Positions 1 to 64,000 of a DNA stretch of 64,000 nt are shown here, one piece after another. Source of the DNA: Phormidium tenue FACHB-1052 (GTDB taxonomy: Bacteria; Cyanobacteriota; Cyanobacteriia; Phormidesmidales; Phormidesmidaceae). The notes under the pieces were generated by a model. The model ran no database searches, was not told the origin of the DNA, and worked only from the letters and a program-made list of their open reading frames with translations. Position numbers and translations under genes: made by a program. Numbering within the stretch: position 1 is the first letter of the stretch; the number at the start of each line of letters is the position of its first letter. The stretch covers positions 62,001 to 126,000 of the forward strand of contig NZ_JACJQN010000018.1 of the NCBI RefSeq assembly GCF_014696675.1. Direction: 5' to 3'.

Positions 1-891
1 ACCGTGACCCCCACCTGGGGTGGAGGGCAGCTAGCAATTTCGGATACGCTCAGCCACCATTTACGCCGTGAAGTGGAGCGGGTGCGATCCTTTCTCGCCA
101 ACGACAATGATAACCGTAGGGTGCATCCGCGCAGCGATGCACCACCCCTAGCCGTTGACCACAACATTGCCCTCGCCAACGACGAAATTCTCACCATTAA
201 GCCTATTCTCGAAGCCCAGCAGCGCCTCTCAACACTGCCCAGCGCTGATGAATTATTAGTAGAAAGCTGCAAAACTCGCGAGGGCCAGCACCTCTACGTG
301 TTTCCTTTTGAGGGCCGCTTTGTCCACGAAGGGCTAGGGTTTCTCTGGGGCTATCGGTTTGCTAAGCAAAAGACGGCGACCTTCACCATTTCGGTCAACG
401 ACTACGGCTTTGAAATTCTTGGCCCCAAGGGATATCCCTATCAAGATCTATTCTCTAGCGACTTCTTTAGTCTAGAGAATTTGGAGAATGACATTCGCGC
501 TAGCCTCAACATTTCAGAGCTGACCCAGCGCAAGTTTCGTGGTATGGCCCAGGTGGCAGGGCTGGTGTTTAAGGGCTATCCGGGGTCGCGCAAAACGTCG
601 AGCCAGCTTCAAGTCAGCACATCGCTGCTGTACGAAGTATTCACCAAATATGAGCCAGACAATCTGCTGCTAAAGCAGGCCGAGCGGGAGGTGCTGCAAG
701 ACCAGCTAGAGACGCACCGCTTGGCCAAGACGCTCAGTCGGCTAGACCAGCGATCGGTCGTGTGGAAGGACACTAAGCGTCCCTCGCCCTTAGCCTTTCC
801 GCTGCTGGTAGAGCGCTTAAACTCTCGCATGTCGAACGAGACGCTGCTGGAGCGTATCCAGCGCATGAAGGAGCAGTGGGACAAGCGGTAG
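1..891 (+). CDS. Lhr-like (ligase-associated) DEXH-box helicase, C-terminal part
   Basis: This is the 3' end of a larger gene; the frame is open at the window edge, so the true start lies upstream. The last ~120 residues match the C-terminal domain of the ligase-associated Lhr-type DNA repair helicases: RKFRGMAQVAGLVFKGYPG, then DNLLLKQAEREVLQDQLE, then PSPLAFPLLVERL. These enzymes unwind DNA with 3'-5' polarity and are often encoded near an ATP-dependent DNA ligase and a metallo-beta-lactamase exonuclease, none of which is visible here. The helicase core motifs would lie upstream. An odd point is the segment around residues 38-50, which is encoded by a palindromic genomic repeat inserted in frame. 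The gene converges on the next one with only 7 bp between stops. The family call is fairly firm; the exact subfamily is inferred from C-terminal motifs only. Confidence 0.82.
   Translation, partial: TVTPTWGGGQLAISDTLSHHLRREVERVRSFLANDNDNRRVHPRSDAPPLAVDHNIALANDEILTIKPILEAQQRLSTLPSADELLVESCKTREGQHLYVFPFEGRFVHEGLGFLWGYRFAKQKTATFTISVNDYGFEILGPKGYPYQDLFSSDFFSLENLENDIRASLNISELTQRKFRGMAQVAGLVFKGYPGSRKTSSQLQVSTSLLYEVFTKYEPDNLLLKQAEREVLQDQLETHRLAKTLSRLDQRSVVWKDTKRPSPLAFPLLVERLNSRMSNETLLERIQRMKEQWDKR
116..150. repeat. Short palindromic repeat inside the helicase reading frame
   Basis: GGTGCATC (120-127) pairs with GATGCACC (136-143) around an 8-nt GC-rich loop. This matches a small palindromic element commonly seen between genes in cyanobacteria, but here it is translated in frame as part of a stretch rich in Arg, Pro and Asp. 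No target duplication is visible. Confidence 0.55.
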
Positions 892-898
892 ACAGCCA

Positions 899-3800
899 CT
901 AGCGCGCCACGGCGGCTTCGATCGCACCAAGGGATTTGAGCGTTATTTTTTGGGTGTCGGTCAGCCCGCTGACTCCAGTAATGTTTAGGCCATCGTAGGG
1001 GCGGGGGGTGCGGCAGGTTTGGAGGCAGGTTTGGGTTTCTAGGTGCCACTGTTTGATTGTTTCATCAAAACTGCCGCTCCAAAAGGTTGGCTGCCCAGGG
1101 GACGTGGCGGTGTTTTGAGGGCTGTGGGCGGGGGCTGCCGCAGGCGGTAGGGCGATCGCAGAAACCAGGCCACCATGGCCCTGAAGGGTCTGAATGCAAT
1201 CGCCTGTTTCGATATCCCAAATCTTGATGGTGTTGTCAAAGCTGCCGCTGATCACGTGACGCTCCGCTTGGCTAAAGGCCAGGGATACTACGGGGCCTGT
1301 ATGTCCGGTAAAGGTCTGACGGCACAACCCAGTGCTGAGATCCCAGAGTTTGACAGTCTGGTCATAGCTGCCGCTGGCCAGGTACTGCCCGTTGGCACTC
1401 AGTTGGATGATCCACACGCTGTTTTCGTGCCCATTGAGCACTCGAACACATTGGCCCGACTGGGCTTCGTACAGCCGAATGGTTTGGTCAAAGCTGCTGC
1501 TGGCCAGCCACTGTCCATTGGCGCTAAAGGTGACAGACACCACTGGCGCGGTGTGGGCATCGAGGGTACGGAAGCAGTGCCCGGTGTCTAGATTCCACAG
1601 CTTCACGGTTTGGTCGTAGCTGCCGCTGGCCAGCCACGGCTGATGGGGATGAAAGGCCACAGACCAAACCCAGCTGGTGTGTCCCTTGAGGGTGGTTAGG
1701 CAGTGGCCGGTTTGCGTGTCCCACAGCTTGATGGTGCGATCGCCGCTGCCGCTGGCTAGCAGCGTAGTCCGGGTTGCGTAGGCCGCAGTTGCTGGCGCAA
1801 ACATCACCGACCATACCCGATTGCTGTGGCCATGGAGGGTCTGCATCACCTTGCCCGTCTCTGGATGCCACAGTTTGATGGTCTGGTCTTCGTGGCCGGT
1901 AGCCAGCCATTGACTATCCGGTTCGATGGCCAAGGACAAGATGCTGTTGGTGTGCCCCTTCCAGGTTTTGGCACAGCGGTCTGTTTTAAGGTCCCAAATT
2001 CGGGCGGCGTGGTCATCGCCGCCGCTGGCTAACTGCTGCCCATCGGGGCTAAACGCCACCGACCAGACGCGGTTGTGGTGTTCTCTCAGGGTTCGGACGC
2101 ACTTGCCCGAGGAGACCTGCCAGGCCTTGACCGTTTGGTCGTAGCTAGAGCTGGCCAAAAGAGCCCCATCGGGGCTAAAGGCCAGGGCCGTGACGGTAGA
2201 GGGGTGGGCCTGCCAGCTGTGCAGACAGTCTCCAGTGTAAAAATCCCAAAGTTTGATGGTGCCGCTAAAGCTGCCGCTGGCCACGTACTTGCCACTGGGG
2301 CTAACGGCGACAGCTTTGATCCAGGCTCGGTGGCCCGCCAGGGTACGATCGCACCGCTGGGTGTCCAGGTTCCAAACCTTGAGGGTACAGTCCTCTGATG
2401 CGCTGACAAGGGACTCGCCATCGGGGCTAAAAGCCACGGCCCAAACCCGCCCCTGGTGCTGATCCAGCACCAGGCAGGGTGCAGATTCTGCCTGGGGAGC
2501 ATCCAGCTGCCACAGGCGAACGGTAGCATCTTGGCTGCCGCTAGCCAGAATGTTTCCCTGAGGGCTAAAGGCGAGGGCATTGATCGTGTTGGTGTGCCCC
2601 TTCAGCGTCTGTAAGCATTGCCCGGTTTCGGCGTGCCATAGCTTAACCAAGCGATCGTCGCCAGCGGTCGCTAAAATTACCGGGTTCCCCTCCCGCTGAA
2701 GAGTCGGGGGCGCAAAGGCCACGGTCCAGGTCCAAACCGTGTCAGCCTTGAACGTACTGACCTGTTTGTAGGTGGGAATATCCCAAATGTGGACTTCGCC
2801 ACTGGTATCGCTGGTGGCCAACCACCTGCCATCGGCACGGTAGGCCGTGCAGGAAATACCGCCAAAGGTTTCGGCAAAAACAGACTGGGTGACATCGGCA
2901 AAGGCGAGACTGACGTCTTGCAGCTTGGCTTCAGCTAGGTAAGCCTGGCGCACCTGGCAGCGGGAGAGATCAAAGGCCGTTAGGTCAACCTCCAGGTGGG
3001 TGAGCAGATTGATCAAGTTGCCGATGGCATAGCCCGAGGTGCCGCCGCTCTGGTGTCGGAGTTCTCGCAGGAGCTGCAAGAGCTGATCAATGAGCTGCTG
3101 CTGGCTGCCCAGCTGGGCGATCGCCTGCTGCACCAGTAGCTCGACAATGACGTGTACCTGGCTCTCGCGTACGTAGTCTTTGGCGGTGGCTTTGAGGACG
3201 GCAAACCGCTTGAGAAACGGCATCGTCGTGCCTGGATTAGCTAGCTCAGTACTGAGGTGAGCGATCAGCTCGCTGGTGACGTACTCCATCACGACGGGCT
3301 GTTGGGTAAACCCCTGGGAGGTTTGCTCAATCAGCGATCGCCCCCGCAACGACTCCAGCGCCTCTAGCAGCGCCGAGGCCGGCACCGAGGGCACAATGTC
3401 CGGCAACAGTTCGGAAATCATCACCGGCATGCGGTTGATGGCCAGCCAAAACATCACCGTGGCCTCCAGGGCCGAAATCCGCTCAATTTGGTGCCGCAGC
3501 AGGTGGCGAATGCCGTTAAAGACCGCAATATCTTGGGCCAAAAACTTGGGAATGTCGCCGTTAAACAGGTCGCAAATGGAGGTGGCCGTAATTTTGAGCG
3601 CCAGTGGGTTGCCCTGGTAGCGGTCGATCAGCTCACCCAGCTCTTGCTCAGAGCCTTTCACGCCCTTGGTGGTCAGCAGAGGTGTGGCGTCTACAGGGGC
3701 GAGGCCGGGCAACGCCAGCACCCGCACGGGGGTCTCTTCTCCCTGTAGCAGGCCTATTTCTCGAGGTTTTTCACGACTGGTAATCACTAGACAGCTTTGG

Positions 3801-4558
3801 TGCCGAGTTTCACCGATGCGGTGCAGTAGGTCGCCATAGCCCTGGTAGCCGTCGCGGTAGGTGCCCGATCGCTGCCCCGGCTCAAACAGCGCGTCAAAAT
3901 TGTCCAGAACAATTAGGCAGCGCGCCGTGCGCAGCGAGTCGATCAGCAGCGAGAGCCTCGCCCCCTGAGAGTCGGGCAGGGCCAGGTCTTTGCCCTGGGC
4001 CAAAAACTGTAGCAGGGTGGCCAGAAAGTCTTCGAGGGGAGGCGCATCGCGCAGCGATCGCCAAAATAAGCACTGGTAGTCGTGCTGCACCTGCTCGGCC
4101 AATTTAACCGAGAGCGAGGTTTTGCCCACCCCGCCCATGCCTAAAATCGCTACCTGGCGACAATGCTCCTCGGTCAACCACTCACCCAGCAGCTCCAGCT
4201 CCTGGGTACGACCATAGAAGTTGAGCACATCTACCGCTTCGCCCCAGTCTTGGTGAGGCGATAGCGAGGTCTCAGTCGGTGAAGCTGAGGCCGCATTGGC
4301 GAGGAGCTGCGGCTGATAGCGTTGGAGAACAACACGAAAGTTGAACTTGGTAATCGGTTCCCCTAGCCCCTCCGACAGCTGCCGCCACAGCTTGGCCCCG
4401 ACATCTTTTATATAGCCGGTGTCATAGCCGGTAGCACGGGCGATCGCATCGTAGGCCAGCCCATCCCAAGCGTGGATAAAGACTAGCTTTTGAACCTTCG
4501 ATAAGGGGTCTAAGTTCAAAACACTATCCAGTAGTGCTAAGGCCTCTTCTGCGGTCAT
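899..4558 (-). CDS. HTH-STAND ATPase (NB-ARC/NACHT type) with 14 WD40 repeats
   Basis: The predicted protein has 1219 residues. Residues 1-80 form a helical domain like the N-terminal domain of vWA-MoxR-associated proteins (LSKVQKLVFIHAWDG, then YIKDVGAKLWRQL). A P-loop GMGGVGKT is at 140-147 and a Walker B LIVLDNFD at 215-222, followed by a winged-helix-like region. A short pentapeptide-like stretch lies near 520-560. From about residue 570 to the end there are 14 WD40 units, recognisable by endings such as VHIWD, VKLWH, LKVWN and IKLWD, enough for two seven-bladed propellers. STAND proteins are signal-triggered oligomerising switches in signalling, cell death or defence. The WD40 array is the likely sensor or scaffold; no separate effector domain is evident, so the N-terminal domain may recruit a partner. 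The ATG at 4558 is the first in frame and matches the domain start. It is convergent with the helicase gene. Confidence 0.88.
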   Translation of the reverse strand: MTAEEALALLDSVLNLDPLSKVQKLVFIHAWDGLAYDAIARATGYDTGYIKDVGAKLWRQLSEGLGEPITKFNFRVVLQRYQPQLLANAASASPTETSLSPHQDWGEAVDVLNFYGRTQELELLGEWLTEEHCRQVAILGMGGVGKTSLSVKLAEQVQHDYQCLFWRSLRDAPPLEDFLATLLQFLAQGKDLALPDSQGARLSLLIDSLRTARCLIVLDNFDALFEPGQRSGTYRDGYQGYGDLLHRIGETRHQSCLVITSREKPREIGLLQGEETPVRVLALPGLAPVDATPLLTTKGVKGSEQELGELIDRYQGNPLALKITATSICDLFNGDIPKFLAQDIAVFNGIRHLLRHQIERISALEATVMFWLAINRMPVMISELLPDIVPSVPASALLEALESLRGRSLIEQTSQGFTQQPVVMEYVTSELIAHLSTELANPGTTMPFLKRFAVLKATAKDYVRESQVHVIVELLVQQAIAQLGSQQQLIDQLLQLLRELRHQSGGTSGYAIGNLINLLTHLEVDLTAFDLSRCQVRQAYLAEAKLQDVSLAFADVTQSVFAETFGGISCTAYRADGRWLATSDTSGEVHIWDIPTYKQVSTFKADTVWTWTVAFAPPTLQREGNPVILATAGDDRLVKLWHAETGQCLQTLKGHTNTINALAFSPQGNILASGSQDATVRLWQLDAPQAESAPCLVLDQHQGRVWAVAFSPDGESLVSASEDCTLKVWNLDTQRCDRTLAGHRAWIKAVAVSPSGKYVASGSFSGTIKLWDFYTGDCLHSWQAHPSTVTALAFSPDGALLASSSYDQTVKAWQVSSGKCVRTLREHHNRVWSVAFSPDGQQLASGGDDHAARIWDLKTDRCAKTWKGHTNSILSLAIEPDSQWLATGHEDQTIKLWHPETGKVMQTLHGHSNRVWSVMFAPATAAYATRTTLLASGSGDRTIKLWDTQTGHCLTTLKGHTSWVWSVAFHPHQPWLASGSYDQTVKLWNLDTGHCFRTLDAHTAPVVSVTFSANGQWLASSSFDQTIRLYEAQSGQCVRVLNGHENSVWIIQLSANGQYLASGSYDQTVKLWDLSTGLCRQTFTGHTGPVVSLAFSQAERHVISGSFDNTIKIWDIETGDCIQTLQGHGGLVSAIALPPAAAPAHSPQNTATSPGQPTFWSGSFDETIKQWHLETQTCLQTCRTPRPYDGLNITGVSGLTDTQKITLKSLGAIEAAVAR

Positions 4559-5038
4559 AAGGGAAAGTACTTAAGTGGCTTTAAAGAATAAGTAATGAAT
4601 TTCTGACAGTTATGAAGTTTTAGTGGATTTCAGGGGCGATCGCCCTTGTCTACCTAACTATTCGGCAATAACTTTTCTCGCTTTAAATGAAGTGATTTGA
4701 GGCTATTTCCTCGGAAAAATCGCTCAGTTTTTCAGGATTCTAAGGGGTTTCTACGGCTCCAACTTACAACCTGTCTGACCTTCATCTGACTTTTATCTGA
4801 CTTTGCCGACTGCTATGGCTCAAGGGAGTTCAGTATCTTGAGGATGTCTCAGGGCAATAACGGATACTCCTTTCCATAAATTTACTGACTTAGACCGTCC
4901 GCATCTATCAAAACTAAGGAACCGAGGCTTTATTCAGCAAAAACACTGACGGGCTAACTGGGCTTGCCCAACGGGCAGGCTTGGGCCTATCTCTAGGTTC
5001 CCACTTTCGATTCACCTTTATACAAACTTTGTCTTCCT
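4559..5038. other. Divergent intergenic region (480 bp)
   Basis: This AT-richer gap separates two divergent start codons, so it must hold promoters for both the STAND-WD40 gene and the giant surface-protein gene. It contains a HIP1-like GGCGATCGCC near 4636, a lone TCTGAC at 4602-4607 and the triple repeat described separately. No convincing open reading frame or clear -35/-10 pair was identified. Confidence 0.5.
4774..4801. promoter_or_regulatory. Three direct TCTGAC repeats at exact 11-bp spacing (putative response-regulator operator)
   Basis: TCTGAC occurs at 4774-4779, 4785-4790 and 4796-4801. The spacers are T/C-rich (CTTCA, TTTTA). Direct repeats with an 11-bp period are the usual geometry of OmpR/PhoB-family binding sites, where tandem protomers sit on one DNA face. 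The site is about 240 bp upstream of the giant gene start and about 215 bp upstream of the divergent gene. The regulator is not known. Confidence 0.5.
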
Positions 5039-8000
5039 ATGGCTTCAATGCTGACTCAACCTCCGTCCGTGGTTTCGATGCATAGTGCTCAGCCTGAGGC
5101 TGACCGAGAAATTGTCTTTATTGACCCCTCGGTAACAGACACAGCCCTGCTGATGGCAGGAGTGCGGACGGGGGTTGAGGCGGTATTACTGGCTTCAGGG
5201 AAAGATGGCGTGCAGCAGATTAGCGCTGTTTTGGCCCAGCGACACAACCTGGCTGCTATCCACATTGTGACCCACGGCAAGCCGGGGGAGATGCGGTTTA
5301 GCATTGTGGATCTGAGTCTGGACACAGTGGATTGGTATGCAGAAGAAGTTAGGGGTTGGGCGGCCGCCCTAGCTCCGGAGGCTGCGCTGCTGATCTATGG
5401 CTGTGAGGTGGCCCAAGGGGCGATCGGGCGGCAGTTTGTGCAGCGGTTGAGCGAGCTAACCGGGGCCAACGTTGCAGCTGCCACTACCCGGGTGGGCAAC
5501 CCCGCCCTGGGTGGGCGTTGGGAGCTAGATGGGGCCATGACCCCTGTTGCGCTGGCGTTTACCCCAGTGGTGCTAGAGCAGTATGCTGGCACGCTGAATG
5601 CTGAGCCGGTGCAATACAACCTCAACTTAGGGACTGATGGCTCTTCTCCCCAGTCGTTTACTGACGTCAACGGGACGCTCTACTTCCGGGCCTACAACAG
5701 TACCAACGGCTATGAGTTGTGGAAGATTGACCCCGCTACCGGCAATCCGGTGCTGCTTGAAATCGAATCGGGCAGTGGCTCTTCTTCTCCCGACCTGCTA
5801 ACCAACGTCAATGGGACGCTCTACTTTCGTGCCACGAATAGCACCAACGGCTATGAGTTGTGGAAGATTGACCCCGCTACCGGCAATCCAGTGCTGCTTG
5901 AAATCGAATCGGGCAGTGGCTCTTCTTCTCCCTACTCTCTAACGAACGTCAACGGGACGCTCTACTTCGGTGCCTACAACAGCACCAATGGCAACGAGTT
6001 ATGGAAGATTGACCCTACCACTGGCAATCCGGTGCTGCTGGAAATCGCATCGGGCATTGGTTCCTCTTCTCCCAACTATCTAACGAACGTCAACGGGACG
6101 CTCTACCTCAGTGCTACAAACAGCACCAATGGTAGGGAGTTGTGGAAGATAGACCCCGCCACTGGCAGTCCTGTGCTGCTTGAAATCGAATCGGGCAGTA
6201 GCTCTTCTTCTCCCTACGCTCTAACCAATGTCAACGGGACGCTCTACTTCAATGCTACAAACAGCACCAACGGCTATGAGTTGTGGAAGATTGACCCCAC
6301 CACTGGCAATCCGGTGCGGGTCACCGACATCGCACCGGGCACTGGCTCTTCTTCTCCCTACTCTCTAACGAACGTCAACGGGACGCTCTACTTCGGTGCC
6401 TACAACAGCACCAATGGCAACGAGTTATGGAAGATTGACCCTACCACTGGCAATCCGGTGCTGCTGGAAATCGCATCGGGCATTGGTTCCTCTTCTCCCA
6501 ACTATCTAACGAACGTCAACGGAACGCTCTACTTCAGTGCCACAAACAGCACCAATGGCACCGAGTTGTGGAAGATCGACTCCACCACCGGCAACCCGGC
6601 GCGGGTCACCGACATTGCACCAGGTACTGGCTCTTCTTCTCCCTACTCTCTAACCAACGTCAATGGGACGCTCTACTTTCGTGCCACGAATAGCACCAAT
6701 GGCGCTGAGTTGTGGAAGATTGACCCCACCACTGGCAATCCGGTGCTGCTTGAAATCGCATCGGGCAGTGGCTCTTCTTCTCCCAACTCTCTAACCAACG
6801 TCAACGGGACGATCTACTTCGGGGCCTACAACAGCACCAATGGCTACGAGTTGTGGAAGATTGACCCCGCTACCGGCAATCCAGTACTGCTTGAAATTGA
6901 ATCGGGCAGTGGCTCTTCTTCTCCCAACTCTCTAACCAACGTCAACGGGACGCTCTACTTCGGGGCCTACAACAGCACCAACGGCTACGAGTTGTGGAAG
7001 ATTGACCCCGCTACCGGCAATCCGGTGCTAGTGGCAGACATTAACACCCGTAACCTCGGGTCTTTTCCCAACCAGCTAACAAATATCAATGGGATGCTCT
7101 ACTTCAGTGCCTACAACAGCACCAATGGCACTGAGTTGTGGAAGATTGACTCCACCACCGGCAATCCGGTGCGGGTCACCGACATTGCACCAGGCAGTAG
7201 CTCTTCTTCTCCCTACTCTCTAACGAACGTCAACGGGACGCTCTACTTCGGGGCCTACAACAGCACCAATGGCTATGAGTTGTGGAAGATTGACCCCGCT
7301 ACCGGCAATCCAGTACTGCTTGAAATCGAATCGGGCAGTGGCTCTTCTTCTCCCAACTCTCTAACCAACGTCAACGGGACGCTCTACTTCGGGGCCTACA
7401 ACAGCACCAATGGCGCTGAGTTGTGGAAGATCGACTCCACCACCGGCAACCCGGTGCGGGTCACCGATATCGAATCGGGCAGTGGCTCTTCTTCTCCCTA
7501 CTCTCTAACCAACGTCAATGGGACGCTCTACTTCGGGGCCTACAACAGCACCAATGGCGCTGAGTTGTGGAAGATCGACTCCACCACCGGCAATCCGGTG
7601 CGGGTCACCGATATCGAATCGGGCAGTGGCTCTTCTTCTCCCTACTCTCTAACCAACGTCAACGGGACGCTCTACTTCGGGGCCTACAACAGCACCAATG
7701 GCGCTGAGTTGTGGAAGATTGACCCCAACACTGGCAATCCGGTGCGGGTCACCGACATTGCACCAGGCAGTGGCTCTTCTTCTCCCTACTCTCTAACCAA
7801 CGTCAACGGGACGCTCTACTTCGGGGCCTACAACAGCACTAATGGCACCGATTTGTGGAAGGTTGACCTCGCCACCGGCAATTCGGTGCAGGTCACCGAT
7901 ATCGAATCGGGCAGTGGCTCTTCTTCTCCCGAACTACTAACCAACGTCAACGGGACGCTCTACTTCCGGGCCTACAATGGCACCAACGGCTATGAGTTGT

Positions 8001-11000
8001 GGAAGATTGACCCCGCTACCGGCAATCCGGTGCTGATTGAAATCGAATCGGGCGGTGGCTCTTCTTATCCCAACTCTCTAACGAACGTCAACGGGACGCT
8101 CTACTTCGGGGCCTACAACAGCACCAATGGCGCTGAGTTGTGGAAGATTGACCCCACCACTGGCAATCCGGTATTGGTGCAAGATTTTAACCCTGGAACG
8201 GCTAGTTCCAATGTCGCCATTCTGGGCTACGACAACGGCAAGCTCTACATCTCTGCCGATAATGGCACTAATGGCCCAGAACTTTGGGTCGTAGACATCG
8301 CTAACAATGCCCCCACAGTACTGGTGCCACTAGCTGATGCACTTACCACCGAAGATGCCCCATTTACGTTAACCATCCCCGCTAATACCTTTAGTGACCC
8401 AGATGGCGACGCCCTCACTTATACCGCCACACTAGAAACCGGTGAAGCCATCCCAGATTGGCTCAACTTCGATGGAGCAACCTTTAGCGGCACGCCTCCC
8501 CAAAACTTCAACGGCAACCTGGCCATTCGCATTACGGCCACCGATGGTGAACTTTCCACCACCGAAACCTTTACCCTCACGGTAACCCCCGTCAACGATG
8601 CTCCCACCGGCACCGCCACCGCCACCCTCACCCCCGGCACCGAAGACCAACCCTACCTCATCAACACCGCCGATCTCCTAGTCGGCTTCAGCGATGTAGA
8701 GAGCAACACCCTAGCGATCGCCAACCTCAGCGCCAACACCGGCACCCTAGTCAACAACGGCAACGGCACCTACACCCTCACCCCCGCCGCCAACTTCAAC
8801 GGCCCCATTACCCTCAGCTACAGCGTCGTCGATGGCAACGGTGGCTCAGTCGCCGCCACCCAAACCGTAGCGATCGCCAACACCAACGATGCCCCCAGCC
8901 TCAACCCCACCTTTGCGCCTGGGCTAACGGCGATCGCCGAAGACACCCTCGATTCAGCGGGCAACACCGTGGCAGACATTGTGGTCAACGGCTCCATCAC
9001 CGATGTCGATGTGGCCGGGGTCGCCCCCGAGGCGATCGCCATTTCTGCCGTAGACAACACCCACGGCACCTGGCAGTACCAGCTCAGCGGCGGCACCTGG
9101 ACCGCGATCGATTTCGCCGGAGCTAACGCTGGCAAAGTGCTGCTGCTGGATGAAACCGCCCGCCTGCGCTTCATCCCCAACGCCGACTACAGCGGCACCG
9201 CCACCTTCAGCTTCCGCGCCTGGGATCAAACCCTGGGCAGCAGCGGCACCTACTCCGCCCTGAGCACTGGGGCAGGCAGCCTCGACACCAGCTTTGGCAG
9301 CAGCGGCATCGCCACCGCCGACTTCACCAACGGCATGGACATTGCCAATGCGATCGCCATCCAGTCTGACGGCAAAACCATTGTGGCAGGCTACGTTCAC
9401 CCCTCCGGCAGCTACCGCAGCAGCGCCCTGGCCCGGTTCAACAGCGACGGCAGCCTCGACACCAGCTTTGGCACCAACGGCAAGGCGATCGTTGACCTGG
9501 CCCCCTTCGCCAACGACCAAATTCAAAAGGTGCACAGCCTCAGCGATGGCAGCATTTTGGTAACGGGCATTGCCTACGCCGGGTCGGGCTTTAACTTTGC
9601 CGTCGCTAAACTGACAGCGGCGGGCAGCCTCGACACCAGCTTTGATGGCGATGGCAAAGTTGTTACGCCCCTGGGCAACAACAGCTATGTCTACGATTCA
9701 GCGGTGCTGGGCGACGGCAAGCTCGTTGCCGTCGGTGACCTGCAAAACGCAGGGTTCGCGGTGGTGCGCTACAACAGCGACGGCAGCCTCGACACCAGCT
9801 TTAGCAACGATGGGTTGGCCACTACCACCCTGGCCTCTGGGTTCGACTCGGCCCGCAGCGTCACTCCGACTACCGACGGCAAACTGCTGGTTGCTGGGTT
9901 CTACAACGGCCCTAGCGGCCAAACCCTGGGGCTGGCCCGGTTCAACAGCGACGGTAGCCTCGATACCAGCTTCGATGGCGACGGCAAACTGCTGGTGGGC
10001 GATCGCGTCTTTGTGAATGACGACCTCAGCAGCATTCGCGTCACTGCCCTGGCCGATGGCAAATTTCTGGTGGGGGCTACCGCAGGTTACTCCAACGGCT
10101 TCCAGGCCACCCTCTATCGCTACCACAGCAACGGCACCCTCGATAGCACCTTCGGCACGGTGGGCAAGCAGCGTTTAGCAATCAACGACCTCACTTACCT
10201 TTACCTCAATGACCTCCAGGTGGCAGAAGACGGCAAAATTGTGCTCGGCCTCAGCGCCAACAACGGCAGCCCTAGCCAGCCTAACTTTGATTTTGCCGCC
10301 GTGCGCCTCAACGCCAACGGCAGTTTAGACAGCAGCTTTGGCACTAACGGTATCACCACCGTTCCCATCAGCAGCCTCAGCAGCAGTGCACTAGATTTTG
10401 CTCGCGGCATTCAAATCAGCGCGGATGGCGACATTCTGCTGGGCGGCTACAGCTATCAGACGGCGGTGTTCAACGGCGATCGCCAGTTTGCTCTAGTCAG
10501 GCTCAACGGCGACACCGTGCGGACTGCCTTTAGTGGGCAGAGCGATACCGCTGGCATCACCATCACCCCGATCAACGATAGACCTCTGGTGGGCAGCACG
10601 ATTGCCAATCAAACGGCGATCGAAGATGCCCCGTTTAGTTTTGCGCTGCCGACCAATGGGTTTACCGATCCAGAGAACGATCCCCTGGCCTACACCGCCA
10701 CCCTGGCCAATGGCAGCGCGCTGCCCAGCTGGCTCACATTCGACCCCACCACCCGCACCTTCAGCGGCACCCCCAACGAAGCCAACCTGACAACCCTCGA
10801 TATTAAAGTCACGGCTACTGATCCGTCTGGGCTGGAAGCATTCCAGGTATTTCAAATCGCCGTTGCATCCATAGATGATCCAACCGTTATTACAGCACCG
10901 GCTCAGCAAACCATTGCTGAGGACAGTGCTCTTGTCTTTAGCAGCGCCACGGGCAACGCCATCACGCTGACCGATAGCGATTCCAGCTCTTCTCTCTTCC

Positions 11001-14000
11001 GGGTTTATTTGCAGCGCAGCGCTGGCTCATTCTATCTGGGCAATACCAGTGGCCTGGACTATGTTTCTGAGGACGGCAGTTCCTTCAGGGGAACGTTGGC
11101 TGCCATCAATACGGCCCTCGAAGGACTCTCTTTCTATCCCAACAGCGACTATAACGGCACCGTTACCCTGCAAGTCATGGTGTCTAACCTCGATACCGGG
11201 GCCGCCAGCAGCAATACGGTGTCAATTTTGGTCAATCCGGTGAATGACGCGCCGCTCCCCTATCTAGGCATTGCCCCAACCGTCAATGAGGATGAACCGT
11301 TTAGTTTCTCGTTCTTCGAGGCGGTTGACCCAGACGATGGCTTTATGGGCACAGTCCCCATTACCTATAGCGCCAAGCTGGCCGATGGGGCCGACCTGCC
11401 TGCCTGGATTAGCTTTGACCCCACCACCCGCACCTTCAGCGGCACCCCAACCCAGGCTGATGTGGGTCTCCTATCCATTGAAGTAACGGCCTCCGATGGT
11501 CAAGACTCCTCCAGTGAGGTATTTGCTCTCACTATTAACAACGTCAACGATGCCCCCACTGGCACCGCTACCGCCAGCTTGGCCAATGGCATAGAAGACA
11601 CGCCCTATAGTCTAAGTGCGGCTGATCTACTGGCGGGCTTTAGCGATGGGGATGGCGACCCTCTGGCGATCGCCGACCTCAGCGCCACCAACGGCAGCCT
11701 GCTCGATCAGGGGGATGGCACCTATACCTTTACCCCCAACACCGACTTTAACGGCCTGGTTGCCCTCACCTACACGGTGATCGATGGCAACGGCGGCTCA
11801 GTGGCCGCCAGCCAGTCCTTTACCCTCATCGACACCCCCGACATTGCGCCGCCCCTGCTGTCGCTGACGGTGGATTCTGGCAGCTCCAATTCTGACCTGA
11901 TCACCAACTCCAAGGTTGTCAATGTGTCTGGGCTAGAACCCAATTCGGCCTGGCAGTATAGCTTCAATAACGGCACCACTTGGGTAAACGGCCAAGGCAC
12001 CAGTTTCTCGGTGAGCGGCGATGGGGTGAAAAGTGTGATCACACGCCAAACCGTAGGTGGCAACACCTCCCTGAACTCAGATCCCTTTATCTTTACCCTC
12101 GACACTAAAGTGTCTGCCCCGGGGCTATCGCTGGCCACAGATTCTGGGCGCTCTACCTCAGACAAAATCACTAAAACTGGCATTGTCAATGTCTCTCGTT
12201 TGGAGGCCGGTGCCACCTGGCAGTACAGTACCGATGCGGGCACCAGTTGGGTCGAGGGCGTTGGCACCAGCTTTGCGCTGACCGAAGACGGCTTCAAGAG
12301 TGCCATCGTGCGACAGACTGATCTGGCCGGTAACACCTCAGTCAATTCTGCCGCCTTTAACTTCACCCTCGATACTACTGGGCCGATCGCGCCCACCCTG
12401 ACCCTGGCCACCGACAGCGGTAGCGCTGGCGATGACGGCATCACCAGGTCTGGAGTGGTCAATGTGCTGGGACTAGAAACCAGTGGCACCTGGCAGTACA
12501 GCACCAACGGCGGCACCACCTGGACAACGGGTAAGGGAACTAGCTTTACCCTCACCGGCAGCGGGGTCAAGAGCGCCATTGTGCGGCAAACCGATGTCGC
12601 GGGCAATGTCTCCCTTCAGTCAGAACCTTTAACCTTCACCCTAGACACTGTGGTCGCAACACCCATCCTGGCCCTGGCCACTGACTCTGGGCGTTCCACC
12701 TCAGACAAAATCACCAAAACCGGCATTGTCAATGTCTCTCGTTTGGAGGCTGGTGCCACCTGGCAGTACAGCACTGATGCGGGCACCAGTTGGATCGAGG
12801 GCGTTGGCACCAGCTTCGCGCTGGCCGAAGACGGCCTCAAGAGCGCCGTGGTGCGACAGACGGATCTGGCCGGTAACACCTCAGTCAATTCTGCCACCTT
12901 TAACTTCACCCTCGATACCACTGGACCGATCGCGCCCACCCTGGCCCTGGCCACCGACAGCGGTAGCGCTGGCGATGACGGCATCACCAGGTCTGGAGTG
13001 GTCAATGTGCTGGGGCTAGAAACCAGTGGCACCTGGCAGTACAGCACCAACGGCGGCACCACCTGGACAACGGGTAAGGGAACTAGCTTTACCCTCACCG
13101 GCAGCGGGGTCAAGAGCACCCTCGTGCGGCAAACCGATGTCGCGGGCAACCTCTCTGAGGTTTCGGCCTTAGACTTTATCCTGGATACCGTTGCCCCGAC
13201 CAAGCCAACCCTGACCTTTACCGCCACCGGCCAGTACGGCGAACCCAATGCAGTCACCCTAGCAGGTACGGTGGAGGCCAACAGCAGGGTCAACCTTTAC
13301 AGCGGTTTACCAACCGGTACGGCGATCGCCACCGCGATCGCCGACAGCGCCGGTCAGTGGTCAACAACCTGGACTCCTGATATCACTGGGCTGGTGGCGT
13401 TCAACGCTACCGCCACCGATATCGCGGGAAATACCGGAGCGGCTGCCAGCCTCACCGTCGATATCCAGCCTGGAACGGCAGACGACGACACCGTGCTCGC
13501 TGCCACTAGTACCACCCCTCGCTATCTCAGCGGTCAAGCCGGGAACGACGGTCTCAACGGCGGGGCTGGCAGAGACATTCTCCTTGGTGGCGATGGTGAC
13601 GATTTGCTGGTGGGGGCGGCTGGCGGCGATCGCCTAACCGGCGGCAGCGGCGGTGATACGTTCCAGTACGCTGCCCTGAATCAATCTCTGCTGGCGAGCT
13701 TCGATCGCATCTTCGACCTATCCATTGGCGAGGATGTGCTAGATGGCCCCTACGCCGTCAGTGCCGCCAGTGTGGTCAAGGCCGGTGCAGTGAGCGCCCT
13801 CACTCAAGAGGCCATTGGCGCTGTGCTGACCAGTAGCTTGTTCAAAACCAAGGGAGCAGCCACGTTCACCCTGGGCACAGGCACTGATGAGCGCACCTTC
13901 GTTGCCCTCAACGACACTACGAGTGGGTTTAGTGCCAGTCGAGATGCCATCATCGAGATCACTGGGTACAGTGGCGACCTCAATGCTCTCTCCATCCTGT

Positions 14001-14002
14001 AG
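5039..14002 (+). CDS. Giant type I-secreted surface protein: DUF4347, ELWK repeats, cadherin/Ig-like, delta-60 and RTX domains
   Basis: The 2987-residue protein is a modular extracellular adhesin-like protein. In order: DUF4347 at about 23-185 (THGKPGEMRF, LLIYGCEVA); 18 near-identical repeats plus one degenerate copy at about 203-1090 (NSTNGYELWKIDPTTGNP); putative-Ig and cadherin-like domains (GTPPQNFNG, TVTPVNDAP); seven delta-60 repeats (GSLDTSF) at about 1413-1830; more He_PIG/cadherin-like domains; five Ig-like units (WQYSTDAGTSW) at about 2270-2720; and RTX calcium-binding nonapeptides (GGAGRDILLGGDGDD) at about 2838-2860. The last ~110 residues end in EITGYSGDLNALSIL, consistent with a C-terminal type I secretion signal. 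There is no N-terminal signal peptide, as expected for type I export. No transporter genes are adjacent. The likely role is adhesion, matrix or cell-cell contact, inferred from architecture. The Shine-Dalgarno sequence is weak; the next ATG, at 5048, is also possible. Confidence 0.9.
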   Translation: MASMLTQPPSVVSMHSAQPEADREIVFIDPSVTDTALLMAGVRTGVEAVLLASGKDGVQQISAVLAQRHNLAAIHIVTHGKPGEMRFSIVDLSLDTVDWYAEEVRGWAAALAPEAALLIYGCEVAQGAIGRQFVQRLSELTGANVAAATTRVGNPALGGRWELDGAMTPVALAFTPVVLEQYAGTLNAEPVQYNLNLGTDGSSPQSFTDVNGTLYFRAYNSTNGYELWKIDPATGNPVLLEIESGSGSSSPDLLTNVNGTLYFRATNSTNGYELWKIDPATGNPVLLEIESGSGSSSPYSLTNVNGTLYFGAYNSTNGNELWKIDPTTGNPVLLEIASGIGSSSPNYLTNVNGTLYLSATNSTNGRELWKIDPATGSPVLLEIESGSSSSSPYALTNVNGTLYFNATNSTNGYELWKIDPTTGNPVRVTDIAPGTGSSSPYSLTNVNGTLYFGAYNSTNGNELWKIDPTTGNPVLLEIASGIGSSSPNYLTNVNGTLYFSATNSTNGTELWKIDSTTGNPARVTDIAPGTGSSSPYSLTNVNGTLYFRATNSTNGAELWKIDPTTGNPVLLEIASGSGSSSPNSLTNVNGTIYFGAYNSTNGYELWKIDPATGNPVLLEIESGSGSSSPNSLTNVNGTLYFGAYNSTNGYELWKIDPATGNPVLVADINTRNLGSFPNQLTNINGMLYFSAYNSTNGTELWKIDSTTGNPVRVTDIAPGSSSSSPYSLTNVNGTLYFGAYNSTNGYELWKIDPATGNPVLLEIESGSGSSSPNSLTNVNGTLYFGAYNSTNGAELWKIDSTTGNPVRVTDIESGSGSSSPYSLTNVNGTLYFGAYNSTNGAELWKIDSTTGNPVRVTDIESGSGSSSPYSLTNVNGTLYFGAYNSTNGAELWKIDPNTGNPVRVTDIAPGSGSSSPYSLTNVNGTLYFGAYNSTNGTDLWKVDLATGNSVQVTDIESGSGSSSPELLTNVNGTLYFRAYNGTNGYELWKIDPATGNPVLIEIESGGGSSYPNSLTNVNGTLYFGAYNSTNGAELWKIDPTTGNPVLVQDFNPGTASSNVAILGYDNGKLYISADNGTNGPELWVVDIANNAPTVLVPLADALTTEDAPFTLTIPANTFSDPDGDALTYTATLETGEAIPDWLNFDGATFSGTPPQNFNGNLAIRITATDGELSTTETFTLTVTPVNDAPTGTATATLTPGTEDQPYLINTADLLVGFSDVESNTLAIANLSANTGTLVNNGNGTYTLTPAANFNGPITLSYSVVDGNGGSVAATQTVAIANTNDAPSLNPTFAPGLTAIAEDTLDSAGNTVADIVVNGSITDVDVAGVAPEAIAISAVDNTHGTWQYQLSGGTWTAIDFAGANAGKVLLLDETARLRFIPNADYSGTATFSFRAWDQTLGSSGTYSALSTGAGSLDTSFGSSGIATADFTNGMDIANAIAIQSDGKTIVAGYVHPSGSYRSSALARFNSDGSLDTSFGTNGKAIVDLAPFANDQIQKVHSLSDGSILVTGIAYAGSGFNFAVAKLTAAGSLDTSFDGDGKVVTPLGNNSYVYDSAVLGDGKLVAVGDLQNAGFAVVRYNSDGSLDTSFSNDGLATTTLASGFDSARSVTPTTDGKLLVAGFYNGPSGQTLGLARFNSDGSLDTSFDGDGKLLVGDRVFVNDDLSSIRVTALADGKFLVGATAGYSNGFQATLYRYHSNGTLDSTFGTVGKQRLAINDLTYLYLNDLQVAEDGKIVLGLSANNGSPSQPNFDFAAVRLNANGSLDSSFGTNGITTVPISSLSSSALDFARGIQISADGDILLGGYSYQTAVFNGDRQFALVRLNGDTVRTAFSGQSDTAGITITPINDRPLVGSTIANQTAIEDAPFSFALPTNGFTDPENDPLAYTATLANGSALPSWLTFDPTTRTFSGTPNEANLTTLDIKVTATDPSGLEAFQVFQIAVASIDDPTVITAPAQQTIAEDSALVFSSATGNAITLTDSDSSSSLFRVYLQRSAGSFYLGNTSGLDYVSEDGSSFRGTLAAINTALEGLSFYPNSDYNGTVTLQVMVSNLDTGAASSNTVSILVNPVNDAPLPYLGIAPTVNEDEPFSFSFFEAVDPDDGFMGTVPITYSAKLADGADLPAWISFDPTTRTFSGTPTQADVGLLSIEVTASDGQDSSSEVFALTINNVNDAPTGTATASLANGIEDTPYSLSAADLLAGFSDGDGDPLAIADLSATNGSLLDQGDGTYTFTPNTDFNGLVALTYTVIDGNGGSVAASQSFTLIDTPDIAPPLLSLTVDSGSSNSDLITNSKVVNVSGLEPNSAWQYSFNNGTTWVNGQGTSFSVSGDGVKSVITRQTVGGNTSLNSDPFIFTLDTKVSAPGLSLATDSGRSTSDKITKTGIVNVSRLEAGATWQYSTDAGTSWVEGVGTSFALTEDGFKSAIVRQTDLAGNTSVNSAAFNFTLDTTGPIAPTLTLATDSGSAGDDGITRSGVVNVLGLETSGTWQYSTNGGTTWTTGKGTSFTLTGSGVKSAIVRQTDVAGNVSLQSEPLTFTLDTVVATPILALATDSGRSTSDKITKTGIVNVSRLEAGATWQYSTDAGTSWIEGVGTSFALAEDGLKSAVVRQTDLAGNTSVNSATFNFTLDTTGPIAPTLALATDSGSAGDDGITRSGVVNVLGLETSGTWQYSTNGGTTWTTGKGTSFTLTGSGVKSTLVRQTDVAGNLSEVSALDFILDTVAPTKPTLTFTATGQYGEPNAVTLAGTVEANSRVNLYSGLPTGTAIATAIADSAGQWSTTWTPDITGLVAFNATATDIAGNTGAAASLTVDIQPGTADDDTVLAATSTTPRYLSGQAGNDGLNGGAGRDILLGGDGDDLLVGAAGGDRLTGGSGGDTFQYAALNQSLLASFDRIFDLSIGEDVLDGPYAVSAASVVKAGAVSALTQEAIGAVLTSSLFKTKGAATFTLGTGTDERTFVALNDTTSGFSASRDAIIEITGYSGDLNALSIL
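5647..8208 (+). repeat. Tandem 141/144-bp coding repeats, 18 units
   Basis: Units of 47 or 48 codons run head to tail. Each contains LTNVNGTLYF, then NSTNG, ELWKID and TGNPV. The two lengths come from alternative ends (VLLEIESG or VRVTDIAPG). A 19th degenerate copy follows to about 8310. Units 3 and 6 (426 bp apart) appear identical in DNA over about 165 bp, and units 13-15 are near identical, which points to recent block duplication or gene conversion. Confidence 0.93.
12118..13203 (+). repeat. Two tandem copies of a 543-bp block (paired Ig-like domains)
   Basis: Ig-like units 2-3 (about 12118-12660) and 4-5 (about 12661-13203) are near-identical copies offset by 543 bp. For example, the stretch beginning CCGACAGCGG at 12411 recurs at 12954. 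Within each block the two units differ (DSGRSTSDKI versus DSGSAGDDGI), so a two-domain module was duplicated as a whole. Confidence 0.85.
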
Positions 14003-14013
14003 GTGAGATTCAC

Positions 14014-14526
14014 CTATACAGTCGCGCCCTCGTAGGATGATTCGAGGGCGGCGAGCTGGCTGACGAGGGCGGCGATCGCCTCGGGATTGGCCGCCTTTTG
14101 CGAGTTGCTTTGCACCTCGCGGCCCAGCACCGTACAGCCCAGGTGCGAGAGCTGCTGCCGAATAGCCAGCATGACTTTTTGCCCACCGCCGCCGCTGTGG
14201 GTAGCCAAGGCCACGGGCCGCGAGTTGAACAATGCCCGAAAGTCGTCGGTGCTGACCGAGAGCCAGGCGATCGCATTGCTTAGAACTGGGGGAATGGAGC
14301 CGTTGTACTCGGGGGCGCAGATGACTAGGCTCTTGTGTTGCCGCATGGCTTGGGCCAGCTTGAGCAGTCCATCGCCAGCACTGCTGTTCCCCAGAGAGTC
14401 GTAAAGCGGTATCTGCAACTCAGGCAAGCTAATGACCTCTGCGGCTACCCCGTTGTTGGTGGCTTCGGCGGCAAAGGCGTGGGCCAGATCCAGGTTTTTA
14501 CCGTTGGTGGCAGATAAGATCAACAT
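14014..14526 (-). CDS. NADPH-dependent FMN reductase family protein
   Basis: The predicted protein has 170 residues and a flavodoxin-like fold. The start strand and loop MLILSATNGKN is the phosphate-binding loop position, and APEYNGSIPPVLSNAIAWL is the hallmark flavin-binding segment of this family. Members reduce FMN, quinones, chromate or azo compounds with NAD(P)H as soluble enzymes. The frame is open upstream to 14595, but the ATG at 14526 puts the fold's first beta strand at the N-terminus and fits the family length. The stop lies 11 bp from the stop of the giant gene on the other strand. The substrate cannot be told from the sequence. Confidence 0.85.
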   Translation of the reverse strand: MLILSATNGKNLDLAHAFAAEATNNGVAAEVISLPELQIPLYDSLGNSSAGDGLLKLAQAMRQHKSLVICAPEYNGSIPPVLSNAIAWLSVSTDDFRALFNSRPVALATHSGGGGQKVMLAIRQQLSHLGCTVLGREVQSNSQKAANPEAIAALVSQLAALESSYEGATV

Positions 14527-14624
14527 GGTTCTCAAAAGGTGAGGGGGCAACGGAAGCGCTTTCAATTTACCACCGCCGTCAGGTCTCTTCATCAACTCAG
14601 AGGTGGGTCAGCAGGAATAGTGGT

Positions 14625-16520
14625 TCAGCGGGTGTCGTATTGCCCGAGGTAGTATTCAACTCGCTGGCGGGTGTCGGCGATCGCCAGCCCCTGGCTCCAA
14701 TATTCGACCATGGCGTGGCCAAAGGCCCAGGCGGCGCGATCGGGCTGGTCGTTGTGGTCGAGCAGCAGCGGCCACAGGGCGAGCAAATCGAGCTGCACCT
14801 GGTCGGGGCCAATCACCTTGAACAGGTCGTAGGCGAGCTGGAGCTTGCCCAGCACCACGGGCAGTTGCTCGACTGGAATCTGCTCGGCCAGTAGGTAGGC
14901 CAAGGCTGGGGAGCCGGTGGTGAGGGTGGCGAGAAATTTCAGCACGGGGCTTTTGAGAAAGGCGGTCACCCCTTGGGTGGTGCTCATTTGCAGGCGATAG
15001 CGATTGATCAGGCGAGCGGCAGCCGTGATCTTAGTCTCGCGATCGCGCAAAAACCGGGCCAGCCGCAGCTCCTTGGCGGGGTCGATCAGCTCGACTAGGG
15101 CAGTAGATAGGGCCTCGACGTTCCACCCGGGGCGATCGGTGTTGCGGGTGACCAGGGGCAGGATGCGATCGCACAATTCCCCCAGCTGCTCTTGCCGGTA
15201 GCGGGTGGCTTCGCGGATAGAGACTTCTTTAGGGCGACTGCCCCATTGCCAGTCGTAGGGGGGCTGCCACTCCCGCAGGGGCCGCAGCCGATCCACCTGT
15301 GTCAGAGCGGTAATAGCGGGCAGATCGGGCACTTCTTGACGCATATCCTGCAATAGATCGGCATCCATTTGCAGGGCCGGGTCGAGGGCAGGGGTGACCA
15401 GCAGCAGCAGGTCGGCCTCGCGGGCGCAGTCGAGCAGCTGGTTGCGGTAGTCGGTGCGATCGACCTGCTCGTAGCCGGGGGAATCCCACAGAGTGAGGGT
15501 TTCGCCCGCGTCGCCCTGCCAGCGGTAGGTGCTAATGGTGTCGGTGCTGGGCAGCACATCGACCTCGGCCAAATCGGCGTCAAACAGCGTGTTGATTACA
15601 CTGCTCTTGCCCGACCCAGTACGCCCCACCAGCAAAATGTTGACAGGTTTTTCGGCCACCGCATTCACTGGCTCAGCGTGGTCGAGAATCTCCCGCAGGG
15701 TCTGGGTTTGGGCTGTGGGCAGCGGTTTTTTGGGGCCAGGCAAAGTCGGCAGTTCGCCGCTGTAGAGCGCCACCGACTGGCGGTACAGGTTTCGCAGGGT
15801 GGCCTCTCGCAGCAGCGCATTCAAATTGCCCAAGAGCTGCTGGTTGGCCAGGGCGTTGGTGGGTTCGCTAAGGGTGCGGGCGGCGGCGGCGGCGGGGTTG
15901 AGCAGCCACTGCGCCCAGTTCCACGCCTGCCAGAGCTTGCGGGCCGAGGGTTCGACCTGGCGGTAGACCTCGTAGCCCTGCACCGCTTGGCCGACGGTCA
16001 CCTGGCCTAGCACCGGGGTGAGGGTGTCAATCCAGCGATCGACATCGTCCACGGTGCCCCGCAGCAGGCCATAGGCATCGGGCAGGTAAATGTTGAGCAG
16101 CGGATACTTGACGCCGGGATGGTGGGCCTGGGCTACCGCCGTCACCACCTCGCGGCAGCGCTCCCAAAAGGGGTTCCAGTCTTCCCACAGGGGAGGGTCT
16201 TGCTGGGCGGCAACGAGAATGTCTTCTAGGGCGGCAGCGGCAGATGCAGCGTTAGGAATGCCAACCGGGGCTTCTGCTTCGGTCGCTTCATCCAGCTCTT
16301 GTTGAACCTGCTCCAGCGCTTCTTCCACTTGCTTAAATACGGGCTTAGTCCAGCGGGCCAGCAGCCTCCGCCACAGCACCAGCATCAGGACAATCACGCC
16401 CCAGATCCAGTTCAGCCCCCAGGCGTGAATTTGCGCGCCTGCTGCGGTCAGAATGAATCCGGCGATCGCCACTACGGGCAGCGCCAGCACCACCCACTGC
16501 CAGGTTTGAAGTCGCACCAT
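14625..16520 (-). CDS. Membrane-anchored Era/dynamin-like GTPase
   Basis: The protein has 631 residues. Two hydrophobic segments at about 9-27 and 36-52 anchor it to a membrane. A helical region follows, then a GTPase domain with G1 GRTGSGKSS (299-307), G3 DSPG (346-349) and a G4-like TQVD (407-410, in place of the usual T/NKxD). The C-terminal ~180 residues are helical. This arrangement resembles the bacterial YeeP/Era-related and DUF697-type GTPases, whose functions are mostly unknown; a role in membrane remodelling or stress is only an inference. The altered G4 (Gln for Lys) may weaken guanine specificity. It is about 100 bp upstream (in its own direction) of the FMN reductase gene and may be cotranscribed with it. 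Confidence 0.8.
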   Translation of the reverse strand: MVRLQTWQWVVLALPVVAIAGFILTAAGAQIHAWGLNWIWGVIVLMLVLWRRLLARWTKPVFKQVEEALEQVQQELDEATEAEAPVGIPNAASAAAALEDILVAAQQDPPLWEDWNPFWERCREVVTAVAQAHHPGVKYPLLNIYLPDAYGLLRGTVDDVDRWIDTLTPVLGQVTVGQAVQGYEVYRQVEPSARKLWQAWNWAQWLLNPAAAAARTLSEPTNALANQQLLGNLNALLREATLRNLYRQSVALYSGELPTLPGPKKPLPTAQTQTLREILDHAEPVNAVAEKPVNILLVGRTGSGKSSVINTLFDADLAEVDVLPSTDTISTYRWQGDAGETLTLWDSPGYEQVDRTDYRNQLLDCAREADLLLLVTPALDPALQMDADLLQDMRQEVPDLPAITALTQVDRLRPLREWQPPYDWQWGSRPKEVSIREATRYRQEQLGELCDRILPLVTRNTDRPGWNVEALSTALVELIDPAKELRLARFLRDRETKITAAARLINRYRLQMSTTQGVTAFLKSPVLKFLATLTTGSPALAYLLAEQIPVEQLPVVLGKLQLAYDLFKVIGPDQVQLDLLALWPLLLDHNDQPDRAAWAFGHAMVEYWSQGLAIADTRQRVEYYLGQYDTR

Positions 16521-16610
16521 GGCCCTATCCCTACCTATCCAACGTCTTTAGTGTAAGCAGGGTTCACCTAAACCTAGGGCATAAATCACCGAACGATCGC
16601 TGAGTTGTCG

Positions 16611-17504
16611 CTAGGCGGGCTGGGGGAGGGGCAGGTCATCGGACTGGCGCTTCGCGAAGCGCTCCGCTGCGGAATCGCCCTCTGGCTGCTCTATACGATC
16701 CGCCACTGGCAGCGGCTTGCGGCCATGGCTTAGCTGGTTGAGCCAAAACACATCCTCAGTGCGCACCCGCTCAAATCCGGCATAGCCCAGCCAGGCATCC
16801 ACATTGCCCTGGCCGTAGTCGCGAATAAAGGGTTCCTCAAAAATGGTGCTGAGCCAGTCGCTAGCCCGCAGGGTGCGCTGGTTGCCGTCAAGCACCAGCA
16901 TTTGTCCACCGGGGGTCAGCAGCCGAAAGGCTTCCGAGAGAATGGTTTTAGCTACCGCCGGGGGCGTTTCGTGGAACAGCAGCGTGGCGCACACCACGTC
17001 GAACGAGGCAGCGGGCAACCCCGTGGCCATGGCGTTGCCGTGGCGAAAGGCCACAGTTATCGCCGCCGCTTGGGCTTTATGATCGGCCATTACCAACATC
17101 TGGGGCGACAGGTCGAGGCCCATCACCTCAGCGTTAGGAAAACGGCGCTTCAGCATCAGCGTGGTGGTACCTGTGCCGCAGCCCAGGTCTAAAATCCGCC
17201 GAGGCTCGCCGTTGACAGCCTTGATCAGACTCTCGCGCACCCAGGTTTCGCCGGGGGGCAGTACGTATTGGGTAATGGGGTCATAGGTGAGGGCGGCATC
17301 AACATTCAGGTAGCCGTTCTTAATGCCGTGGAAGTTGCTGGTCTTGTAGTAGTTGGGGTAGACCACCTGGGGATTGGTGAACTGGGCCACCCCGGCTTCC
17401 CAGTCGATGCTGTCGCGCAGGCGAATCAGAGCGTCGCGATCGACTAGGTGCGAGAAGATCGGCGCGAGGAACTGCTCAAACAGGGTTTTAGACTGGGTTG
17501 TCAT
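16611..17504 (-). CDS. Class I SAM-dependent methyltransferase
   Basis: The protein has 297 residues. SAM-binding motif I is ILDLGCGTGTTTLML, followed by the acidic loop VMGLDLSPQML and motif II-like FDVVCATLLFHE. The ~100-residue N-terminal extension (VVYPNYYKTSNFHGIKNGYL) is seen in cyanobacterial homologues of unknown substrate. The fold and cofactor are secure; the acceptor is not. The C-terminal 25 residues include a stretch encoded by a palindromic repeat (16647-16673), so the native C-terminus may originally have been different. The gene is divergent from the acetyltransferase gene. Confidence 0.87.
   Translation of the reverse strand: MTTQSKTLFEQFLAPIFSHLVDRDALIRLRDSIDWEAGVAQFTNPQVVYPNYYKTSNFHGIKNGYLNVDAALTYDPITQYVLPPGETWVRESLIKAVNGEPRRILDLGCGTGTTTLMLKRRFPNAEVMGLDLSPQMLVMADHKAQAAAITVAFRHGNAMATGLPAASFDVVCATLLFHETPPAVAKTILSEAFRLLTPGGQMLVLDGNQRTLRASDWLSTIFEEPFIRDYGQGNVDAWLGYAGFERVRTEDVFWLNQLSHGRKPLPVADRIEQPEGDSAAERFAKRQSDDLPLPQPA
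16647..16673. repeat. Palindromic repeat inside the methyltransferase reading frame
   Basis: GCGCTTCGCGAAGCGC (16647-16662) is a perfect 16-bp palindrome, immediately followed by the hairpin TCCGCTGCGGA (16663-16673). This composite is a familiar dispersed cyanobacterial repeat. Here it is translated as part of the C-terminus (AAERFAKRQS). Confidence 0.7.
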
Positions 17505-17733
17505 AGGTCAATATCAACGCCGCGCAAACTCCCCTCAGCGTAACAAGTTCGTTTTGCTCTGGCCAGGAAAAAAGCAGCGATTGCTAATTGTTCAGCCCAG
17601 GCAGGTTAACGCAGGCAGCAATAATCGCCCAAGTTCAGCGATGGCAAGCCCAATATCCTCCAGCCGCCCTATGAAGCGTGTTACCGCATTACCCACAATA
17701 GATAGGGCCAACGTCAAGCATGGGGTAAACACG

Positions 17734-18249
17734 ATGGGTCACGAGGGGAAGGCGATCTCGTTTACGTTGCCGGGCTATAGACTACGCTCGGGCTCCAGTC
17801 GCGATCGCACCACCGTAGTCAAATTTATGGAGCGCACCTATAGCGAGCTTGACCCTCACCTACCGACAAGCCACATTGCGGCCACAGTCGATCGCTACCT
17901 CGGTCGAGAGACACCCCTCTGGTGGGTGGATGTGGATGCTCCCGCTGGTTCAGTCGCCTCACCAGTAGGAGCGATCTGGTTAGGGCAAGCGACCGATCAG
18001 CGCAGCGGCGTTCTGCACCCCTACGTGCTGATGCTCTACGTTGCTCCCGAGCATCGGCGGCAAGGCATTGCCACGGCCCTACTCGCAGTGGCCCATCGGT
18101 GGGCGCAGCAGCAGGGGCACAGACAGATTAGCCTCCAGGTATTTAGCGACAACCCAGCGGCCCAGGCCCTATATCAATCCCTTGGCTATTATCCTGAGGC
18201 CGTTCTGCTAAAGAAGGAGCTGGGCTCAGCCGCCAGCGAAGCGACTTGA
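17734..18249 (+). CDS. GNAT family N-acetyltransferase
   Basis: The protein has 171 residues. The acetyl-CoA-binding motif A reads LYVAPEHRRQGIATALL (R/QxxGxG/A type), and motif B is SLQVFSDNPAAQALYQSLGY. These enzymes acetylate amines of proteins, antibiotics or small metabolites; the substrate cannot be read here. The frame extends upstream to 17374 over the methyltransferase gene on the other strand, but the ATG at 17734 starts the conserved region, and GGGGT lies 12 nt before it. An alternative in-frame ATG is at 17671. Confidence 0.83.
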   Translation: MGHEGKAISFTLPGYRLRSGSSRDRTTVVKFMERTYSELDPHLPTSHIAATVDRYLGRETPLWWVDVDAPAGSVASPVGAIWLGQATDQRSGVLHPYVLMLYVAPEHRRQGIATALLAVAHRWAQQQGHRQISLQVFSDNPAAQALYQSLGYYPEAVLLKKELGSAASEAT

Positions 18250-18357
18250 TCTGGGGTCGGCTCAGAAAAAAGGTGAGGGGTTCGAATGCGTCTTAGCGCC
18301 GATACCAGACCGCCAGTGCCAGCCCATCTACCGCATCGTTAGGGCGCGGCGATCGCC

Positions 18358-21300
18358 TCACGCCAACGGCCCACGGTGAGCGATGCGGCCAGCCATGGCC
18401 AGTTCCGTCACCGCCAGCAGCAGCTTGTCGGGCTCGATGGGTTTGGTCATATGGTGCTGAAAGCCATTGGCCAGGGCGCGGTGGCGATCTTCCTCGCGGG
18501 CAAAGGCGGTCACGGCGATCGCCGGTACCTGGCTGCCATATTCAGCCGGTAAGTGGCGAATTTGTTGCAGCAGGGCGTAGCCATCCATCTCAGGCATGGC
18601 GATGTCACACACCAGTACATCGGGCTCAAAATGGGTCAAGTGGGGCAAAACCTCGTGGGCCGAAGCAACGCCTCGCACCTCGGCCCCATACTGACTCAGC
18701 ACCGTCGTGATTAAGTCGAGGCTATCTTGGCTGTCGTCTACGGCCAGCACTTTGACCCCCGTTAGGTCGATGACGGTGGGCAGCCGAGCTTCCTTTTGGG
18801 GCGGCACGGTGGCATTGGTCATCAGCGGCAGCCGCAGGGTAAAGGTTGACCCCTGCCCCTCGCCCAGGCTATCAGCGACAATGCTGCCGCCGTGGGCTTC
18901 AACTAAGTATTTGACGATCGACAGCCCCAGCCCCAGCCCGCCGTACTGGCGCGTAATTGACACATCTTCCTGGCGAAACGAGTCAAATAGCTGGGGCAAA
19001 AATTCGCGGCTAATGCCCTTGCCGGTGTCGGTAATGGTCACCTGGGCGCAGCCATCCACTGAGGCAAGACAAAGGTCGATCTGGCCACCCTGGGGCGTAA
19101 ATTTGACCGCGTTAGACAATAGATTCCAGATCACCTGCTGAAGGCGGGCGCTATCGCCTCTGACCAGGCAGTTTTTGGCTAGGGTGGGGTGTAGCGCGAT
19201 CGCTTTGGCCTGCACAGCGGTTCTCACCACATCGATAGAGGCCTCAATTACCGCAGCCAGGTCGATGGCAATGTCGCTAATCTCCAGCTTGCCCCGCAAA
19301 ATTTTAGCCACATCGAGCAGGTCGTCGATTAGCTGGGTTTGCAGCTTGGCATTGCGCTCAATGGTGGCCAGCGCGCGCCGGGTCTTGGCAGCATCGAGCT
19401 GATTGGTCTGAAGCAGTTTAGCCCAGCCCAAAATGGGGTTGAGCGGCGACCTCAGTTCATGGGAGAGAATCGCTAAAAACTCGTCCTTGGTGCGGTTGGC
19501 CCGCTCTGCATTTTCCCGCGCCGTCTGCTCTCGCTCTAGTAGCTGCTTGCGCTCGGTGACATCGCTGGCTGCGCCAAACCATTCCACAATTTCGTTGTGC
19601 TCGTTGAGTAGCGGCACCGCCCGCGACACGGTCCAGCCCACGGTGCCGTCTGCTCGAAACACCTGGTGTTCTAGCTCAAAGGGGCGCTTGTCGCCAATGG
19701 CCTGTTGAATGGCCTCCTGCACTCGCAGGCGATCGCCCTCAGGAATGTAGGTATCTAGCCACGAGCGATTGGGGCGATCGGTGCTGGGCAAAAACTCCTG
19801 GCCATCAAGGCTGTACATCTCGCTCCAGTCGGCGCTCATCTTATAGAGCGTGTCTGAGCTAGCGGTGACGAGCAGGCGAAACTGAGCTTCGCTTTGACTC
19901 AGTCGCACTTCGGCCTGGGCGCGCTCGGCAGCGGCCCAGGTGCGCTCGGCAGTTTCGTGAATCAGCGAAATTTCAAGGGCCGTCCAGTCGTGGGGGACAG
20001 CATGACCGACGTTGAACACCGCGACGAGCTGGTAGTCTTTGACCAGAGGAATACAGACCAGGGCTTCTATACCCAGTACTTTGAACCGGGCCTGTTCGGC
20101 TGAGGTGAGCATAGTAGTGTTGGCCAAGTCGTCCAGCAGCAGCGGATGCCCTGTGCGCAGCAGCGTATGCACGGTCGAGAAATCATCAAAATGGTAAACT
20201 CCCGCAAGGCTGGGCTCGCCAGCCTGCCTGTAGTCATCGTAAACGGTACCGATGAGGGTAGCTTCGTTGTATTCGTAATAATAGACCCGGTTGGCATTCA
20301 ACTCTTCGCCAATCAGGCGGCAGGCGGTGGCTTGCACCTCAATGGGGTCGCTCAGCACCCGCAGCGCATCGGCCAGGGTAACGCGAAACGCGTCTAGTTT
20401 AGCTGCTCGGTGCAGCCGGGCCTCGGCCTCTTTGGCCCCGGTGATGTCTTGGAAAAGCACGGCCACTTTGCGCTCGTGGGGAGCACCGACGCGAAAGGCG
20501 TTGACGTCAAACCATCGACCCATCGACTGGGCGTGGTCTTCGCAGCGCATGGGCTCGCCAGTGAGAGCCACCCGACCGTAGATGTCGAACCAAAAGGGCT
20601 CGATATTGGGCACCAGCTCGCGAATAGTCTTGCCGAGGGCGTTGACGAGCCCCGACTGGCGCTCAAAGACGGGGTTGGTCTCGATATAGCGGTAGTCGAT
20701 GGGCCGATCTTGGTCGTCGAAGATCACCTGCAAGATGCAAAAGCCCTCGTCCATGGAGTTGAACAGCGATCGATATTTGGCCTCCGAGGCGCTGAGGGCA
20801 GCTTCGGCTAATTTGCGATCGTGGATGTCGACCAGGGTGCCAAACCAGCGCACAATTTGGCCCGTCTGCGGATCGCGGTAGGGTTCGGCCTGAATCAAAA
20901 ACCAGTGATAAAAGCCAGCCTCAGAGCGAATGCGGTGCTCAGCCTTAAATAAACTTCCGCTCTCCAGCGCTCGATTAAATGTGTTCAGCGTCAGGGTGAT
21001 GTCGTCTGGATGAACGCAGCTAATCAGAGCCTCTACCGCTGTGGTCGGCTCGCTGTCAGCCCCCGTATATCTTTTCCACTGCTGGTTGACAAACTCGACT
21101 CGGCCCGCCGCGTCGGTAATCCAGATTACTTCTGGCACCGTATCAGCCATCAGGCGAAACCGCTCTTCGCTGGCTTGCAGTAAGGCGGCGGTGCGCTGGC
21201 GTTCGGTGATGTTGCGAGTCGAGCCCACCACCGCTTGCACTGAGCCGTCTGGGTCAGACAGCGGGGTGAAGATGTGCTCGTAGACGCCACTGGTACCGGT

Positions 21301-22368
21301 CGGACTGGTATATGGGGCCTCATCTCTGACGGGTTGAGCCGTGGTAAACACCTGCTCAACCTGCCGCTGAAGTTTAGCCGCTAACGCCTCAGGATAATTG
21401 AGGTCAAAGAAGTTCTTCCCGACAACATCTTCTAACGACAGCCCCCACAGATCGAGCAGGGGTTGATTGGCAAACACAAACCGGCCCTGGCGATCGAAGA
21501 GGTAAACAAAATCGCTGATGGCCGAAAGCATGGCATCAAAAACGTGCGATTGCTCAACAAGATCGTCATAGCTGTTGTCGAGGGCAGCCTCAGACTGCTT
21601 GAGAGCGCTGATGTCAACGGCAGTGCCGTAGCTCACCTGCTGCTCAACATCCAGTTGGCAGCGCCAGCGCAGCCAGCGATAGGTGCCGTCTTTGTGGCGA
21701 TAGCGGTTTTCAAAGGCCAAAATTTCGCTGCCGGAGAGCAGGGTGTCTGCCGCTGCGATCGAGGGGGCAGCATCCTCTGGATGGATAAAATCGAGCCAGG
21801 GACGGGCGGTCATTTCGGCGGTCGTCCAACCCAGCACATGTTCAAAGGTGGGGCTCACCCAGCGAAAATAGCCGTCGTAGCCTGCGATCGCCTGCAAATC
21901 TGACCCTATGGCAAGAAACCGTTCTCGATCCTGCGCTCTAGGGTAAGTGACTGGGTGAGCGCAGGGCATCACGGCATCGAGAGCCCGCTGGAGCTGATCG
22001 ACGGTAAACTCACTGCGGCACAGATAGTCGATCGCCCCCAGTTTCATCGCTTGGATGGCTGCATTGGCATCGTTCTCGCCGATCACAATGATGGGCGGGC
22101 ACCGATGGTGCAGCTGGGCCTTGAGCTGTTGCACTAGCTCAAAACTGCGACTGTCGGGGTAGTGAGATTCGAGAAGAATGCCATGGACTTGCTGGGTTTC
22201 ACACAAGTCTAGGATTGGGCCGTCATACAGCTGAGCCACCACTTGATACGTCAGTTCGCCCTGCTGCAAGAGCTGCTGATAGATATCGGCTCTGCCGTAA
22301 ACCCGATCTAGAACGAGAACGGTGCGCTGGTTGTGGGTTGGCCCTGTAGAGCCATTGGGGTTTGCCAT
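18358..22368 (-). CDS. Hybrid sensor histidine kinase with five PAS domains, GAF and receiver
   Basis: The protein has 1336 residues from ATG 22368. Approximate layout: degenerate receiver 15-132; PAS 148-260, 275-385, 392-515 and 522-645; GAF 650-810; PAS 820-945; HisKA 965-1030 with the phosphorylated His in LSHELRSPLN; HATPase with NLLSNAVKF and DTGKGI; receiver 1200-1325 with VCDIAMPEMDG. No membrane segment is apparent, so the sensor is likely cytosolic. In the N-terminal receiver the phosphoacceptor position reads ILLESHYP, with Glu where Asp is expected, so it probably cannot be phosphorylated. The frame continues to a GTG at 22446, but the ATG at 22368 is favoured. No response regulator gene is adjacent, so the output is through the C-terminal receiver or an unlinked partner. 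The input signal is unknown. Confidence 0.9.
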   Translation of the reverse strand: MANPNGSTGPTHNQRTVLVLDRVYGRADIYQQLLQQGELTYQVVAQLYDGPILDLCETQQVHGILLESHYPDSRSFELVQQLKAQLHHRCPPIIVIGENDANAAIQAMKLGAIDYLCRSEFTVDQLQRALDAVMPCAHPVTYPRAQDRERFLAIGSDLQAIAGYDGYFRWVSPTFEHVLGWTTAEMTARPWLDFIHPEDAAPSIAAADTLLSGSEILAFENRYRHKDGTYRWLRWRCQLDVEQQVSYGTAVDISALKQSEAALDNSYDDLVEQSHVFDAMLSAISDFVYLFDRQGRFVFANQPLLDLWGLSLEDVVGKNFFDLNYPEALAAKLQRQVEQVFTTAQPVRDEAPYTSPTGTSGVYEHIFTPLSDPDGSVQAVVGSTRNITERQRTAALLQASEERFRLMADTVPEVIWITDAAGRVEFVNQQWKRYTGADSEPTTAVEALISCVHPDDITLTLNTFNRALESGSLFKAEHRIRSEAGFYHWFLIQAEPYRDPQTGQIVRWFGTLVDIHDRKLAEAALSASEAKYRSLFNSMDEGFCILQVIFDDQDRPIDYRYIETNPVFERQSGLVNALGKTIRELVPNIEPFWFDIYGRVALTGEPMRCEDHAQSMGRWFDVNAFRVGAPHERKVAVLFQDITGAKEAEARLHRAAKLDAFRVTLADALRVLSDPIEVQATACRLIGEELNANRVYYYEYNEATLIGTVYDDYRQAGEPSLAGVYHFDDFSTVHTLLRTGHPLLLDDLANTTMLTSAEQARFKVLGIEALVCIPLVKDYQLVAVFNVGHAVPHDWTALEISLIHETAERTWAAAERAQAEVRLSQSEAQFRLLVTASSDTLYKMSADWSEMYSLDGQEFLPSTDRPNRSWLDTYIPEGDRLRVQEAIQQAIGDKRPFELEHQVFRADGTVGWTVSRAVPLLNEHNEIVEWFGAASDVTERKQLLEREQTARENAERANRTKDEFLAILSHELRSPLNPILGWAKLLQTNQLDAAKTRRALATIERNAKLQTQLIDDLLDVAKILRGKLEISDIAIDLAAVIEASIDVVRTAVQAKAIALHPTLAKNCLVRGDSARLQQVIWNLLSNAVKFTPQGGQIDLCLASVDGCAQVTITDTGKGISREFLPQLFDSFRQEDVSITRQYGGLGLGLSIVKYLVEAHGGSIVADSLGEGQGSTFTLRLPLMTNATVPPQKEARLPTVIDLTGVKVLAVDDSQDSLDLITTVLSQYGAEVRGVASAHEVLPHLTHFEPDVLVCDIAMPEMDGYALLQQIRHLPAEYGSQVPAIAVTAFAREEDRHRALANGFQHHMTKPIEPDKLLLAVTELAMAGRIAHRGPLA

Positions 22369-22746
22369 TATAGGGAGTGATGCCCCCGCCGCTCCAAGGT
22401 GTGAAGGTCTACTCCTAAATCGACGGCAAACGGCTTCTGAATACACTCTTCAAGCTGCCCTAGAGCGCAAACGAGGTAGCCCGCTTCCGGCTGCAATTGA
22501 GAAGGATAGGGCATCCGGATTGACAGCATAGACTTCGGAATTCCAGGGGCTAGGTAATTTTGTTCAGATTCTATCGGCTTTTTCCGATCGCGTTAATCCA
22601 CCCGCAGACGTTACTTTAGAGCTTGTGCTTACCGCTAAAGAAAGATTGGGGGTGCGCGGCTATCAAAGTTAGCGACTACCAAGACGGGAATGCTAGCAAA
22701 ATAGGATAATGGCAACCCAATTGGCGATCGCGCTGAGGAGCACCGA
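22369..22746. other. Divergent intergenic region (378 bp)
   Basis: The gap lies between the divergent kinase and lipoprotein genes and should hold promoters for both. A HIP1-like GGCGATCGCG is near 22722, and GAGGAG upstream of 22747 is the lipoprotein ribosome-binding site. I see no RNA gene, repeat or small coding frame with a good start. Confidence 0.4.
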
Positions 22747-23376
22747 GTGAGACAGCTTAAAGCCCAGGGCATAATGGCGGTTTTGGTGATGATGGCGATC
22801 GTTGGCTGCAACACGCCGTCTGCCCCCAACCCCGAGGCATCAACCCCAGCCCCAACGGAGCCGGGTGCTGGAGCAGACCCCAATAGCGAGGGCAGCCTGC
22901 CTGCGGATGAGGCAATTCTGCAAACCGTTTACGACCAGGTCGAAAGCCTCGACCTCTGCAATGGGTTTTACCAGCCCGAGGTCGCCCAGGCAGAATCTCG
23001 GGTCTATCGGGTGGGCGATCGCGCCCTGGTGGAGCTGGTCTGCGCCAACGCCGCCTACCAGTCGGTCTACGCCTACATCGCCTACCAGCCCGATGGCTCG
23101 TGGCAGCCGCTGGCGCTCGATGGGTTTTATCCCGATGAAACCGGGCAGTTTGTGCGCACCAGCGAGGGCACCGTGGCTGGCCTAGCCACCTTTGACCCTG
23201 AGCAAGAGCTGCTGACAGTGTTCAGCAAGGCGCGCGGCATCGGCGACTGTGGCTCGCTGGCCGACTACCGCTGGACGGGAGACGAGCTAGCGCTAGAAAC
23301 CTTCCGCTATCAAGCGTGCAGCGACTCGCCCGGCGAGCTTCTCGAACCCGCTGACTACCCCCAGATCTACCCCTAA
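22747..23376 (+). CDS. DUF1176-like lipoprotein
   Basis: The protein has 209 residues. A short signal sequence ends in the lipobox AIVGC (Cys at about residue 21), followed by a Pro/Ala-rich linker, so the mature protein is a lipid-anchored periplasmic or outer-membrane protein. The folded part carries the DUF1176-like features of paired cysteines and the motif FSKARGIGDCG. The function of the family is unknown. The start is GTG at 22747, supported by GAGGAG 7-8 nt upstream. It is a single gene, divergent from the histidine kinase. Confidence 0.75.
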   Translation: MRQLKAQGIMAVLVMMAIVGCNTPSAPNPEASTPAPTEPGAGADPNSEGSLPADEAILQTVYDQVESLDLCNGFYQPEVAQAESRVYRVGDRALVELVCANAAYQSVYAYIAYQPDGSWQPLALDGFYPDETGQFVRTSEGTVAGLATFDPEQELLTVFSKARGIGDCGSLADYRWTGDELALETFRYQACSDSPGELLEPADYPQIYP

Positions 23377-23457
23377 ACCTATTGAGCGCCAGTCCGCTGC
23401 GACAGCCATAACCCTACTGTTCAAAATGCCTAAAATACCTGTTCCCTAAGGATTTTT

Positions 23458-23606
23458 GGCGTTGCTGAATCGAGGAATGAATCTGCAAAAGCAACAGTTG
23501 CTGCATCGGCCCCCCACCCCCCCAAGTTTGGGGGACTTTGAAGTCGTCCGGTTTCCCCCAGAATTGGGGGCTAGGGGGGCAAATCGTACCGCTGATCAGC
23601 AACGCC
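23458..23606. mobile_element. 149-bp MITE-like element, copy 1, with 8-bp target duplication
   Basis: The element begins GGCGTTGCTGA and ends TCAGCAACGCC, giving perfect 11-bp terminal inverted repeats. It is flanked on both sides by GGATTTTT (23450-23457 and 23607-23614), a perfect 8-bp target-site duplication. Inside are C-run/G-run hairpins (CCCCAAGTTTGGGG and CCCCCAGAATTGGGGG) and no transposase. A second copy is at 30356-30505. It must be moved in trans by an element outside this window; the IS family was not determined. Confidence 0.88.
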
Positions 23607-23718
23607 GGATTTTTCACTTTGAACTCTGCGCAGCGGCACTAAAATAACCGTCGCCAAAGCTTTACCTTCGCCCTCCGACCCTTGCGCTAACCTAGGGGCA
23701 ATCCTACAACCGTTGCCC

Positions 23719-25026
23719 ATGCTGGATCTACAGCAGTTTTACGATGCCTGCGACCCCACCCAGCCGCTGCGGGGCAAGCGCTACTACATCGACTTCTCCA
23801 CCGTGCGCGGCGGCGACATCGTTCAAGAGCTAGAGCGCAAAATTGCTCGTCTAGCCCGCAACCGCCCCACCACCCAGCTCTTTACCGGCCATATCGGCTG
23901 TGGCAAGTCGACAGAACTCTTTCGCCTTCAGGATGCTCTGGTGCGGCGCAGCTACGAGGTGGTCTATTTTGAGTCAGACCGCGACCTAGAGATGGCCGAT
24001 GTCGAAATCTCCGACATTCTGCTCAGCATTGCCCACAACATCAGTGAGCACCTCGACAAGCTGGGCATTCCTACCCGGCCCACCTATCTGCAAGGGCTGT
24101 TTCAAAACCTGGCCGATACCCTGCGCACCCCCATGGAAATCTCCGACGTGAGCTTTTCGGCGGGCATAGCCAGCATCACGGCCTCGGCCAAGCAGAGCCC
24201 CGACATGCGCAGCCAGCTCAGGCAATACCTGGAGCCGCGCACCCGCAGCATTATCACCGCCATCAATGACGAGCTGCTCACCCCTGCCAACGATCGCCTC
24301 CAGGCCCAGGGCAAAAATCGCCTGGTAGTGATCATGGATAATCTCGATCGCATCGACAGCGCCCCTCGCTCCCAGGGACGGCTCCAGTCAGAATATATTT
24401 TTGTCGACCGGGGGGAGCAGCTCAGGCAGCTCGACTGCCACATGGTCTACACCATTCCCCTAGAGCTGATGTTTTCGAATGACCTGGTGCGGCTGTCAAA
24501 CCGCTTTGGCACCAACCCGATGGTGCTGCCCATGGTGCCGATGCAAGACCGCAAGGGCAACTCCGACGAGGCGGGTATGGCGCTGCTGCGGCAGATGGTG
24601 CTGATTCGCGCCTTTCCCGATTTCAACGTCAACCAGCGCATTGATGCGGTAGGAGAAATCTTCGACGAGCTGGCCACCCTCGATCGCCTCTGTCAGGTGA
24701 GCGGTGGCCACATGCGCAACCTGATTCGCCTGCTGGATGGCTGCCTGCGCAAGCAAGACCCGCCCTTTTTGCGCGACACCCTAGAGGCCGTGATTCGCAA
24801 CGAGCGCGATAGCTTAATGGGCCTCGTCAGCGACCACGAGTGGGATCTGCTGCTCCAGGCCGTCTCTCGCCAGGATGTGCAGGGCGACGAAGACTACAAC
24901 ATTTTGGTGCGCAGCCTGTTTTTGTACGAGTATCGCGACGCCCAGGGCCGCTGGTTTGGCCTCAACCCCCTGCTGGCCGAAACCGATCGCTACCGCAGCT
25001 GGCTGGCTCAGCAGAGTCGCCCATGA
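23719..25026 (+). CDS. STAND/AAA-type P-loop ATPase (first of a coupled pair)
   Basis: The protein has 435 residues. The Walker A is GHIGCGKST (57-65) and the Walker B is VVIMDNLDR (203-211), followed by a sensor-like strand MVYTIPLEL and a helical C-terminal half. A conserved start YYIDFSTVRGGDI precedes the ATPase core. There is no obvious nuclease, TIR, protease or membrane effector. The next gene starts inside its stop codon (ATGA overlap), so the two are translationally coupled and probably act together. The ATG at 23719 is chosen over an upstream TTG at 23713. The molecular role is unknown; regulated NTPase or defence-type switching is an inference from the STAND context. Confidence 0.8.
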   Translation: MLDLQQFYDACDPTQPLRGKRYYIDFSTVRGGDIVQELERKIARLARNRPTTQLFTGHIGCGKSTELFRLQDALVRRSYEVVYFESDRDLEMADVEISDILLSIAHNISEHLDKLGIPTRPTYLQGLFQNLADTLRTPMEISDVSFSAGIASITASAKQSPDMRSQLRQYLEPRTRSIITAINDELLTPANDRLQAQGKNRLVVIMDNLDRIDSAPRSQGRLQSEYIFVDRGEQLRQLDCHMVYTIPLELMFSNDLVRLSNRFGTNPMVLPMVPMQDRKGNSDEAGMALLRQMVLIRAFPDFNVNQRIDAVGEIFDELATLDRLCQVSGGHMRNLIRLLDGCLRKQDPPFLRDTLEAVIRNERDSLMGLVSDHEWDLLLQAVSRQDVQGDEDYNILVRSLFLYEYRDAQGRWFGLNPLLAETDRYRSWLAQQSRP

Positions 25027-27887
25027 GCGGCCAGCGTCTAGGGATCAGCGATATTGTGGCCCACAACCAAGCTGCCCTAACTGAGCTAAAGCGGGCGATT
25101 ACCCTGAGACCCAACCGCTTTTCACTGGTGCTGGCTCGGTGCAACTACTCGCGCTTGCAGCGGCTGATGGTCGATCATTTGCAGGCCTATACGCCCCTGG
25201 TGGAGCGATCGCTGCCCAGCCACGTGACGACTCTACTCCAGGCCTTGTCCCTGCCCCCTGATACCCCGCTGCCTGCGGCGCTGATGGTGACCGGCCTAGA
25301 GCATCTACAAAACGCCGCTGCGGTGTTTAAAGCCGCCAATTTGGGGCGCAACGCTTTTCCCCAGGCGCTGCCGTTTCCGGTGGTGCTGTGGGTGAGCGAC
25401 CATACCCTGACCATTCTCAACCGCCACGCCCCTGACTTTAAGAGCTTTGCCGCCGCCCCTATTCCTTTTGAATATCCCCCCGGCGAGCTGATCGACTCCC
25501 TCCACGCCAACGCCAATGATCTATTCGCCACCATGCTCTCGCTGGGCGATAGCAGCCCCCACCCTGCCGAAGCCACCCACTACCAACCCGGTTCGACCCT
25601 GCGCACCGAGCTAGAGTTTGCCCTGGCCGACATCGCCCAAACCCATGCCACCCTCGACGGTGAACTCAAGGCCAGTCTCGACTTTCTCAAGGGCCGCGAC
25701 GCCTTTAGCCGCAGCGACCTCGACGTGGCCCGCTACCACTTCGAGCAAAGCCTCACCTACTGGCAAAAATCCACCCGCCCATCAAAAAACGAAAATTCCC
25801 CAGGGCCGTCGGCCCATTCCATACGTCAAAGTTTCTCCTCCGGAGACGCTGCGCGAACAAAATTCAACATTCAAAATTCCCTAGAACAGTCTGAATCTGC
25901 CCTGCCCCCGCCCCCCGTCCCCCCATCACTCCCCCACCCCCCACCCCCCACCCCCCGCCAAAAACAAGCCGTCCTGCTCTTCTACCTCGGGGCCACCTGC
26001 CGCAGCCAGGCCATCTTGCAGCGGGTGGTCTACGATCGCATGCTCCATAAGGCCGAGAGCTACTTCACCGCCTGCCTGCGGATTTTTCGCGATCTGGAGC
26101 AGCCCGACCTGGTGGGCAAGTTCATTCATGCCTTGGCGGAGGTGCAGCAAAAACTGGGGGCCTGGCCCGCCCTGGCCCGCACCGCCCAGGAGGGGCTGAC
26201 CCTGCACCGCCAAGACCCCATTCGCCTAGCCCGCAATTATGGCTATTTAGCAGAAGTGGCCCTGGCCCAGGGCGATGCCGCCACCGCCAAAACCAGCGCT
26301 GAGCGGGCGCTGAATATTCTGGCGATCGCTGGGGCCATCACCGCCGGGGCCTCCGGCGAACCCGATGCCGAGTCATCCTGCTCGGCGCTGACGATGGCCA
26401 ACCAATATCAGCGGGGTTGGTACCTCTTTCTACTGGGGCGGGTGTATATAGCCCAAGAGCAGCCCGATGCGGCCACTACCCTGCTCGAAGCGGCTTACAC
26501 CTACACCGACCCCAAAACCGATCTGCCTCTCTACCGCAACATTCTGCAAACTCTGCAACAGCAGTACTACGAGCAAAAAAAATACCGCGCCGCCTTTGGG
26601 GTCAAGCTCAAGCAGCGCCAGGTCGATACCCGCTTCAAGCTACGCGCCTTCATTGGGGCGGGCGAAATTCAGCCCCAAGAGTCCCTGCGGAGTGGTGGCT
26701 CCATCCAGACGCTGCTAGCCACCGAGATTCAGTCCTCGGGTCGCCAGACCGATGTCGAGGCCCTCACCGATCGCCTTGAGCAGCCCCGCTATCCGCTGGT
26801 GATTATCCACGGGCCGTCGGGGGTGGGCAAAAGCTCCATTCTCTACGCTGGGCTGATGCCCGCCCTGACCAAGTCGTTTCCGGAGGGGCGATCGACTTTG
26901 GCGGTGCTGGTCAGGGGCTACCGCGACTGGCCCGATGAGGTCAACCAGGCGGTGGCCCGCGCCCTACAGCAGCAAAACGAGGCTGACGGCGACGGCATTC
27001 CCCCGGCGGCCCCCATCGACCCCATCGACCTGAGCGATCGCCTCAAGCGCCTCACCGAGCAGAGCTATCGGCAAATCGTGCTGATTTTTGATCAGTTTGA
27101 AGAATTTTTTGTCGATGCCGTCGAGCTGACCCAGCGCCGCGACTTCTACGCCTTCTTGCTCGACTGCCTCAACACGCCTTACCTCAAAGTGGTGCTGTCC
27201 CTGCGCGAAGATTACCTCCACCACCTGCTCGAAATTGAGCGCAGCTTTGACCTCGACATTCTCAACAACGACATTCTCAGCCGCGACTACCGCTACTACC
27301 TGGGCAACTTTAAGGCCACCGACGCCAAATTTTTGATTCGTCGCCTCACCGACGACGCCCACTTCTATCTCGAAACCGCCCTGATCGATCAGTTGGTGGC
27401 TGACCTGTCTACCTCCATTGGCGAGGTGCGCCCAATTGAGCTTCAGGTGGTGGGGGCTCAGCTCCAGCGTCAGGAAATCAACACCCTAGCCGAATACCTT
27501 GACCTGGGCGATTCTCCCAAGGAGACCCTGGTGCAGAATTTTTTGGGCACCGTCGTGGACGACTGCGGCGCTGAGAATGCCGATCTGGCCCGCCTGGTGC
27601 TCTACCTGCTCACCGACATCGATCGCGACAGCCGCCCCTATCGCCCCCAGCGCAGCCGAGAAGACATCGAAGAAGAAATCAAACTGCGCGGTGCCGTTTA
27701 CCAAGCCGACCAGCTCGACCTGGTGCTCGATATTCTGGTCGGCTCAGGCCTGGTGTTTTTGCTGCCCGATATCCCCATCGATCGCTACCAGCTGGTGCAT
27801 GACTATCTAGTCAGCTACGCCCGCCGAGAACCGCCTGCGCGTTTGCTCAGCAAACTGCGACGCAGCCGAGCCCTGGGACAGCACTAG
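25023..27887 (+). CDS. TPR-linked nSTAND1-type NTPase (second of a coupled pair)
   Basis: The protein has 954 residues. Residues 1-200 form an N-terminal domain with a conserved core (VVLWVSDHTLTILNRHAPDF) that I cannot name securely. A helical TPR-like region runs over about 210-560, interrupted by a low-complexity insert (256-310). The STAND NTPase follows with Walker A GPSGVGKSS near 597 and Walker B IVLIFDQFEEFF near 685, then a winged-helix-like C-terminal region. The start ATG at 25023 overlaps the preceding stop (ATGA). The low-complexity insert includes a genomic palindromic repeat and a proline-rich run, so it is probably a disordered linker gained by repeat insertion. The frame is open further upstream, but only as a shadow of the first gene. 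The function is unknown; STAND proteins generally sense a signal and oligomerise. Confidence 0.83.
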   Translation: MSGQRLGISDIVAHNQAALTELKRAITLRPNRFSLVLARCNYSRLQRLMVDHLQAYTPLVERSLPSHVTTLLQALSLPPDTPLPAALMVTGLEHLQNAAAVFKAANLGRNAFPQALPFPVVLWVSDHTLTILNRHAPDFKSFAAAPIPFEYPPGELIDSLHANANDLFATMLSLGDSSPHPAEATHYQPGSTLRTELEFALADIAQTHATLDGELKASLDFLKGRDAFSRSDLDVARYHFEQSLTYWQKSTRPSKNENSPGPSAHSIRQSFSSGDAARTKFNIQNSLEQSESALPPPPVPPSLPHPPPPTPRQKQAVLLFYLGATCRSQAILQRVVYDRMLHKAESYFTACLRIFRDLEQPDLVGKFIHALAEVQQKLGAWPALARTAQEGLTLHRQDPIRLARNYGYLAEVALAQGDAATAKTSAERALNILAIAGAITAGASGEPDAESSCSALTMANQYQRGWYLFLLGRVYIAQEQPDAATTLLEAAYTYTDPKTDLPLYRNILQTLQQQYYEQKKYRAAFGVKLKQRQVDTRFKLRAFIGAGEIQPQESLRSGGSIQTLLATEIQSSGRQTDVEALTDRLEQPRYPLVIIHGPSGVGKSSILYAGLMPALTKSFPEGRSTLAVLVRGYRDWPDEVNQAVARALQQQNEADGDGIPPAAPIDPIDLSDRLKRLTEQSYRQIVLIFDQFEEFFVDAVELTQRRDFYAFLLDCLNTPYLKVVLSLREDYLHHLLEIERSFDLDILNNDILSRDYRYYLGNFKATDAKFLIRRLTDDAHFYLETALIDQLVADLSTSIGEVRPIELQVVGAQLQRQEINTLAEYLDLGDSPKETLVQNFLGTVVDDCGAENADLARLVLYLLTDIDRDSRPYRPQRSREDIEEEIKLRGAVYQADQLDLVLDILVGSGLVFLLPDIPIDRYQLVHDYLVSYARREPPARLLSKLRRSRALGQH
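25831..25880. repeat. Palindromic repeat inside the nSTAND1 reading frame
   Basis: The hairpin TCTCCTCCGGAGA is followed by CGCTGCGCGAAC and an AT-rich AATTCAACATTCAAAATTC tail. This combination is typical of dispersed cyanobacterial intergenic repeats. Here it codes in frame for a Ser/Gly/Asn-rich linker. Confidence 0.65.
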
Positions 27888-27965
27888 GTGCTTAGCTTAT
27901 CCATTGACAAGCATTTAAGCCGACTTGGCCAATGAGAACATCACTCTCTTTTGGGGAACCATTGA

Positions 27966-28018
27966 TTTACATCTACCTTAAGGCGTAATCTTAATCTATT
28001 CCTCAAGGGAGATGTAAA
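27966..28018. other. Imperfect hairpin upstream of a 93-codon gene
   Basis: TTTACATCT (27966-27974) pairs with AGATGTAAA (28010-28018). After one mismatch, CCTT (27976-27979) pairs with AAGG (28005-28008). The structure ends 21 bp before the ATG at 28040, so it could lie in the leader and affect translation. This is inferred from sequence only. Confidence 0.4.
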
Positions 28019-28039
28019 GTCGCTTGATAGAGCTGCTAT

Positions 28040-28321
28040 ATGAATGACACCTGGCTTTCGGATTACGTTATCTACTCTGAACGAGCAGGGCAAGGCTATG
28101 CCCGCCGGGCCTGTCGCCCCTTAGAGTCCCACATTAAAAAGATGCTGGGGCTGCCGATTAGCGAGGTTTCTATTCAGGCAGAAATCAAATATCTCAATCT
28201 CGTAGAGGGCGGCGCGACCTGTGAGTGCCCGGCCTGTAAGCTCAGAGCCCCAGGCAGTGCTGGCATCTTCTGGGCCGTCACTCGGAAGGACGTTTTGGAA
28301 GAAGTCTCTGGAGTAGAGTAA
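28040..28321 (+). CDS. Small hypothetical protein with CxCxxC cluster
   Basis: The protein has 93 residues and I do not recognise it. It is soluble, starts MNDTWLSDYVIYSERAGQG, and has a CECPACKL cluster near 67-74 that could bind a metal, plus one further Cys near 25. There is no clear Shine-Dalgarno sequence; the ATG is the first in frame after an upstream hairpin. It is followed by a perfect hairpin shared with the convergent cysC gene. Its frame and composition look like a real gene but homologues were not checked. Confidence 0.55.
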   Translation: MNDTWLSDYVIYSERAGQGYARRACRPLESHIKKMLGLPISEVSIQAEIKYLNLVEGGATCECPACKLRAPGSAGIFWAVTRKDVLEEVSGVE

Positions 28322-28384
28322 ATCAAATCTCTGCCAGGGAAGCAAATTTCCTCCAAAGGCTTGATGCCGCACTGGTCAACTCTC

Positions 28385-28418
28385 GATGCCCACTATTTTT
28401 CACGAAATAGTGGGCATC
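28385..28418. terminator. Bidirectional hairpin between convergent genes
   Basis: GATGCCCACTATTT (28385-28398) pairs perfectly with AAATAGTGGGCATC (28405-28418) around a 6-nt loop. It sits between the convergent 93-codon gene and cysC. There is no long U-tract, so factor-independent termination is only likely, not certain. Confidence 0.6.
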
Positions 28419-28441
28419 ACGGCTACAACGCTAGAGAGCGA

Positions 28442-28993
28442 CTAGACCACCGCTGCCGCCGCTAGGTAGCCCATGGCTTCAAGCTTGTCGATCACCTGGG
28501 CCACGCTCTCTTCGACCGATTGCTGATCGGTGTGGCAGTGCACCTCGGGGTTGAGGGGCGCTTCGTAGGGGTCGTCAATGCCGGTAAACTGCTTGATTTC
28601 GCCAGCGCGGGCTTTTTTGTAGAGGCCCTTGACGTCGCGGTCTTCGCAGATGTTGAGGGGGGCATCGACAAAGACTTCGACAAAGTCACCGATGCGATCG
28701 CGCACCGTATCCCGCGCTTCGCGATAGGGCGAAATGGCCGACACCAGCACCACCACACCGTTGCGGGTGAGCAGGTGCGCCACAAAGCCAATGCGGCGAA
28801 TATTTTCGTCCCGGTCTTCTTTGCTAAAACCCAGGCCCTTAGTGAGGTTAGTGCGCACAATGTCGCCATCGAGCACCTCTAGCTGGCAACCCCGCTGGCG
28901 CAGTTCGGCCTCCAGAGCCCGAGCAATGGTCGATTTACCCGACCCGCTCAACCCCGTAAACCAGATCGTTACTCCACGCTGCGCTGTCGCCAT
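28442..28993 (-). CDS. cysC: Adenylyl-sulfate (APS) kinase
   Basis: The protein has 183 residues, the usual length. It phosphorylates adenosine 5'-phosphosulfate with ATP to give PAPS in sulfate assimilation, in the cytosol. The Walker A is GLSGSGKS (14-21). Further family signatures are [25 protein letters not shown], the strand [14 protein letters not shown] and the lid [20 protein letters not shown]. It stands alone with no ATP sulfurylase or PAPS reductase gene nearby, which is common in cyanobacteria. Confidence 0.96.
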
Positions 28994-29047
28994 TGGCCCA
29001 TTCCGTAAACTGCTCTATAAATTAAACCACTTACTGGCCCATCCCTC

Positions 29048-29992
29048 TCACTGGCCACCGACCTTGGCCGTGAGCTTTTTCTGCCCCTTGCGGCTGCCGA
29101 ATTGGTGAGCGTAGACGTAGGTAAACTCGCCCCCCAAGAAGAAAATTTGGCTGGTGAGGTAAATCCACAACATCAGCACCATCACCCCGCCCACCACCCC
29201 GTAGGAGCGAAACTGGCTGCCCAGGCTAATCACACTGTTGCTGATTAACTGCTGCAAAATTAGCCAGAGAATGGCGGTGAGCAGTGCCCCCAGCCACACG
29301 TCTCGCCAGGCGACACGGGTGCTGGGCAGGGTTTTGTAGAGCACCATCACTACCAGGGTCAGCGTCACGAAGGAGATGCCCAGCCGCAGCCACGACAGCA
29401 GCTGCACCTGATCGATCGCCAGCACCGTCACCCACTCGTTCACCCCTTCCAAAATCTTGGTGATGGTGTCGATAGCAATGTTGGAAAGCAACGACACAAA
29501 AATCAAGCTGGTGGCCCCAATCACCAGCAAAAACGCCAGAAACCGCCGCCATAAAAAGATAAACGCCACTTCTCCCACGCCGTCGAAGCGGTGGTGGCTG
29601 GGCTTGGTGTGCCAAATTTTATCGAAGGAGCGGCTGAGCGCCCCAAAAAAACCGCTGGAGGTAAACAGCAAAATGCCGAAACCGACAATGCTGGCACTGG
29701 TGCTGCCGTTGTGAAATTCTGTGAGGGTGGTCTGCACCAGGGGAAAGGCGTCGGGGGGCAGGGTCTCTTGGGCAAAGTGGAGCACGGCGTTATAGGCATC
29801 GGTGCTGGGGCCAATCAGAAAGCCCACAATACTCAACGACACCAAAATCATTGGGAACATGGAAAACAGGGCGTAGTAGGCAAGGGCAGCCCCCATCTCA
29901 AGGCAATCATCTTGCTGCCACTTCATCAGGGTGCGGCCAATCAGCTTGGTCCACGCTGACTGCCCCACTCGATATTTAAAGAAATCGAGCAT
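29048..29992 (-). CDS. YihY/BrkB family inner-membrane protein
   Basis: The protein has 314 residues from ATG 29992. Six or so hydrophobic segments are seen, with the family signature ALAYYALFSMFPMILV near the N-terminus, GFFGALSRSFDKIWH in the middle and GGVMVLMLWIYLTSQIFFLG near the end. The family was once called ribonuclease BN, a misnomer; its function is not settled, and roles in envelope lipid or exopolysaccharide transport have been suggested. A longer start at 30070 adds 26 mostly basic residues and cannot be excluded. Confidence 0.88.
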   Translation of the reverse strand: MLDFFKYRVGQSAWTKLIGRTLMKWQQDDCLEMGAALAYYALFSMFPMILVSLSIVGFLIGPSTDAYNAVLHFAQETLPPDAFPLVQTTLTEFHNGSTSASIVGFGILLFTSSGFFGALSRSFDKIWHTKPSHHRFDGVGEVAFIFLWRRFLAFLLVIGATSLIFVSLLSNIAIDTITKILEGVNEWVTVLAIDQVQLLSWLRLGISFVTLTLVVMVLYKTLPSTRVAWRDVWLGALLTAILWLILQQLISNSVISLGSQFRSYGVVGGVMVLMLWIYLTSQIFFLGGEFTYVYAHQFGSRKGQKKLTAKVGGQ

Positions 29993-30355
29993 AGCCGCGC
30001 TGTTGATCCATTGGTGTGCCAGTGACCATGCGCGTCGCCAATGCTCTAACCGCGCCCGTTGTCTCCTCATTCTACCGACCCTATTTGTTCGCTAGAGGGT
30101 TGTGCCAGCTACCTAGAGTGGCATAAAACCCAAAAAGTAGAGCACCGAAGGACAAAATTACTCGGTTTAGGGGCAATTCTCTTTCAGAGGGGCTTTCCTT
30201 CGAAATGTTTCATGAACGCCAACGCCTATAGGCCGCTAGGGCTTTAGCTCCCAGCTCTACAGCTCCATGCTGTCAAATCACTGATGCTAAAGACGATCTA
30301 CTGTGGCAGTTTCTCCTCTATTACAAGCAGTGCAAGGCCTCTACAGAAAAAAAAG

Positions 30356-30505
30356 AGCGTTGCTGAATTGAGGAATGAATCTGCAAAAGCAACAGTTGCT
30401 GCATCGCCCCCCAACCCCCCCAAGTTTGGGGGGCTTTGAAGTCGTCCGGTTCCCCCCAGAATTGGGGGGCTAGGGGGGCAAATCATACCGTTGATCAGCA
30501 ACGCC
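30356..30505. mobile_element. 150-bp MITE-like element, copy 2, with 8-bp target duplication
   Basis: It starts AGCGTTGCTGA and ends TCAGCAACGCC, so one terminal base differs from copy 1 at 23458-23606. The flanks AAAAAAAG (30348-30355 and 30506-30513) form a perfect 8-bp target duplication. By eye the sequence is over 90% identical to copy 1, including the internal C/G-run hairpins. Both copies are in the same orientation. It carries no transposase. Confidence 0.88.
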
Positions 30506-30596
30506 AAAAAAAGAGCTGCACAAATTAGCCCCACCGCACTTAGGTATCGGGAGGGTTGTAAAGACATGGCTGCTCTATGGATTGCTTGGGCTGGCG

Positions 30597-30824
30597 TCAG
30601 TTCGCCGATACTTTGACGCTGACTGATTCGCGCTTGGGGGCAGGGGCGACGAGATGGGGGGCGATCGCCTGCATAGGGGCAACCTGAGGAGCCGTGGTGG
30701 TCACGTTCTGGGTGGCTTCGGCTTCATCCATTTGGTCGCAGAGGGCTTTGGATAGGGCCATAGCAGCGTAGATGCCCGCCAAATAAAGCACAATATCAAA
30801 CGCTCCAAAGTACAGATGGAACAT
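30597..30824 (-). CDS. Small membrane protein, hypothetical
   Basis: The protein has 75 residues: one hydrophobic segment at about 3-24 (YFGAFDIVLYLAGIYAAMAL), then an Ala/Pro/Thr-rich tail ending in basic residues. A perfect AGGAGG lies 9 nt before the ATG, which strongly supports translation. I do not recognise a family. It may be a small thylakoid or plasma-membrane protein. Confidence 0.65.
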   Translation of the reverse strand: MFHLYFGAFDIVLYLAGIYAAMALSKALCDQMDEAEATQNVTTTAPQVAPMQAIAPHLVAPAPKRESVSVKVSAN

Positions 30825-31027
30825 GAGCCTAGCCCTCCTAGCGCATAAGGTTATTGCCGATACTACCCCATCCTTTATCAGGGTTCCAAGGGGGCAAAGT
30901 AACGGCGCTGCCTAAAAGCCCCAATCAGTGGGCAGATTTTGATGAGGAAAACTGGCTAGAAGTACAGAGCTGCTGCTGAGAGTTCAGCCAAGGGACGTTA
31001 TATAACCCTCGAAATGAGACAGAGGCT

Positions 31028-31840
31028 TCAGTTGCCCCAAAATTGGCGAAAATCTTCGTCCTGGTCGCTGAGCTGTGCCCAGGGGGCACCCCACTGCCCC
31101 ACAATCTCCGCTAGACGGGCGCAGGCGGGGCGCTCGGTGGCGTAGTGGCCGGCATCGATCAGCACTAGTTTGCGATCGCGCCCTTCCTGAAACTGGTGAA
31201 ACTTGCAGTCGGAGGTCAGGTACGCCTGCGCCCCAGTTTTGGCTACCGCTCCCATAAAGCTGGCCCCACTGCCCCCCAGCACCGCCACCCGGTCGATAGT
31301 TTGTTCCAGGTCAGCGGCGGGAGAATAGATTAGGCGCGGCGGTGAGAGCTTAGCTTGAATGAGATCGAGCAGCCCTTGCAAACTGAGGGCGGGGTTGAGG
31401 TTACCCACACGCCCGTAGCCAAGGCCGGGCTGGGTGAGCACTACGGGTTCAGAATTTTGCAGGTGCAGCACTTGGGCTAGCAGGTCGGCGGTGCCGTCTT
31501 GTACCTGGTCAAAGTTGGTGTGGGCAGTGTAGATGCCAATGTTGTGGGCGATCGCCAGTTGCACCATTTCCCCCACCGGGTCGCCCTGGGTGACGCGCTT
31601 CAGCGGGCTAAAGATCAGCGGATGGTGGGCCAAAATCAGGTTCACGCCCACGCCCTGCTGGCGGAGTTTGAGGGCTTCGGCCATCACCGCTAGCGTTGGG
31701 GTGAGGCATACCAGCACGTGGGCCGGTTCGTCGAGCAGGCCGGGCTGCACCTGCCAGCCGCAGTTGTCCCAGTCTTCTTGCCAGGCGGGGTTGGCCCAGG
31801 CTTCGAGTTTAGAGATCAGATCTGCGATCGCAAGGGCCAT
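31028..31840 (-). CDS. Nif3-like dinuclear metal-binding protein
   Basis: The protein has 270 residues. The signatures are NILAHHPLIFSPLKRV (rendered LILAHHPLIFSPL here) with metal-binding histidines, IGIYTAHTNFDQV, the GGSGASFMG loop and YLTSDCKFHQFQEG, with a C-terminal LIDAGHYATERPACARL. Members form toroidal hexamers with a two-metal site and are often annotated GTP cyclohydrolase 1 type 2/NIF3; the physiological substrate is unclear. The ATG at 31840 is preferred over a GTG at 31849. Confidence 0.93.
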   Translation of the reverse strand: MALAIADLISKLEAWANPAWQEDWDNCGWQVQPGLLDEPAHVLVCLTPTLAVMAEALKLRQQGVGVNLILAHHPLIFSPLKRVTQGDPVGEMVQLAIAHNIGIYTAHTNFDQVQDGTADLLAQVLHLQNSEPVVLTQPGLGYGRVGNLNPALSLQGLLDLIQAKLSPPRLIYSPAADLEQTIDRVAVLGGSGASFMGAVAKTGAQAYLTSDCKFHQFQEGRDRKLVLIDAGHYATERPACARLAEIVGQWGAPWAQLSDQDEDFRQFWGN

Positions 31841-31941
31841 AAAAAACACCGCTGACCGGGGTAGCCAGCTCCAGGAGAAAACCCTCCTAGTCTACCGTGC
31901 TACCCCTGACCAACGGCGTCAGGAAGGTCTGTTGAGTGGGG

Positions 31942-32289
31942 TTACTTGGTCATATTGCTCAAGGCATTTTTGATTTTATCGATGGGCGAAGTGGCCTGAC
32001 CAGAGTTCGCGGGGTTGTTCATCTGGTTGACATCGGCATTTTTCTGCACTTCGTTTAGCCCTTGGTTGGCTCGGTCGATCATCTTGTCGCCATCGAGGGC
32101 GTTCTCAGGCTGCACCGCTTTTTCAGCTTCGTTGTAAATGCCATTGAGTGGGGCCGTGCCCTGGTCGGGGCTGCTCGGGGTGCTGCTGTTAGCCATCGCG
32201 GGGGCAGCGGTCAGCAACACCAGCATGCAGGAAAGGGCGATCGCAACGTTGCGTGCCCAGCCCATAGCCGCAGCAAAAAAGGTATTCAT
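31942..32289 (-). CDS. Small secreted protein, hypothetical
   Basis: The protein has 115 residues with a clear signal peptide: hydrophobic core VAIALSCMLVLLTAAP and a signal peptidase I site after AMA (AAPAMA-NS). The mature part is polar, helical and Asn/Gln/Asp-rich (MIDRANQGLNEVQKNADVNQ), so it is probably periplasmic or thylakoid-lumenal. It has some resemblance to small low-temperature-induced cyanobacterial proteins, but the similarity is too loose to name it. GGAG 6 nt before the ATG supports the start. Confidence 0.7.
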   Translation of the reverse strand: MNTFFAAAMGWARNVAIALSCMLVLLTAAPAMANSSTPSSPDQGTAPLNGIYNEAEKAVQPENALDGDKMIDRANQGLNEVQKNADVNQMNNPANSGQATSPIDKIKNALSNMTK

Positions 32290-32484
32290 GGTCGGTCTCC
32301 AAAATCGGGTAGGAAAACTTATTTCGGCGACCTGGTGATTCCGGTCGCATCACCACTCGCCAAAGCTCCCTATTCATAGCGATTTGGCTACCCCAACCGA
32401 ATCGTCCCGCAGACAGAGGTAAGGGGTAGAGATTAGAGCGTCGGCACTCCATCTTTAGGTAGAGACAGAGCGCCCCAGGCTGCT

Positions 32485-34395
32485 TTAGCCCGCTTTAACC
32501 AAGAACTTCTCTGGAATTTGGGTGTATTCGCTGACAATTTGGCGAAACTCTTCGCCGTCCACGGTTTCACGCTCCAGCAGCACGTCCACCAGGTGATCCA
32601 TCAAGACGCGGTGCTCGCGCAGCAGGCTGCGGGCGCGATCGAGGCAGGTGAGGGCAATACCGCGCACCTGGGCGTCGATCTTGCTGGCCATTTCCTCCGA
32701 CACCTCGCTGCGGGGCATCAAGTTGCGGCCCAAAAACACCTGGTTGTCCATGCTTTCGAGGGCCACAGGGCCAAGCTCAGACATGCCGTAGAGGGTGACC
32801 ATCTGGCGGGCCAGGTTGCTCACCTGCTGAATGTCGCCGCTGGCTCCGGTGGTGGTTTCGTCGTCGCCAAACACTTCGGCCTCGGCGGCAAAGCCCCCCA
32901 GGGCCACGGTGATGCGATCGATCAACCAGTTGCGGGTGTAGAGGCCGCTGTCGATGATGTCTTCGTTGGGCAGCGACTGGGTAAAGCCCTCAATGCCGCC
33001 CGATCGCGGAATAATCGTCACCTTGTTCAGCTCGTCGGAGTGGGTCAGCAGGGTGGTGAGCAGGGCGTGGCCGACCTCGTGGTAGGCGGTCATGCGCTTG
33101 CGGCTGCTGTCGAGCAGGGGAGTGAGGCTGAGGCCAATGGTGATGCGATCGATCGCGTCTTCAATCTCGGTCATGCCCATCGACTCTTTGCGACGGCGGG
33201 CGGTGAGAATGGCCGCCTCATTGAGCAAGTTGGCCAGCTCAGCCCCAGAAAAGCCAGGGGTGCGCCGCGCTACTGCCGCCAGGGAAACCTCCGGCTCAAT
33301 TTTTTTGTTGCGGGCGTGGACTTCTAGAATTGACAGCCGCCCTTTGTAGGTGGGCAGGTCAACTACCACCTGACGGTCAAAGCGGCCCGGACGCAGCAGC
33401 GCCAGGTCGAGCACATCCACCCGGTTGGTGGCGGCAATCACGATGATGCCGCTGTTGCCCTCAAAGCCATCCATCTCGGTGAGCAACTGGTTGAGGGTTT
33501 GCTCGCGCTCGTCGTTGCCGCCACCGATACCTGCGCCCCGCTGGCGACCCACGGCATCAATTTCGTCGATAAACACAATGCAGGGGGCATTCTCTTTGGC
33601 CTTGCGGAACAGGTCGCGCACCCGCGATGCGCCCACACCCACAAACATTTCGACAAATTCAGAACCCGAAATGCTGAAGAAGGGGACGGCGGCCTCGCCC
33701 GCGATCGCCTTGGCCAGCAGCGTCTTACCCGTACCGGGCTGACCAATCAGCAGCACCCCCTTGGGAATGCGGGCTCCAATGGCGGTAAATTTCTCCGGGC
33801 TCTTGAGGAAGGTGACCACCTCTTGCAGTTCTTCCTTGGCCTCTTCGATACCGGCCACATCGTCAAACACGACGCCGGTTTTGGCCTCCATCTGAAAGCG
33901 GGCTTTCGACTTGCCAAAGCTCATGGCGTTGCCTGCCCCCGCCGCCGATCGCCGCAGCAGCAGCAGCAGCCCAAAAATCAGAATCAGCGCCAGCAGCGAG
34001 TTGGTAGCCAACCAGGCCAGCGCACCGCTGCTCGACGAGTCGCGAATTTCTACATCGACATCGTTGGCGCGCAGGCGGCGAATCAGCTCGGCGTTGCGCT
34101 CTCCGGCAAACAGTGCCACCTGTTCGGGTTCAGCGTCTTCGGCAGCCCCCTCTAGGGTGACGTAGGCAATGCCTCGGGTTTCGTCTAGGTCAACCTGTTC
34201 AACCTGGCCCTGCTCAATTTTTTCTAAAAACTGCCCATAGGTCAGCCCTTCCGGCTCGCCCTCGGCCTGGGCCAGAGCGGGGGGCAGCGGCATCAGGGTT
34301 TGCAGCAAAAACCAGCCAATGGTCATGACACCCGTGGCGGTTGCGCCAGTGCGGGGGCGGAGGGCAGCCTGCTTACCAGGAAAACGTAGGGTCAT
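32485..34395 (-). CDS. ftsH: ATP-dependent zinc metalloprotease FtsH
   Basis: The protein has 636 residues. A hydrophobic N-terminal segment (24-43) and a second at 125-147 place the short N-terminal domain on the far side of the membrane and the AAA-protease in the cytosol or stroma-equivalent side. The Walker A is GQPGTGKT (218-225), the Walker B is IVFIDEID, and the second region of homology ends LRPGRFDRQ. The zinc site is HEVGH (439-443). Thylakoid FtsH hexamers degrade damaged photosystem II D1 and misassembled membrane proteins. The core most resembles cyanobacterial FtsH2/FtsH4 ([17 protein letters not shown]), but I cannot assign which paralogue. In Walker A, Gln replaces the usual Pro of GPPGTGKT, which is not expected to abolish ATP binding. 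Confidence 0.95.
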
Positions 34396-34505
34396 AGACG
34401 GTTTAACTCAGCGAAACTTTACCCGACGCTAGTATCGCCAGATACCGGATGGGCTGTTCACTAGTCTAACCCTCTCGTCTTGAAATGACCGCCCAGCATG
34501 GATAC

Positions 34506-34542
34506 CTTTTGCCCCACGAATTAAATATTCGTGGGGCAAAAG
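34506..34542. repeat. Perfect 16-bp-stem palindrome between ftsH and tRNA-Asp
   Basis: CTTTTGCCCCACGAAT (34506-34521) pairs with ATTCGTGGGGCAAAAG (34527-34542) around TAAAT. The T-run is on the 5' side and the A-run on the 3' side on either strand, the opposite of an intrinsic terminator, so it may be a repeat element, a processing signal for the tRNA transcript, or a protein-binding site. Confidence 0.6.
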
Positions 34543-34559
34543 AATTACTTGAACTAGAA

Positions 34560-34633
34560 CGGGCCTGACGGGATTCGAACCCGCAACTTCCGCCGTGACA
34601 GGGCGGTGCTCTAACCAGTTGAACTACAGGCCC
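34560..34633 (-). tRNA. tRNA-Asp (GTC)
   Basis: A 74-nt cloverleaf on the minus strand: acceptor GGGCCTG/CAGGCCC with discriminator G; D arm with AGTTCAACTGGTTAGAGC; anticodon stem-loop CCGCC-CTGTCAC-GGCGG giving anticodon GTC; T arm GCGGGTTCGAATCCCGT. The 3' CCA is not encoded. Confidence 0.97.
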
Positions 34634-34719
34634 ATGGCTTAGGCAATTTCTATAGTGCGGCCTGGTGGGGCTTTTGTCAAACGACTAGCGAGAATTTCTA
34701 AAATTTTCTTTGAACTCGG

Positions 34720-35007
34720 TTATTCCAAGAACTGAATCACCGTCACCGTGGGGGTGGATAGGTGGTCGTAGCGGCTGGCGGTGGCTTCGATCTGGCGCAG
34801 CTGCCCCAGGGCCAAACTACAGGGCATGCCGTACTTGGCCTGCACGCGATCGCTGGCGATGGTCAGGGCGGTGCGCGATCGCTCCACAAAATCGGTCAGG
34901 GGGTAGCTGGTGGCGGGGCTAAAGTAGTCCTTCACGACGAGCGAGGGGGAGTAGCAGGTGTCTTGGTTGCCGTCGGGCCACTGGATTTGGAAGCGAATTT
35001 CGGGCAT
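34720..35007 (-). CDS. MSMEG_0570 family nitrogen starvation response protein
   Basis: The protein has 95 residues. The start MPEIRFQIQWPDGNQDTCYS, the block YPLTDFVERSRTALTIASDRV and the Cys-containing QAKYGMPCSLALGQL fit the MSMEG_0570 family (TIGR04042 type), short proteins associated with a nitrogen-starvation gene set first noted in mycobacteria and also found in cyanobacteria. Its biochemical role is unknown. The usual cluster partners (radical SAM, nitrilase, acetyltransferase, flavoprotein) are not seen next to it, so it is an orphan here. It lies directly downstream, in the same direction, of the peptide-binding lipoprotein gene, 109 bp away. Confidence 0.78.
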   Translation of the reverse strand: MPEIRFQIQWPDGNQDTCYSPSLVVKDYFSPATSYPLTDFVERSRTALTIASDRVQAKYGMPCSLALGQLRQIEATASRYDHLSTPTVTVIQFLE

Positions 35008-35116
35008 GGGTAGGGGGTAAGGGGTGGATGGGTAGGGAGGGAGCGACGGATTTTCAAAGGCAGAGATGGGTGGTCAGCGGTTTTTACTCATCCACCCATC
35101 CACCCGTCCACTCATC

Positions 35117-36844
35117 CTAAGGTCGCCTCCACTCAGCAATGTTCCAGGTGCTCAGATCCCAGGGGGTGAGGTTGATGCCGGTGAGGCGGTTGCTGACGCC
35201 GGAGGCATCGGCGCGGTGGACGATGGGCATGACGGCGGCATCTTCAATCAGCAAGTCGTTCATTTGAATAAACAGGTCTTGCCGTTCTTCAGGGTCGAGG
35301 GTGGCGGCGGCCTGCTGCCAGAGGGCGTCGTACTCGGGGTTGCAGTAGCGGGCGTAGTTGCTGCCCGACCAGTTGTTGGCCTTTTGAGCCATTTCGGCGC
35401 AGGTGTAGGTCTGCATGTAGGAGCCAGGGTCGGGGTTGGTGTTGCCGGTGGCAAACATTTGCAGGTCGGCGGAGAAGCGCTCAAGGGTTTCGCGGCTGGC
35501 GGGATCGCCCGAGAAATAGACGCTGGCGTCGATGCTTTTTAGCTCGACCCCAATGCCGATCTGCTCCAGGGATTGTTTGACAATCTCCTGGGTTTTCTGG
35601 CGCACGGGGTTGACTGAGGTTTGAAAGACCAACTGCATTTCTTGATCGTCTTTGTCGCGGGTGCCGTTGTTGTTGCTATCGACCCAGCCTGCGGCGTCGA
35701 GCAGGGCGGCGGCGGCTTCGGGGTCGTAGTCGTAGCTGGTGTTGGACGAGGCAAAGGGATCGGGGGCGACTAAAAAATTGGTGGTGGCCTGGCCTGTAGG
35801 GCCGTAGATTTGGGCGGCAATAGTGTCGCGATCGAGGGCCAGATTAATGGCCTGGCGCACCAGGCGATCGCTCAAGAAGGGGTGCGGAAACTCGGTGCTA
35901 GAGGTCTCGCCGTCAGCGGTGGCTTGGTTGGGGTCGGTGAAGTTGAAGATGACCCGCTCGACCAGGGAGCCAAAGTTGGCCACTACCTCACCCTGGCCCG
36001 CCGCCTCAAGCTGTTCGAGAATGGCAGCCTCGACCTGGAGGTTGTTGGCGTAATCCACATCCCCGGTTTGCAGCACCGCTCGCGCCGCCGAGGTGGCATC
36101 GCCACCGCCCTTCAGCTCAACGCGGCTAAAGGCGAGTTGGTCGGCGTCGCGGTAGTTGGGGTTGGCCTCAAAGACAATCACATCGCCGGGGGTAAAGCTG
36201 GTGACGCGGTAGGGGCCGGTGCCCACGGGCATGGTGTTGGCGGGGGCCTCGCGACCGTTGGGGCCGTTGTAGTCTTCAAACACATGCTTGGGCAGCACCA
36301 TGCCCTCGGTGCCGGTAAACACCAGATACCAAGCGGGGTTCGGCTCCTTGAAGGTGATCTTCACGGTAGTATCGTCGATCGCCTCTACCCGCTCCACCAG
36401 TTCGTAGGTGCCCGCGTTGACCGTGGCCACCTCGGGGTTGACGATGAACTCGTAGGTAAACGCCACATCCTCGGCGGTGAAGGGGGTGCCGTCTGACCAG
36501 GTGATACCTTCCTTAAGCTTCCAGGTGACAGAGGTGCCGTCGGCGGCGACGCCGCCGTTGTCGAGGGTGGGCTCCTCGGCGGCCAGGAATAGCACCATGT
36601 TGCCCTCAGCATCAAAGCTGGCCAGGGGTTCGAGGGTGATGCGGCTGGCCTCGGAATCTTTGAAGCCGCTGGAAAAGTGGGGGTTGAGAATAGTGGGAGC
36701 CTGCCAGTAGAGTAGCCGCAGGGTGTCGTCAGCGGCGGCGGTGGCTGTATCAGTGCCAGTTTCAGTTTGGGCATTCTCCGGTGCCCGACACCCGCTAAAC
36801 AGCAGCAAACAGAGACTAGCGGCAGCGACGGCACGAACGTTCAT
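35117..36844 (-). CDS. Peptide ABC transporter substrate-binding lipoprotein (family 5)
   Basis: The protein has 575 residues. The signal peptide ends in the lipobox LFSGC, then a Thr/Ala-rich linker. The mature part matches OppA/DppA-type binding proteins: LEPLASFDAEGN, the signature GITWSDGTPFTAEDVAFTYEF, and NLALDRDTIA. It would capture oligopeptides or related solutes in the periplasm. Cognate permease and ATPase genes are not adjacent. ATG 36844 is preferred over TTG 36850. Confidence 0.9.
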   Translation of the reverse strand: MNVRAVAAASLCLLLFSGCRAPENAQTETGTDTATAAADDTLRLLYWQAPTILNPHFSSGFKDSEASRITLEPLASFDAEGNMVLFLAAEEPTLDNGGVAADGTSVTWKLKEGITWSDGTPFTAEDVAFTYEFIVNPEVATVNAGTYELVERVEAIDDTTVKITFKEPNPAWYLVFTGTEGMVLPKHVFEDYNGPNGREAPANTMPVGTGPYRVTSFTPGDVIVFEANPNYRDADQLAFSRVELKGGGDATSAARAVLQTGDVDYANNLQVEAAILEQLEAAGQGEVVANFGSLVERVIFNFTDPNQATADGETSSTEFPHPFLSDRLVRQAINLALDRDTIAAQIYGPTGQATTNFLVAPDPFASSNTSYDYDPEAAAALLDAAGWVDSNNNGTRDKDDQEMQLVFQTSVNPVRQKTQEIVKQSLEQIGIGVELKSIDASVYFSGDPASRETLERFSADLQMFATGNTNPDPGSYMQTYTCAEMAQKANNWSGSNYARYCNPEYDALWQQAAATLDPEERQDLFIQMNDLLIEDAAVMPIVHRADASGVSNRLTGINLTPWDLSTWNIAEWRRP

Positions 36845-36952
36845 GGGCAACTCAGTAGAATTCTGAAGATTGGCGGTTGAGGGTAGGGGTGGGGGGTAGG
36901 GGGTTGGGTTGTACCACGATGACCTGAGCCCTGGTAGTTCGATCCCCAGGCA

Positions 36953-37492
36953 TTAGCGTAGCGGGTCGGCGGATTGAGATGGTAAAGCAGGATACAGATC
37001 TGTTCCCAAAACCAGTACCCGATCCACCCCCTCCTGCACCGAGGGCAGCGCTCCCTGGAGTTGGCGGTGCATGGTGGCAATGATGTCGACGGGCACTTGG
37101 CGCGATCGCCCCCGATTGCGCTCGATCGCCAGGCTTAGGGGCACATCAAACCAGACTAAAGTGATGGGGGCAAAGCCGGTTTGGCAGGCAGCGGCGATCG
37201 CCTCTCTCCTGTGCCGCCGCCGTGCGTTGGTGGCATCGTAGATCACGCCCTCTAGCTCGCCCTGGTGAATGGCTGCGATCGCCTGCTGCCACTGGGTCAT
37301 CACCTGCTGCCAGATCCGCAGCCAGTCGCCCTGAATCGCTTCGTCACCGTAGAGCTGGGCGCGAAGGTTGTCGGTAGACACAATACGGTAGCGGGGATGG
37401 GCCAAGACAAAATCCCTGGCCCAAGTCGACTTACCGCTGCCGGGAATACCCACCAGCATCAACAGGGGCACAGGGATTGCATCTCGGCTCAC
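36953..37492 (-). CDS. P-loop kinase (AAA_33 / polynucleotide kinase-like)
   Basis: The protein has 179 residues. The Walker A is GIPGSGKST (15-23). A DNA/RNA-kinase-like segment IVSTDNLRAQLYGD follows, then VIYDATNARRRHRR and ITLVWFDVPLSLAIERNRGR with lid arginines. Such kinases phosphorylate nucleic-acid ends or small molecules; the substrate here is not known. It starts 13 bp after the glgC stop in the same direction, so the two are likely cotranscribed. Confidence 0.8.
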   Translation of the reverse strand: MSRDAIPVPLLMLVGIPGSGKSTWARDFVLAHPRYRIVSTDNLRAQLYGDEAIQGDWLRIWQQVMTQWQQAIAAIHQGELEGVIYDATNARRRHRREAIAAACQTGFAPITLVWFDVPLSLAIERNRGRSRQVPVDIIATMHRQLQGALPSVQEGVDRVLVLGTDLYPALPSQSADPLR

Positions 37493-37505
37493 CGGAGACC
37501 CGGCC

Positions 37506-38795
37506 TCAAATGATCATGCCGTCGGGAATCACCGCGTTCTTCAGCACCACGACAATGCCGCTACGAATGTAGAAGCCCAGGTCTTCTCGCTCGGCCTCCT
37601 GCACATTGTCTTTGTTGACGATCTGCACGTTGCGGCCAATGCGGGCATTTTTGTCAATAATGGCGCGGCGAATGATTGAGCCTTCGCCAATGCCCATGGG
37701 AATTTTGCCCCGAGTCAGGTGCTGGCTGCTCTCCGAGAGCGGCTCGTAGTAGTCGGCCCCCATCAGCAGCGAGTCTTCGATCACGCAGTCGGCGTTAATG
37801 CGCTGGCGCAACCCCACCACCGAGTGGTGAATGCGGCAGTTTTTAAGAATGCAGCCCTCAGTGATGCTCGACTGGGTGATCTGGCAGTCTTGCAGCTTGT
37901 TGGGCGGCAGGTAGCGGGCGCGAGTATAGATGGGCGCGTCTTCGTGGTAAAAGCTGAAGTCGGGGTAGGGCTGCTGAGTTAGCGCCAGGTTGGCATCGTA
38001 GAAGGCTTCGATGGTTCCGATGTCTTCCCAATAGCCGTCGAATAGATAGGCCTGCACGTTGTAATCGCGCGACGAGGCCGGAATAATTTCTTTGCCGAAA
38101 TCGGTTTGGTCGAGGTTCTTACGCAGCAGGTCGATCAGCACCTGCTTTTTAAACACGTAGATGCCCATCGACGCGATGAAGGGCTTCTCGACCGCCTGTT
38201 CGGCGCTGAGGCCAAGGGAGGTGGTGTCAACTTTCATCTGCTCTAGGGCTTCGCCCTTGGGCTTTTCGCTAAAGTCAACTACGCGCCCGGTGCCATCGAC
38301 CTTCATCAGGCCAAAGTCAGAGGCTTGCTTGTAGCCAATGGGCACCACCGACAGGGTAATGTCGGCGTTGGTGGCTCGGTGGCGCTGCACAAACAGGCTG
38401 TAGTCCATGCGGTAGAGGTGATCCCCAGAGAGGATGATGAAATCCTCGACGTTCCAGGAGTCAAACAGCCACAGGTATTTGCGCACGGCGTCGGCGGTGC
38501 CCTGGAACCAGCTAGGGCTCTCAGGGGTTTGCTGGGCCGCCAGCACTTCCACAAAGCCCTCGGTAAACTGCGAAAACTGGTAGGCACGACCAATGTGCCG
38601 GTTCAACGAGGCGGAGTTGAACTGGGTCAGTACGTAAATTTTGTGGATTTCGGAGTTGATGCAGTTACTTACAGGAATATCAATTAAGCGATATTTACCG
38701 GCCAAAGAAACCGCTGGCTTAGCCCGAAATTTCGTTAATGGATAAAGGCGAGTGCCGGCACCGCCCCCTAGAATTATGGCCAGAACTGATTTCAC
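37506..38795 (-). CDS. glgC: Glucose-1-phosphate adenylyltransferase (ADP-glucose pyrophosphorylase)
   Basis: The protein has 429 residues, the normal cyanobacterial length. It makes ADP-glucose from glucose-1-phosphate and ATP, the committed step of glycogen synthesis. The nucleotide loop is [13 protein letters not shown], followed by the sugar-binding signature [29 protein letters not shown], the catalytic region [13 protein letters not shown] (here [15 protein letters not shown]) and a C-terminal left-handed beta helix ending [14 protein letters not shown]. Cyanobacterial enzymes are activated by 3-phosphoglycerate and inhibited by phosphate. The start ATG matches homologues. A kinase gene follows 13 bp downstream. 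Confidence 0.97.
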
Positions 38796-39072
38796 AAGAT
38801 TCCCTCAATAAGCCCACAAACTGGCTCGTTTTCACCGTCTGTTTCACATTCCCAGTGTGAGCCTGAGGGTACCGCTTGACAAGGGGTTTATGAAAATATT
38901 GTGGTGGAATGTGACCTGGGACACGCCAGCAGTTTTTAGTGATCCCTATAGAGTGCCCCTCAGCCTGGGATAGGCAGGTGTAGGCTGAGGGGCAGTGGAG
39001 CGCGTAGATTATGGGCCTACCGGTGAACTGGCTCACGTTGAAATCATCTAACCTTCTACCAGGATCCAACTC

Positions 39073-40731
39073 TTAAAGTCGGATCACCGACAGCGTGATG
39101 GCGCTGCTGTTGTTTTCGGGAAAGGTGTCGATAAAAAAGGCACAGAGTTGGGCAGGTTCATCGACCTCTAGGGAGAGGGTGTCGGCATGGCCATTGAGGG
39201 TGGACCAGGTGCCATTGACCCAGACGCCAGTCTTTAAATTTGAGACCCGGCCACCGTAGATCCACAGCAGTACCCAGGGCTCGCCCGATTGGGTATCGTC
39301 GCCGTAGTTAAAGGTGCCTGCTTTAATGCGCAGGATGTAGGAGCCTGGATCGAGGTTGCAGGTAGCGGCTACTTGCTCCTGGAGGTACTGCATCTGGTCA
39401 CCCCTGAGCAAGACGGCGTTATGACGACTGTGCACGGTTATGGTTTGAATTGCGCAAGTTTTAGAGACAACAGCAGCGACGTCTCTGATGGGGGCGGGCT
39501 GGGCTGTTGCTGGGTTTAGTACAGGGGCTAGGGCCACATCGTCTACCGGAGCTGCTACCGGGACTGCTACTGGAGCCGCTACCGGAACTGTCTTGGGTGG
39601 CGCAACCGGGGCTATTGAGCGTGACGCTATTGGTTTGCGCTGACCCTTGAGTAGCCACCACAGCAGCCCGCCCAAAACAGGAATACCCAATAGCCACCAG
39701 GGAAACCGCCCTGATGTAGCTGTCTCGGTTGTAGTGCCAGCGGGGGGGACTAAAGCGGTGTTCTGTCCTGAGGTGGCGGTGGATTCAAGCGTCGCAGTTG
39801 GGGCTGGAGGAGCGATCGCGGGCGCAGTTTTAGGCGAGGGGGTTGCTGTCGGTTCTGATGCCTTAGTTGCGGCGGCATCAGCGCTAGTTGGCCCGGGCAG
39901 CTGCATAAAAAAGCCGATCAAGGCCAAGGCGGCGGGAGTGGGGTCTTCGGCGTTGTAGACATAGGCCCGATGTTGGGAGTAGGGGTAGCGCGGGTCGTTA
40001 GGTAGTGTTTGGTGCATGGCTAAAACCCGCACATCGCTGCGGCCCAGCACCTGGGAGGCCACCGCGTAGGCAATGCCGTCTGCGCCCAGGGCCTCGACTA
40101 CGGCTTCGGTGTCGTCGTCATCGACGGGGTCGGCGGTAGAGCCAGTGCCAAAGAAGGCTCCGTCAAAGGCGGCATAGCGGCTCAGGGCGATGCGGGTATC
40201 GCTGTAGTTGGGGCGATCGATCACGCGAATGCGGGCTGGAGCACCGCCGACCTCGGCCCAGTTCCTAATCTCGCCGCGAAACATTCGGGCAAACTGCTCG
40301 AAGCTGAGGCTGCCTTCAAAGGGGTTGTCGGGGCCGACTATCACGGCGATTTTTTCGCGCTCAATGGGTATCTCTACTAGGCCTTGACTGCGTTCGGCGG
40401 CAGTGAGAGGCCGCCCGGCGGCCACAATATCTAGCTCGCCATCGATCAACGCCCGCAGCGCTGCATCGGTGCGGCTAGCCCCGATTTCTACTGAGGCGTT
40501 GGGGAAGCGTTGGAGGAAGCGATCGCGCAAATCCTCATTGGCCAACACCATACTGCTAGAGCCGTCGAGGCGCAGCACTGCATCTGCCGGTAGCTGAGTG
40601 GGAATTGAGACCGGATCGGGCAGGGTGCCTGGGGCCTGGGCTAAAAGGCGATCGGCGGCGATCGGAGAAATCGCCGCTGTGGCCAGCAGCAGCGCCACGG
40701 CCCGAGCCAGAGAAGGTGATTGAGTTGCCAT
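39073..40731 (-). CDS. PstS-like phosphate-binding domain fused to an unnamed C-terminal module
   Basis: The protein has 552 residues. A signal peptide (LLLATAAISPIA) precedes a PstS-like substrate-binding domain at about 50-285 (DGSSSMVLANEDL, LDIVAAGRPLTAAER, FARMFRGEIRNWAEVG). A Thr/Ala/Pro-rich linker and one membrane segment (FPWWLLGIPVLGGLLWWLL, about 345-363) follow. The last ~125 residues (LDPGSYILRIKAGTFNYG, VLLWIYGGRVSNLKT, LCAFFIDTFPENN) are about 50% identical by eye to the whole next-upstream gene product. A periplasmic binding domain joined through one membrane segment to the module suggests that the module lies on the opposite side of the membrane, probably in the cytosol, like a signalling receptor. 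Ligand and role are unknown. It is the second gene of a two-gene operon with a 22-bp gap. Confidence 0.78.
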   Translation of the reverse strand: MATQSPSLARAVALLLATAAISPIAADRLLAQAPGTLPDPVSIPTQLPADAVLRLDGSSSMVLANEDLRDRFLQRFPNASVEIGASRTDAALRALIDGELDIVAAGRPLTAAERSQGLVEIPIEREKIAVIVGPDNPFEGSLSFEQFARMFRGEIRNWAEVGGAPARIRVIDRPNYSDTRIALSRYAAFDGAFFGTGSTADPVDDDDTEAVVEALGADGIAYAVASQVLGRSDVRVLAMHQTLPNDPRYPYSQHRAYVYNAEDPTPAALALIGFFMQLPGPTSADAAATKASEPTATPSPKTAPAIAPPAPTATLESTATSGQNTALVPPAGTTTETATSGRFPWWLLGIPVLGGLLWWLLKGQRKPIASRSIAPVAPPKTVPVAAPVAVPVAAPVDDVALAPVLNPATAQPAPIRDVAAVVSKTCAIQTITVHSRHNAVLLRGDQMQYLQEQVAATCNLDPGSYILRIKAGTFNYGDDTQSGEPWVLLWIYGGRVSNLKTGVWVNGTWSTLNGHADTLSLEVDEPAQLCAFFIDTFPENNSSAITLSVIRL

Positions 40732-40753
40732 GGTAGTATCCCTAACCGCTCCC

Positions 40754-41158
40754 CTAAATTCGCACGATCGAGAGGGTCAGTTCTTCGTCGTTGTCTTCTA
40801 AATAGGTATCAAAGAAAAAGGCGCAGAGGGTAGCGGGCTCTACCACCTCCATGACTAGGGCGTCGTCGTAGCCGTTGAGCGATACCCAGGTGGCATTCAC
40901 CGGCACGTTGGTCTTTTGGTTGATCACCTGACCGCCGTAGATCCACAGCAGCACCACCGGCTCATTGCGCAGGGCGTCGGCCCCATAGCCAAAAGAGCCT
41001 GAGCGAATTTTGACAATATTGGTGCCCGGCTCTAGCTGCGCTGAGACACCGGTTCGCTGCAGCGCCTCCATCTGCTCAGGGCTAAACTGAAAGCAGTTGT
41101 GCTGACCGTGGACTGTTAGATCTGTGACTGTGCACCCATCCATAACTCGGGTCTCCAT
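40754..41158 (-). CDS. Stand-alone copy of the unnamed module, hypothetical
   Basis: The protein has 134 residues, without signal peptide or membrane segment. It aligns over its full length with the C-terminus of the downstream PstS-like fusion: CTVTDLTVHGQHNCF, LEPGTNIVKIRSGSFGYG, VLLWIYGGQVINQKTNV, VVEPATLCAFFFDTY, ELTLSIVRI. The pattern of alternating hydrophobic residues suggests an all-beta fold. The two genes are 22 bp apart and run in the same direction, so the free module may bind or compete with its tethered copy. I do not recognise a named family. Confidence 0.75.
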   Translation of the reverse strand: METRVMDGCTVTDLTVHGQHNCFQFSPEQMEALQRTGVSAQLEPGTNIVKIRSGSFGYGADALRNEPVVLLWIYGGQVINQKTNVPVNATWVSLNGYDDALVMEVVEPATLCAFFFDTYLEDNDEELTLSIVRI

Positions 41159-41250
41159 TCAACGAGTTTGCTACTTAGAAGCTTAGGGCGATCGCCCCAA
41201 GCCCAGACAAAGCTCCCACGTAATTGCCCAACTGGGTTGAGCAATTGCGT

Positions 41251-42750
<1,500 letters not shown>

Positions 42751-42778
42751 CTACTCAAGTTGGAATTAAAGGCCAAAT

Positions 42779-43210
42779 TCAAAATACATTGATGATCCAG
42801 ACGGTGAGCCATGCAACAAAGAAGAAGGCGTAATAGAATGGAAAGATTATAGAATTAGATGCTAGTAGCTTCTTGCTCGCTACCTCCTGCGTGCCAAAAA
42901 GTACTAATTGCATTCCATATTCCAATTCAGCTTCTTTCGCACGGCGCATATATCCAGACATATAAGCTGCCAATCGACGTTCGCTATTGATCCCCAAACA
43001 AAGAACAAATGCAGCCACAATTGATAGCAGCAGATCTGAAGCATTAAAACTCAAAAGCCTGTTTCCAATAATTGTTAAAACTGCTGCCTGTACAGTGGTC
43101 GCAAAGGTCATGTCTTGTCTTCGCAAAGAGGTTAAATGACGATATTGTTCTAAAGCCGCTTCATATTCCAATCTTGCCAATTCCCACGGCTCGGGCTGTT
43201 TAGCTTGCAT
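42779..43210 (-). CDS. Small multi-pass membrane protein, hypothetical
   Basis: The protein has 143 residues. A charged N-terminal helix (LARLEYEAALEQYRHLTSLRRQD) is followed by two to three hydrophobic segments (about 35-50, 58-75 and 120-142). I do not recognise the family; a charged helix followed by two membrane segments is also the layout of SLATT-type effector domains, but that is a weak analogy. The gene and the next ~400 bp are clearly more AT-rich than the flanks, which suggests a recent gain. Confidence 0.55.
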   Translation of the reverse strand: MQAKQPEPWELARLEYEAALEQYRHLTSLRRQDMTFATTVQAAVLTIIGNRLLSFNASDLLLSIVAAFVLCLGINSERRLAAYMSGYMRRAKEAELEYGMQLVLFGTQEVASKKLLASNSIIFPFYYAFFFVAWLTVWIINVF

Positions 43211-43608
43211 TATAAACCTCCCATTTTTGTCAAAGGAAATCTTAAGAGCCTTTCTACTGTAAATCTCCCTAACTATAAGACTGCAACTAGAGCGGACTTT
43301 TTAAAATATTCCTCTTATGGAACCCAGGTAGAAATTTATCTGGCTCACTACTAATATGCTTATAGCGGGTAATTGGGCAACCGATATATAACTATCTATT
43401 CATTTTGGGCTTCGATCGCTCAAGTTCTCTCTAGCTTCAGCCTCCTTTACATCGCCAACGGGTAGCATCTACACCAGCCCTCGCGGTCATACCATAGCCA
43501 ATAGCTAGTGAGAATCGCTCTTTTAAGTCGCGCTCGGCCAAAGGAGCGCAGGTACTGTGGCACAATGGAAGACACTCTTAAATTTTGCCGTCATCTTTTG
43601 AAACGCCT
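43211..43608. other. Divergent AT-rich intergenic region (398 bp)
   Basis: It lies upstream of chlI and of the AT-rich membrane-protein gene and must include their promoters. It is notably AT-rich (TTTTTAAAATATTCC around 43298). I see no clear -10/-35 pair, RNA gene or repeat. Confidence 0.4.
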
Positions 43609-44712
43609 GTGAATTCTACTGTTGCGACCCCCTCGGCCACCTTTGCCCCCGCTCGCCGCGCGGTATTTCCCTTCACCGCCGTGATTGGCCAAGACGACAT
43701 GAAGCTGGCCCTGCTCCTCAACGTCATCGACCCCAAAATTGGCGGGGTGATGATCATGGGCGATCGCGGCACCGGCAAATCCACCACCATTCGCGCCCTG
43801 GCCGACCTGCTGCCCGAGATCGAGGTCGTAGCCGATGACCCCTTCAGCCGTTCGCCCCAGGACCGCGACGTGTGGGCCGAGCGCGGCACCAATGATCTGC
43901 CTGTGGCGCATAAGAAAGTTCCCATGGTTGACCTACCCCTGGGGGCCACCGAAGACCGGGTCTGCGGCACGATTGACATCGAAAAAGCCCTATCTGAGGG
44001 CGTTAAAGCTTTTGAGCCGGGCCTGCTGGCCAAGGCCAATCGCGGCATTCTCTATGTAGACGAGGTCAACCTGCTCGACGACCACCTCGTCGACGTGCTG
44101 CTCGACTCCGCCGCCTCGGGCTGGAACACTGTAGAGCGTGAAGGCATCTCCATTCGCCACCCGGCCCAGTTTGTGCTGGTAGGCTCTGGCAACCCTGAGG
44201 AAGGAGAGTTGCGGCCCCAGTTGCTCGATCGCTTCGGTATGCACGCCGAGATTCGCACCGTGCGCGACCCTGAGCTGCGGGTACAAATTGTCGAGCAGCG
44301 CTCTGAGTTTGACCAAGACCCCGCCACCTACCTAACCAAGCACCAGGCCGAGCAAGAAGCGCTCCAGGTCAAGCTAGTGGAGGCGCAGCAGCGGCTAGCC
44401 TCAGTCAACCTCGACTACGAAGATCGGGTGCGCATCTCTGAGGTGTGCTCAGAGCTAGATGTAGACGGGCTGCGGGGCGACATTGTCACCAACCGGGCCG
44501 CCAAGGCGATCGCTGCCTATGAGGGCCGCACTGAAGTCACCCTCGACGACATCAAGCGGGTAATTGTGCTCTGCCTGCGCCACCGCCTGCGCAAAGACCC
44601 GTTAGAGAGCATCGACTCGGGCTACAAAGTCGAAAAAGTGTTCTGTAAGGTGTTTGGTCTAGCCGACCCCGATGCGGCGGTCAACGGTCGTCAGCCTGTG
44701 GGGGCTCGGTAA
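43609..44712 (+). CDS. chlI: Magnesium chelatase ATPase subunit I
   Basis: The protein has 367 residues from GTG 43609 (a TTG at 43585 is the alternative). ChlI is the AAA+ motor of the ChlD-ChlI-ChlH complex that inserts Mg2+ into protoporphyrin IX, the first step of chlorophyll synthesis. The start [20 protein letters not shown], Walker A GDRGTGKS (51-58), Walker [12 protein letters not shown] and [19 protein letters not shown] match cyanobacterial ChlI closely. Shortly downstream lies ruvC (8-bp gap), so they are likely cotranscribed. Presence of chlI is one of the indications of a photosynthetic host. Confidence 0.95.
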
Positions 44713-44720
44713 GCACTCCT

Positions 44721-45221
44721 GTGGGTCAGCGCATTCTCGGGCTTGACCCTGGCCTAGCCATTCTGGGGTTTGGGGTGATCGACGGCGACCACCCCGATTC
44801 GCTGCTAGCCCCCGGCGGCCATGCCGAGGCCACGGTGGTCGATTTTGGCGTGATCGAGACCCCGGCTAAGACTCCGGTGGGCGATCGCCTCTGCACTATC
44901 TACACCGATCTGCACAGCCTGCTAGAGCTGTATAAGCCGGATTTGGTGGCGATCGAGAAGTTCTTTTTTTACCGTATGGGCAACACGATTTTGGTGGCCC
45001 AGGCTCGGGGGGTGGTGATGCTGGTGCTGGCTCAGCACAGCCTGCCCTTTGTCGAATTCACCCCGGCTCAGGTGAAGCAGGCGCTGACGGGCTACGGCAA
45101 TGCCGATAAGTCTGAGGTGCAGCAGGCGGTCGCCCGAGAGCTGAGCCTAGAGCGCATTCCCCGCCCCGACGATGCGGCAGATGGGCTGGCGCTGGCGCTG
45201 GCAGCTTGGTATCAGCGGTAA
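44721..45221 (+). CDS. ruvC: Holliday junction resolvase RuvC
   Basis: The protein has 166 residues. RuvC cleaves Holliday junctions with RuvAB during recombination repair. The RNase H-like fold starts [15 protein letters not shown] with the first catalytic Asp (D9). The later acidic positions lie in [14 protein letters not shown] and in [13 protein letters not shown] near the C-terminus. A GTG start at 44721, 8 bp after chlI, fits the fold start. Confidence 0.95.
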
Positions 45222-45340
45222 CGACACTTACAGGATCAACACAGGTGGCCTCAAGCTAGACGTAGTTCTGCTCGGTCGTCGGAACTGCGGAGCATGCAAT
45301 TCAAAAACTCTCGGACAATATCTCGGCGTTTTCATGCTGT

Positions 45341-45379
45341 CTCAACATGGTGGGTTATGACTTAACCCACCATGTTGAG
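45341..45379. terminator. Bidirectional hairpin between ruvC and the flotillin operon
   Basis: CTCAACATGGTGGGTTA (45341-45357) pairs perfectly with TAACCCACCATGTTGAG (45363-45379) around a 5-nt loop. It lies between convergent transcripts. No U-tract follows, so termination is inferred from position and stem strength. Confidence 0.6.
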
Positions 45380-45393
45380 CCGTGATTAGTGCC

Positions 45394-46677
45394 TTACCCT
45401 TGGTTGGTATCAGCGTCTGGGTTAGCAGCCAATGACGCCTGGGAGGTATTGCCGCCACCCAGATTCTGCAACGTCTGAGCCAAATCTAAACCTGTGGCCT
45501 GCTTCATCTGTTCCATAAACGAGGCCAGCTTGGTGGCACTGCCGCCCCGTTCCGGGTCGATCACGGTGATGCTTTCGACCTGCACCTCGGGCACGGTGTC
45601 AACCAGATTCGCCAGCAGCGACTCTAGTTTCTGGAAGAGAAAGATTTCTCGGGCGTGGTCGCCTGCCGCTTTCCAGGTGGTGGCCAGTTCGCGAATGCCC
45701 TCGGCGCGGGCGCGACCGTCTTCGACGATGCTGGCGGCGTCGCCCTTGGCGCGGGCCTGGGCCTGCTGGCAAGCGGCGGCAGCGGGAGCAATCACATCGG
45801 CCTGGAGCTGCTGCTCGACCTGGTTGCGGCGTTCGCGCTGGACGGCGAGTTCGGCCTCGGTGCGGGCGACTTCGGCAGCAATTTCAGACTCGGCTTCAGA
45901 AATCGCGGCCTGGCGCTGACTGAGGGCGTTTTGCAGGCGGCGATCGGCGTCGGCGCGGGTAGTCTCTATTTTGGCTTCGATCTGGCGCAGGGAGGTGCGC
46001 TTGAGGTTCTCGGAGGCTTGTAAAGCCGACTGGGTCTTGGCCTCGGCCTCAGCGATGCGAGCGTCGCGCAGCAAGTCAGCCCGCTGTTTGCGCCCAATCG
46101 AGTTGAGGTAGCCAACGTCGTCGGAGATGTTTTGAATTTGCAGGTTGTCGAGGATGAGGCCGAGCTGGGCAAGGTCGTCGTCGGCTTCGTCGAGCAGGTT
46201 GCGGACAAAGGCCATTTTGTCTTCGTTCACCTGTTCGGGGGTGAGGGTGGCTAGCACGCCCCGCAGGTTGCCTTCGAGGGTTTCTCGGGCAATTTTTTCG
46301 ATCTCTTCGCGGCTTTTGCCCAGCAGGCGCTCGATCGCATTGTGAATCGCCGGTTCTTCGCCCGCAATTTTGATGTTGGCCACGCCATCGACGTTGAGGG
46401 GAATGCCGCCCTTGGAGTAGGCGCTGGCCACCTTCAGCTCGATGATCATGTTGGTGAGTTCCATGCGGAACGTCTTTTCGAGCAGGGGTTTGCGAATGCT
46501 GCTGCCGCCCTTGACCAGGCGATAGCCGACGCTGTGCCCATCGCCAACGGTGCGGCGATCGCCCGAAAAGATCAGCACTTCGCTGGGCTGGCAGATGTAG
46601 TAAAGGTTTTTGATGATCAGCAGCAGGCTGCCGGTGGCCCCGAACATGACGACCAGGAGGGTGAAGATTAGGCTCAT
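45394..46677 (-). CDS. Flotillin-like (SPFH domain) membrane protein B
   Basis: The protein has 427 residues. An N-terminal hydrophobic segment (LLVVMFGATGSLLLIIKNLYY) is followed by an SPFH/band-7 domain (SVGYRLVKGGSSIRKPLLEK, then EKIARETLEGNLRGVLATLTPEQVNEDK) and a long charged coiled coil with repeated EAE/ARAE patterns. Flotillins form large oligomeric membrane scaffolds on the inner face of lipid domains. The start ATG at 46677 overlaps the preceding gene's stop (ATGA), so the two are translationally coupled. The frame is open further upstream, but this is a shadow of flotillin A. Confidence 0.88.
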   Translation of the reverse strand: MSLIFTLLVVMFGATGSLLLIIKNLYYICQPSEVLIFSGDRRTVGDGHSVGYRLVKGGSSIRKPLLEKTFRMELTNMIIELKVASAYSKGGIPLNVDGVANIKIAGEEPAIHNAIERLLGKSREEIEKIARETLEGNLRGVLATLTPEQVNEDKMAFVRNLLDEADDDLAQLGLILDNLQIQNISDDVGYLNSIGRKQRADLLRDARIAEAEAKTQSALQASENLKRTSLRQIEAKIETTRADADRRLQNALSQRQAAISEAESEIAAEVARTEAELAVQRERRNQVEQQLQADVIAPAAAACQQAQARAKGDAASIVEDGRARAEGIRELATTWKAAGDHAREIFLFQKLESLLANLVDTVPEVQVESITVIDPERGGSATKLASFMEQMKQATGLDLAQTLQNLGGGNTSQASLAANPDADTNQG

Positions 46678-48047
46678 GGGGTTTGCTCCGAGGGTGAGAT
46701 GAGGGGAGATGAGGAAGAGGGGGTGAGGGGGGAGACGGCGGCGAGGGGGATGCCGAGGATGTCTTCGGACTGGCGTAGAAACTGCTTCACCATTTCGGGG
46801 TAGGCGTTGAGCAGCGATGCGATCGCCTTGCCGTCGCCGTTGTCGATCACGTTGACCTGCCCCAGATGCAGGCGACCGGGGATGCGACCGGCTTCTTTGA
46901 GCACCATTTCGAGCTGCTGCACTAAGAAGATCTGGGAGGCATCTACCCCCGTTTCTTGCCACACCTGCACCAGCATCTGGCTGGCCTGGGCCGAGGCCTT
47001 GGCATTTTCTTCGAGGGTGGCGGCGGCCCCGCGAGCGTGGAACTCTTGGGCGCGCTGCTGAGCCTTTGCAGGTAGCACTTTTTCCACCTCTAGGCGGGCC
47101 TGCTCCAGATGGGCGCGAATCGCTTGGAGTTCTCGCTGGGCGCGGGCGCGGGCTTCGGCGGCGGCGGCCTGGGTGCGCTCTTCTTCGATGCGGGCCTGCT
47201 TTTCGACCTCAGCGGTGATGCGGCGCAGCTCGTTTTCTTTTTCTTGAATCACGGTGCGGGCCTGGGTTTGGGCCACGTCGGCCTCGCGGGCGCTGTCGGC
47301 CTCAATTTGCTCGGCCTCGGCGACGGCGTTAGATTCAGCAATTTCGGCATCGCGCACTACGTTGGCGATCTGCCGCCGCCCGATGGAGTTGAGGTAGTCA
47401 ACCTGGTCAGCGACGCTTTGAATTTTGAGGGTGTCGAGCTGCAATCCCAGCTTGACTAGGTCGTTGCGCACGTCGCTGGCAATGCGCTCGGCAAACTGGA
47501 GCCGGTCTTCGTTGAGCTGTTCGGGGGTGAGGGTGGCGACTACACCGCGCAGGTTGCCCTCCAGGGTTTCCCTCGCCACCCGAGAGATTTCCTCTCGGCC
47601 CCGACCCAAAAAGCGCTCGATCGCATTGCCGACCAGCACCTCATCGCGGGCGATTTTGACGTTGGCGATCGCCTGAATATCCAGCGGCGTCCCCCCCTTC
47701 GAGTAGGCGTTGGTGACCTCAATTGGCACCGGCATGGTGGTCAAATCCATGGTTCTGACCGTTTCGAGAATGGGGATGCGGAAGGTGCGGCCCCCATAAA
47801 TTACCCGATAGCCCAGGGTTTGACCGTCGGCCCGGCGATACCTGCGCCCGGAGATAATCAAAATTTTGTTGGGGTCGCAGATCTGCACAAAGGCGTTAAC
47901 GCCCCAAATGGTGATCAAAATCGCGAAGATCAAGACTGCGATCGCCCCACCCCCGAGAGCCCGGCCCCCGCTCTGTCCCATCACCGGCACCGCTGGCATT
48001 GCCTCTGCGATCGCCACCGTTTCTGCCCTAGTCATTCCATTCGTCAT
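46674..48047 (-). CDS. Flotillin-like (SPFH domain) membrane protein A
   Basis: The protein has 457 residues. A hydrophobic segment near 35-55 (AIAVLIFAILITIWGVNAFV) precedes the SPFH domain (TLGYRVIYGGRTFRIPILET, SRVARETLEGNLRGVVATLTPEQLNEDRL), then a long Ala/Glu/Gln-rich coiled coil and a Ser/Pro-rich tail. It is a paralogue of the following gene with the same core, so the pair probably forms a hetero-oligomer. ATG 48047 is chosen; a TTG lies at 48053 and another ATG a few codons further in. It ends in an ATGA overlap with the next gene. Confidence 0.88.
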   Translation of the reverse strand: MTNGMTRAETVAIAEAMPAVPVMGQSGGRALGGGAIAVLIFAILITIWGVNAFVQICDPNKILIISGRRYRRADGQTLGYRVIYGGRTFRIPILETVRTMDLTTMPVPIEVTNAYSKGGTPLDIQAIANVKIARDEVLVGNAIERFLGRGREEISRVARETLEGNLRGVVATLTPEQLNEDRLQFAERIASDVRNDLVKLGLQLDTLKIQSVADQVDYLNSIGRRQIANVVRDAEIAESNAVAEAEQIEADSAREADVAQTQARTVIQEKENELRRITAEVEKQARIEEERTQAAAAEARARAQRELQAIRAHLEQARLEVEKVLPAKAQQRAQEFHARGAAATLEENAKASAQASQMLVQVWQETGVDASQIFLVQQLEMVLKEAGRIPGRLHLGQVNVIDNGDGKAIASLLNAYPEMVKQFLRQSEDILGIPLAAVSPLTPSSSSPLISPSEQTP

Positions 48048-48180
48048 ACGCAACCTCTTCCTTATTCGTAATCTCTAGCGCTAGGCATATTAGAAAGGTG
48101 ATGGGGAAGATAGGGGTGATGGAGTAATCAAGCGATCAAAACGCCCCCACTCCCTCACCTCCCTCATCTCCCTTACTCCC

Positions 48181-48783
48181 CTACCCCTCCATCCCCTCCG
48201 CCGCCGCCACCCACAGCTTGTTGCGCTCCATGCCCACCACCAGCACCGTTTCGCCTGCCTGAAACTCGCGTTCCTCCTGGGTGATGGCAAAAAAGCTGAC
48301 GGTCGAGCCGGCCATGCTGAGGCTGACCTTACCTCGGCTATTGGTATCAAAGGGAATTTCTACCGTAGCGAGCTGGCCGATCAAGGTTTCGGAGCGAATC
48401 AGGCTGCTGACCGACTGCCGACCCAGCGATCGCAGCACTAGCGCCGCCACCAGCCCGCAAAACAGGCCCATCAGCACCGCAATCAGCGCCCCCAGCCACT
48501 CTGCCAAGTTGGGCTGCACCAGGTTAAGCAGTAGCCCCGTCAGGCCAAAAAAGCAGAGAGCAAAAGTCCAAAACCGCAGGCTGAGGAAGGGCAGCCACCA
48601 GCGATCGCGCAGAGCTGTCAGCGTCTGGTCAATTTGGGTACCCGCGTCAATATCGTCAATGCTGACGGCGGCTGCGGCATCAACATCAAAATCGGCGTCG
48701 ATGTCTACACCATCAAACCCACCGACAGCGGCCAGCAAGACAAAAATGCCCCCGACCAGAAAACACAGACCATAGATCAGCAT
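48181..48783 (-). CDS. YuaF/NfeD-like membrane protein with OB-fold
   Basis: The protein has 200 residues from ATG 48783: three hydrophobic segments (MLIYGLCFLVGGIFVLLAAV; FWTFALCFFGLTGLLLNLV; GALIAVLMGLFCGLVAALVL), then a C-terminal ~80-residue beta-rich domain (SETLIGQLATVEIPF, FQAGETVLVVGMERNKLW) like the OB-fold of NfeD/YuaF proteins. In other bacteria this family is encoded next to flotillins and works with them in membrane organisation. The two flotillin genes follow in the same direction 133 bp away. The frame extends to 48921, but the ATG at 48783 starts the first membrane segment. Confidence 0.78.
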   Translation of the reverse strand: MLIYGLCFLVGGIFVLLAAVGGFDGVDIDADFDVDAAAAVSIDDIDAGTQIDQTLTALRDRWWLPFLSLRFWTFALCFFGLTGLLLNLVQPNLAEWLGALIAVLMGLFCGLVAALVLRSLGRQSVSSLIRSETLIGQLATVEIPFDTNSRGKVSLSMAGSTVSFFAITQEEREFQAGETVLVVGMERNKLWVAAAEGMEG

Positions 48784-49664
48784 AGTTTGGCGGCACCTCA
48801 CGGGGTTAGCCAGATCAATCCCCGTTGCCAGGGTACTCGCGCCAACCGAGTCTACGCCCGTATCTTCATTAATTAGAACGTGAGAGTGGCCGTCTACCAA
48901 GGCGATCTCAGCCTTGACCATGGCGTTTGGGATACAACATTGACAGCCAAAACTTTGAAACCGCGCACACCCGTTTAAGTGTTAGCCCTAGACGCAGTTG
49001 GCCTTAGGATTGTGCGATCGCCCCTTCAGTAGCGTTCTAAGATCTGAACCGCCTCTGCGGCTACTGCCAGCACAAACACCCTGGCAGTGTACTGTACGCA
49101 GTCCCTCTCAAGACATTGTGCTCAAGGCTTTGTGAAGACTCCGAAGATATACCTAAAAAGCTATGAACTTCGTGGCTTAGCGCCAGCGTTTTAGAGTGAC
49201 CTATGCCACCATCAGAACTATCCCAGGGAGAAAAAGTGTGACGGTCACCACCTGCCGTTACGCAGCGATCGAAACAACATCTATCTGAAATTCGTCACTA
49301 AAAATCTGTTATTTAGCCATTACCATCGCTACCCCGTGTTTTCTTTGACCCCAGCGGCGGGAATTCTCGGAAATCATCGATGGCAATTGCGTGGCATTAG
49401 TCCACAGCAGCTCTAGCAATAACGCAAACGCTTGTACCATCCAATTTCCCAGGCCGATACGACGGGGCGAAGGGATGGTGCAGCTGTTTATTCGTCATGC
49501 TTTGGGCCCAAAGCGGCCCGCCCAATAGGCTAGCTCGTTAGCCCTGTTGGGTAGGCCGTTAATGCTTACGAGCAGGCGCTGTTCGGGGGAAATATTCCCC
49601 CCGGCGGTAACTGCTTTTTGATGCAAAGACTACCGTAAACCACTACTGGAAACTGTAGGTTATT
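48784..49664. other. Long divergent intergenic region (about 880 bp)
   Basis: It separates the flotillin operon from the sugar phosphorylase gene. The 3' half holds several hairpins (described separately at 49499-49601). I found no supportable coding frame. It is long for this genome and may contain a small RNA or a long leader. Confidence 0.45.
49499..49601 (+). other. Cluster of three hairpins upstream of the sugar phosphorylase gene
   Basis: GCTTTGGGCCCAAAGC (49499-49514) is a perfect palindrome. CCCAATAGGCTA (49521-49532) pairs imperfectly with TAGCCCTGTTGGG (49539-49551). GGGGGAA (49585-49591) pairs with TTCCCCC (49595-49601). Three structures within 103 nt, ending 63 nt before the ATG, could be a structured leader or small RNA. 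Strand is assumed from the downstream gene. Confidence 0.4.
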
Positions 49665-51548
49665 ATGACCGTCGCTAAAAATCGTACTAAGCAATCTGCA
49701 CCCGCCTCCTACCAAAACGTTGCGGCTCAGACTGCCCCTCAAAATCACTCTATAAACAACTTAGATATTTCTGTAGATAGCCCACCCTATTGTCGCGTGA
49801 CCAATAACATTAAACCCCTGCTAGCGAAGGTTTATTCCTCAGAAACAGCTGAGCGATTAACCACCGAAATCTTTGCGCTGATTAAAGACACCTTGTGCCC
49901 CTCAGGCCGCGAAGATCTCAAAAAGTGGAACCACAACAATGTTCTGCTGATTACCTATGGGGATACCATCGTTGACGGCGATCGTCCCCCCCTCTCAGTA
50001 CTGGCCGAGTTTCTCGAAACCCACCTCTACGACACCATTACCGGCGTCCACATCCTGCCCTTCTTCCCCTACAGCTCCGACGATGGTTTTGCCATCATCG
50101 ACTATCTCAAGGTCAACCCCGAGCTAGGCAGCTGGGCCGACATCAAGCGCATCGCTACCAATTTCAACCTGATGGCCGACCTGGTGATCAACCACATCTC
50201 CAGCCAGCACGAATGGTTTGAGCAGTTTAAGCAAAACGAACTGCCCGGTTGCAACTACTTCATCACCGCCGACCCCAGTGAAGACCTGTCTCAGGTGGTG
50301 CGGCCCCGCAGCTCGCCCCTGCTCACCCCCGTCGAAACCGCCGAGGGCGAAAAGCACGTCTGGACGACCTTTAGCGCCGACCAAGTCGATGTCAACTTTG
50401 AGAACCCCGACGTGCTGATTGAGTACGTCAAAATCATCCTGGCCTACGTCGAGGCCGGGGCACGCTACATTCGCCTCGATGCGGTGGGCTTTTTGTGGAA
50501 AAAGCACGGCACCAACTGCATGCACCTGCCCGAAACCCACGCCGTGGTGCGCCTGTTCCGCGAAATTTTGCAGCTGGTTGACCCCGGCATTTCGCTGATC
50601 ACCGAGACCAACGTGCCCAACCGCGAAAACCTCAGCTACTTCGGCAACCGCAACGAAGCCCACATGATCTATAACTTCAGCCTGCCGCCGCTGCTGCTGA
50701 ACGCGCTCATGCAGGGCCGCGCCGACCACCTCAAAACCTGGATGATGAGTATGCCGCCTGCCCCCATTGGCTGCGCCTACTTCAACTTCACGGCCTCCCA
50801 CGACGGCATTGGCATGCGCCCCGCCGAAGGACTGCTGACCGGCGACGAGTATGAGCAGCTGATCTTGGCCATGCGCAACTTTGGCGGCAAAATTAGCATG
50901 CGCAGCCGCCCCGACGGCACCGAATCGCCCTACGAAATCAACATTTCACTGTTTGATGCCCTCAAGGGCACGGTCAAGGGCGAAGACCAGTGGCAGGTGG
51001 AGCGCTTTCTCTGCTCCCAAACAATCATGATGGCGCTGGAGGGTATTCCGGCCTTCTACATCCACAGCCTGCTAGCCACCCACAACTACACCGAAGGTGT
51101 GGAAGAAACCGGCCACAACCGCACCATCAACCGCTACAAGTGGGATCTCAAGACGCTAGAAACCGCCCTGGCCGACCCCACCACCGCCCATGCCAAGGTG
51201 TTGGCAGAACTCAAGCGACTGATCAAGATTCGTCGTCAGCAGACCTCGTTTCACCCCAACGCCACCCAGTACACGCTGCACCCCATGAATCCGGCGCTGT
51301 TTGCTTTTTGGCGGCAAAGCCTGACCCGTGACCAGAGCATTTTCTCGGTACACAACCTGAGCGACCAACCCCAAGACCTCCAGCTCAGCGATCTCAATTT
51401 GGTCAGCACCGACGACTGGTACGACCTGATTAGCGGTCACCGGTTTACCGACGATCGCACCATCTACGAACTGGCTCCCTACCAGTCGGTGTGGATCACC
51501 AACAAGCCCAACTCTGCCCACGACGACACCATGCCGACGCTGCTGTAG
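49665..51548 (+). CDS. GH13 subfamily 18 sugar phosphorylase (sucrose/glucosylglycerate phosphorylase type)
   Basis: The protein has 627 residues. A (beta/alpha)8 GH13 domain has catalytic D272 in IRLDAVGFLWK, E314 in LITETNVPN and D380 in TASHDGIGMR. The HILPFFPYSSDDGF and DQVDVNFENPDV signatures belong to GH13_18, which includes sucrose phosphorylase, sucrose-6-phosphate phosphorylase and glucosylglycerate phosphorylase. These reversibly phosphorolyse an alpha-glucoside to glucose-1-phosphate in the cytosol. The ~45-residue N-terminal extension is unusual and poorly conserved-looking. The exact substrate cannot be set by eye; glucosylglycerate or sucrose are the best guesses for a cyanobacterium using compatible solutes. 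The gene is single, with a palindromic repeat after it. Confidence 0.87.
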   Translation: MTVAKNRTKQSAPASYQNVAAQTAPQNHSINNLDISVDSPPYCRVTNNIKPLLAKVYSSETAERLTTEIFALIKDTLCPSGREDLKKWNHNNVLLITYGDTIVDGDRPPLSVLAEFLETHLYDTITGVHILPFFPYSSDDGFAIIDYLKVNPELGSWADIKRIATNFNLMADLVINHISSQHEWFEQFKQNELPGCNYFITADPSEDLSQVVRPRSSPLLTPVETAEGEKHVWTTFSADQVDVNFENPDVLIEYVKIILAYVEAGARYIRLDAVGFLWKKHGTNCMHLPETHAVVRLFREILQLVDPGISLITETNVPNRENLSYFGNRNEAHMIYNFSLPPLLLNALMQGRADHLKTWMMSMPPAPIGCAYFNFTASHDGIGMRPAEGLLTGDEYEQLILAMRNFGGKISMRSRPDGTESPYEINISLFDALKGTVKGEDQWQVERFLCSQTIMMALEGIPAFYIHSLLATHNYTEGVEETGHNRTINRYKWDLKTLETALADPTTAHAKVLAELKRLIKIRRQQTSFHPNATQYTLHPMNPALFAFWRQSLTRDQSIFSVHNLSDQPQDLQLSDLNLVSTDDWYDLISGHRFTDDRTIYELAPYQSVWITNKPNSAHDDTMPTLL

Positions 51549-51558
51549 AAAATTATGT

Positions 51559-51584
51559 AGGGGCGCAGCATGCTGCGCCCCTAA
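51559..51584. terminator. 26-bp perfect palindrome between convergent genes
   Basis: The palindrome centred on GCATGC within GGGGCGCAGCATGCTGCGCCCC, 51559-51584, is a widespread type of bacterial repeat. It sits 10 bp after the phosphorylase stop and 8 bp from the stop of the convergent gene, so it can terminate transcription from both sides. Confidence 0.65.
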
Positions 51585-51592
51585 TTCTAAAA

Positions 51593-52048
51593 TTATTCTA
51601 AAAAGTTGCGATCGTCGTCGAGGCAGGCATCCCAGCTGGCGGAGAGGGCGTCAGCGACCATGGCCTCAAAGGCGGCGGTGTTCACCGATCGCGTAATGTG
51701 CTCGTGCATCGGGTCAGATAGCGGGATCAGGCGCAGTCGGCGGTTGTCTTGAACCAGGTCAAAATGGTTGCCGTCGGCATCGGTTTTGCCAATTTCTAGA
51801 CAATCAAAACTGTAAACGTTGATATAGAGTGTATGATTAGCCACGAGCGTGGCCTGCTGCCCGTCGGCGAACACCTCCATGACCAGTCCCTGGCCTTCGG
51901 AGAGGGTAATGCCGTCTTGAAAGTGGCGGTACTGCACTTGCCCCAGGTCTTGAAGTAGCCTGAGCATGTCGTTTTTGTTGACAACAACCCCGCTATCGAT
52001 TAAACAAGGAGCGGGGATGCTTAAATTACTAGCACGCTCGTGATTCAT
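51593..52048 (-). CDS. Conserved hypothetical protein
   Basis: The protein has 151 residues, acidic and soluble, with no signal peptide or membrane segment. Recognisable stretches are DGITLSEGQGLVMEVFADG, TLYINVYSFDCLEIG and an acidic end SASWDACLDDDRNFLE. I do not recognise a family and cannot offer a function. It is convergent with the phosphorylase gene. Confidence 0.6.
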   Translation of the reverse strand: MNHERASNLSIPAPCLIDSGVVVNKNDMLRLLQDLGQVQYRHFQDGITLSEGQGLVMEVFADGQQATLVANHTLYINVYSFDCLEIGKTDADGNHFDLVQDNRRLRLIPLSDPMHEHITRSVNTAAFEAMVADALSASWDACLDDDRNFLE

Positions 52049-52281
52049 GGGTTTTTAACCACGCTACGTTGGCGGGTGGAGCAAGGCCCGTGGCGGTCGC
52101 TCCTGTGGGTCTATATCCACGATACTCGATATCGCTGGGAATGATCTGCCCTGCGATCGCTTGGCTCTGTGGAAAACCCTGAGATAATTCTGCCAAAGGC
52201 CCAACCGCTAAGCATTCCGCCAGAATGCTGAAGTCTCCGTGATTTTGCCGAAATGTTTTTCTATAGCGCAGAGGTGGATCC

Positions 52282-53076
52282 GTGACCCCATTGCCCCCCG
52301 CGCGACCCGGTGAAACCTCCCCCCGCCCCGGCTGGTTCGCCAGGCTGGGAGGATCCATTTTGTTCTACACAAAGCTGCCTTTGCCACCAGGCTGGCAGCC
52401 GCGCTTTGAGGGCATTGCCCCGCTCGCTCCAGTGGTGGGCCTTGGCCTTGGCCTTGGTTTAGTGGCAGTAGATGCTGCCCTGGCCCTGTTGGGTATGCCG
52501 ACGCTAACTCGCAGCGCCTTAGTGATTGGTTTGGGGGTGTGGCTGACTGGCGGCCTCCATCTCGATGGCGCGATGGATACCGCCGATGGTCTAGCGGTGA
52601 TGGCCCCTGAGCGGCGGCTGGCGGTGATGGCCGACAGCCAGAGCGGAGCCTTTGGGGTTATGGCGGCGATCGCCATTCTCGGCCTCAAAACCCTGGCTCT
52701 GACAGAGCTAGCCACGGGGCGTGGTTGGGTATTGGTGGCGGCGATGGTGTGGGGTCGCTGGGGTCAGGTAGTGGCGATCGCCCGCTACCCCTACCTGCGT
52801 ACCGAAGGAAAGGGGGCGCTGCATCGGGAGCATTTGCGATCGCCCCAAGACTGGTTGCTAGGGCTATCGTTGGCTTTGGGCATACATGGTCTCTGGTTCT
52901 GGAGACAGCCCGACCAAATTTTGCTCAACGGTATCAGCCTGGCAGGGGGATTGGTCTTCTCCCTGTTAATAGGAGCCTGGCTAAATCGTCGTCTGGGGGG
53001 GCACACTGGCGACACCTACGGAGCCACGGTCGAATGGATCGAAACCCTGCTGCTGTGCCTAGCTACCCTGGCCTAG
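52282..53076 (+). CDS. cobS: Adenosylcobinamide-GDP ribazoletransferase
   Basis: The protein has 264 residues. It is a membrane enzyme that joins adenosylcobinamide-GDP with alpha-ribazole, the last ring-assembly step of vitamin B12 (pseudocobalamin in cyanobacteria) synthesis. The signature GGLHLDGAMDTADGL near 92-106 and GGHTGDTYGATVEW near the end are family hallmarks; the protein has several hydrophobic segments. The GTG start at 52282 is supported by GAGGTGG about 8 nt upstream. No cobalamin riboswitch is visible in the 233 bp upstream. Confidence 0.94.
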   Translation: MTPLPPARPGETSPRPGWFARLGGSILFYTKLPLPPGWQPRFEGIAPLAPVVGLGLGLGLVAVDAALALLGMPTLTRSALVIGLGVWLTGGLHLDGAMDTADGLAVMAPERRLAVMADSQSGAFGVMAAIAILGLKTLALTELATGRGWVLVAAMVWGRWGQVVAIARYPYLRTEGKGALHREHLRSPQDWLLGLSLALGIHGLWFWRQPDQILLNGISLAGGLVFSLLIGAWLNRRLGGHTGDTYGATVEWIETLLLCLATLA

Positions 53077-53094
53077 AGCCTGCCATGCCCGTGG

Positions 53095-53709
53095 TTATCG
53101 AATCGCCCCCAGGGTATTCTTCCAGCTCAGCTCTTTGCCCAGCACCATCAGCGCTTTTTGATCGGCCCCGGTGAACAAACCACTGTCAACTAGCTCAGCC
53201 AGCACCTGCTGAGCCAACTGGGCGGCAAACATGCCCCCCGATCTAAGCAAATGGCTGTAGTAGCTAAACTGCGTCTGCCCGTCTTTGTTGCAGTGGAAGC
53301 AGTGCACCTGCTCTGGTGTCAGACCATAGACCGGTGTATTGGCAGGCACCACCACCCGAGGAATGCCGTGTTTCCCATAGCGTTGGTTGCCCTCGCCCTC
53401 CAGTGTGCCCACCAGCACTACCCCCAATAGAGTGCGAGTCTCTTGCACCAGATCGGGGGTAAACAAAGGATCAGGCTCACTAGAAAGCCGTGGCCCGCTG
53501 TTAAAAAAGAGCGGGTTGAACAGCTGCGAGTTGTATACCAGCCCCACGGCCCAGTGGCGATCGTTGTCAAAGCTGACAAACTGGCCAAAGCCACAGTCTT
53601 CCGGCGTTGGTGGCGAACAGACATCCTGGGCATCGTCAACCTGCACCACGTAGTCGCAGTGGGAATTAGACTTCACCACTTTGCCAATGCGGCAGGGGGG
53701 CAGGGCCAT
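53095..53709 (-). CDS. Conserved hypothetical protein (beta-barrel N-terminus)
   Basis: The protein has 204 residues from ATG 53709 (another in-frame ATG is at 53724). The N-terminus CRIGKVVKSNSHCDYVVQVD, then CGFGQFVSFDNDRHWAVGLVYNSQL, looks like a small beta-barrel; a HerA/HAS-barrel relation is possible but weak. The C-terminal part is helical (FAAQLAQQVLAELVDSG) and contains HCFHC, a possible metal-binding pair. It is the last gene of the proS operon and converges on cobS 18 bp away. Confidence 0.6.
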   Translation of the reverse strand: MALPPCRIGKVVKSNSHCDYVVQVDDAQDVCSPPTPEDCGFGQFVSFDNDRHWAVGLVYNSQLFNPLFFNSGPRLSSEPDPLFTPDLVQETRTLLGVVLVGTLEGEGNQRYGKHGIPRVVVPANTPVYGLTPEQVHCFHCNKDGQTQFSYYSHLLRSGGMFAAQLAQQVLAELVDSGLFTGADQKALMVLGKELSWKNTLGAIR

Positions 53710-53857
53710 AGAGAACAGATCCATAGAGCGCTCTAGGGTGGAACATGGGTACTTATTGTAGACCGTTCCGCCCTGGGTGGTCACTTTCGGCTGCGACTTC
53801 GCTCAGCCCCCGCTACAATTCCGGCGATCGAGTGGAATCGAAACTATTGGAACCGTT

Positions 53858-54550
53858 CTAGAGGCCAAAGCCTTCGTCAAAATCGCTGCGGGTCATGGGC
53901 TGACTGACCTCTAAACCCTCGCCCCCCAGCAGGGTCAAGGGCTTGCCATCCACCGAAATCCACACTGGGGCGGCGGGGTCAAAGGCAGTGGCGGTGTAAA
54001 TCACCTGGCCGAGGCGACCCATCATGGCTGCGCTGCCGCCGCCGGTCTCAAAGTCGCTCGACAGATCGACATGGACTCCGTCTGCCTCCACTGAAGCTTC
54101 GATTAGCTGAGTCTGTTCGGGAATTGTGGTGAATGCCTGCTGGCTCGGGTCGCCCGACTTAGAGAGTAGGTCGCTAAATGCGGCAGTGACTTTCTCTGAG
54201 GGAGAGGCATCAGCCGCGATGGTAATGGGCTGAGGCACCAGCGCAAAGCCTGTACCCTCGTCCTTTAGCCAGTAGACCTGGCCAGTAACTTCTGCCGGAG
54301 CAGGCTGGCTAACCGGCTCCTTAGAGGGGGTGTCTTCGACCTTGGGCGGCGCGGCAGGGGTGGTGACCTCCGGCACGGTCATGATGGGGTCGGGGTCAAT
54401 GTCGAGGCTGGGAAACTCTGCCACCGGTGGCGTAGGGTTAATGGCGCGCCAGGTGAACCACGCCACAGATCCACCCGAGGCCACTACCAGAGTAGTTAAT
54501 CCGGCCAAAATGCCGAGGGGAATACGCCTTAGCTTGCTTTTGAGATCCAT
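53858..54550 (-). CDS. GerMN domain protein (spore germination GerM-like)
   Basis: The protein has 230 residues. One N-terminal membrane segment (GILAGLTTLVVASGGSVAWF) anchors it; a Pro/Thr-rich linker follows, then the GerMN domain with LIEASVEADGVHVDLSSDF, GRLGQVIYTATAFDP and VWISVDGKPL. In spore formers GerM acts in the envelope; in cyanobacteria such proteins are conserved but unstudied and probably work at the cell wall or periplasm. It sits 52 bp downstream of the DUF2993 gene in the proS operon. Confidence 0.85.
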   Translation of the reverse strand: MDLKSKLRRIPLGILAGLTTLVVASGGSVAWFTWRAINPTPPVAEFPSLDIDPDPIMTVPEVTTPAAPPKVEDTPSKEPVSQPAPAEVTGQVYWLKDEGTGFALVPQPITIAADASPSEKVTAAFSDLLSKSGDPSQQAFTTIPEQTQLIEASVEADGVHVDLSSDFETGGGSAAMMGRLGQVIYTATAFDPAAPVWISVDGKPLTLLGGEGLEVSQPMTRSDFDEGFGL

Positions 54551-54602
54551 GGTGGGGGTCCAAATGGGGTCACAACCTTAGCCTAGGGTAGTCCAACTTT
54601 CT

Positions 54603-55439
54603 CTAGGGTGGGGGTGGGACAGCTTCTTGAGCTGGCTGCCGAGTCAAGAGCGGGGAGGTTGGCTCTATTCTGGCAAAGATGGCAACATCTAGTTCATTAT
54701 CTCGGACTTTAAAGTCAATGACGCGGGCTACCACGCCCAGTGCCTCCAGTCGCCGCAGGGTAAGGCGCTCTTGAGCACCCTGCACAAACGATTCGAGCAG
54801 TTGAGGTGGGGTATCTTCGCCATCGACAGTAATAGTGGGGTCAACCAGGGCAAACCGATGGCCGTTGAGGATGTCTAGTCCTAGCTCGACCACGATCGCA
54901 ATATTCTCCTGGGTTACCCGGTCTTGCAGGTCGACCACAACGCGAAAGCGATCGCCCTCCAAAAACTCCAGCGATGGATTGGCGAGGCCGTAGCGATTTC
55001 GTTCGCGCTGACCTGCTGCCCCTGGCAGGGTAAATTCTAAGGTGTCAAGCCAGCCCTGTGCCAGGGGCGACTGCAAAAACGCATTTAGATCGTCGTCGTT
55101 GAGACGCAGGCGTAGAGCAGTCTGGGCCGGTTCGTCGAGCACCAGCGCCCCCTGCTGCAAACGACCAAGATCGACATCTACAGCGTCGGTTTCTATGTCT
55201 ATAGAGTCAATCCGCAGGCCGGGTATCTGCCGGGTTTCGACCCCCCGGGCGGCAATCCAAGTGTGCTCAATTCGGCCACTGGCTAGCTGGTAGTTGGGCA
55301 CATTGTCGATGCGCACCTGCAACATCTCGGCCTCGGCAAGCTGGTTGCGCAGGGCGGCCTCGGCCAGGGTGTCAACCACCACGCCGCCGCTACCCACTAC
55401 CCCCAGCAGGGCCGAGAGAAGAATGGTGATCAGTTCCAT
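54603..55439 (-). CDS. DUF2993 (LmeA-like phospholipid-binding) protein
   Basis: The protein has 278 residues. A hydrophobic start (LITILLSALLGVVGSGGVVV) acts as a signal anchor; the rest is the beta-rich DUF2993 domain (EMLQVRIDNVPNYQLASGRI, LRLRLNDDDLNAFLQS). Mycobacterial LmeA of this group binds phospholipids and takes part in lipomannan processing; in cyanobacteria the role is unknown and probably envelope-related. AGGAGG 5 nt before the ATG supports the start. It lies 32 bp downstream of proS and is probably cotranscribed. Confidence 0.82.
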   Translation of the reverse strand: MELITILLSALLGVVGSGGVVVDTLAEAALRNQLAEAEMLQVRIDNVPNYQLASGRIEHTWIAARGVETRQIPGLRIDSIDIETDAVDVDLGRLQQGALVLDEPAQTALRLRLNDDDLNAFLQSPLAQGWLDTLEFTLPGAAGQRERNRYGLANPSLEFLEGDRFRVVVDLQDRVTQENIAIVVELGLDILNGHRFALVDPTITVDGEDTPPQLLESFVQGAQERLTLRRLEALGVVARVIDFKVRDNELDVAIFARIEPTSPLLTRQPAQEAVPPPP

Positions 55440-55471
55440 GGTTCCTCCTGGGGAGTGAGTGGGGGCTGGCC

Positions 55472-57286
55472 CTAGCGGCTGGCCAGCAGTTCATCGACAA
55501 TCCAGCCTTTGATCAGGGGAACGACTTCAGCCAGGGCCACCTCCTGCACAATGCCCGTAGCTCGATCGACCACCTCTACTTTGCCATCCCTCAGGGCTCG
55601 CCCGGTGACAACGCGGTAGGGAATGCCAATTAGATCGGCGTCTTTGAACTTGACCCCGGCCCGCTCGTCGCGATCGTCGAGCAGGGCCTCGACCCCTACT
55701 GACAGCAGCTCCTTGTAGATCGCCTTGGCGGCTTCGACCTGCAAATCGTCGCCCATGTTGGGAATCACCACGATCGCCTGGTAGGGTGCGATCGCCACCG
55801 GCCAGACAATGCCGTTTTTATCGTAAGACTGCTCCACCGCTGCCTGGGCCAGGCGCGACACACCAACCCCATAGCAGCCCATCACCAGGGGCAGCTCAGC
55901 CCCGTTTTCATCGGTAAAGGTGGCCCCCAGCGCCTGGGAGTATTTAGTGCCCAGTTGAAAGATATGGCCAATTTCGATGCCCCGCGCGGTTTGCAGGGTT
56001 TGACTGGGGTCGTGTAGGGCGCGATCGCCCGCTACCGCCTTGCGCACATCCACCACTTGTTTGGGCAGGGTGAATTCTTTGCCCCAGTTGCCGCCCACCA
56101 CGTGGTAGCCCGTCTCATTTGAGCCAGTGACAAAGTTTTTCAGGTCGGTGGCGGTGCGATCGGCCAGGCGCAGAAACTTGGGCTCTACCTCTTTGCCGCC
56201 GCTAATATAGTCGTCACCCAGGTCAGGGGCCATATAGCCTAGGGGCAGAGGTTTGGCGGCCCACTGGCGCTGGGCGTCTTCGTCGGGCACCCCCAGAGTG
56301 ATCACGGCGCTACCACCGTAGTCTGCGGCCAATTTGGTGAGCTCGTTGGTGAGCTTCACATCGTTGACATCCTGGTCACCGCGCAGGCTGACCAGCACCA
56401 GCACCACCCGGCCGTTGTCAAACGTCGCCTGATACAGCACGTTCTTGACGATCTGGGTGGGCGAGCACTTGAGAAACTTGGCTAGCGATTCAATCGTGGG
56501 CGTGTTGGGGGTTTCTAGCTTCTCAAATTTGCTAAAGGTAGAGGGCATCGCCTCTACCGGCCGCGACACGGCCTTTTCAACGTTGGCGGCGTACTTGCCG
56601 TCCTCGGTGTAGAGCACCTCGTCTTCGCCTGCCTCGGCCAGCACCATAAATTCAGTGGAGCCCGACCCACCGATCGCCCCAGAGTCCGCATCCACTGCCC
56701 GAAACTCTAGCCCGCAGCGGCGCAGAATATTGCTGTAAGCCTGGTACATCTCCTGGTAGGTTTCTTTCAGGCTGCTCTCGCTGGTGTGGAACGAGTAGCC
56801 GTCTTTCATAATGAACTCGCGCCCGCGCATGAGACCAAAGCGAGGCCGAATCTCATCGCGAAACTTAGTCTGAATCTGATAGAGGTGCAGGGGCAGCTGC
56901 CGGTAAGAGCGCACCATGTCGCGAGCGACGGCGGTAATCACCTCCTCGTGGGTGGGGCCAAGGCCGACCTCCTGCTGGCGGCGATCGATCAGCGAGAACA
57001 TAATGCCCTCCGCCTTGGTGTAGGTGTCCCATCGGCCCGACTCGCGCCAGAGTTCAGCCGGTTGCAGCTGGGGCAGCAGGCATTCCTGCGCCCCCGTGGC
57101 ATTCATCTCGTCGCGCACGATATCTGAAATCTTGTTGAGCACCCGCCACAGCAGGGGCAGATAGGCATAGACTCCGCTGGCAACACGACGCATGTACCCC
57201 GCCCGCAGCAGCAGTTTGTGGCTAGGAATCTCGGCCTCTGCCGGATCTTCTCGTAGGGTGACAAACAGCATTTGGGATAGACGCAT
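55472..57286 (-). CDS. proS: Prolyl-tRNA synthetase (bacterial type with editing insert)
   Basis: The protein has 604 residues from ATG 57286, with GGAG 6 nt upstream. Class II motifs: [21 protein letters not shown], motif 2 [19 protein letters not shown], motif 3 [17 protein letters not shown]. An INS editing domain of about 180 residues sits between motifs 2 and 3 (the [19 protein letters not shown] region). The C-terminal anticodon-binding domain contains [18 protein letters not shown]. It attaches proline to tRNA-Pro. Two envelope genes (DUF2993 and GerMN) and a hypothetical follow closely in the same direction. Confidence 0.96.
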
Positions 57287-57644
57287 GGGGGTCTCCAACG
57301 GTGACTGGGGAGGGCTCATAGGCCATAGTAAACGAGGAAGGGCAGCCCTTCCATTACCTGACCGATGCAGCCGGAGCTGTTTACCGCTCAATTACCGGTT
57401 GGTGCCCATCGGGAATGGTAGAGAAATCCGCTACAGTGTCTAAGCAGCCGTTCTAGGATTGGCGTGGGCGTTGGCCTCTGGCCGGTCTTCGACCATTGAC
57501 CTCAGCCCACCCAGAATTGTTGCACCGCAAAGGAAATGGCATCTGCCCACCGTTCCTGGAAATAGCCTTGCCGAGAGACTGACGCTGCACTATCTGCATC
57601 CTCAAGATCTGGGTTGGGTGTACCGTCTCAATTATTGCTCCTCT
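57287..57644. other. Divergent intergenic region (358 bp)
   Basis: It lies between the divergent proS and PhoH-family genes and should hold both promoters. The frame of the downstream gene is open back to 57459, but that extension has no family-like sequence. I see no repeat or RNA gene. Confidence 0.4.
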
Positions 57645-58970
57645 ATGAAAAAAGTTTTCGTCCTCGATACCAACGTATTGCTTCACGATCCGATGGCAAT
57701 GTTCAGGTTTGAGGACAACGATGTGGTGTTGCCCATCACCATTATCGAAGAGCTCGATCGCTTCAAAAAAGGCACCGCCGACACTGGCCGCAACGCTCGC
57801 TATGTGTCGCGCACTCTGGATGAGCTGCGCCAGCAGGGCTCGCTGGTCCAAGGCATTCCGCTAGAAAAGGGCGGCACCCTCAAAGTGGCTCTGTGCCACC
57901 GCGATACCCTACGGCAGTTGCCCGCCGAGCTGGAGGGCGACCAGGGCGACAACGCTATTCTCGCCGTGGCGATGGAGTATAAGCACCACCACGACCTGCC
58001 CGTGGTGCTGGTCAGCAAAGACACCAACTTGCGCATTAAAGCCAACGCCGTCGGGCTGGTGGCCGAAGACTACGAAACCGACAAGATTGACTACGACGAC
58101 CTCTACACCGGCACCCTGGAGGTGATGACCTCCGCCGAGGCCATGAGCCAGCTGTTTGGCAACGGCTACTTGAAGCTCGATGTGCCGCTCCACCCCAACC
58201 AGGCCGTTACCCTGGTCGATGAGTCGAACCCAAACCACACGGCGCTGGCCATGGTGCAGGGCAGCAGCGGCAAGCTGGTGCCCCTCAGCAAGCTGCCCCA
58301 CGCTGGGGTATCGCGGGTGCTGCCTCGCAACCGTGAGCAGCGGTTTGCCTTTGAGCTGCTGCTGCAAGACTCGATCTCAATGGTGACTCTGGTGGGCAAG
58401 GCGGGCACGGGGAAAACGCTGCTGGCGATCGCCGCTGGGGTGCAAAAAGTGGCTGACGAGCGCCTCTACTCGCGCCTGCTGATTGCGCGACCCATCGTGC
58501 CCCTGGGTCGCGACATTGGCTACCTGCCGGGCGACATGCGCGAAAAGCTCAACCCCTGGATGCAGCCCCTCTACGACAATTTTGACCTGATCTTTGGCAC
58601 CCAGGATATGCGTGGCCGCCCTGAACACTGGCGACGCGGCCATGAAGAGATGATCGATCAGGGGCTATTGCAGATTGAGGCGCTGACCTACATTCGGGGG
58701 CGATCAATTCCCAAGCAGTTCCTGATTGTGGATGAAGCCCAAAACCTCACCCCCCACGAGGTCAAAACTATTCTTACCCGCGCTGGGGAAGGCACCAAAA
58801 TCGTTCTCACCGGCGACCCCGATCAGATCGACAACCCCTACGTCGATGCCTCTAGCAACGGCCTGACCTACGTCGTTGAGCGTTTCAAGGACGAAGCTCT
58901 AGCTGGGCACATAACGCTCAACAAAGGGGAGCGATCGGGCCTAGCCGAGCGGGCAGCAATGCTGCTGTAG
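57645..58970 (+). CDS. PIN-PhoH family ATPase/ribonuclease
   Basis: The protein has 441 residues from ATG 57645. An N-terminal PIN nuclease domain (VLDTNVLLHDP, ITIIEELDRFKKG) is fused to a PhoH-type P-loop ATPase with Walker [14 protein letters not shown], Walker B FLIVDEAQNLTPHEVKTIL and GDPDQIDNPYVD. Related YlaK/PhoH2 proteins unwind and cleave RNA. The likely role is RNA turnover, inferred from the family. The ATG at 57645 is supported by the PIN start (MKKVFVLDTN). Confidence 0.9.
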   Translation: MKKVFVLDTNVLLHDPMAMFRFEDNDVVLPITIIEELDRFKKGTADTGRNARYVSRTLDELRQQGSLVQGIPLEKGGTLKVALCHRDTLRQLPAELEGDQGDNAILAVAMEYKHHHDLPVVLVSKDTNLRIKANAVGLVAEDYETDKIDYDDLYTGTLEVMTSAEAMSQLFGNGYLKLDVPLHPNQAVTLVDESNPNHTALAMVQGSSGKLVPLSKLPHAGVSRVLPRNREQRFAFELLLQDSISMVTLVGKAGTGKTLLAIAAGVQKVADERLYSRLLIARPIVPLGRDIGYLPGDMREKLNPWMQPLYDNFDLIFGTQDMRGRPEHWRRGHEEMIDQGLLQIEALTYIRGRSIPKQFLIVDEAQNLTPHEVKTILTRAGEGTKIVLTGDPDQIDNPYVDASSNGLTYVVERFKDEALAGHITLNKGERSGLAERAAMLL

Positions 58971-59067
58971 AGCTTGCTGACTTACTGTGCTCAAACGGGC
59001 GTGCTGCCAAGACATGTAGCGTAGACAACAGTGCGATCGCGCCACAGCAACAGCTAGCGAATCTAGC

Positions 59068-60399
59068 TCACGCTTGCTGATCTAGCAAAGCCAGGGCCTC
59101 AATTAGCGGCAGAGGACGGCTGAATAAAAAGCCCTGGCCAATGTCACAGCCCATCGATTTTAGCGCCGCCATCTGGGCCGGGGTTTCAATGCCCTCGGCC
59201 ACGGTGGGCAGGCCTAGCTGACGAGCAATATCAATAATCGAACCGACTAAAATTTTGGCGCGATCGCTGCTGCACAACTTTTGAATAAACGACTGGTCAA
59301 TCTTTAAACAGTCGATCTCGCAGCGCTCTAGATAGTTGAGGCTAGAGTAGCCGGTGCCGAAGTCGTCGAGGGAAACCTCAAACCCAGCGGCGCGACACTT
59401 ACCGATGGAGTTAATGGCCTCAGCCTCATTCAAAAAGATTCGCTCCGTCACCTCTAGCTTAATCTGTTGGGCATCAACGCTATGGCGTTGGGTACAGGCA
59501 ATTAACCGCTCAAAAAAGTCGGGCTGCTGAAACTGCCGCACCGAAATATTGATGCTCATAAAAAAGTCAGTGCTGCTTTGGCCAAGACTCTCTAAGTGCT
59601 TTTGAAAACGGCGCAGATCGGCACAGGAGTGATCGAGAATCCAGTCGCCCATGGGCAAGATTAGCGAGGTTTCTTCAGCCAGGGCAATAAAGCGTTGAGG
59701 AGTCACTGATCCGCGCTGGGGACATTGCCACCGCAGCAGTGACTCAAAGCCCAAAATGGTGCCTGTAGTTAGGTTGAAAAGGGGCTGATACACCAGCGAT
59801 AGCTCATCGTTGCGGACGGCATTTTGTAGGTCAGACTCTAGCTTAATGTCGTCTAAAATTTGCTGGTGTTGCTGACTTCTCGCGTAGGCTTTCTCAGTGA
59901 TGGCAGGGCTGGGCAGACCAATATGAGGGTTTGCTAGGGTCTTGATATAGGTGTTGTAGGCTCGGTTGCGGTGCAGCGACATCGAGATAAACAGCCGCAC
60001 CATCGGCGACGACGACTCGATGCGCTCGGCTACTTGAGCTGCCGATACCACAATGCAGCGGCAAGGGCTGAGGGCTTTAGCCGAGGCCGAGCGGGGCGAG
60101 GCGTCAATAATACCCATCTCCCCAAAAATATCCCCCTGCCCCAGCACGTTGAGCTGAATTGAATCATGGCCAGAACCCACAAAAATCTCCACGTAGCCCG
60201 ACTCAATAATGTAGGCTTTATCGGCGGTGCTGCCCTCGGTAAAAATCGTTTCACTAGCCGCAAATAGTCGAATATTGCAGTCAGGGGCGATCGCCATGTC
60301 GGCCACCAGGCTAGTGCTGTCGCTGTTTTCAAGGGCAGGTTCCATAGGAGGCAATGAACCGAGGGGTATAGGACAAGACAAAGCAGGGAAGATTTTCAT
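59068..60399 (-). CDS. Cyclic-nucleotide-binding EAL domain protein (c-di-GMP phosphodiesterase)
   Basis: The protein has 443 residues. A cNMP-binding domain at about 40-150 has the phosphate-binding cassette GDIFGEMGIIDASPRSASA with the key Glu and Arg present. The EAL domain at about 190-435 has FESLLRW (ESL in place of EAL, keeping the metal-binding Glu), INISVRQF, VTERIF, DDFGTGYSSLNYL, LKIDQSF, AEGIET and QGFLFSRP. The conserved residues suggest an active c-di-GMP phosphodiesterase controlled by cAMP or cGMP. In cyanobacteria c-di-GMP controls motility, sessility and surface adhesion. ATG 60399 is used; ATG 60345 is also possible. Confidence 0.9.
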   Translation of the reverse strand: MKIFPALSCPIPLGSLPPMEPALENSDSTSLVADMAIAPDCNIRLFAASETIFTEGSTADKAYIIESGYVEIFVGSGHDSIQLNVLGQGDIFGEMGIIDASPRSASAKALSPCRCIVVSAAQVAERIESSSPMVRLFISMSLHRNRAYNTYIKTLANPHIGLPSPAITEKAYARSQQHQQILDDIKLESDLQNAVRNDELSLVYQPLFNLTTGTILGFESLLRWQCPQRGSVTPQRFIALAEETSLILPMGDWILDHSCADLRRFQKHLESLGQSSTDFFMSINISVRQFQQPDFFERLIACTQRHSVDAQQIKLEVTERIFLNEAEAINSIGKCRAAGFEVSLDDFGTGYSSLNYLERCEIDCLKIDQSFIQKLCSSDRAKILVGSIIDIARQLGLPTVAEGIETPAQMAALKSMGCDIGQGFLFSRPLPLIEALALLDQQA

Positions 60400-60683
60400 A
60401 GCAAAAACGATTTTTCAGGGGGTTGCTCTAGCATCTCCTATTTTTAGAAGGGTGTTCATAGCCCCAATGTGAAGTATCGGTAAGCGTTTCTAAAAAGCCT
60501 AGCCAATCACAGCAGCATCGTGTAGCTGTCACCGGCCACTATGATCTAAATCACAACAATTGCAGGATAAATTAACTAGCATCCGTCAGAATATGGACGG
60601 GGTCTGAGGCCAATTGAGGCATCCTCAAACTGAGGACACTGCCAGGGGCTCGGCTCCACCCCAATCCTTTGCTGCGTAACGCC

Positions 60684-61655
60684 ATGACTGCCTTTTCGAC
60701 CACTTCTGCTCACGGCTCAGTTAGCCAGGTTACCGTGGTGGGGGCGGGCAACGTAGGCAGCACCCTGGCCCAGCGCCTGCTAGAGCGCAACCTGGCCAAC
60801 GTAGTAGTGGTCGATATTGTTGAAGGTCGGCCCCAAGGGGTCGCCCTCGATCTGTCTCAGGCCGCAGGGTGCGAGGGCCACAACCGCACCATCGTGGGCA
60901 CCAACGACTACCACGACACCGCCAACTCAGACATTGTGGTGATTACCGCCGGGCTGCCCCGACGCCCCGGTATGACCCGCGACGATCTCACCCAGGTCAA
61001 CGGCAAAATTGTGATTGACACCCTGCGTCAGGCCTTGGCTGCATCGCCCCAGGCCAGCGTGGTAGTGGTTACCAATCCGCTCGATGTCATGACCTACCTG
61101 GCCTGGAAAGCCAGCGGCCTGCCCCCCCAGCGGGTGATGGGCATGGCCGGAGTGCTCGACTCGGCTCGGTTTCAAACCTTTATTGCCTGGGAGTTGGGGG
61201 TGCCGCCGAGCGATGTCTCGGCTATGGTGCTAGGGGGCCACGGTGACCTGATGGTGCCCCTGCCCAGCTACACTACTGTCAACGGCATTCCTGTAGCTGA
61301 GCTGATGCCTGCGCCCCGTCTACAGGCGCTGATCGATCGCACCCGCAACGGCGGTGCCGAAATTGTGCAGTTGCTCAAGCAGGGGGGGGCTTACTACGCG
61401 CCCGCGTCCTCGGCTTGCGTCATGGTGGAGTCGATGCTGCTCAACCAGCGGCGGATATTGCCCCTAGCCGCTCACCTGACGGGCCAGTACGGCCTGAGCG
61501 ATCTCTATTTGGGAGTGCCCTGTCGCCTGGGCCAAGGGGGCATTGAAGAAATTTTGGAACTATCGCTTACCCCAGAAGAGCAGTTGGCCCTGGAGCGATC
61601 GGCTGCCTCCGTGAAAGAGCAGATTCCGCTAGCTTTGGCCTTGTTAAGTTCGTAA
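60684..61655 (+). CDS. mdh: Malate dehydrogenase (LDH-like type)
   Basis: The protein has 323 residues from ATG 60684 (a TTG at 60669 is the upstream alternative). The NAD loop is VVGAGNVGSTLAQ (20-25 core GAGNVG) followed by VVDIVEGRPQG. The substrate loop AGLPRRPGMTRDDL has Arg at the specificity position, which favours malate over lactate. The catalytic His lies in LGGHGDLMVPL. It interconverts malate and oxaloacetate in central metabolism. It is followed by a convergent 28-codon gene. Confidence 0.93.
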   Translation: MTAFSTTSAHGSVSQVTVVGAGNVGSTLAQRLLERNLANVVVVDIVEGRPQGVALDLSQAAGCEGHNRTIVGTNDYHDTANSDIVVITAGLPRRPGMTRDDLTQVNGKIVIDTLRQALAASPQASVVVVTNPLDVMTYLAWKASGLPPQRVMGMAGVLDSARFQTFIAWELGVPPSDVSAMVLGGHGDLMVPLPSYTTVNGIPVAELMPAPRLQALIDRTRNGGAEIVQLLKQGGAYYAPASSACVMVESMLLNQRRILPLAAHLTGQYGLSDLYLGVPCRLGQGGIEEILELSLTPEEQLALERSAASVKEQIPLALALLSS

Positions 61656-61794
61656 TTGTTTTGAAAATTCTGTCTGTCGAATTTTCTGATTATAGAAATG
61701 TACTGGCTACGCCCTTGTGGGGCTGAGCTGTGCATTAGGTTCGCTAAATTTGAGTCTGGTGTTAGCTCTACCTGACTCATCTAGCACTGCTCCC

Positions 61795-61881
61795 TCAGGC
61801 GAGTAGAATCACCAACAGCAAAAAGCCAAAGACGGAAGCGCCAGACTGCCAGAAAATTTTAGATGCTGTGTTGTCAACCAT
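61795..61881 (-). CDS. 28-residue single-span membrane miniprotein, hypothetical
   Basis: The minus-strand frame reads MVDNTASKIFWQSGAS followed by the hydrophobic VFGFLLLVILLA and TGA. This is one membrane span with a short polar N-terminus, in the size and layout range of small photosynthetic or respiratory complex subunits. A possible weak ribosome site (AAGG) is about 9 nt upstream. I cannot assign it to a known subunit. The support is the signature alone, so it is tentative. Confidence 0.4.
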   Translation of the reverse strand: MVDNTASKIFWQSGASVFGFLLLVILLA

Positions 61882-62088
61882 GACGTTTACCTTACAGGTT
61901 AAGGATAGAAACACTGTGTGCTCTAAGCATTCCCGAATCTAACCCTAGAATCTTGGGGCTTAGGCTATTAGGCTCTACTCTCACTGTAGGTCTCTGGCCT
62001 AGAACTACCGTGACGAATGTGCCAAAACTCTGTCCGGCGATTTTAAATCCAGCGGCGGTGACCTCGATTAGCTGTTTCGTCAAATATC

Positions 62089-63438
62089 ATGAATTCAACC
62101 GCCCTACCCGAGTTTTTGCAGCGCTCTGCCGCCCACTACTGGCTACAAAATGCCAGACTGCCCCTGGCCTGCGTGGATAGGCCGAGAGATTGGAATGCGA
62201 TCGCAGCCCTCTCAGCCCCCCCCATATCAGAAGCATTAGTCGCCGCCCACCTAGAAATCCGAGACGGGCAGATTGCGGCCATTATTCCGGCTAGCCAGTC
62301 CATTGACCCCGACCTGCCCGCCTGGGATCTGCGCCAGGGTATGGTGTGGCCCTGCTTTGCTGACTGCCACACCCATCTAGACAAAGGCCAGACCTGGTTT
62401 CGCAACCCCAACCCCGATGGCACCTTTGCCTCGGCTCTCAAAGCCGCCGAAGCCGACCACAGTAATTGGAGCGCTGAAGATCTCTACCCCCGCATGAGCT
62501 TTGGCCTACGGTGCAGCTATGCCCACGGCACCCAGGCTGTTAGAACCCATTTGGACTGCTTGAATGGGCAGGAGGAAATTAGCTTTGCGGTCTTCGACCG
62601 GCTACGGCAGGAGTGGGCGGGCAAGATCGCGCTCCAGGCGGTGTGTCTGGTGTCGATGGATTACTACGATCGCCCCGAGGCCGAAGGTCTGGCTGATACC
62701 GTTGCCCGGTACGGCGGCGTTTTAGGCGGGGTCATTTATCCCCAGCCCGGACTGGAAGCCCAGATCGATCGCGCCTTTGAGCTGGCCGAGGCGCGAAGCC
62801 TAGACCTCGATTTCCACGCTGATGAGAGTCTTGACCCCCAGGCGGAAGGGCTGCGGGTGGTGGCCGCGACCAAACTGCGGCGAGGGTTTACCGGCAAGGT
62901 GAACTGCGGCCACTGCTGTAGTTTGTCGGTGCAGGCGGGCGATCGCGCCCAAGATACCCTAGCCCTGCTCAATCAGGCCGATATCAGCGTCGTCAGCCTG
63001 CCCATGTGCAACCTCTACCTGCAAGATCGCCAACCGGGCCGCATGCCCCGCTATCGCGGTGTCACCTTACTACCTGAGCTGCGCCAGTTTGAGGTGGCGG
63101 TGGCCCTGGCCAGCGACAACTGCCGCGACGCCTTCTTTGCTTACGGCGACCACGACATGGTGGAGGTGTTTACCCAAGCGGTGCGCATTGGCCAGCTCGA
63201 TCGCTCCATTGGCGACTGGCCCCAAGCCGTGACCCGCACCCCAGCCCAGATTATGGGCCTGGAGGCGGGGCTAATTGGGACGGGTCGCTCGGCGGATCTA
63301 GTGGTGTTTAAGGCCCGCAGCTTTAGCGAGCTGCTGTCGCGGCCCCAGGGCGATCGCGTCGTTTTGCGCCGGGGTAGCCCCATCGACACCACCCTGCCCG
63401 ACTACGCCGAACTCGACGCGGTGGTAGGAGTCGCCTAA
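62089..63438 (+). CDS. Cytosine deaminase-like amidohydrolase
   Basis: The protein has 449 residues. The amidohydrolase metal ligands are seen in ADCHTHLDKGQ (H94, H96), DLDFHADESLDP and VNCGHCCSL, with SDNCRDAFF supplying the late Asp. The pattern and length match cytosine deaminase (CodA-like) enzymes that convert cytosine to uracil in pyrimidine salvage, though isoguanine or related pterin/atrazine-type activities occur in the family. ATG 62089 opens the domain. No transporter is adjacent. Confidence 0.87.
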   Translation: MNSTALPEFLQRSAAHYWLQNARLPLACVDRPRDWNAIAALSAPPISEALVAAHLEIRDGQIAAIIPASQSIDPDLPAWDLRQGMVWPCFADCHTHLDKGQTWFRNPNPDGTFASALKAAEADHSNWSAEDLYPRMSFGLRCSYAHGTQAVRTHLDCLNGQEEISFAVFDRLRQEWAGKIALQAVCLVSMDYYDRPEAEGLADTVARYGGVLGGVIYPQPGLEAQIDRAFELAEARSLDLDFHADESLDPQAEGLRVVAATKLRRGFTGKVNCGHCCSLSVQAGDRAQDTLALLNQADISVVSLPMCNLYLQDRQPGRMPRYRGVTLLPELRQFEVAVALASDNCRDAFFAYGDHDMVEVFTQAVRIGQLDRSIGDWPQAVTRTPAQIMGLEAGLIGTGRSADLVVFKARSFSELLSRPQGDRVVLRRGSPIDTTLPDYAELDAVVGVA

Positions 63439-63604
63439 TTGGCCCGCCCCAACCTGGAAAACCGAACTTCCCTGGGGCGTGGGGTTTGCTACGCTAAACC
63501 CAGAGGTAGATGTGGGTTGGCGGAAGTGGCGGTGGCCCTCCCCAGCCCAACGTTGACTACAGACGATAGTCACCACTTGAGCGCGGGTTTTTAGGAGGAT
63601 AGGA

Positions 63605-64000
63605 ATGGCTGCTACGGGCTTTAAAGACTACTACGCGGTGCTGGGGGTCAGTCGTACGGCAAGTGCCGACGAGATCAAGCAGTCTTTTCGCAAGCTGGCC
63701 CGCAAGTACCACCCCGACGTAAACCCCAATGACAAAACCGCCGAGGCCAAGTTTAAAGAGGTGAGCGAAGCCTACGAGGTGCTCTCCGACGCCGACAAAC
63801 GTAAAAAGTATGACCAGTTCGGTCAATACTGGCAGCAGGCCAGCCGCGCTGGGGCAGGCCCCGCCTATGGCAGCCCCGGCGACATGGGCGGCTTTGACTT
63901 TAGCAACTACGGCAGCTTTGACGAGTTTATCAACGAGCTGCTGGGTCGTTTTGCCACGCCAGGGGGCGGCGGTGCCCGCTCCTATCCCTACGGTGCTCCG
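63605..64000 (+). CDS. dnaJ: DnaJ/CbpA family chaperone, N-terminal part
   Basis: The gene runs off the window; 132 codons are visible. It starts with the J domain: [28 protein letters not shown] with the key His-Pro-Asp motif, and [16 protein letters not shown], then a Gly/Phe-rich region ([17 protein letters not shown]). J proteins stimulate DnaK (Hsp70) ATPase. AGGAGG (63593-63598) 6 nt before the ATG supports the start. Whether it is full DnaJ with zinc fingers or the shorter CbpA type cannot be told; the absence of a visible zinc region is expected at this point. Confidence 0.9.

Follow-up and report, generated by a model that had tools for sequence, protein, structure and literature searches.

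A conserved two-gene STAND ATPase unit of cyanobacteria with a predicted inactive AAA+-like domain, read as a candidate switch

A two-gene STAND arrangement has been described as the nSTAND2 counter-invader operon (eLife 2021, PMC8195603, Fig. 6C), in which an active STAND NTPase is encoded with a STAND-like protein of eroded NTP motifs and variable modules; the two are predicted to form a hetero-oligomer, and the inactive member is fused to effectors, mostly GT4 or HEPN. Inactive STAND-like domains (iSTAND, Pfam PF19995) also stand beside an active AAA+ protein in the MoxR-vWA ternary systems (eLife 2020, PMC7159879), and both iSTAND-MoxR-vWA and VMAP-C/MoxR-type gene contexts have been described as conflict systems (PMC7159879, PMC8195603). 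The BrxB-type inactive STAND of BREX (NAR 2026, PMC12839542) is compact and P-loop-like and has neither Walker motifs nor a helical lid. In single-protein sensors of the nSTAND1/Avs/bNACHT type, the N-terminus is the usual effector position. Here, we investigated two adjacent genes (called A and B for simplicity) in a window of 64,000 nucleotides, i.e. the whole stretch of DNA that was analysed, from the 5.82 Mb genome of a Nodosilinea-type cyanobacterium:

23719..25026, + strand: gene A, ATG at 23719, stop TGA at 25024-25026, ORF of 435 aa
25023..27887, + strand: gene B, ATG at 25023, stop at 27885-27887, ORF of 954 aa (Pfam, homologues)
25023..25026, + strand: ATGA stop/start overlap of A and B, seen in the sequence and retained in Nodosilinea orthologues

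A sequence-only reading had described A and B as a coupled pair, and the ATGA overlap on which this was based was confirmed at 25023-25026. Both are real genes under purifying selection, as dN is low relative to dS among orthologues (~0.01-0.1 versus 0.3-1.6 for gene A, ~0.01-0.4 versus 0.3-2.2 for segments of gene B), and gene A is the more constrained of the two. The overlap of 4 bp is kept among Nodosilinea orthologues, where it was directly seen at 11 of 14 loci. In a wider set of 70 A-B pairs it occurs in only about six, and the spacing between the genes ranges from -91 to more than +1000 bp; the overlap is thus a feature of the genus, and the fixed stoichiometry that had been deduced from it is not implied for the family. 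In many Oscillatoriales-type pairs, A and B are separated by 400-1150 bp in which no ORF was called.

The following features were assigned to gene A:

23719..25026, + strand: domain content of A, an ORC/CED-4-like STAND (AAA+) ATPase with a C-terminal winged-helix-like end, as predicted from motifs, AlphaFold2 and Foldseek
23887..23913, + strand: Walker A of A, residues 57-65 (GHIGCGKST), with no or almost no variation over alignments of 23 and 61 sequences
24325..24348, + strand: Walker B of A, residues 203-210 (VVIMDNLD), from alignments of A homologues
24700..24717, + strand: sensor-2-like SGGHMR of A, residues 328-333, with G329, G330 and R333 invariant in 23 diverse homologues

In the Walker B motif, D207 and L209 are invariant in the 23-sequence alignment and D207, L209 and D210 in the 61-sequence alignment, and the sensor 2 pattern SGG-H-x-R is conserved over the 23 diverse homologues. 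Pfam gave weak matches to AAA_16/nSTAND5 only, all below the cut-off. The AlphaFold2 model of A (pLDDT 88.9) retrieved Orc1/Cdc6, CED-4, Apaf-1 and TnsC in Foldseek, with E-values of about 1e-6 to 1e-4 for Cdc6, CED-4 and Apaf-1. A Walker A, an hhhhD-type Walker B, a sensor 2 and an ORC/CED-4-type fold, by which STAND NTPases are recognized, were all found in A. By motifs and fold A is therefore a complete ORC/CED-4-like STAND ATPase, and the conservation of the three motifs together with the model matches makes it plausible that the enzyme is active.

Gene B has a composite layout:

25023..27887, + strand: layout of B, comprising a predicted inactive STAND-like N-domain, a helical connector, a linker, TPR-like helices and nSTAND1
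25044..25472, + strand: N-terminal domain of B, residues ~8-150, five-stranded alpha/beta and P-loop-like, without Walker A (AlphaFold2, Foldseek, alignments)
25788..25976, + strand: low-complexity inter-domain linker of B, residues ~256-318, the fastest-changing part of B
25806..25891, + strand: repeat-matching stretch in the linker, in-frame, missing from most orthologues
25977..26702, + strand: TPR-like helical region of B, residues 319-560, with weak TPR_12, TPR_7 and TPR_MalT Pfam matches
26739..27812, + strand: nSTAND1 NTPase of B, residues 573-930, PF20703, E 7.8e-32
26811..26834, + strand: Walker A of the nSTAND1 NTPase, GPSGVGKS, residues 597-604, within the PF20703 match

The nSTAND1 NTPase proposed from the sequence was borne out (111.8 bits against a PF20703 cut-off of 27.1, with an intact P-loop), and the TPR-like helices were supported as well, the Pfam TPR matches being weak in the window's B and strong in many homologues. 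Like the nSTAND1/Avs/bNACHT-type sensors, B thus carries a strong nSTAND1 NTPase, to which relatives add WD40 repeats. In contrast to these sensors, the position usually held by an effector is occupied in B by a predicted inactive AAA+-like domain whose partner is a second ATPase; after nSTAND1, the window's B has no C-terminal sensor repeat. The linker has a mean identity of 58% with 48% gaps across genus orthologues; its repeat-matching stretch has four further partial copies in the genome at 84-97% identity besides shorter matches, and as only a part of the orthologues carry this stretch, the linker seems to be a site at which insertions are tolerated. Sequence searches of solved structures with A and B returned nothing informative; a choline-kinase match, which spanned the low-complexity linker and the first part of the TPR region, was disregarded.

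The N-terminal domain of B had been left without a name, and indeed no Pfam family matched the first ~250 residues, nor did residues 1-260 match the iSTAND profile PF19995 at E 0.05. The AlphaFold2 model (pLDDT 87.6) shows the helix and strand order of a five-stranded P-loop-like domain, and the matches listed by Foldseek were all AAA+ proteins (RuvB, TnsC, NorQ, ORC, clamp loaders) at probabilities of up to 0.99-1.00, with a best E-value of 1.3e-3, TM-scores below 0.45 and no PDB match at E <= 0.001. A conserved GxxxxGK[ST] motif was absent from the alignments of this domain, including one of 67 sequences, and hhalign found no profile similarity to A or to an iSTAND protein. We therefore describe the domain, at the level of fold only, as a predicted inactive AAA+/STAND-like domain. 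By published description it resembles the BrxB type; BREX genes were not seen at the window pair. A nuclease, TIR or protease fold, which had been put forward for modelling of the N-terminal 200 residues, was rejected in view of the missing Pfam match and the AAA+/P-loop-like model. Stand-alone versions of the domain (165-176 aa) stop at about the same boundary, near residue 150. Such proteins are encoded in several genomes without a nearby A (L269-L274, e.g. L269:5228-5725 and L270:5058-5561) and could possibly be decoys or adaptors. A protein of 745-817 aa with a remote B-type N-domain is likewise unlinked to A (L261:4054-6291 in the genome of the window, contig C3, L262:4134-6509 and L263:3043-5496); weaker matches of similar size to it were found in most of 17 genomes.

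The immediate neighbours of the pair are HK, lipoprotein, orf93, cysC, yihY and nif3 genes. The order lipoprotein-A-B-orf93-cysC-yihY is common, in whole or in part, to Nodosilinea genomes, and full-length A at >=85% identity was present in 19 of 25 genomes of the genus (own genome included), with a fragment in one and a few lacking A. This shared gene order indicates that the window pair has been passed on vertically and occupies a fixed position in the chromosome. Two expectations of the sequence-only reading thus failed: the operon does have housekeeping neighbours, as cysC, yihY and the NIF3-like gene follow immediately downstream, in a synteny that extends across the genus, and a variable island or mobile location was rejected for the window locus in view of the cysC-yihY synteny conserved in most genus genomes. 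A mobile element had also been noted upstream:

23458..23625, + strand: MITE-like dispersed repeat, ~90 bp upstream of A, recognized by genomic matches, strain-specific

The repeat is real; it is ~149 bp long and present in the genome at least 40 times. Among five orthologous sites aligned, only that of the window carries the MITE, the others being empty or holding something else; it is a recent, unrelated insertion outside the unit, and a functional role in the unit was rejected on the basis of the empty orthologous sites. A second MITE-like copy in the window (30357-30505, genome match C10:92357-92505) lies inside the called ORF 30298-30567, which is probably spurious.

The pair itself is conserved far beyond the genus. 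Of 69 A homologues detected in 17 genomes, 65 are directly followed by a B N-domain on the same strand, and in a separate collection 70 of 80 close A relatives are followed by B, nearly all of these B proteins having nSTAND1. Distances between A proteins and between B N-domains are strongly correlated (Mantel r 0.88 for 108 pairs and 0.86 for 65 non-redundant pairs; best of 500 permutations 0.34), a correlation of which part could come from the shared ancestry of each locus and not from contact. The co-occurrence across cyanobacteria that had been proposed as a check was thus found, and supports the view that A and B form a real, conserved two-component unit. Across the sequences compared, its invariant core is A together with the B N-terminal domain, and the C-terminus of B is variable, consisting of TPR only, TPR and nSTAND1, or TPR, nSTAND1 and WD40. 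The genome of the window contains four A-B pairs: the window pair, C2 with a B ORF of 1890 aa of the WD40 type, and C12 and C1 with B proteins of 615 and 649 aa and TPR only. As in the nSTAND2 operon, to which we liken the pair by its published description, two adjacent genes combine an active STAND NTPase (plausibly so for A) with a STAND-like partner bearing variable modules, an adjacency found in the window pair and its relatives. The inactive-STAND identity of the B N-domain is predicted at the level of fold, and B has an intact nSTAND1 in addition. Unlike the inactive member of the nSTAND2 operon, sampled B proteins carry TPR, nSTAND1 and WD40 instead of GT4 or HEPN effectors, none of which were found by Pfam (alignment scan restricted to the 25 commonest families).

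A strong A match (E <1e-50) was obtained in 84 of 386 sampled cyanobacterial genomes, all of ~3.8 Mb or larger, and genomes of ~1.6-2.5 Mb gave no or only weak matches. The named carriers of close relatives belong mainly to filamentous genera (Nostoc, Calothrix, Fischerella, Microcoleus), which leaves an impression that the pair is tied to multicellularity. Plasmid copies occur in Acaryochloris, Nostoc and Calothrix, one of the plasmid copies having HicAB-type genes, recombinases and a NACHT gene in its vicinity, and one distant relative was found in Acidisarcina. No homologues were found in phage or viral records, and PADLOC-DB 2.0.0 gave no significant match to a system component for A and only matches of E ~0.03 for B.

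Several relatives are found in contexts suggestive of conflict systems. An operon A + A' + B, in which A' is a copy of A with a C-terminal TIR domain, is present on Calothrix NIES-4101 plasmid4 and in a second genome, G063 (L080:8998-16505 and L243:3370-10670; B of nSTAND1 type by size or match). At L239:390-5609, iSTAND, MoxR and vWA (CoxE) genes are followed by a protein in which a complete A module is preceded by an N-terminal extension of 240 aa; in our reading this extension is similar to the linker that has been described for vWA effectors. A protein encoded next to MoxR and VMAP-C genes on a Nostoc plasmid terminates in an A-like module. A-like modules thus apparently sit in the effector slot of MoxR-vWA ternary conflict systems, and together with the TIR fusions these contexts place A near the output side. 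The MoxR-vWA systems share with the A-B pair, as predicted for the latter, an inactive STAND-like domain beside an active AAA+ protein, and the L239 locus has an A-like module behind one. Unlike them, the window pair has no MoxR ATPase or vWA gene among its immediate neighbours and its B N-domain does not match PF19995. No effector gene was found in or adjoining the window pair. The suggestion that the pair is a defence unit is therefore upheld in part: the TIR-fused A in two cyanobacteria and the A-like modules in MoxR-vWA systems lend it indirect support, and the fixed locus, the purifying selection and the missing effector argue against it.

The observed pairing, domain content, fold resemblance, variation and TIR fusion lead us to favour, with somewhat better than even confidence, a model in which A and B are two subunits of a STAND-type signal switch, with B sensing and A on the output side, likely in immunity or regulated cell death. 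A would dock on the inactive N-domain of B and form a hetero-oligomer. In ORC, active and inactive ATPase subunits assemble together, which serves as a model for such docking. The variable TPR/nSTAND1 part of B, with WD40 in relatives, would be the sensor; ligand binding would cause NTP exchange and assembly, and the change of state in B would be relayed through the inactive N-domain to A. Once assembled as a ring or filament, A may recruit or activate an effector; in two relatives, the TIR domain on the duplicated A would play this part. As no effector is encoded at the window locus, the effector would here act in trans or be A itself. We infer the binding of A to B, its nucleotide control and the direction of signalling, and the same applies to the likely output, immunity or regulated cell death.

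In the main rival reading, the pair is unrelated to immunity and serves the cell in regulation or signalling: it would respond to a metabolic, envelope or developmental signal, and its output would be the control of gene expression or of protein assembly. STANDs of the MalT type are regulatory switches and provide a precedent. The syntenic position next to cysC and yihY in most genomes of Nodosilinea and the purifying selection, stronger on A than on B, are more suggestive of a maintained cellular pathway than of a defence gene of fast turnover, and several paralogues per genome, the missing local effector and the lack of a PADLOC or phage link point the same way. Against this, A occurs fused to TIR, as a module in ternary conflict systems and on plasmids, and is absent from scattered members of the genus, and we regard a regulatory role as less likely though worth serious consideration. 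It is improbable that the pair handles nucleic acids, with A as an ORC/TnsC-like DNA-binding AAA+ protein and the inactive domain of B as a nucleic-acid sensor, together loading something on DNA or RNA instead of activating a death effector. The best structural matches of A do include Orc1/Cdc6 with DNA and TnsC, and it has been suggested that inactive STAND domains act as receptors of nucleic acids (PMC8195603); however, the A-B loci showed no conserved partner of the nuclease, transposase, methylase or helicase kind, and the variable part of B consists of TPR and WD40, typical protein-binding scaffolds. Hardly credible is a pair of independent genes kept adjacent by chance or descent without functional coupling: intergenic distances vary widely outside Nodosilinea and 17 of 81 B-type N-domains in the 17 genomes lie without A, as this would predict, but linkage in 65 of 69 cases over many paralogues and families and the strong distance correlation contradict it.

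In our best reading, A and B thus form a binary STAND switch with an active and an inactive member, with a predicted function and as a variant of the STAND conflict modules already known. The open-access literature contained only general STAND and iSTAND papers and no description of the pair, subscription papers being mostly outside the scope of the search. The nSTAND2 operon is the closest description; since its effectors are on the inactive partner and no paper found treats the A-B pair, we consider the latter a variant rather than wholly new. With slightly less than even confidence, we propose a widespread and hitherto undescribed binary STAND system of cyanobacteria, in which an active ORC/CED-4-like ATPase would be obligately paired with a receptor bearing an inactive AAA+ domain in the usual effector position, sensing (B), transduction (by contact of the inactive with the active ATPase) and output (A, sometimes A'-TIR) would be split over two proteins, and several pairs per genome would differ mainly in the sensor part. 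NLR-like switches appear numerous in cyanobacteria and, to our knowledge, experimental work on them is scarce. The TIR-fused versions of A would offer a direct readout, loss of NAD, for the proposed signal path that leads from the sensor in B to the output by A. If this reading is right, the pair would provide a natural, multi-copy two-protein model of how active and inactive STAND/AAA+ domains cooperate.

Follow-up and report, generated by a model that had tools for sequence, protein, structure and literature searches.

Two adjacent genes in the window (the whole stretch of DNA that was analysed, 64,000 nucleotides of Phormidium tenue FACHB-1052) share an unnamed module, which is a complete protein in one gene and the predicted cytoplasmic end of a one-span membrane receptor in the other. 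Our main reading, to which we assign a probability of roughly 40%, is that the module serves a set of glycogen-linked receptors as their binding end in the cytoplasm, with the free module as a soluble partner. The best clue to its function comes from relatives of the receptor, namely from their DUF4912 repeats, from a sister receptor that ends in a pseudo-phosphorylase and from the exchange of that payload for the module.

A module encoded alone and at the end of a receptor

The features of the gene pair are given in Table 1. The two genes are separated by 22 bp, and their modules are identical at 62/127 positions (49%, with 68% positive; BLASTP, E=1e-42), close to the 50% identity estimated in the original prediction. 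The motifs VLLWIYGG, LCAFF.DT and TLS.(I/V)R are seen in the pair. As both genes and their order are kept across several cyanobacterial families, neither is a chance ORF.

Table 1 Features of the module pair and adjacent genes in the window
Feature	Position	Strand	Remarks
Free module gene	40754..41158	-	134 aa; without signal peptide; predicted cytoplasmic
Membrane receptor gene	39073..40731	-	552 aa: signal peptide, PBP-like domain, span, linker, module
Probable Sec signal peptide (receptor residues 1-32)	40636..40731	-	Hydrophobic N-terminus; cleavage near AQA-PG by eye
Periplasmic PBP_like_2 / PstS-like domain (receptor residues 49-275)	39907..40587	-	PF12849, E=1.5e-23
Single membrane span (receptor residues 343-361)	39649..39705	-	Octanol hydropathy -16.7 kcal/mol; basic residues C-terminal
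Fused cytoplasmic module (receptor residues 426-552)	39076..39456	-	Aligned to free copy
glgC (ADP-glucose pyrophosphorylase)	37506..38795	-	PF00483 + PF25247; next gene downstream of receptor
GH1 gene	41251..42735		Upstream of module pair

The proposed division of parts, with one gene encoding the module alone and the other a periplasmic binding protein (PBP) domain, one span and the module, agreed with the ORFs, the domain match and the hydropathy. The PBP region scored 84 bits against PBP_like_2 (PF12849; cut-off 27). The receptor model had been made to depend on the hydrophobic segment crossing the membrane, and this segment (FPWWLLGIPVLGGLLWWLL, with KGQRK directly after it) is by far the best span in the protein, with a summed octanol hydropathy of about -16.7 kcal/mol versus -3.6 for the runner-up. 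Signal peptides and the positive-inside rule are established guides to topology, and together they place the PBP domain outside and the fused module in the cytoplasm; the free module, having no signal peptide, is predicted to be cytoplasmic too. The predicted receptor fits the one-span Venus-flytrap plan (signal peptide, PBP domain, single span, cytoplasmic domain), and domain searches found no catalytic or known signalling output, leaving the unnamed module as its C-terminal output. A promoter scan returned nothing above chance. A one-span receptor whose inner domain is also made free, as originally proposed, is therefore retained as an architecture, whereas the signalling role proposed with it is conjectural: the module may signal, but binding or scaffolding would be alternatives.

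Searches for the module's family and fold

The original prediction knew no named domain for the module, and we found none either: no family covered it in searches of Pfam, NCBIfam, PHROGs and PDB sequences with single sequences and a 57-member profile. SPP1_Dit (the best Pfam match; 2/57 members, E=5.8e-5) and DUF7307 (Pam3 gp33; E=0.3) were rejected as too weak. A LecA-like lectin reading, prompted by the C-terminal FFDTxxxDNxG motif, was not supported, the profile matching no PDB sequence at E<=10, and sequence searches against carbohydrate-binding module and lectin families gave only chance-level CCL2-like and Ig_GlcNase matches. The AlphaFold2 model was beta-rich and of moderate confidence (pLDDT 69, pTM 0.64), and a Foldseek search with it yielded generic jelly-roll matches and none at E<=0.001. 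Strongly conserved residues are W72, W91, N80, N95, D117 and N123. There were no relatives in IMG/VR or in the phage records searched, and a viral origin was rejected.

The module was detected in 50/390 cyanobacterial genomes (an evenly drawn, partial sample in which several loci end at contig edges and the ORF starts of relatives are mechanical); in most of these a free copy precedes a fused one. A search for other fusions, suggested at the outset, found this layout recurring across genera. A distant copy lies on one Nostoc plasmid. Four loci (L059:4089-7508, L060:5704-8241, L061:3022-5922 and L062:1711-4863) encode module proteins of 845-1139 aa without a membrane span, which combine two tandem modules, a Ser/Gly-rich stretch, long coiled-coil-like repeats and a conserved C-terminus.

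Receptor relatives carry DUF4912 or a dead glycogen phosphorylase

In most fused relatives the span and the module are separated by one to eight DUF4912 domains, whereas the short Nodosilinea receptors, the window's included, have none. By this comparison, the window's receptor is one that has lost the DUF4912 part of the full form (PBP, span, DUF4912 repeats, module). DUF4912 (PF16258) was present in 115/116 cyanobacterial genomes sampled, and its high-confidence AlphaFold2 model (pLDDT 90) has an FN3-like sandwich fold (best Foldseek E 1.7e-4). It usually also occurs as a stand-alone protein of ~420 aa with, by eye, an N-terminal SAP/Rho-like segment (e.g. L082:6298-7641). The window's genome encodes three further PBP-span receptors with DUF4912 (L079:8617-12321, L080:8417-11302, L081:7188-9638), so the front end belongs to a family of receptors whose cytoplasmic parts can be exchanged. 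One of the three has WD40- and TPR-like repeats before a DUF4912-like end (by eye), and another has three DUF4912 domains.

Just upstream of the free module, 11 genomes from several genera and two families (G193, G138, G163, G186, G125, G237, G220, G024, G166, G226, G267) have a gene that ends in a glycogen phosphorylase domain. Wherever the contig is long enough, this gene is a PBP-span fusion, usually with TPR repeats in between; an in-frame TAG interrupts the copy in G237, and the contig of G267 ends within the gene. A profile search identified 16 phosphorylases of this fusion type in the 390 genomes (L125-L131, L133, L135-L138 and L142, with L132, L134 and L139 cut at contig ends). All 16 carry I, M or A in place of the PLP lysine of GTGNMK, and all 16 lack both the equivalent of K568, a cofactor-phosphate lysine (rabbit enzyme numbering), and an active-site segment of ~23 residues; each of the three features is kept in 15/15 ordinary phosphorylases compared. 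The domain is otherwise well kept (identity to ordinary GlgP of about 50-57%), and therefore it is a maintained pseudoenzyme rather than debris. A literature search found no paper describing the module, the function of DUF4912 or such a phosphorylase fusion, and a membrane-tethered pseudo-glycogen-phosphorylase receptor is apparently undescribed.

The module was present in 14/16 genomes with the fusion versus 36/374 others (Fisher p=5e-12, a value inflated by relatedness); G258 and G310 have the fusion and no module. In five genomes (G155, G355, G210, G349, G367) the receptor at the sister's place ends in the module instead. The PBP domains of these TPR-module receptors, where complete, nest in the clade of phosphorylase-fusion PBP domains (100/99 for the joint clade), so the same receptor carries either payload, module or pseudo-phosphorylase. 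The window's genome lacks the pseudo-phosphorylase, its three close GlgP matches being ordinary stand-alone proteins.

A sharper form of the main reading holds that the module is itself an alpha-glucan-binding, lectin- or CBM-like domain, in which case the receptors would tether glycogen to the membrane, the free copy would coat glycogen and the pseudo-phosphorylase would do the same job, binding glycogen without catalysis. The interchange of the two payloads on one receptor argues for this, as do the retention in the dead phosphorylases of 178/352 positions that never vary in ordinary ones, the beta-rich model and the conserved Trp, Asn and Asp residues listed above, which suit sugar binding. 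However, the module matched no carbohydrate-binding family or structure, and the conserved tryptophans may be core residues; we consider direct glucan binding possible but somewhat improbable.

Free and fused copies are an old pair

In a tree of 97 module copies (131 columns, with many forks open), the free copies of 30 loci, which span several families and include the window's, cluster apart from the fused copies (88/77), and changes of the free/fused label are far fewer than in shuffles. This separation indicates that the pair is old and that both members have been kept side by side for long. By the tree, free and fused modules are an ancient paired duplication retained in linkage, and a recent tandem duplication of the module is rejected.

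Linked paralogues that evolve separately would also be expected if the module were an oligomerisation domain whose free and receptor-borne copies co-assemble into rings or a lattice, clustering the receptors while themselves contacting neither glucan nor enzyme. The tandem modules and coiled-coil-like fusions in L059-L062 are consistent with such assembly, and there is a weak, non-significant fold similarity to oligomeric jelly rolls. Oligomerisation alone, however, leaves the exchange with the phosphorylase domain unexplained, and we regard it as unlikely.

Neighbouring genes

In nearly all Nodosilinea-group loci glgC follows the receptor, as it does in the window; in the Leptolyngbyaceae MAG locus L014 it does not. 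An association of glgC with the module pair is likely, though the linkage, being confined to one clade, could be chance. Glycogen genes are missing from the surroundings of many loci (L087, L088, L091, L092). Other neighbours include a gene for the mechanosensitive channel MscL directly downstream of the DUF4912-type receptor (receptor B below; L018:9770-10180, L054, L095, L098), a DUF937 protein beside the receptor in eight loci (L053:6389-6916 and seven more), a caspase-domain protein beside the receptor (L048:8568-10853) and an actin-like (ALP_N) gene that diverges from the module operon and is accompanied by a 112-aa partner (L010:4394-5769 and other Nodosilinea). The window's genome has no ALP_N gene match, and the place upstream of its module pair is taken by the GH1 gene.

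It is conceivable that the linkage to phosphorylase and glgC is historical and that the module serves an unrelated role, such as envelope-stress or osmotic scaffolding; the MscL and DUF937 neighbours and the many loci without glycogen genes would fit. Against this, linkage to the pseudo-phosphorylase recurs across the genera and two families of the 11 genomes, and the payload swap sits on the same receptor, which leaves a purely historical linkage with little probability.

The periplasmic domain and its ligand

The closest solved structure to the receptor's PBP domain is that of Synechocystis Sll0540 (9l8j, E=9.7e-46), which has been called a PstS homologue (PMC11221513, PMC3610870). The NCBIfam PstS model TIGR02136 scored 70 bits on the receptor, below its cut-off of 206.6. 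The phosphate loop R...SGT is absent from the window's receptor, which has RPxxSDTR instead. Among ~60 distinct receptor copies, SGT is replaced by SDT or SET in nearly all (SST in one) and the PstS ASR motif is usually AGR or IGR, whereas true PstS paralogues in the same genome keep SGT (DSGT) and ASR. The pstCAB genes are not beside the receptor, the neighbours being the free module and genes for GH1, glgC, AAA_33 and SBP_bac_5 proteins. With an acidic residue in its anion-binding loop, this domain is doubtful as an ordinary phosphate binder. Glycogen phosphorolysis consumes phosphate, and a receptor that senses periplasmic phosphate and signals through the module, as envisaged in the original prediction, would make biological sense and agree with the PBP_like_2 and PstS-family matches, but the altered loop and the lack of a kinase, cyclase or other catalytic output make it very improbable.

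A proposed receptor set tied to glycogen

We propose that one-span receptors with an external PstS-like domain carry the module at their inner end as a beta-sandwich domain for binding in the cytoplasm. Ancestrally, the set would have comprised three parts: receptor A, the free module and receptor B. Receptor A would consist of PBP, span, usually TPR repeats and then either the dead glycogen phosphorylase or the module; receptor B would consist of PBP, span, FN3-like DUF4912 repeats and the module. To judge from the linkage of the free and fused copies, the free module would most likely bind its receptor-borne counterpart or compete for that counterpart's target, acting at or close to glycogen or one of the glycogen enzymes. 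A small periplasmic ligand or an envelope contact could then adjust where, or whether, glycogen is used. The window would hold a reduced set without receptor A and with a receptor B that has lost DUF4912, leaving the free module, the short receptor and the adjacent glgC.

The binding role and the link to glycogen are suggested by the payload swap and the pseudo-phosphorylase. More tentatively, several cyanobacterial lineages may possess an undescribed form of envelope-to-glycogen control, with paired flytrap receptors (one bearing the pseudo-phosphorylase, the other the module on FN3-like stalks) and a free module partner positioning or gating glycogen as the response to a non-phosphate ligand in the periplasm, of which the window would hold a reduced form.

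The coupling of glycogen storage and use to external conditions is a central issue in cyanobacterial physiology. The trade of the module for a dead glycogen enzyme hints at a link between envelope sensing and carbon storage; a receptor family ending in either payload would connect the two in a new way and offers concrete genes and proteins for its study. The FN3-like prediction is a first structural idea for DUF4912, a domain of almost every cyanobacterium sampled.

Comparison with known systems

BvgS/EvgS-type sensor kinases are one-span receptors with a Venus-flytrap ligand domain, and the receptors described here likewise have a PBP-like domain outside, one span and a cytoplasmic output. 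They differ in that the output is a beta-rich unnamed module, DUF4912 repeats or a dead phosphorylase, and no kinase. With PstS (TIGR02136) and Sll0540 the receptors share the type of PBP domain, which aligns over the full length of Sll0540; unlike PstS, it is fused to a span and a cytoplasmic payload, has no adjacent ABC permease partner and carries SDT in place of SGT. DUF4912 sits between span and module in most receptor relatives and is missing from the window's receptor, and its FN3-like fold is unlike the module. The C-terminal domain of the sister receptor shares about 50-57% identity with ordinary cyanobacterial GlgP (PF00343), but it is tethered to the membrane and has lost the PLP lysine, the cofactor-phosphate lysine and the ~23-residue segment.
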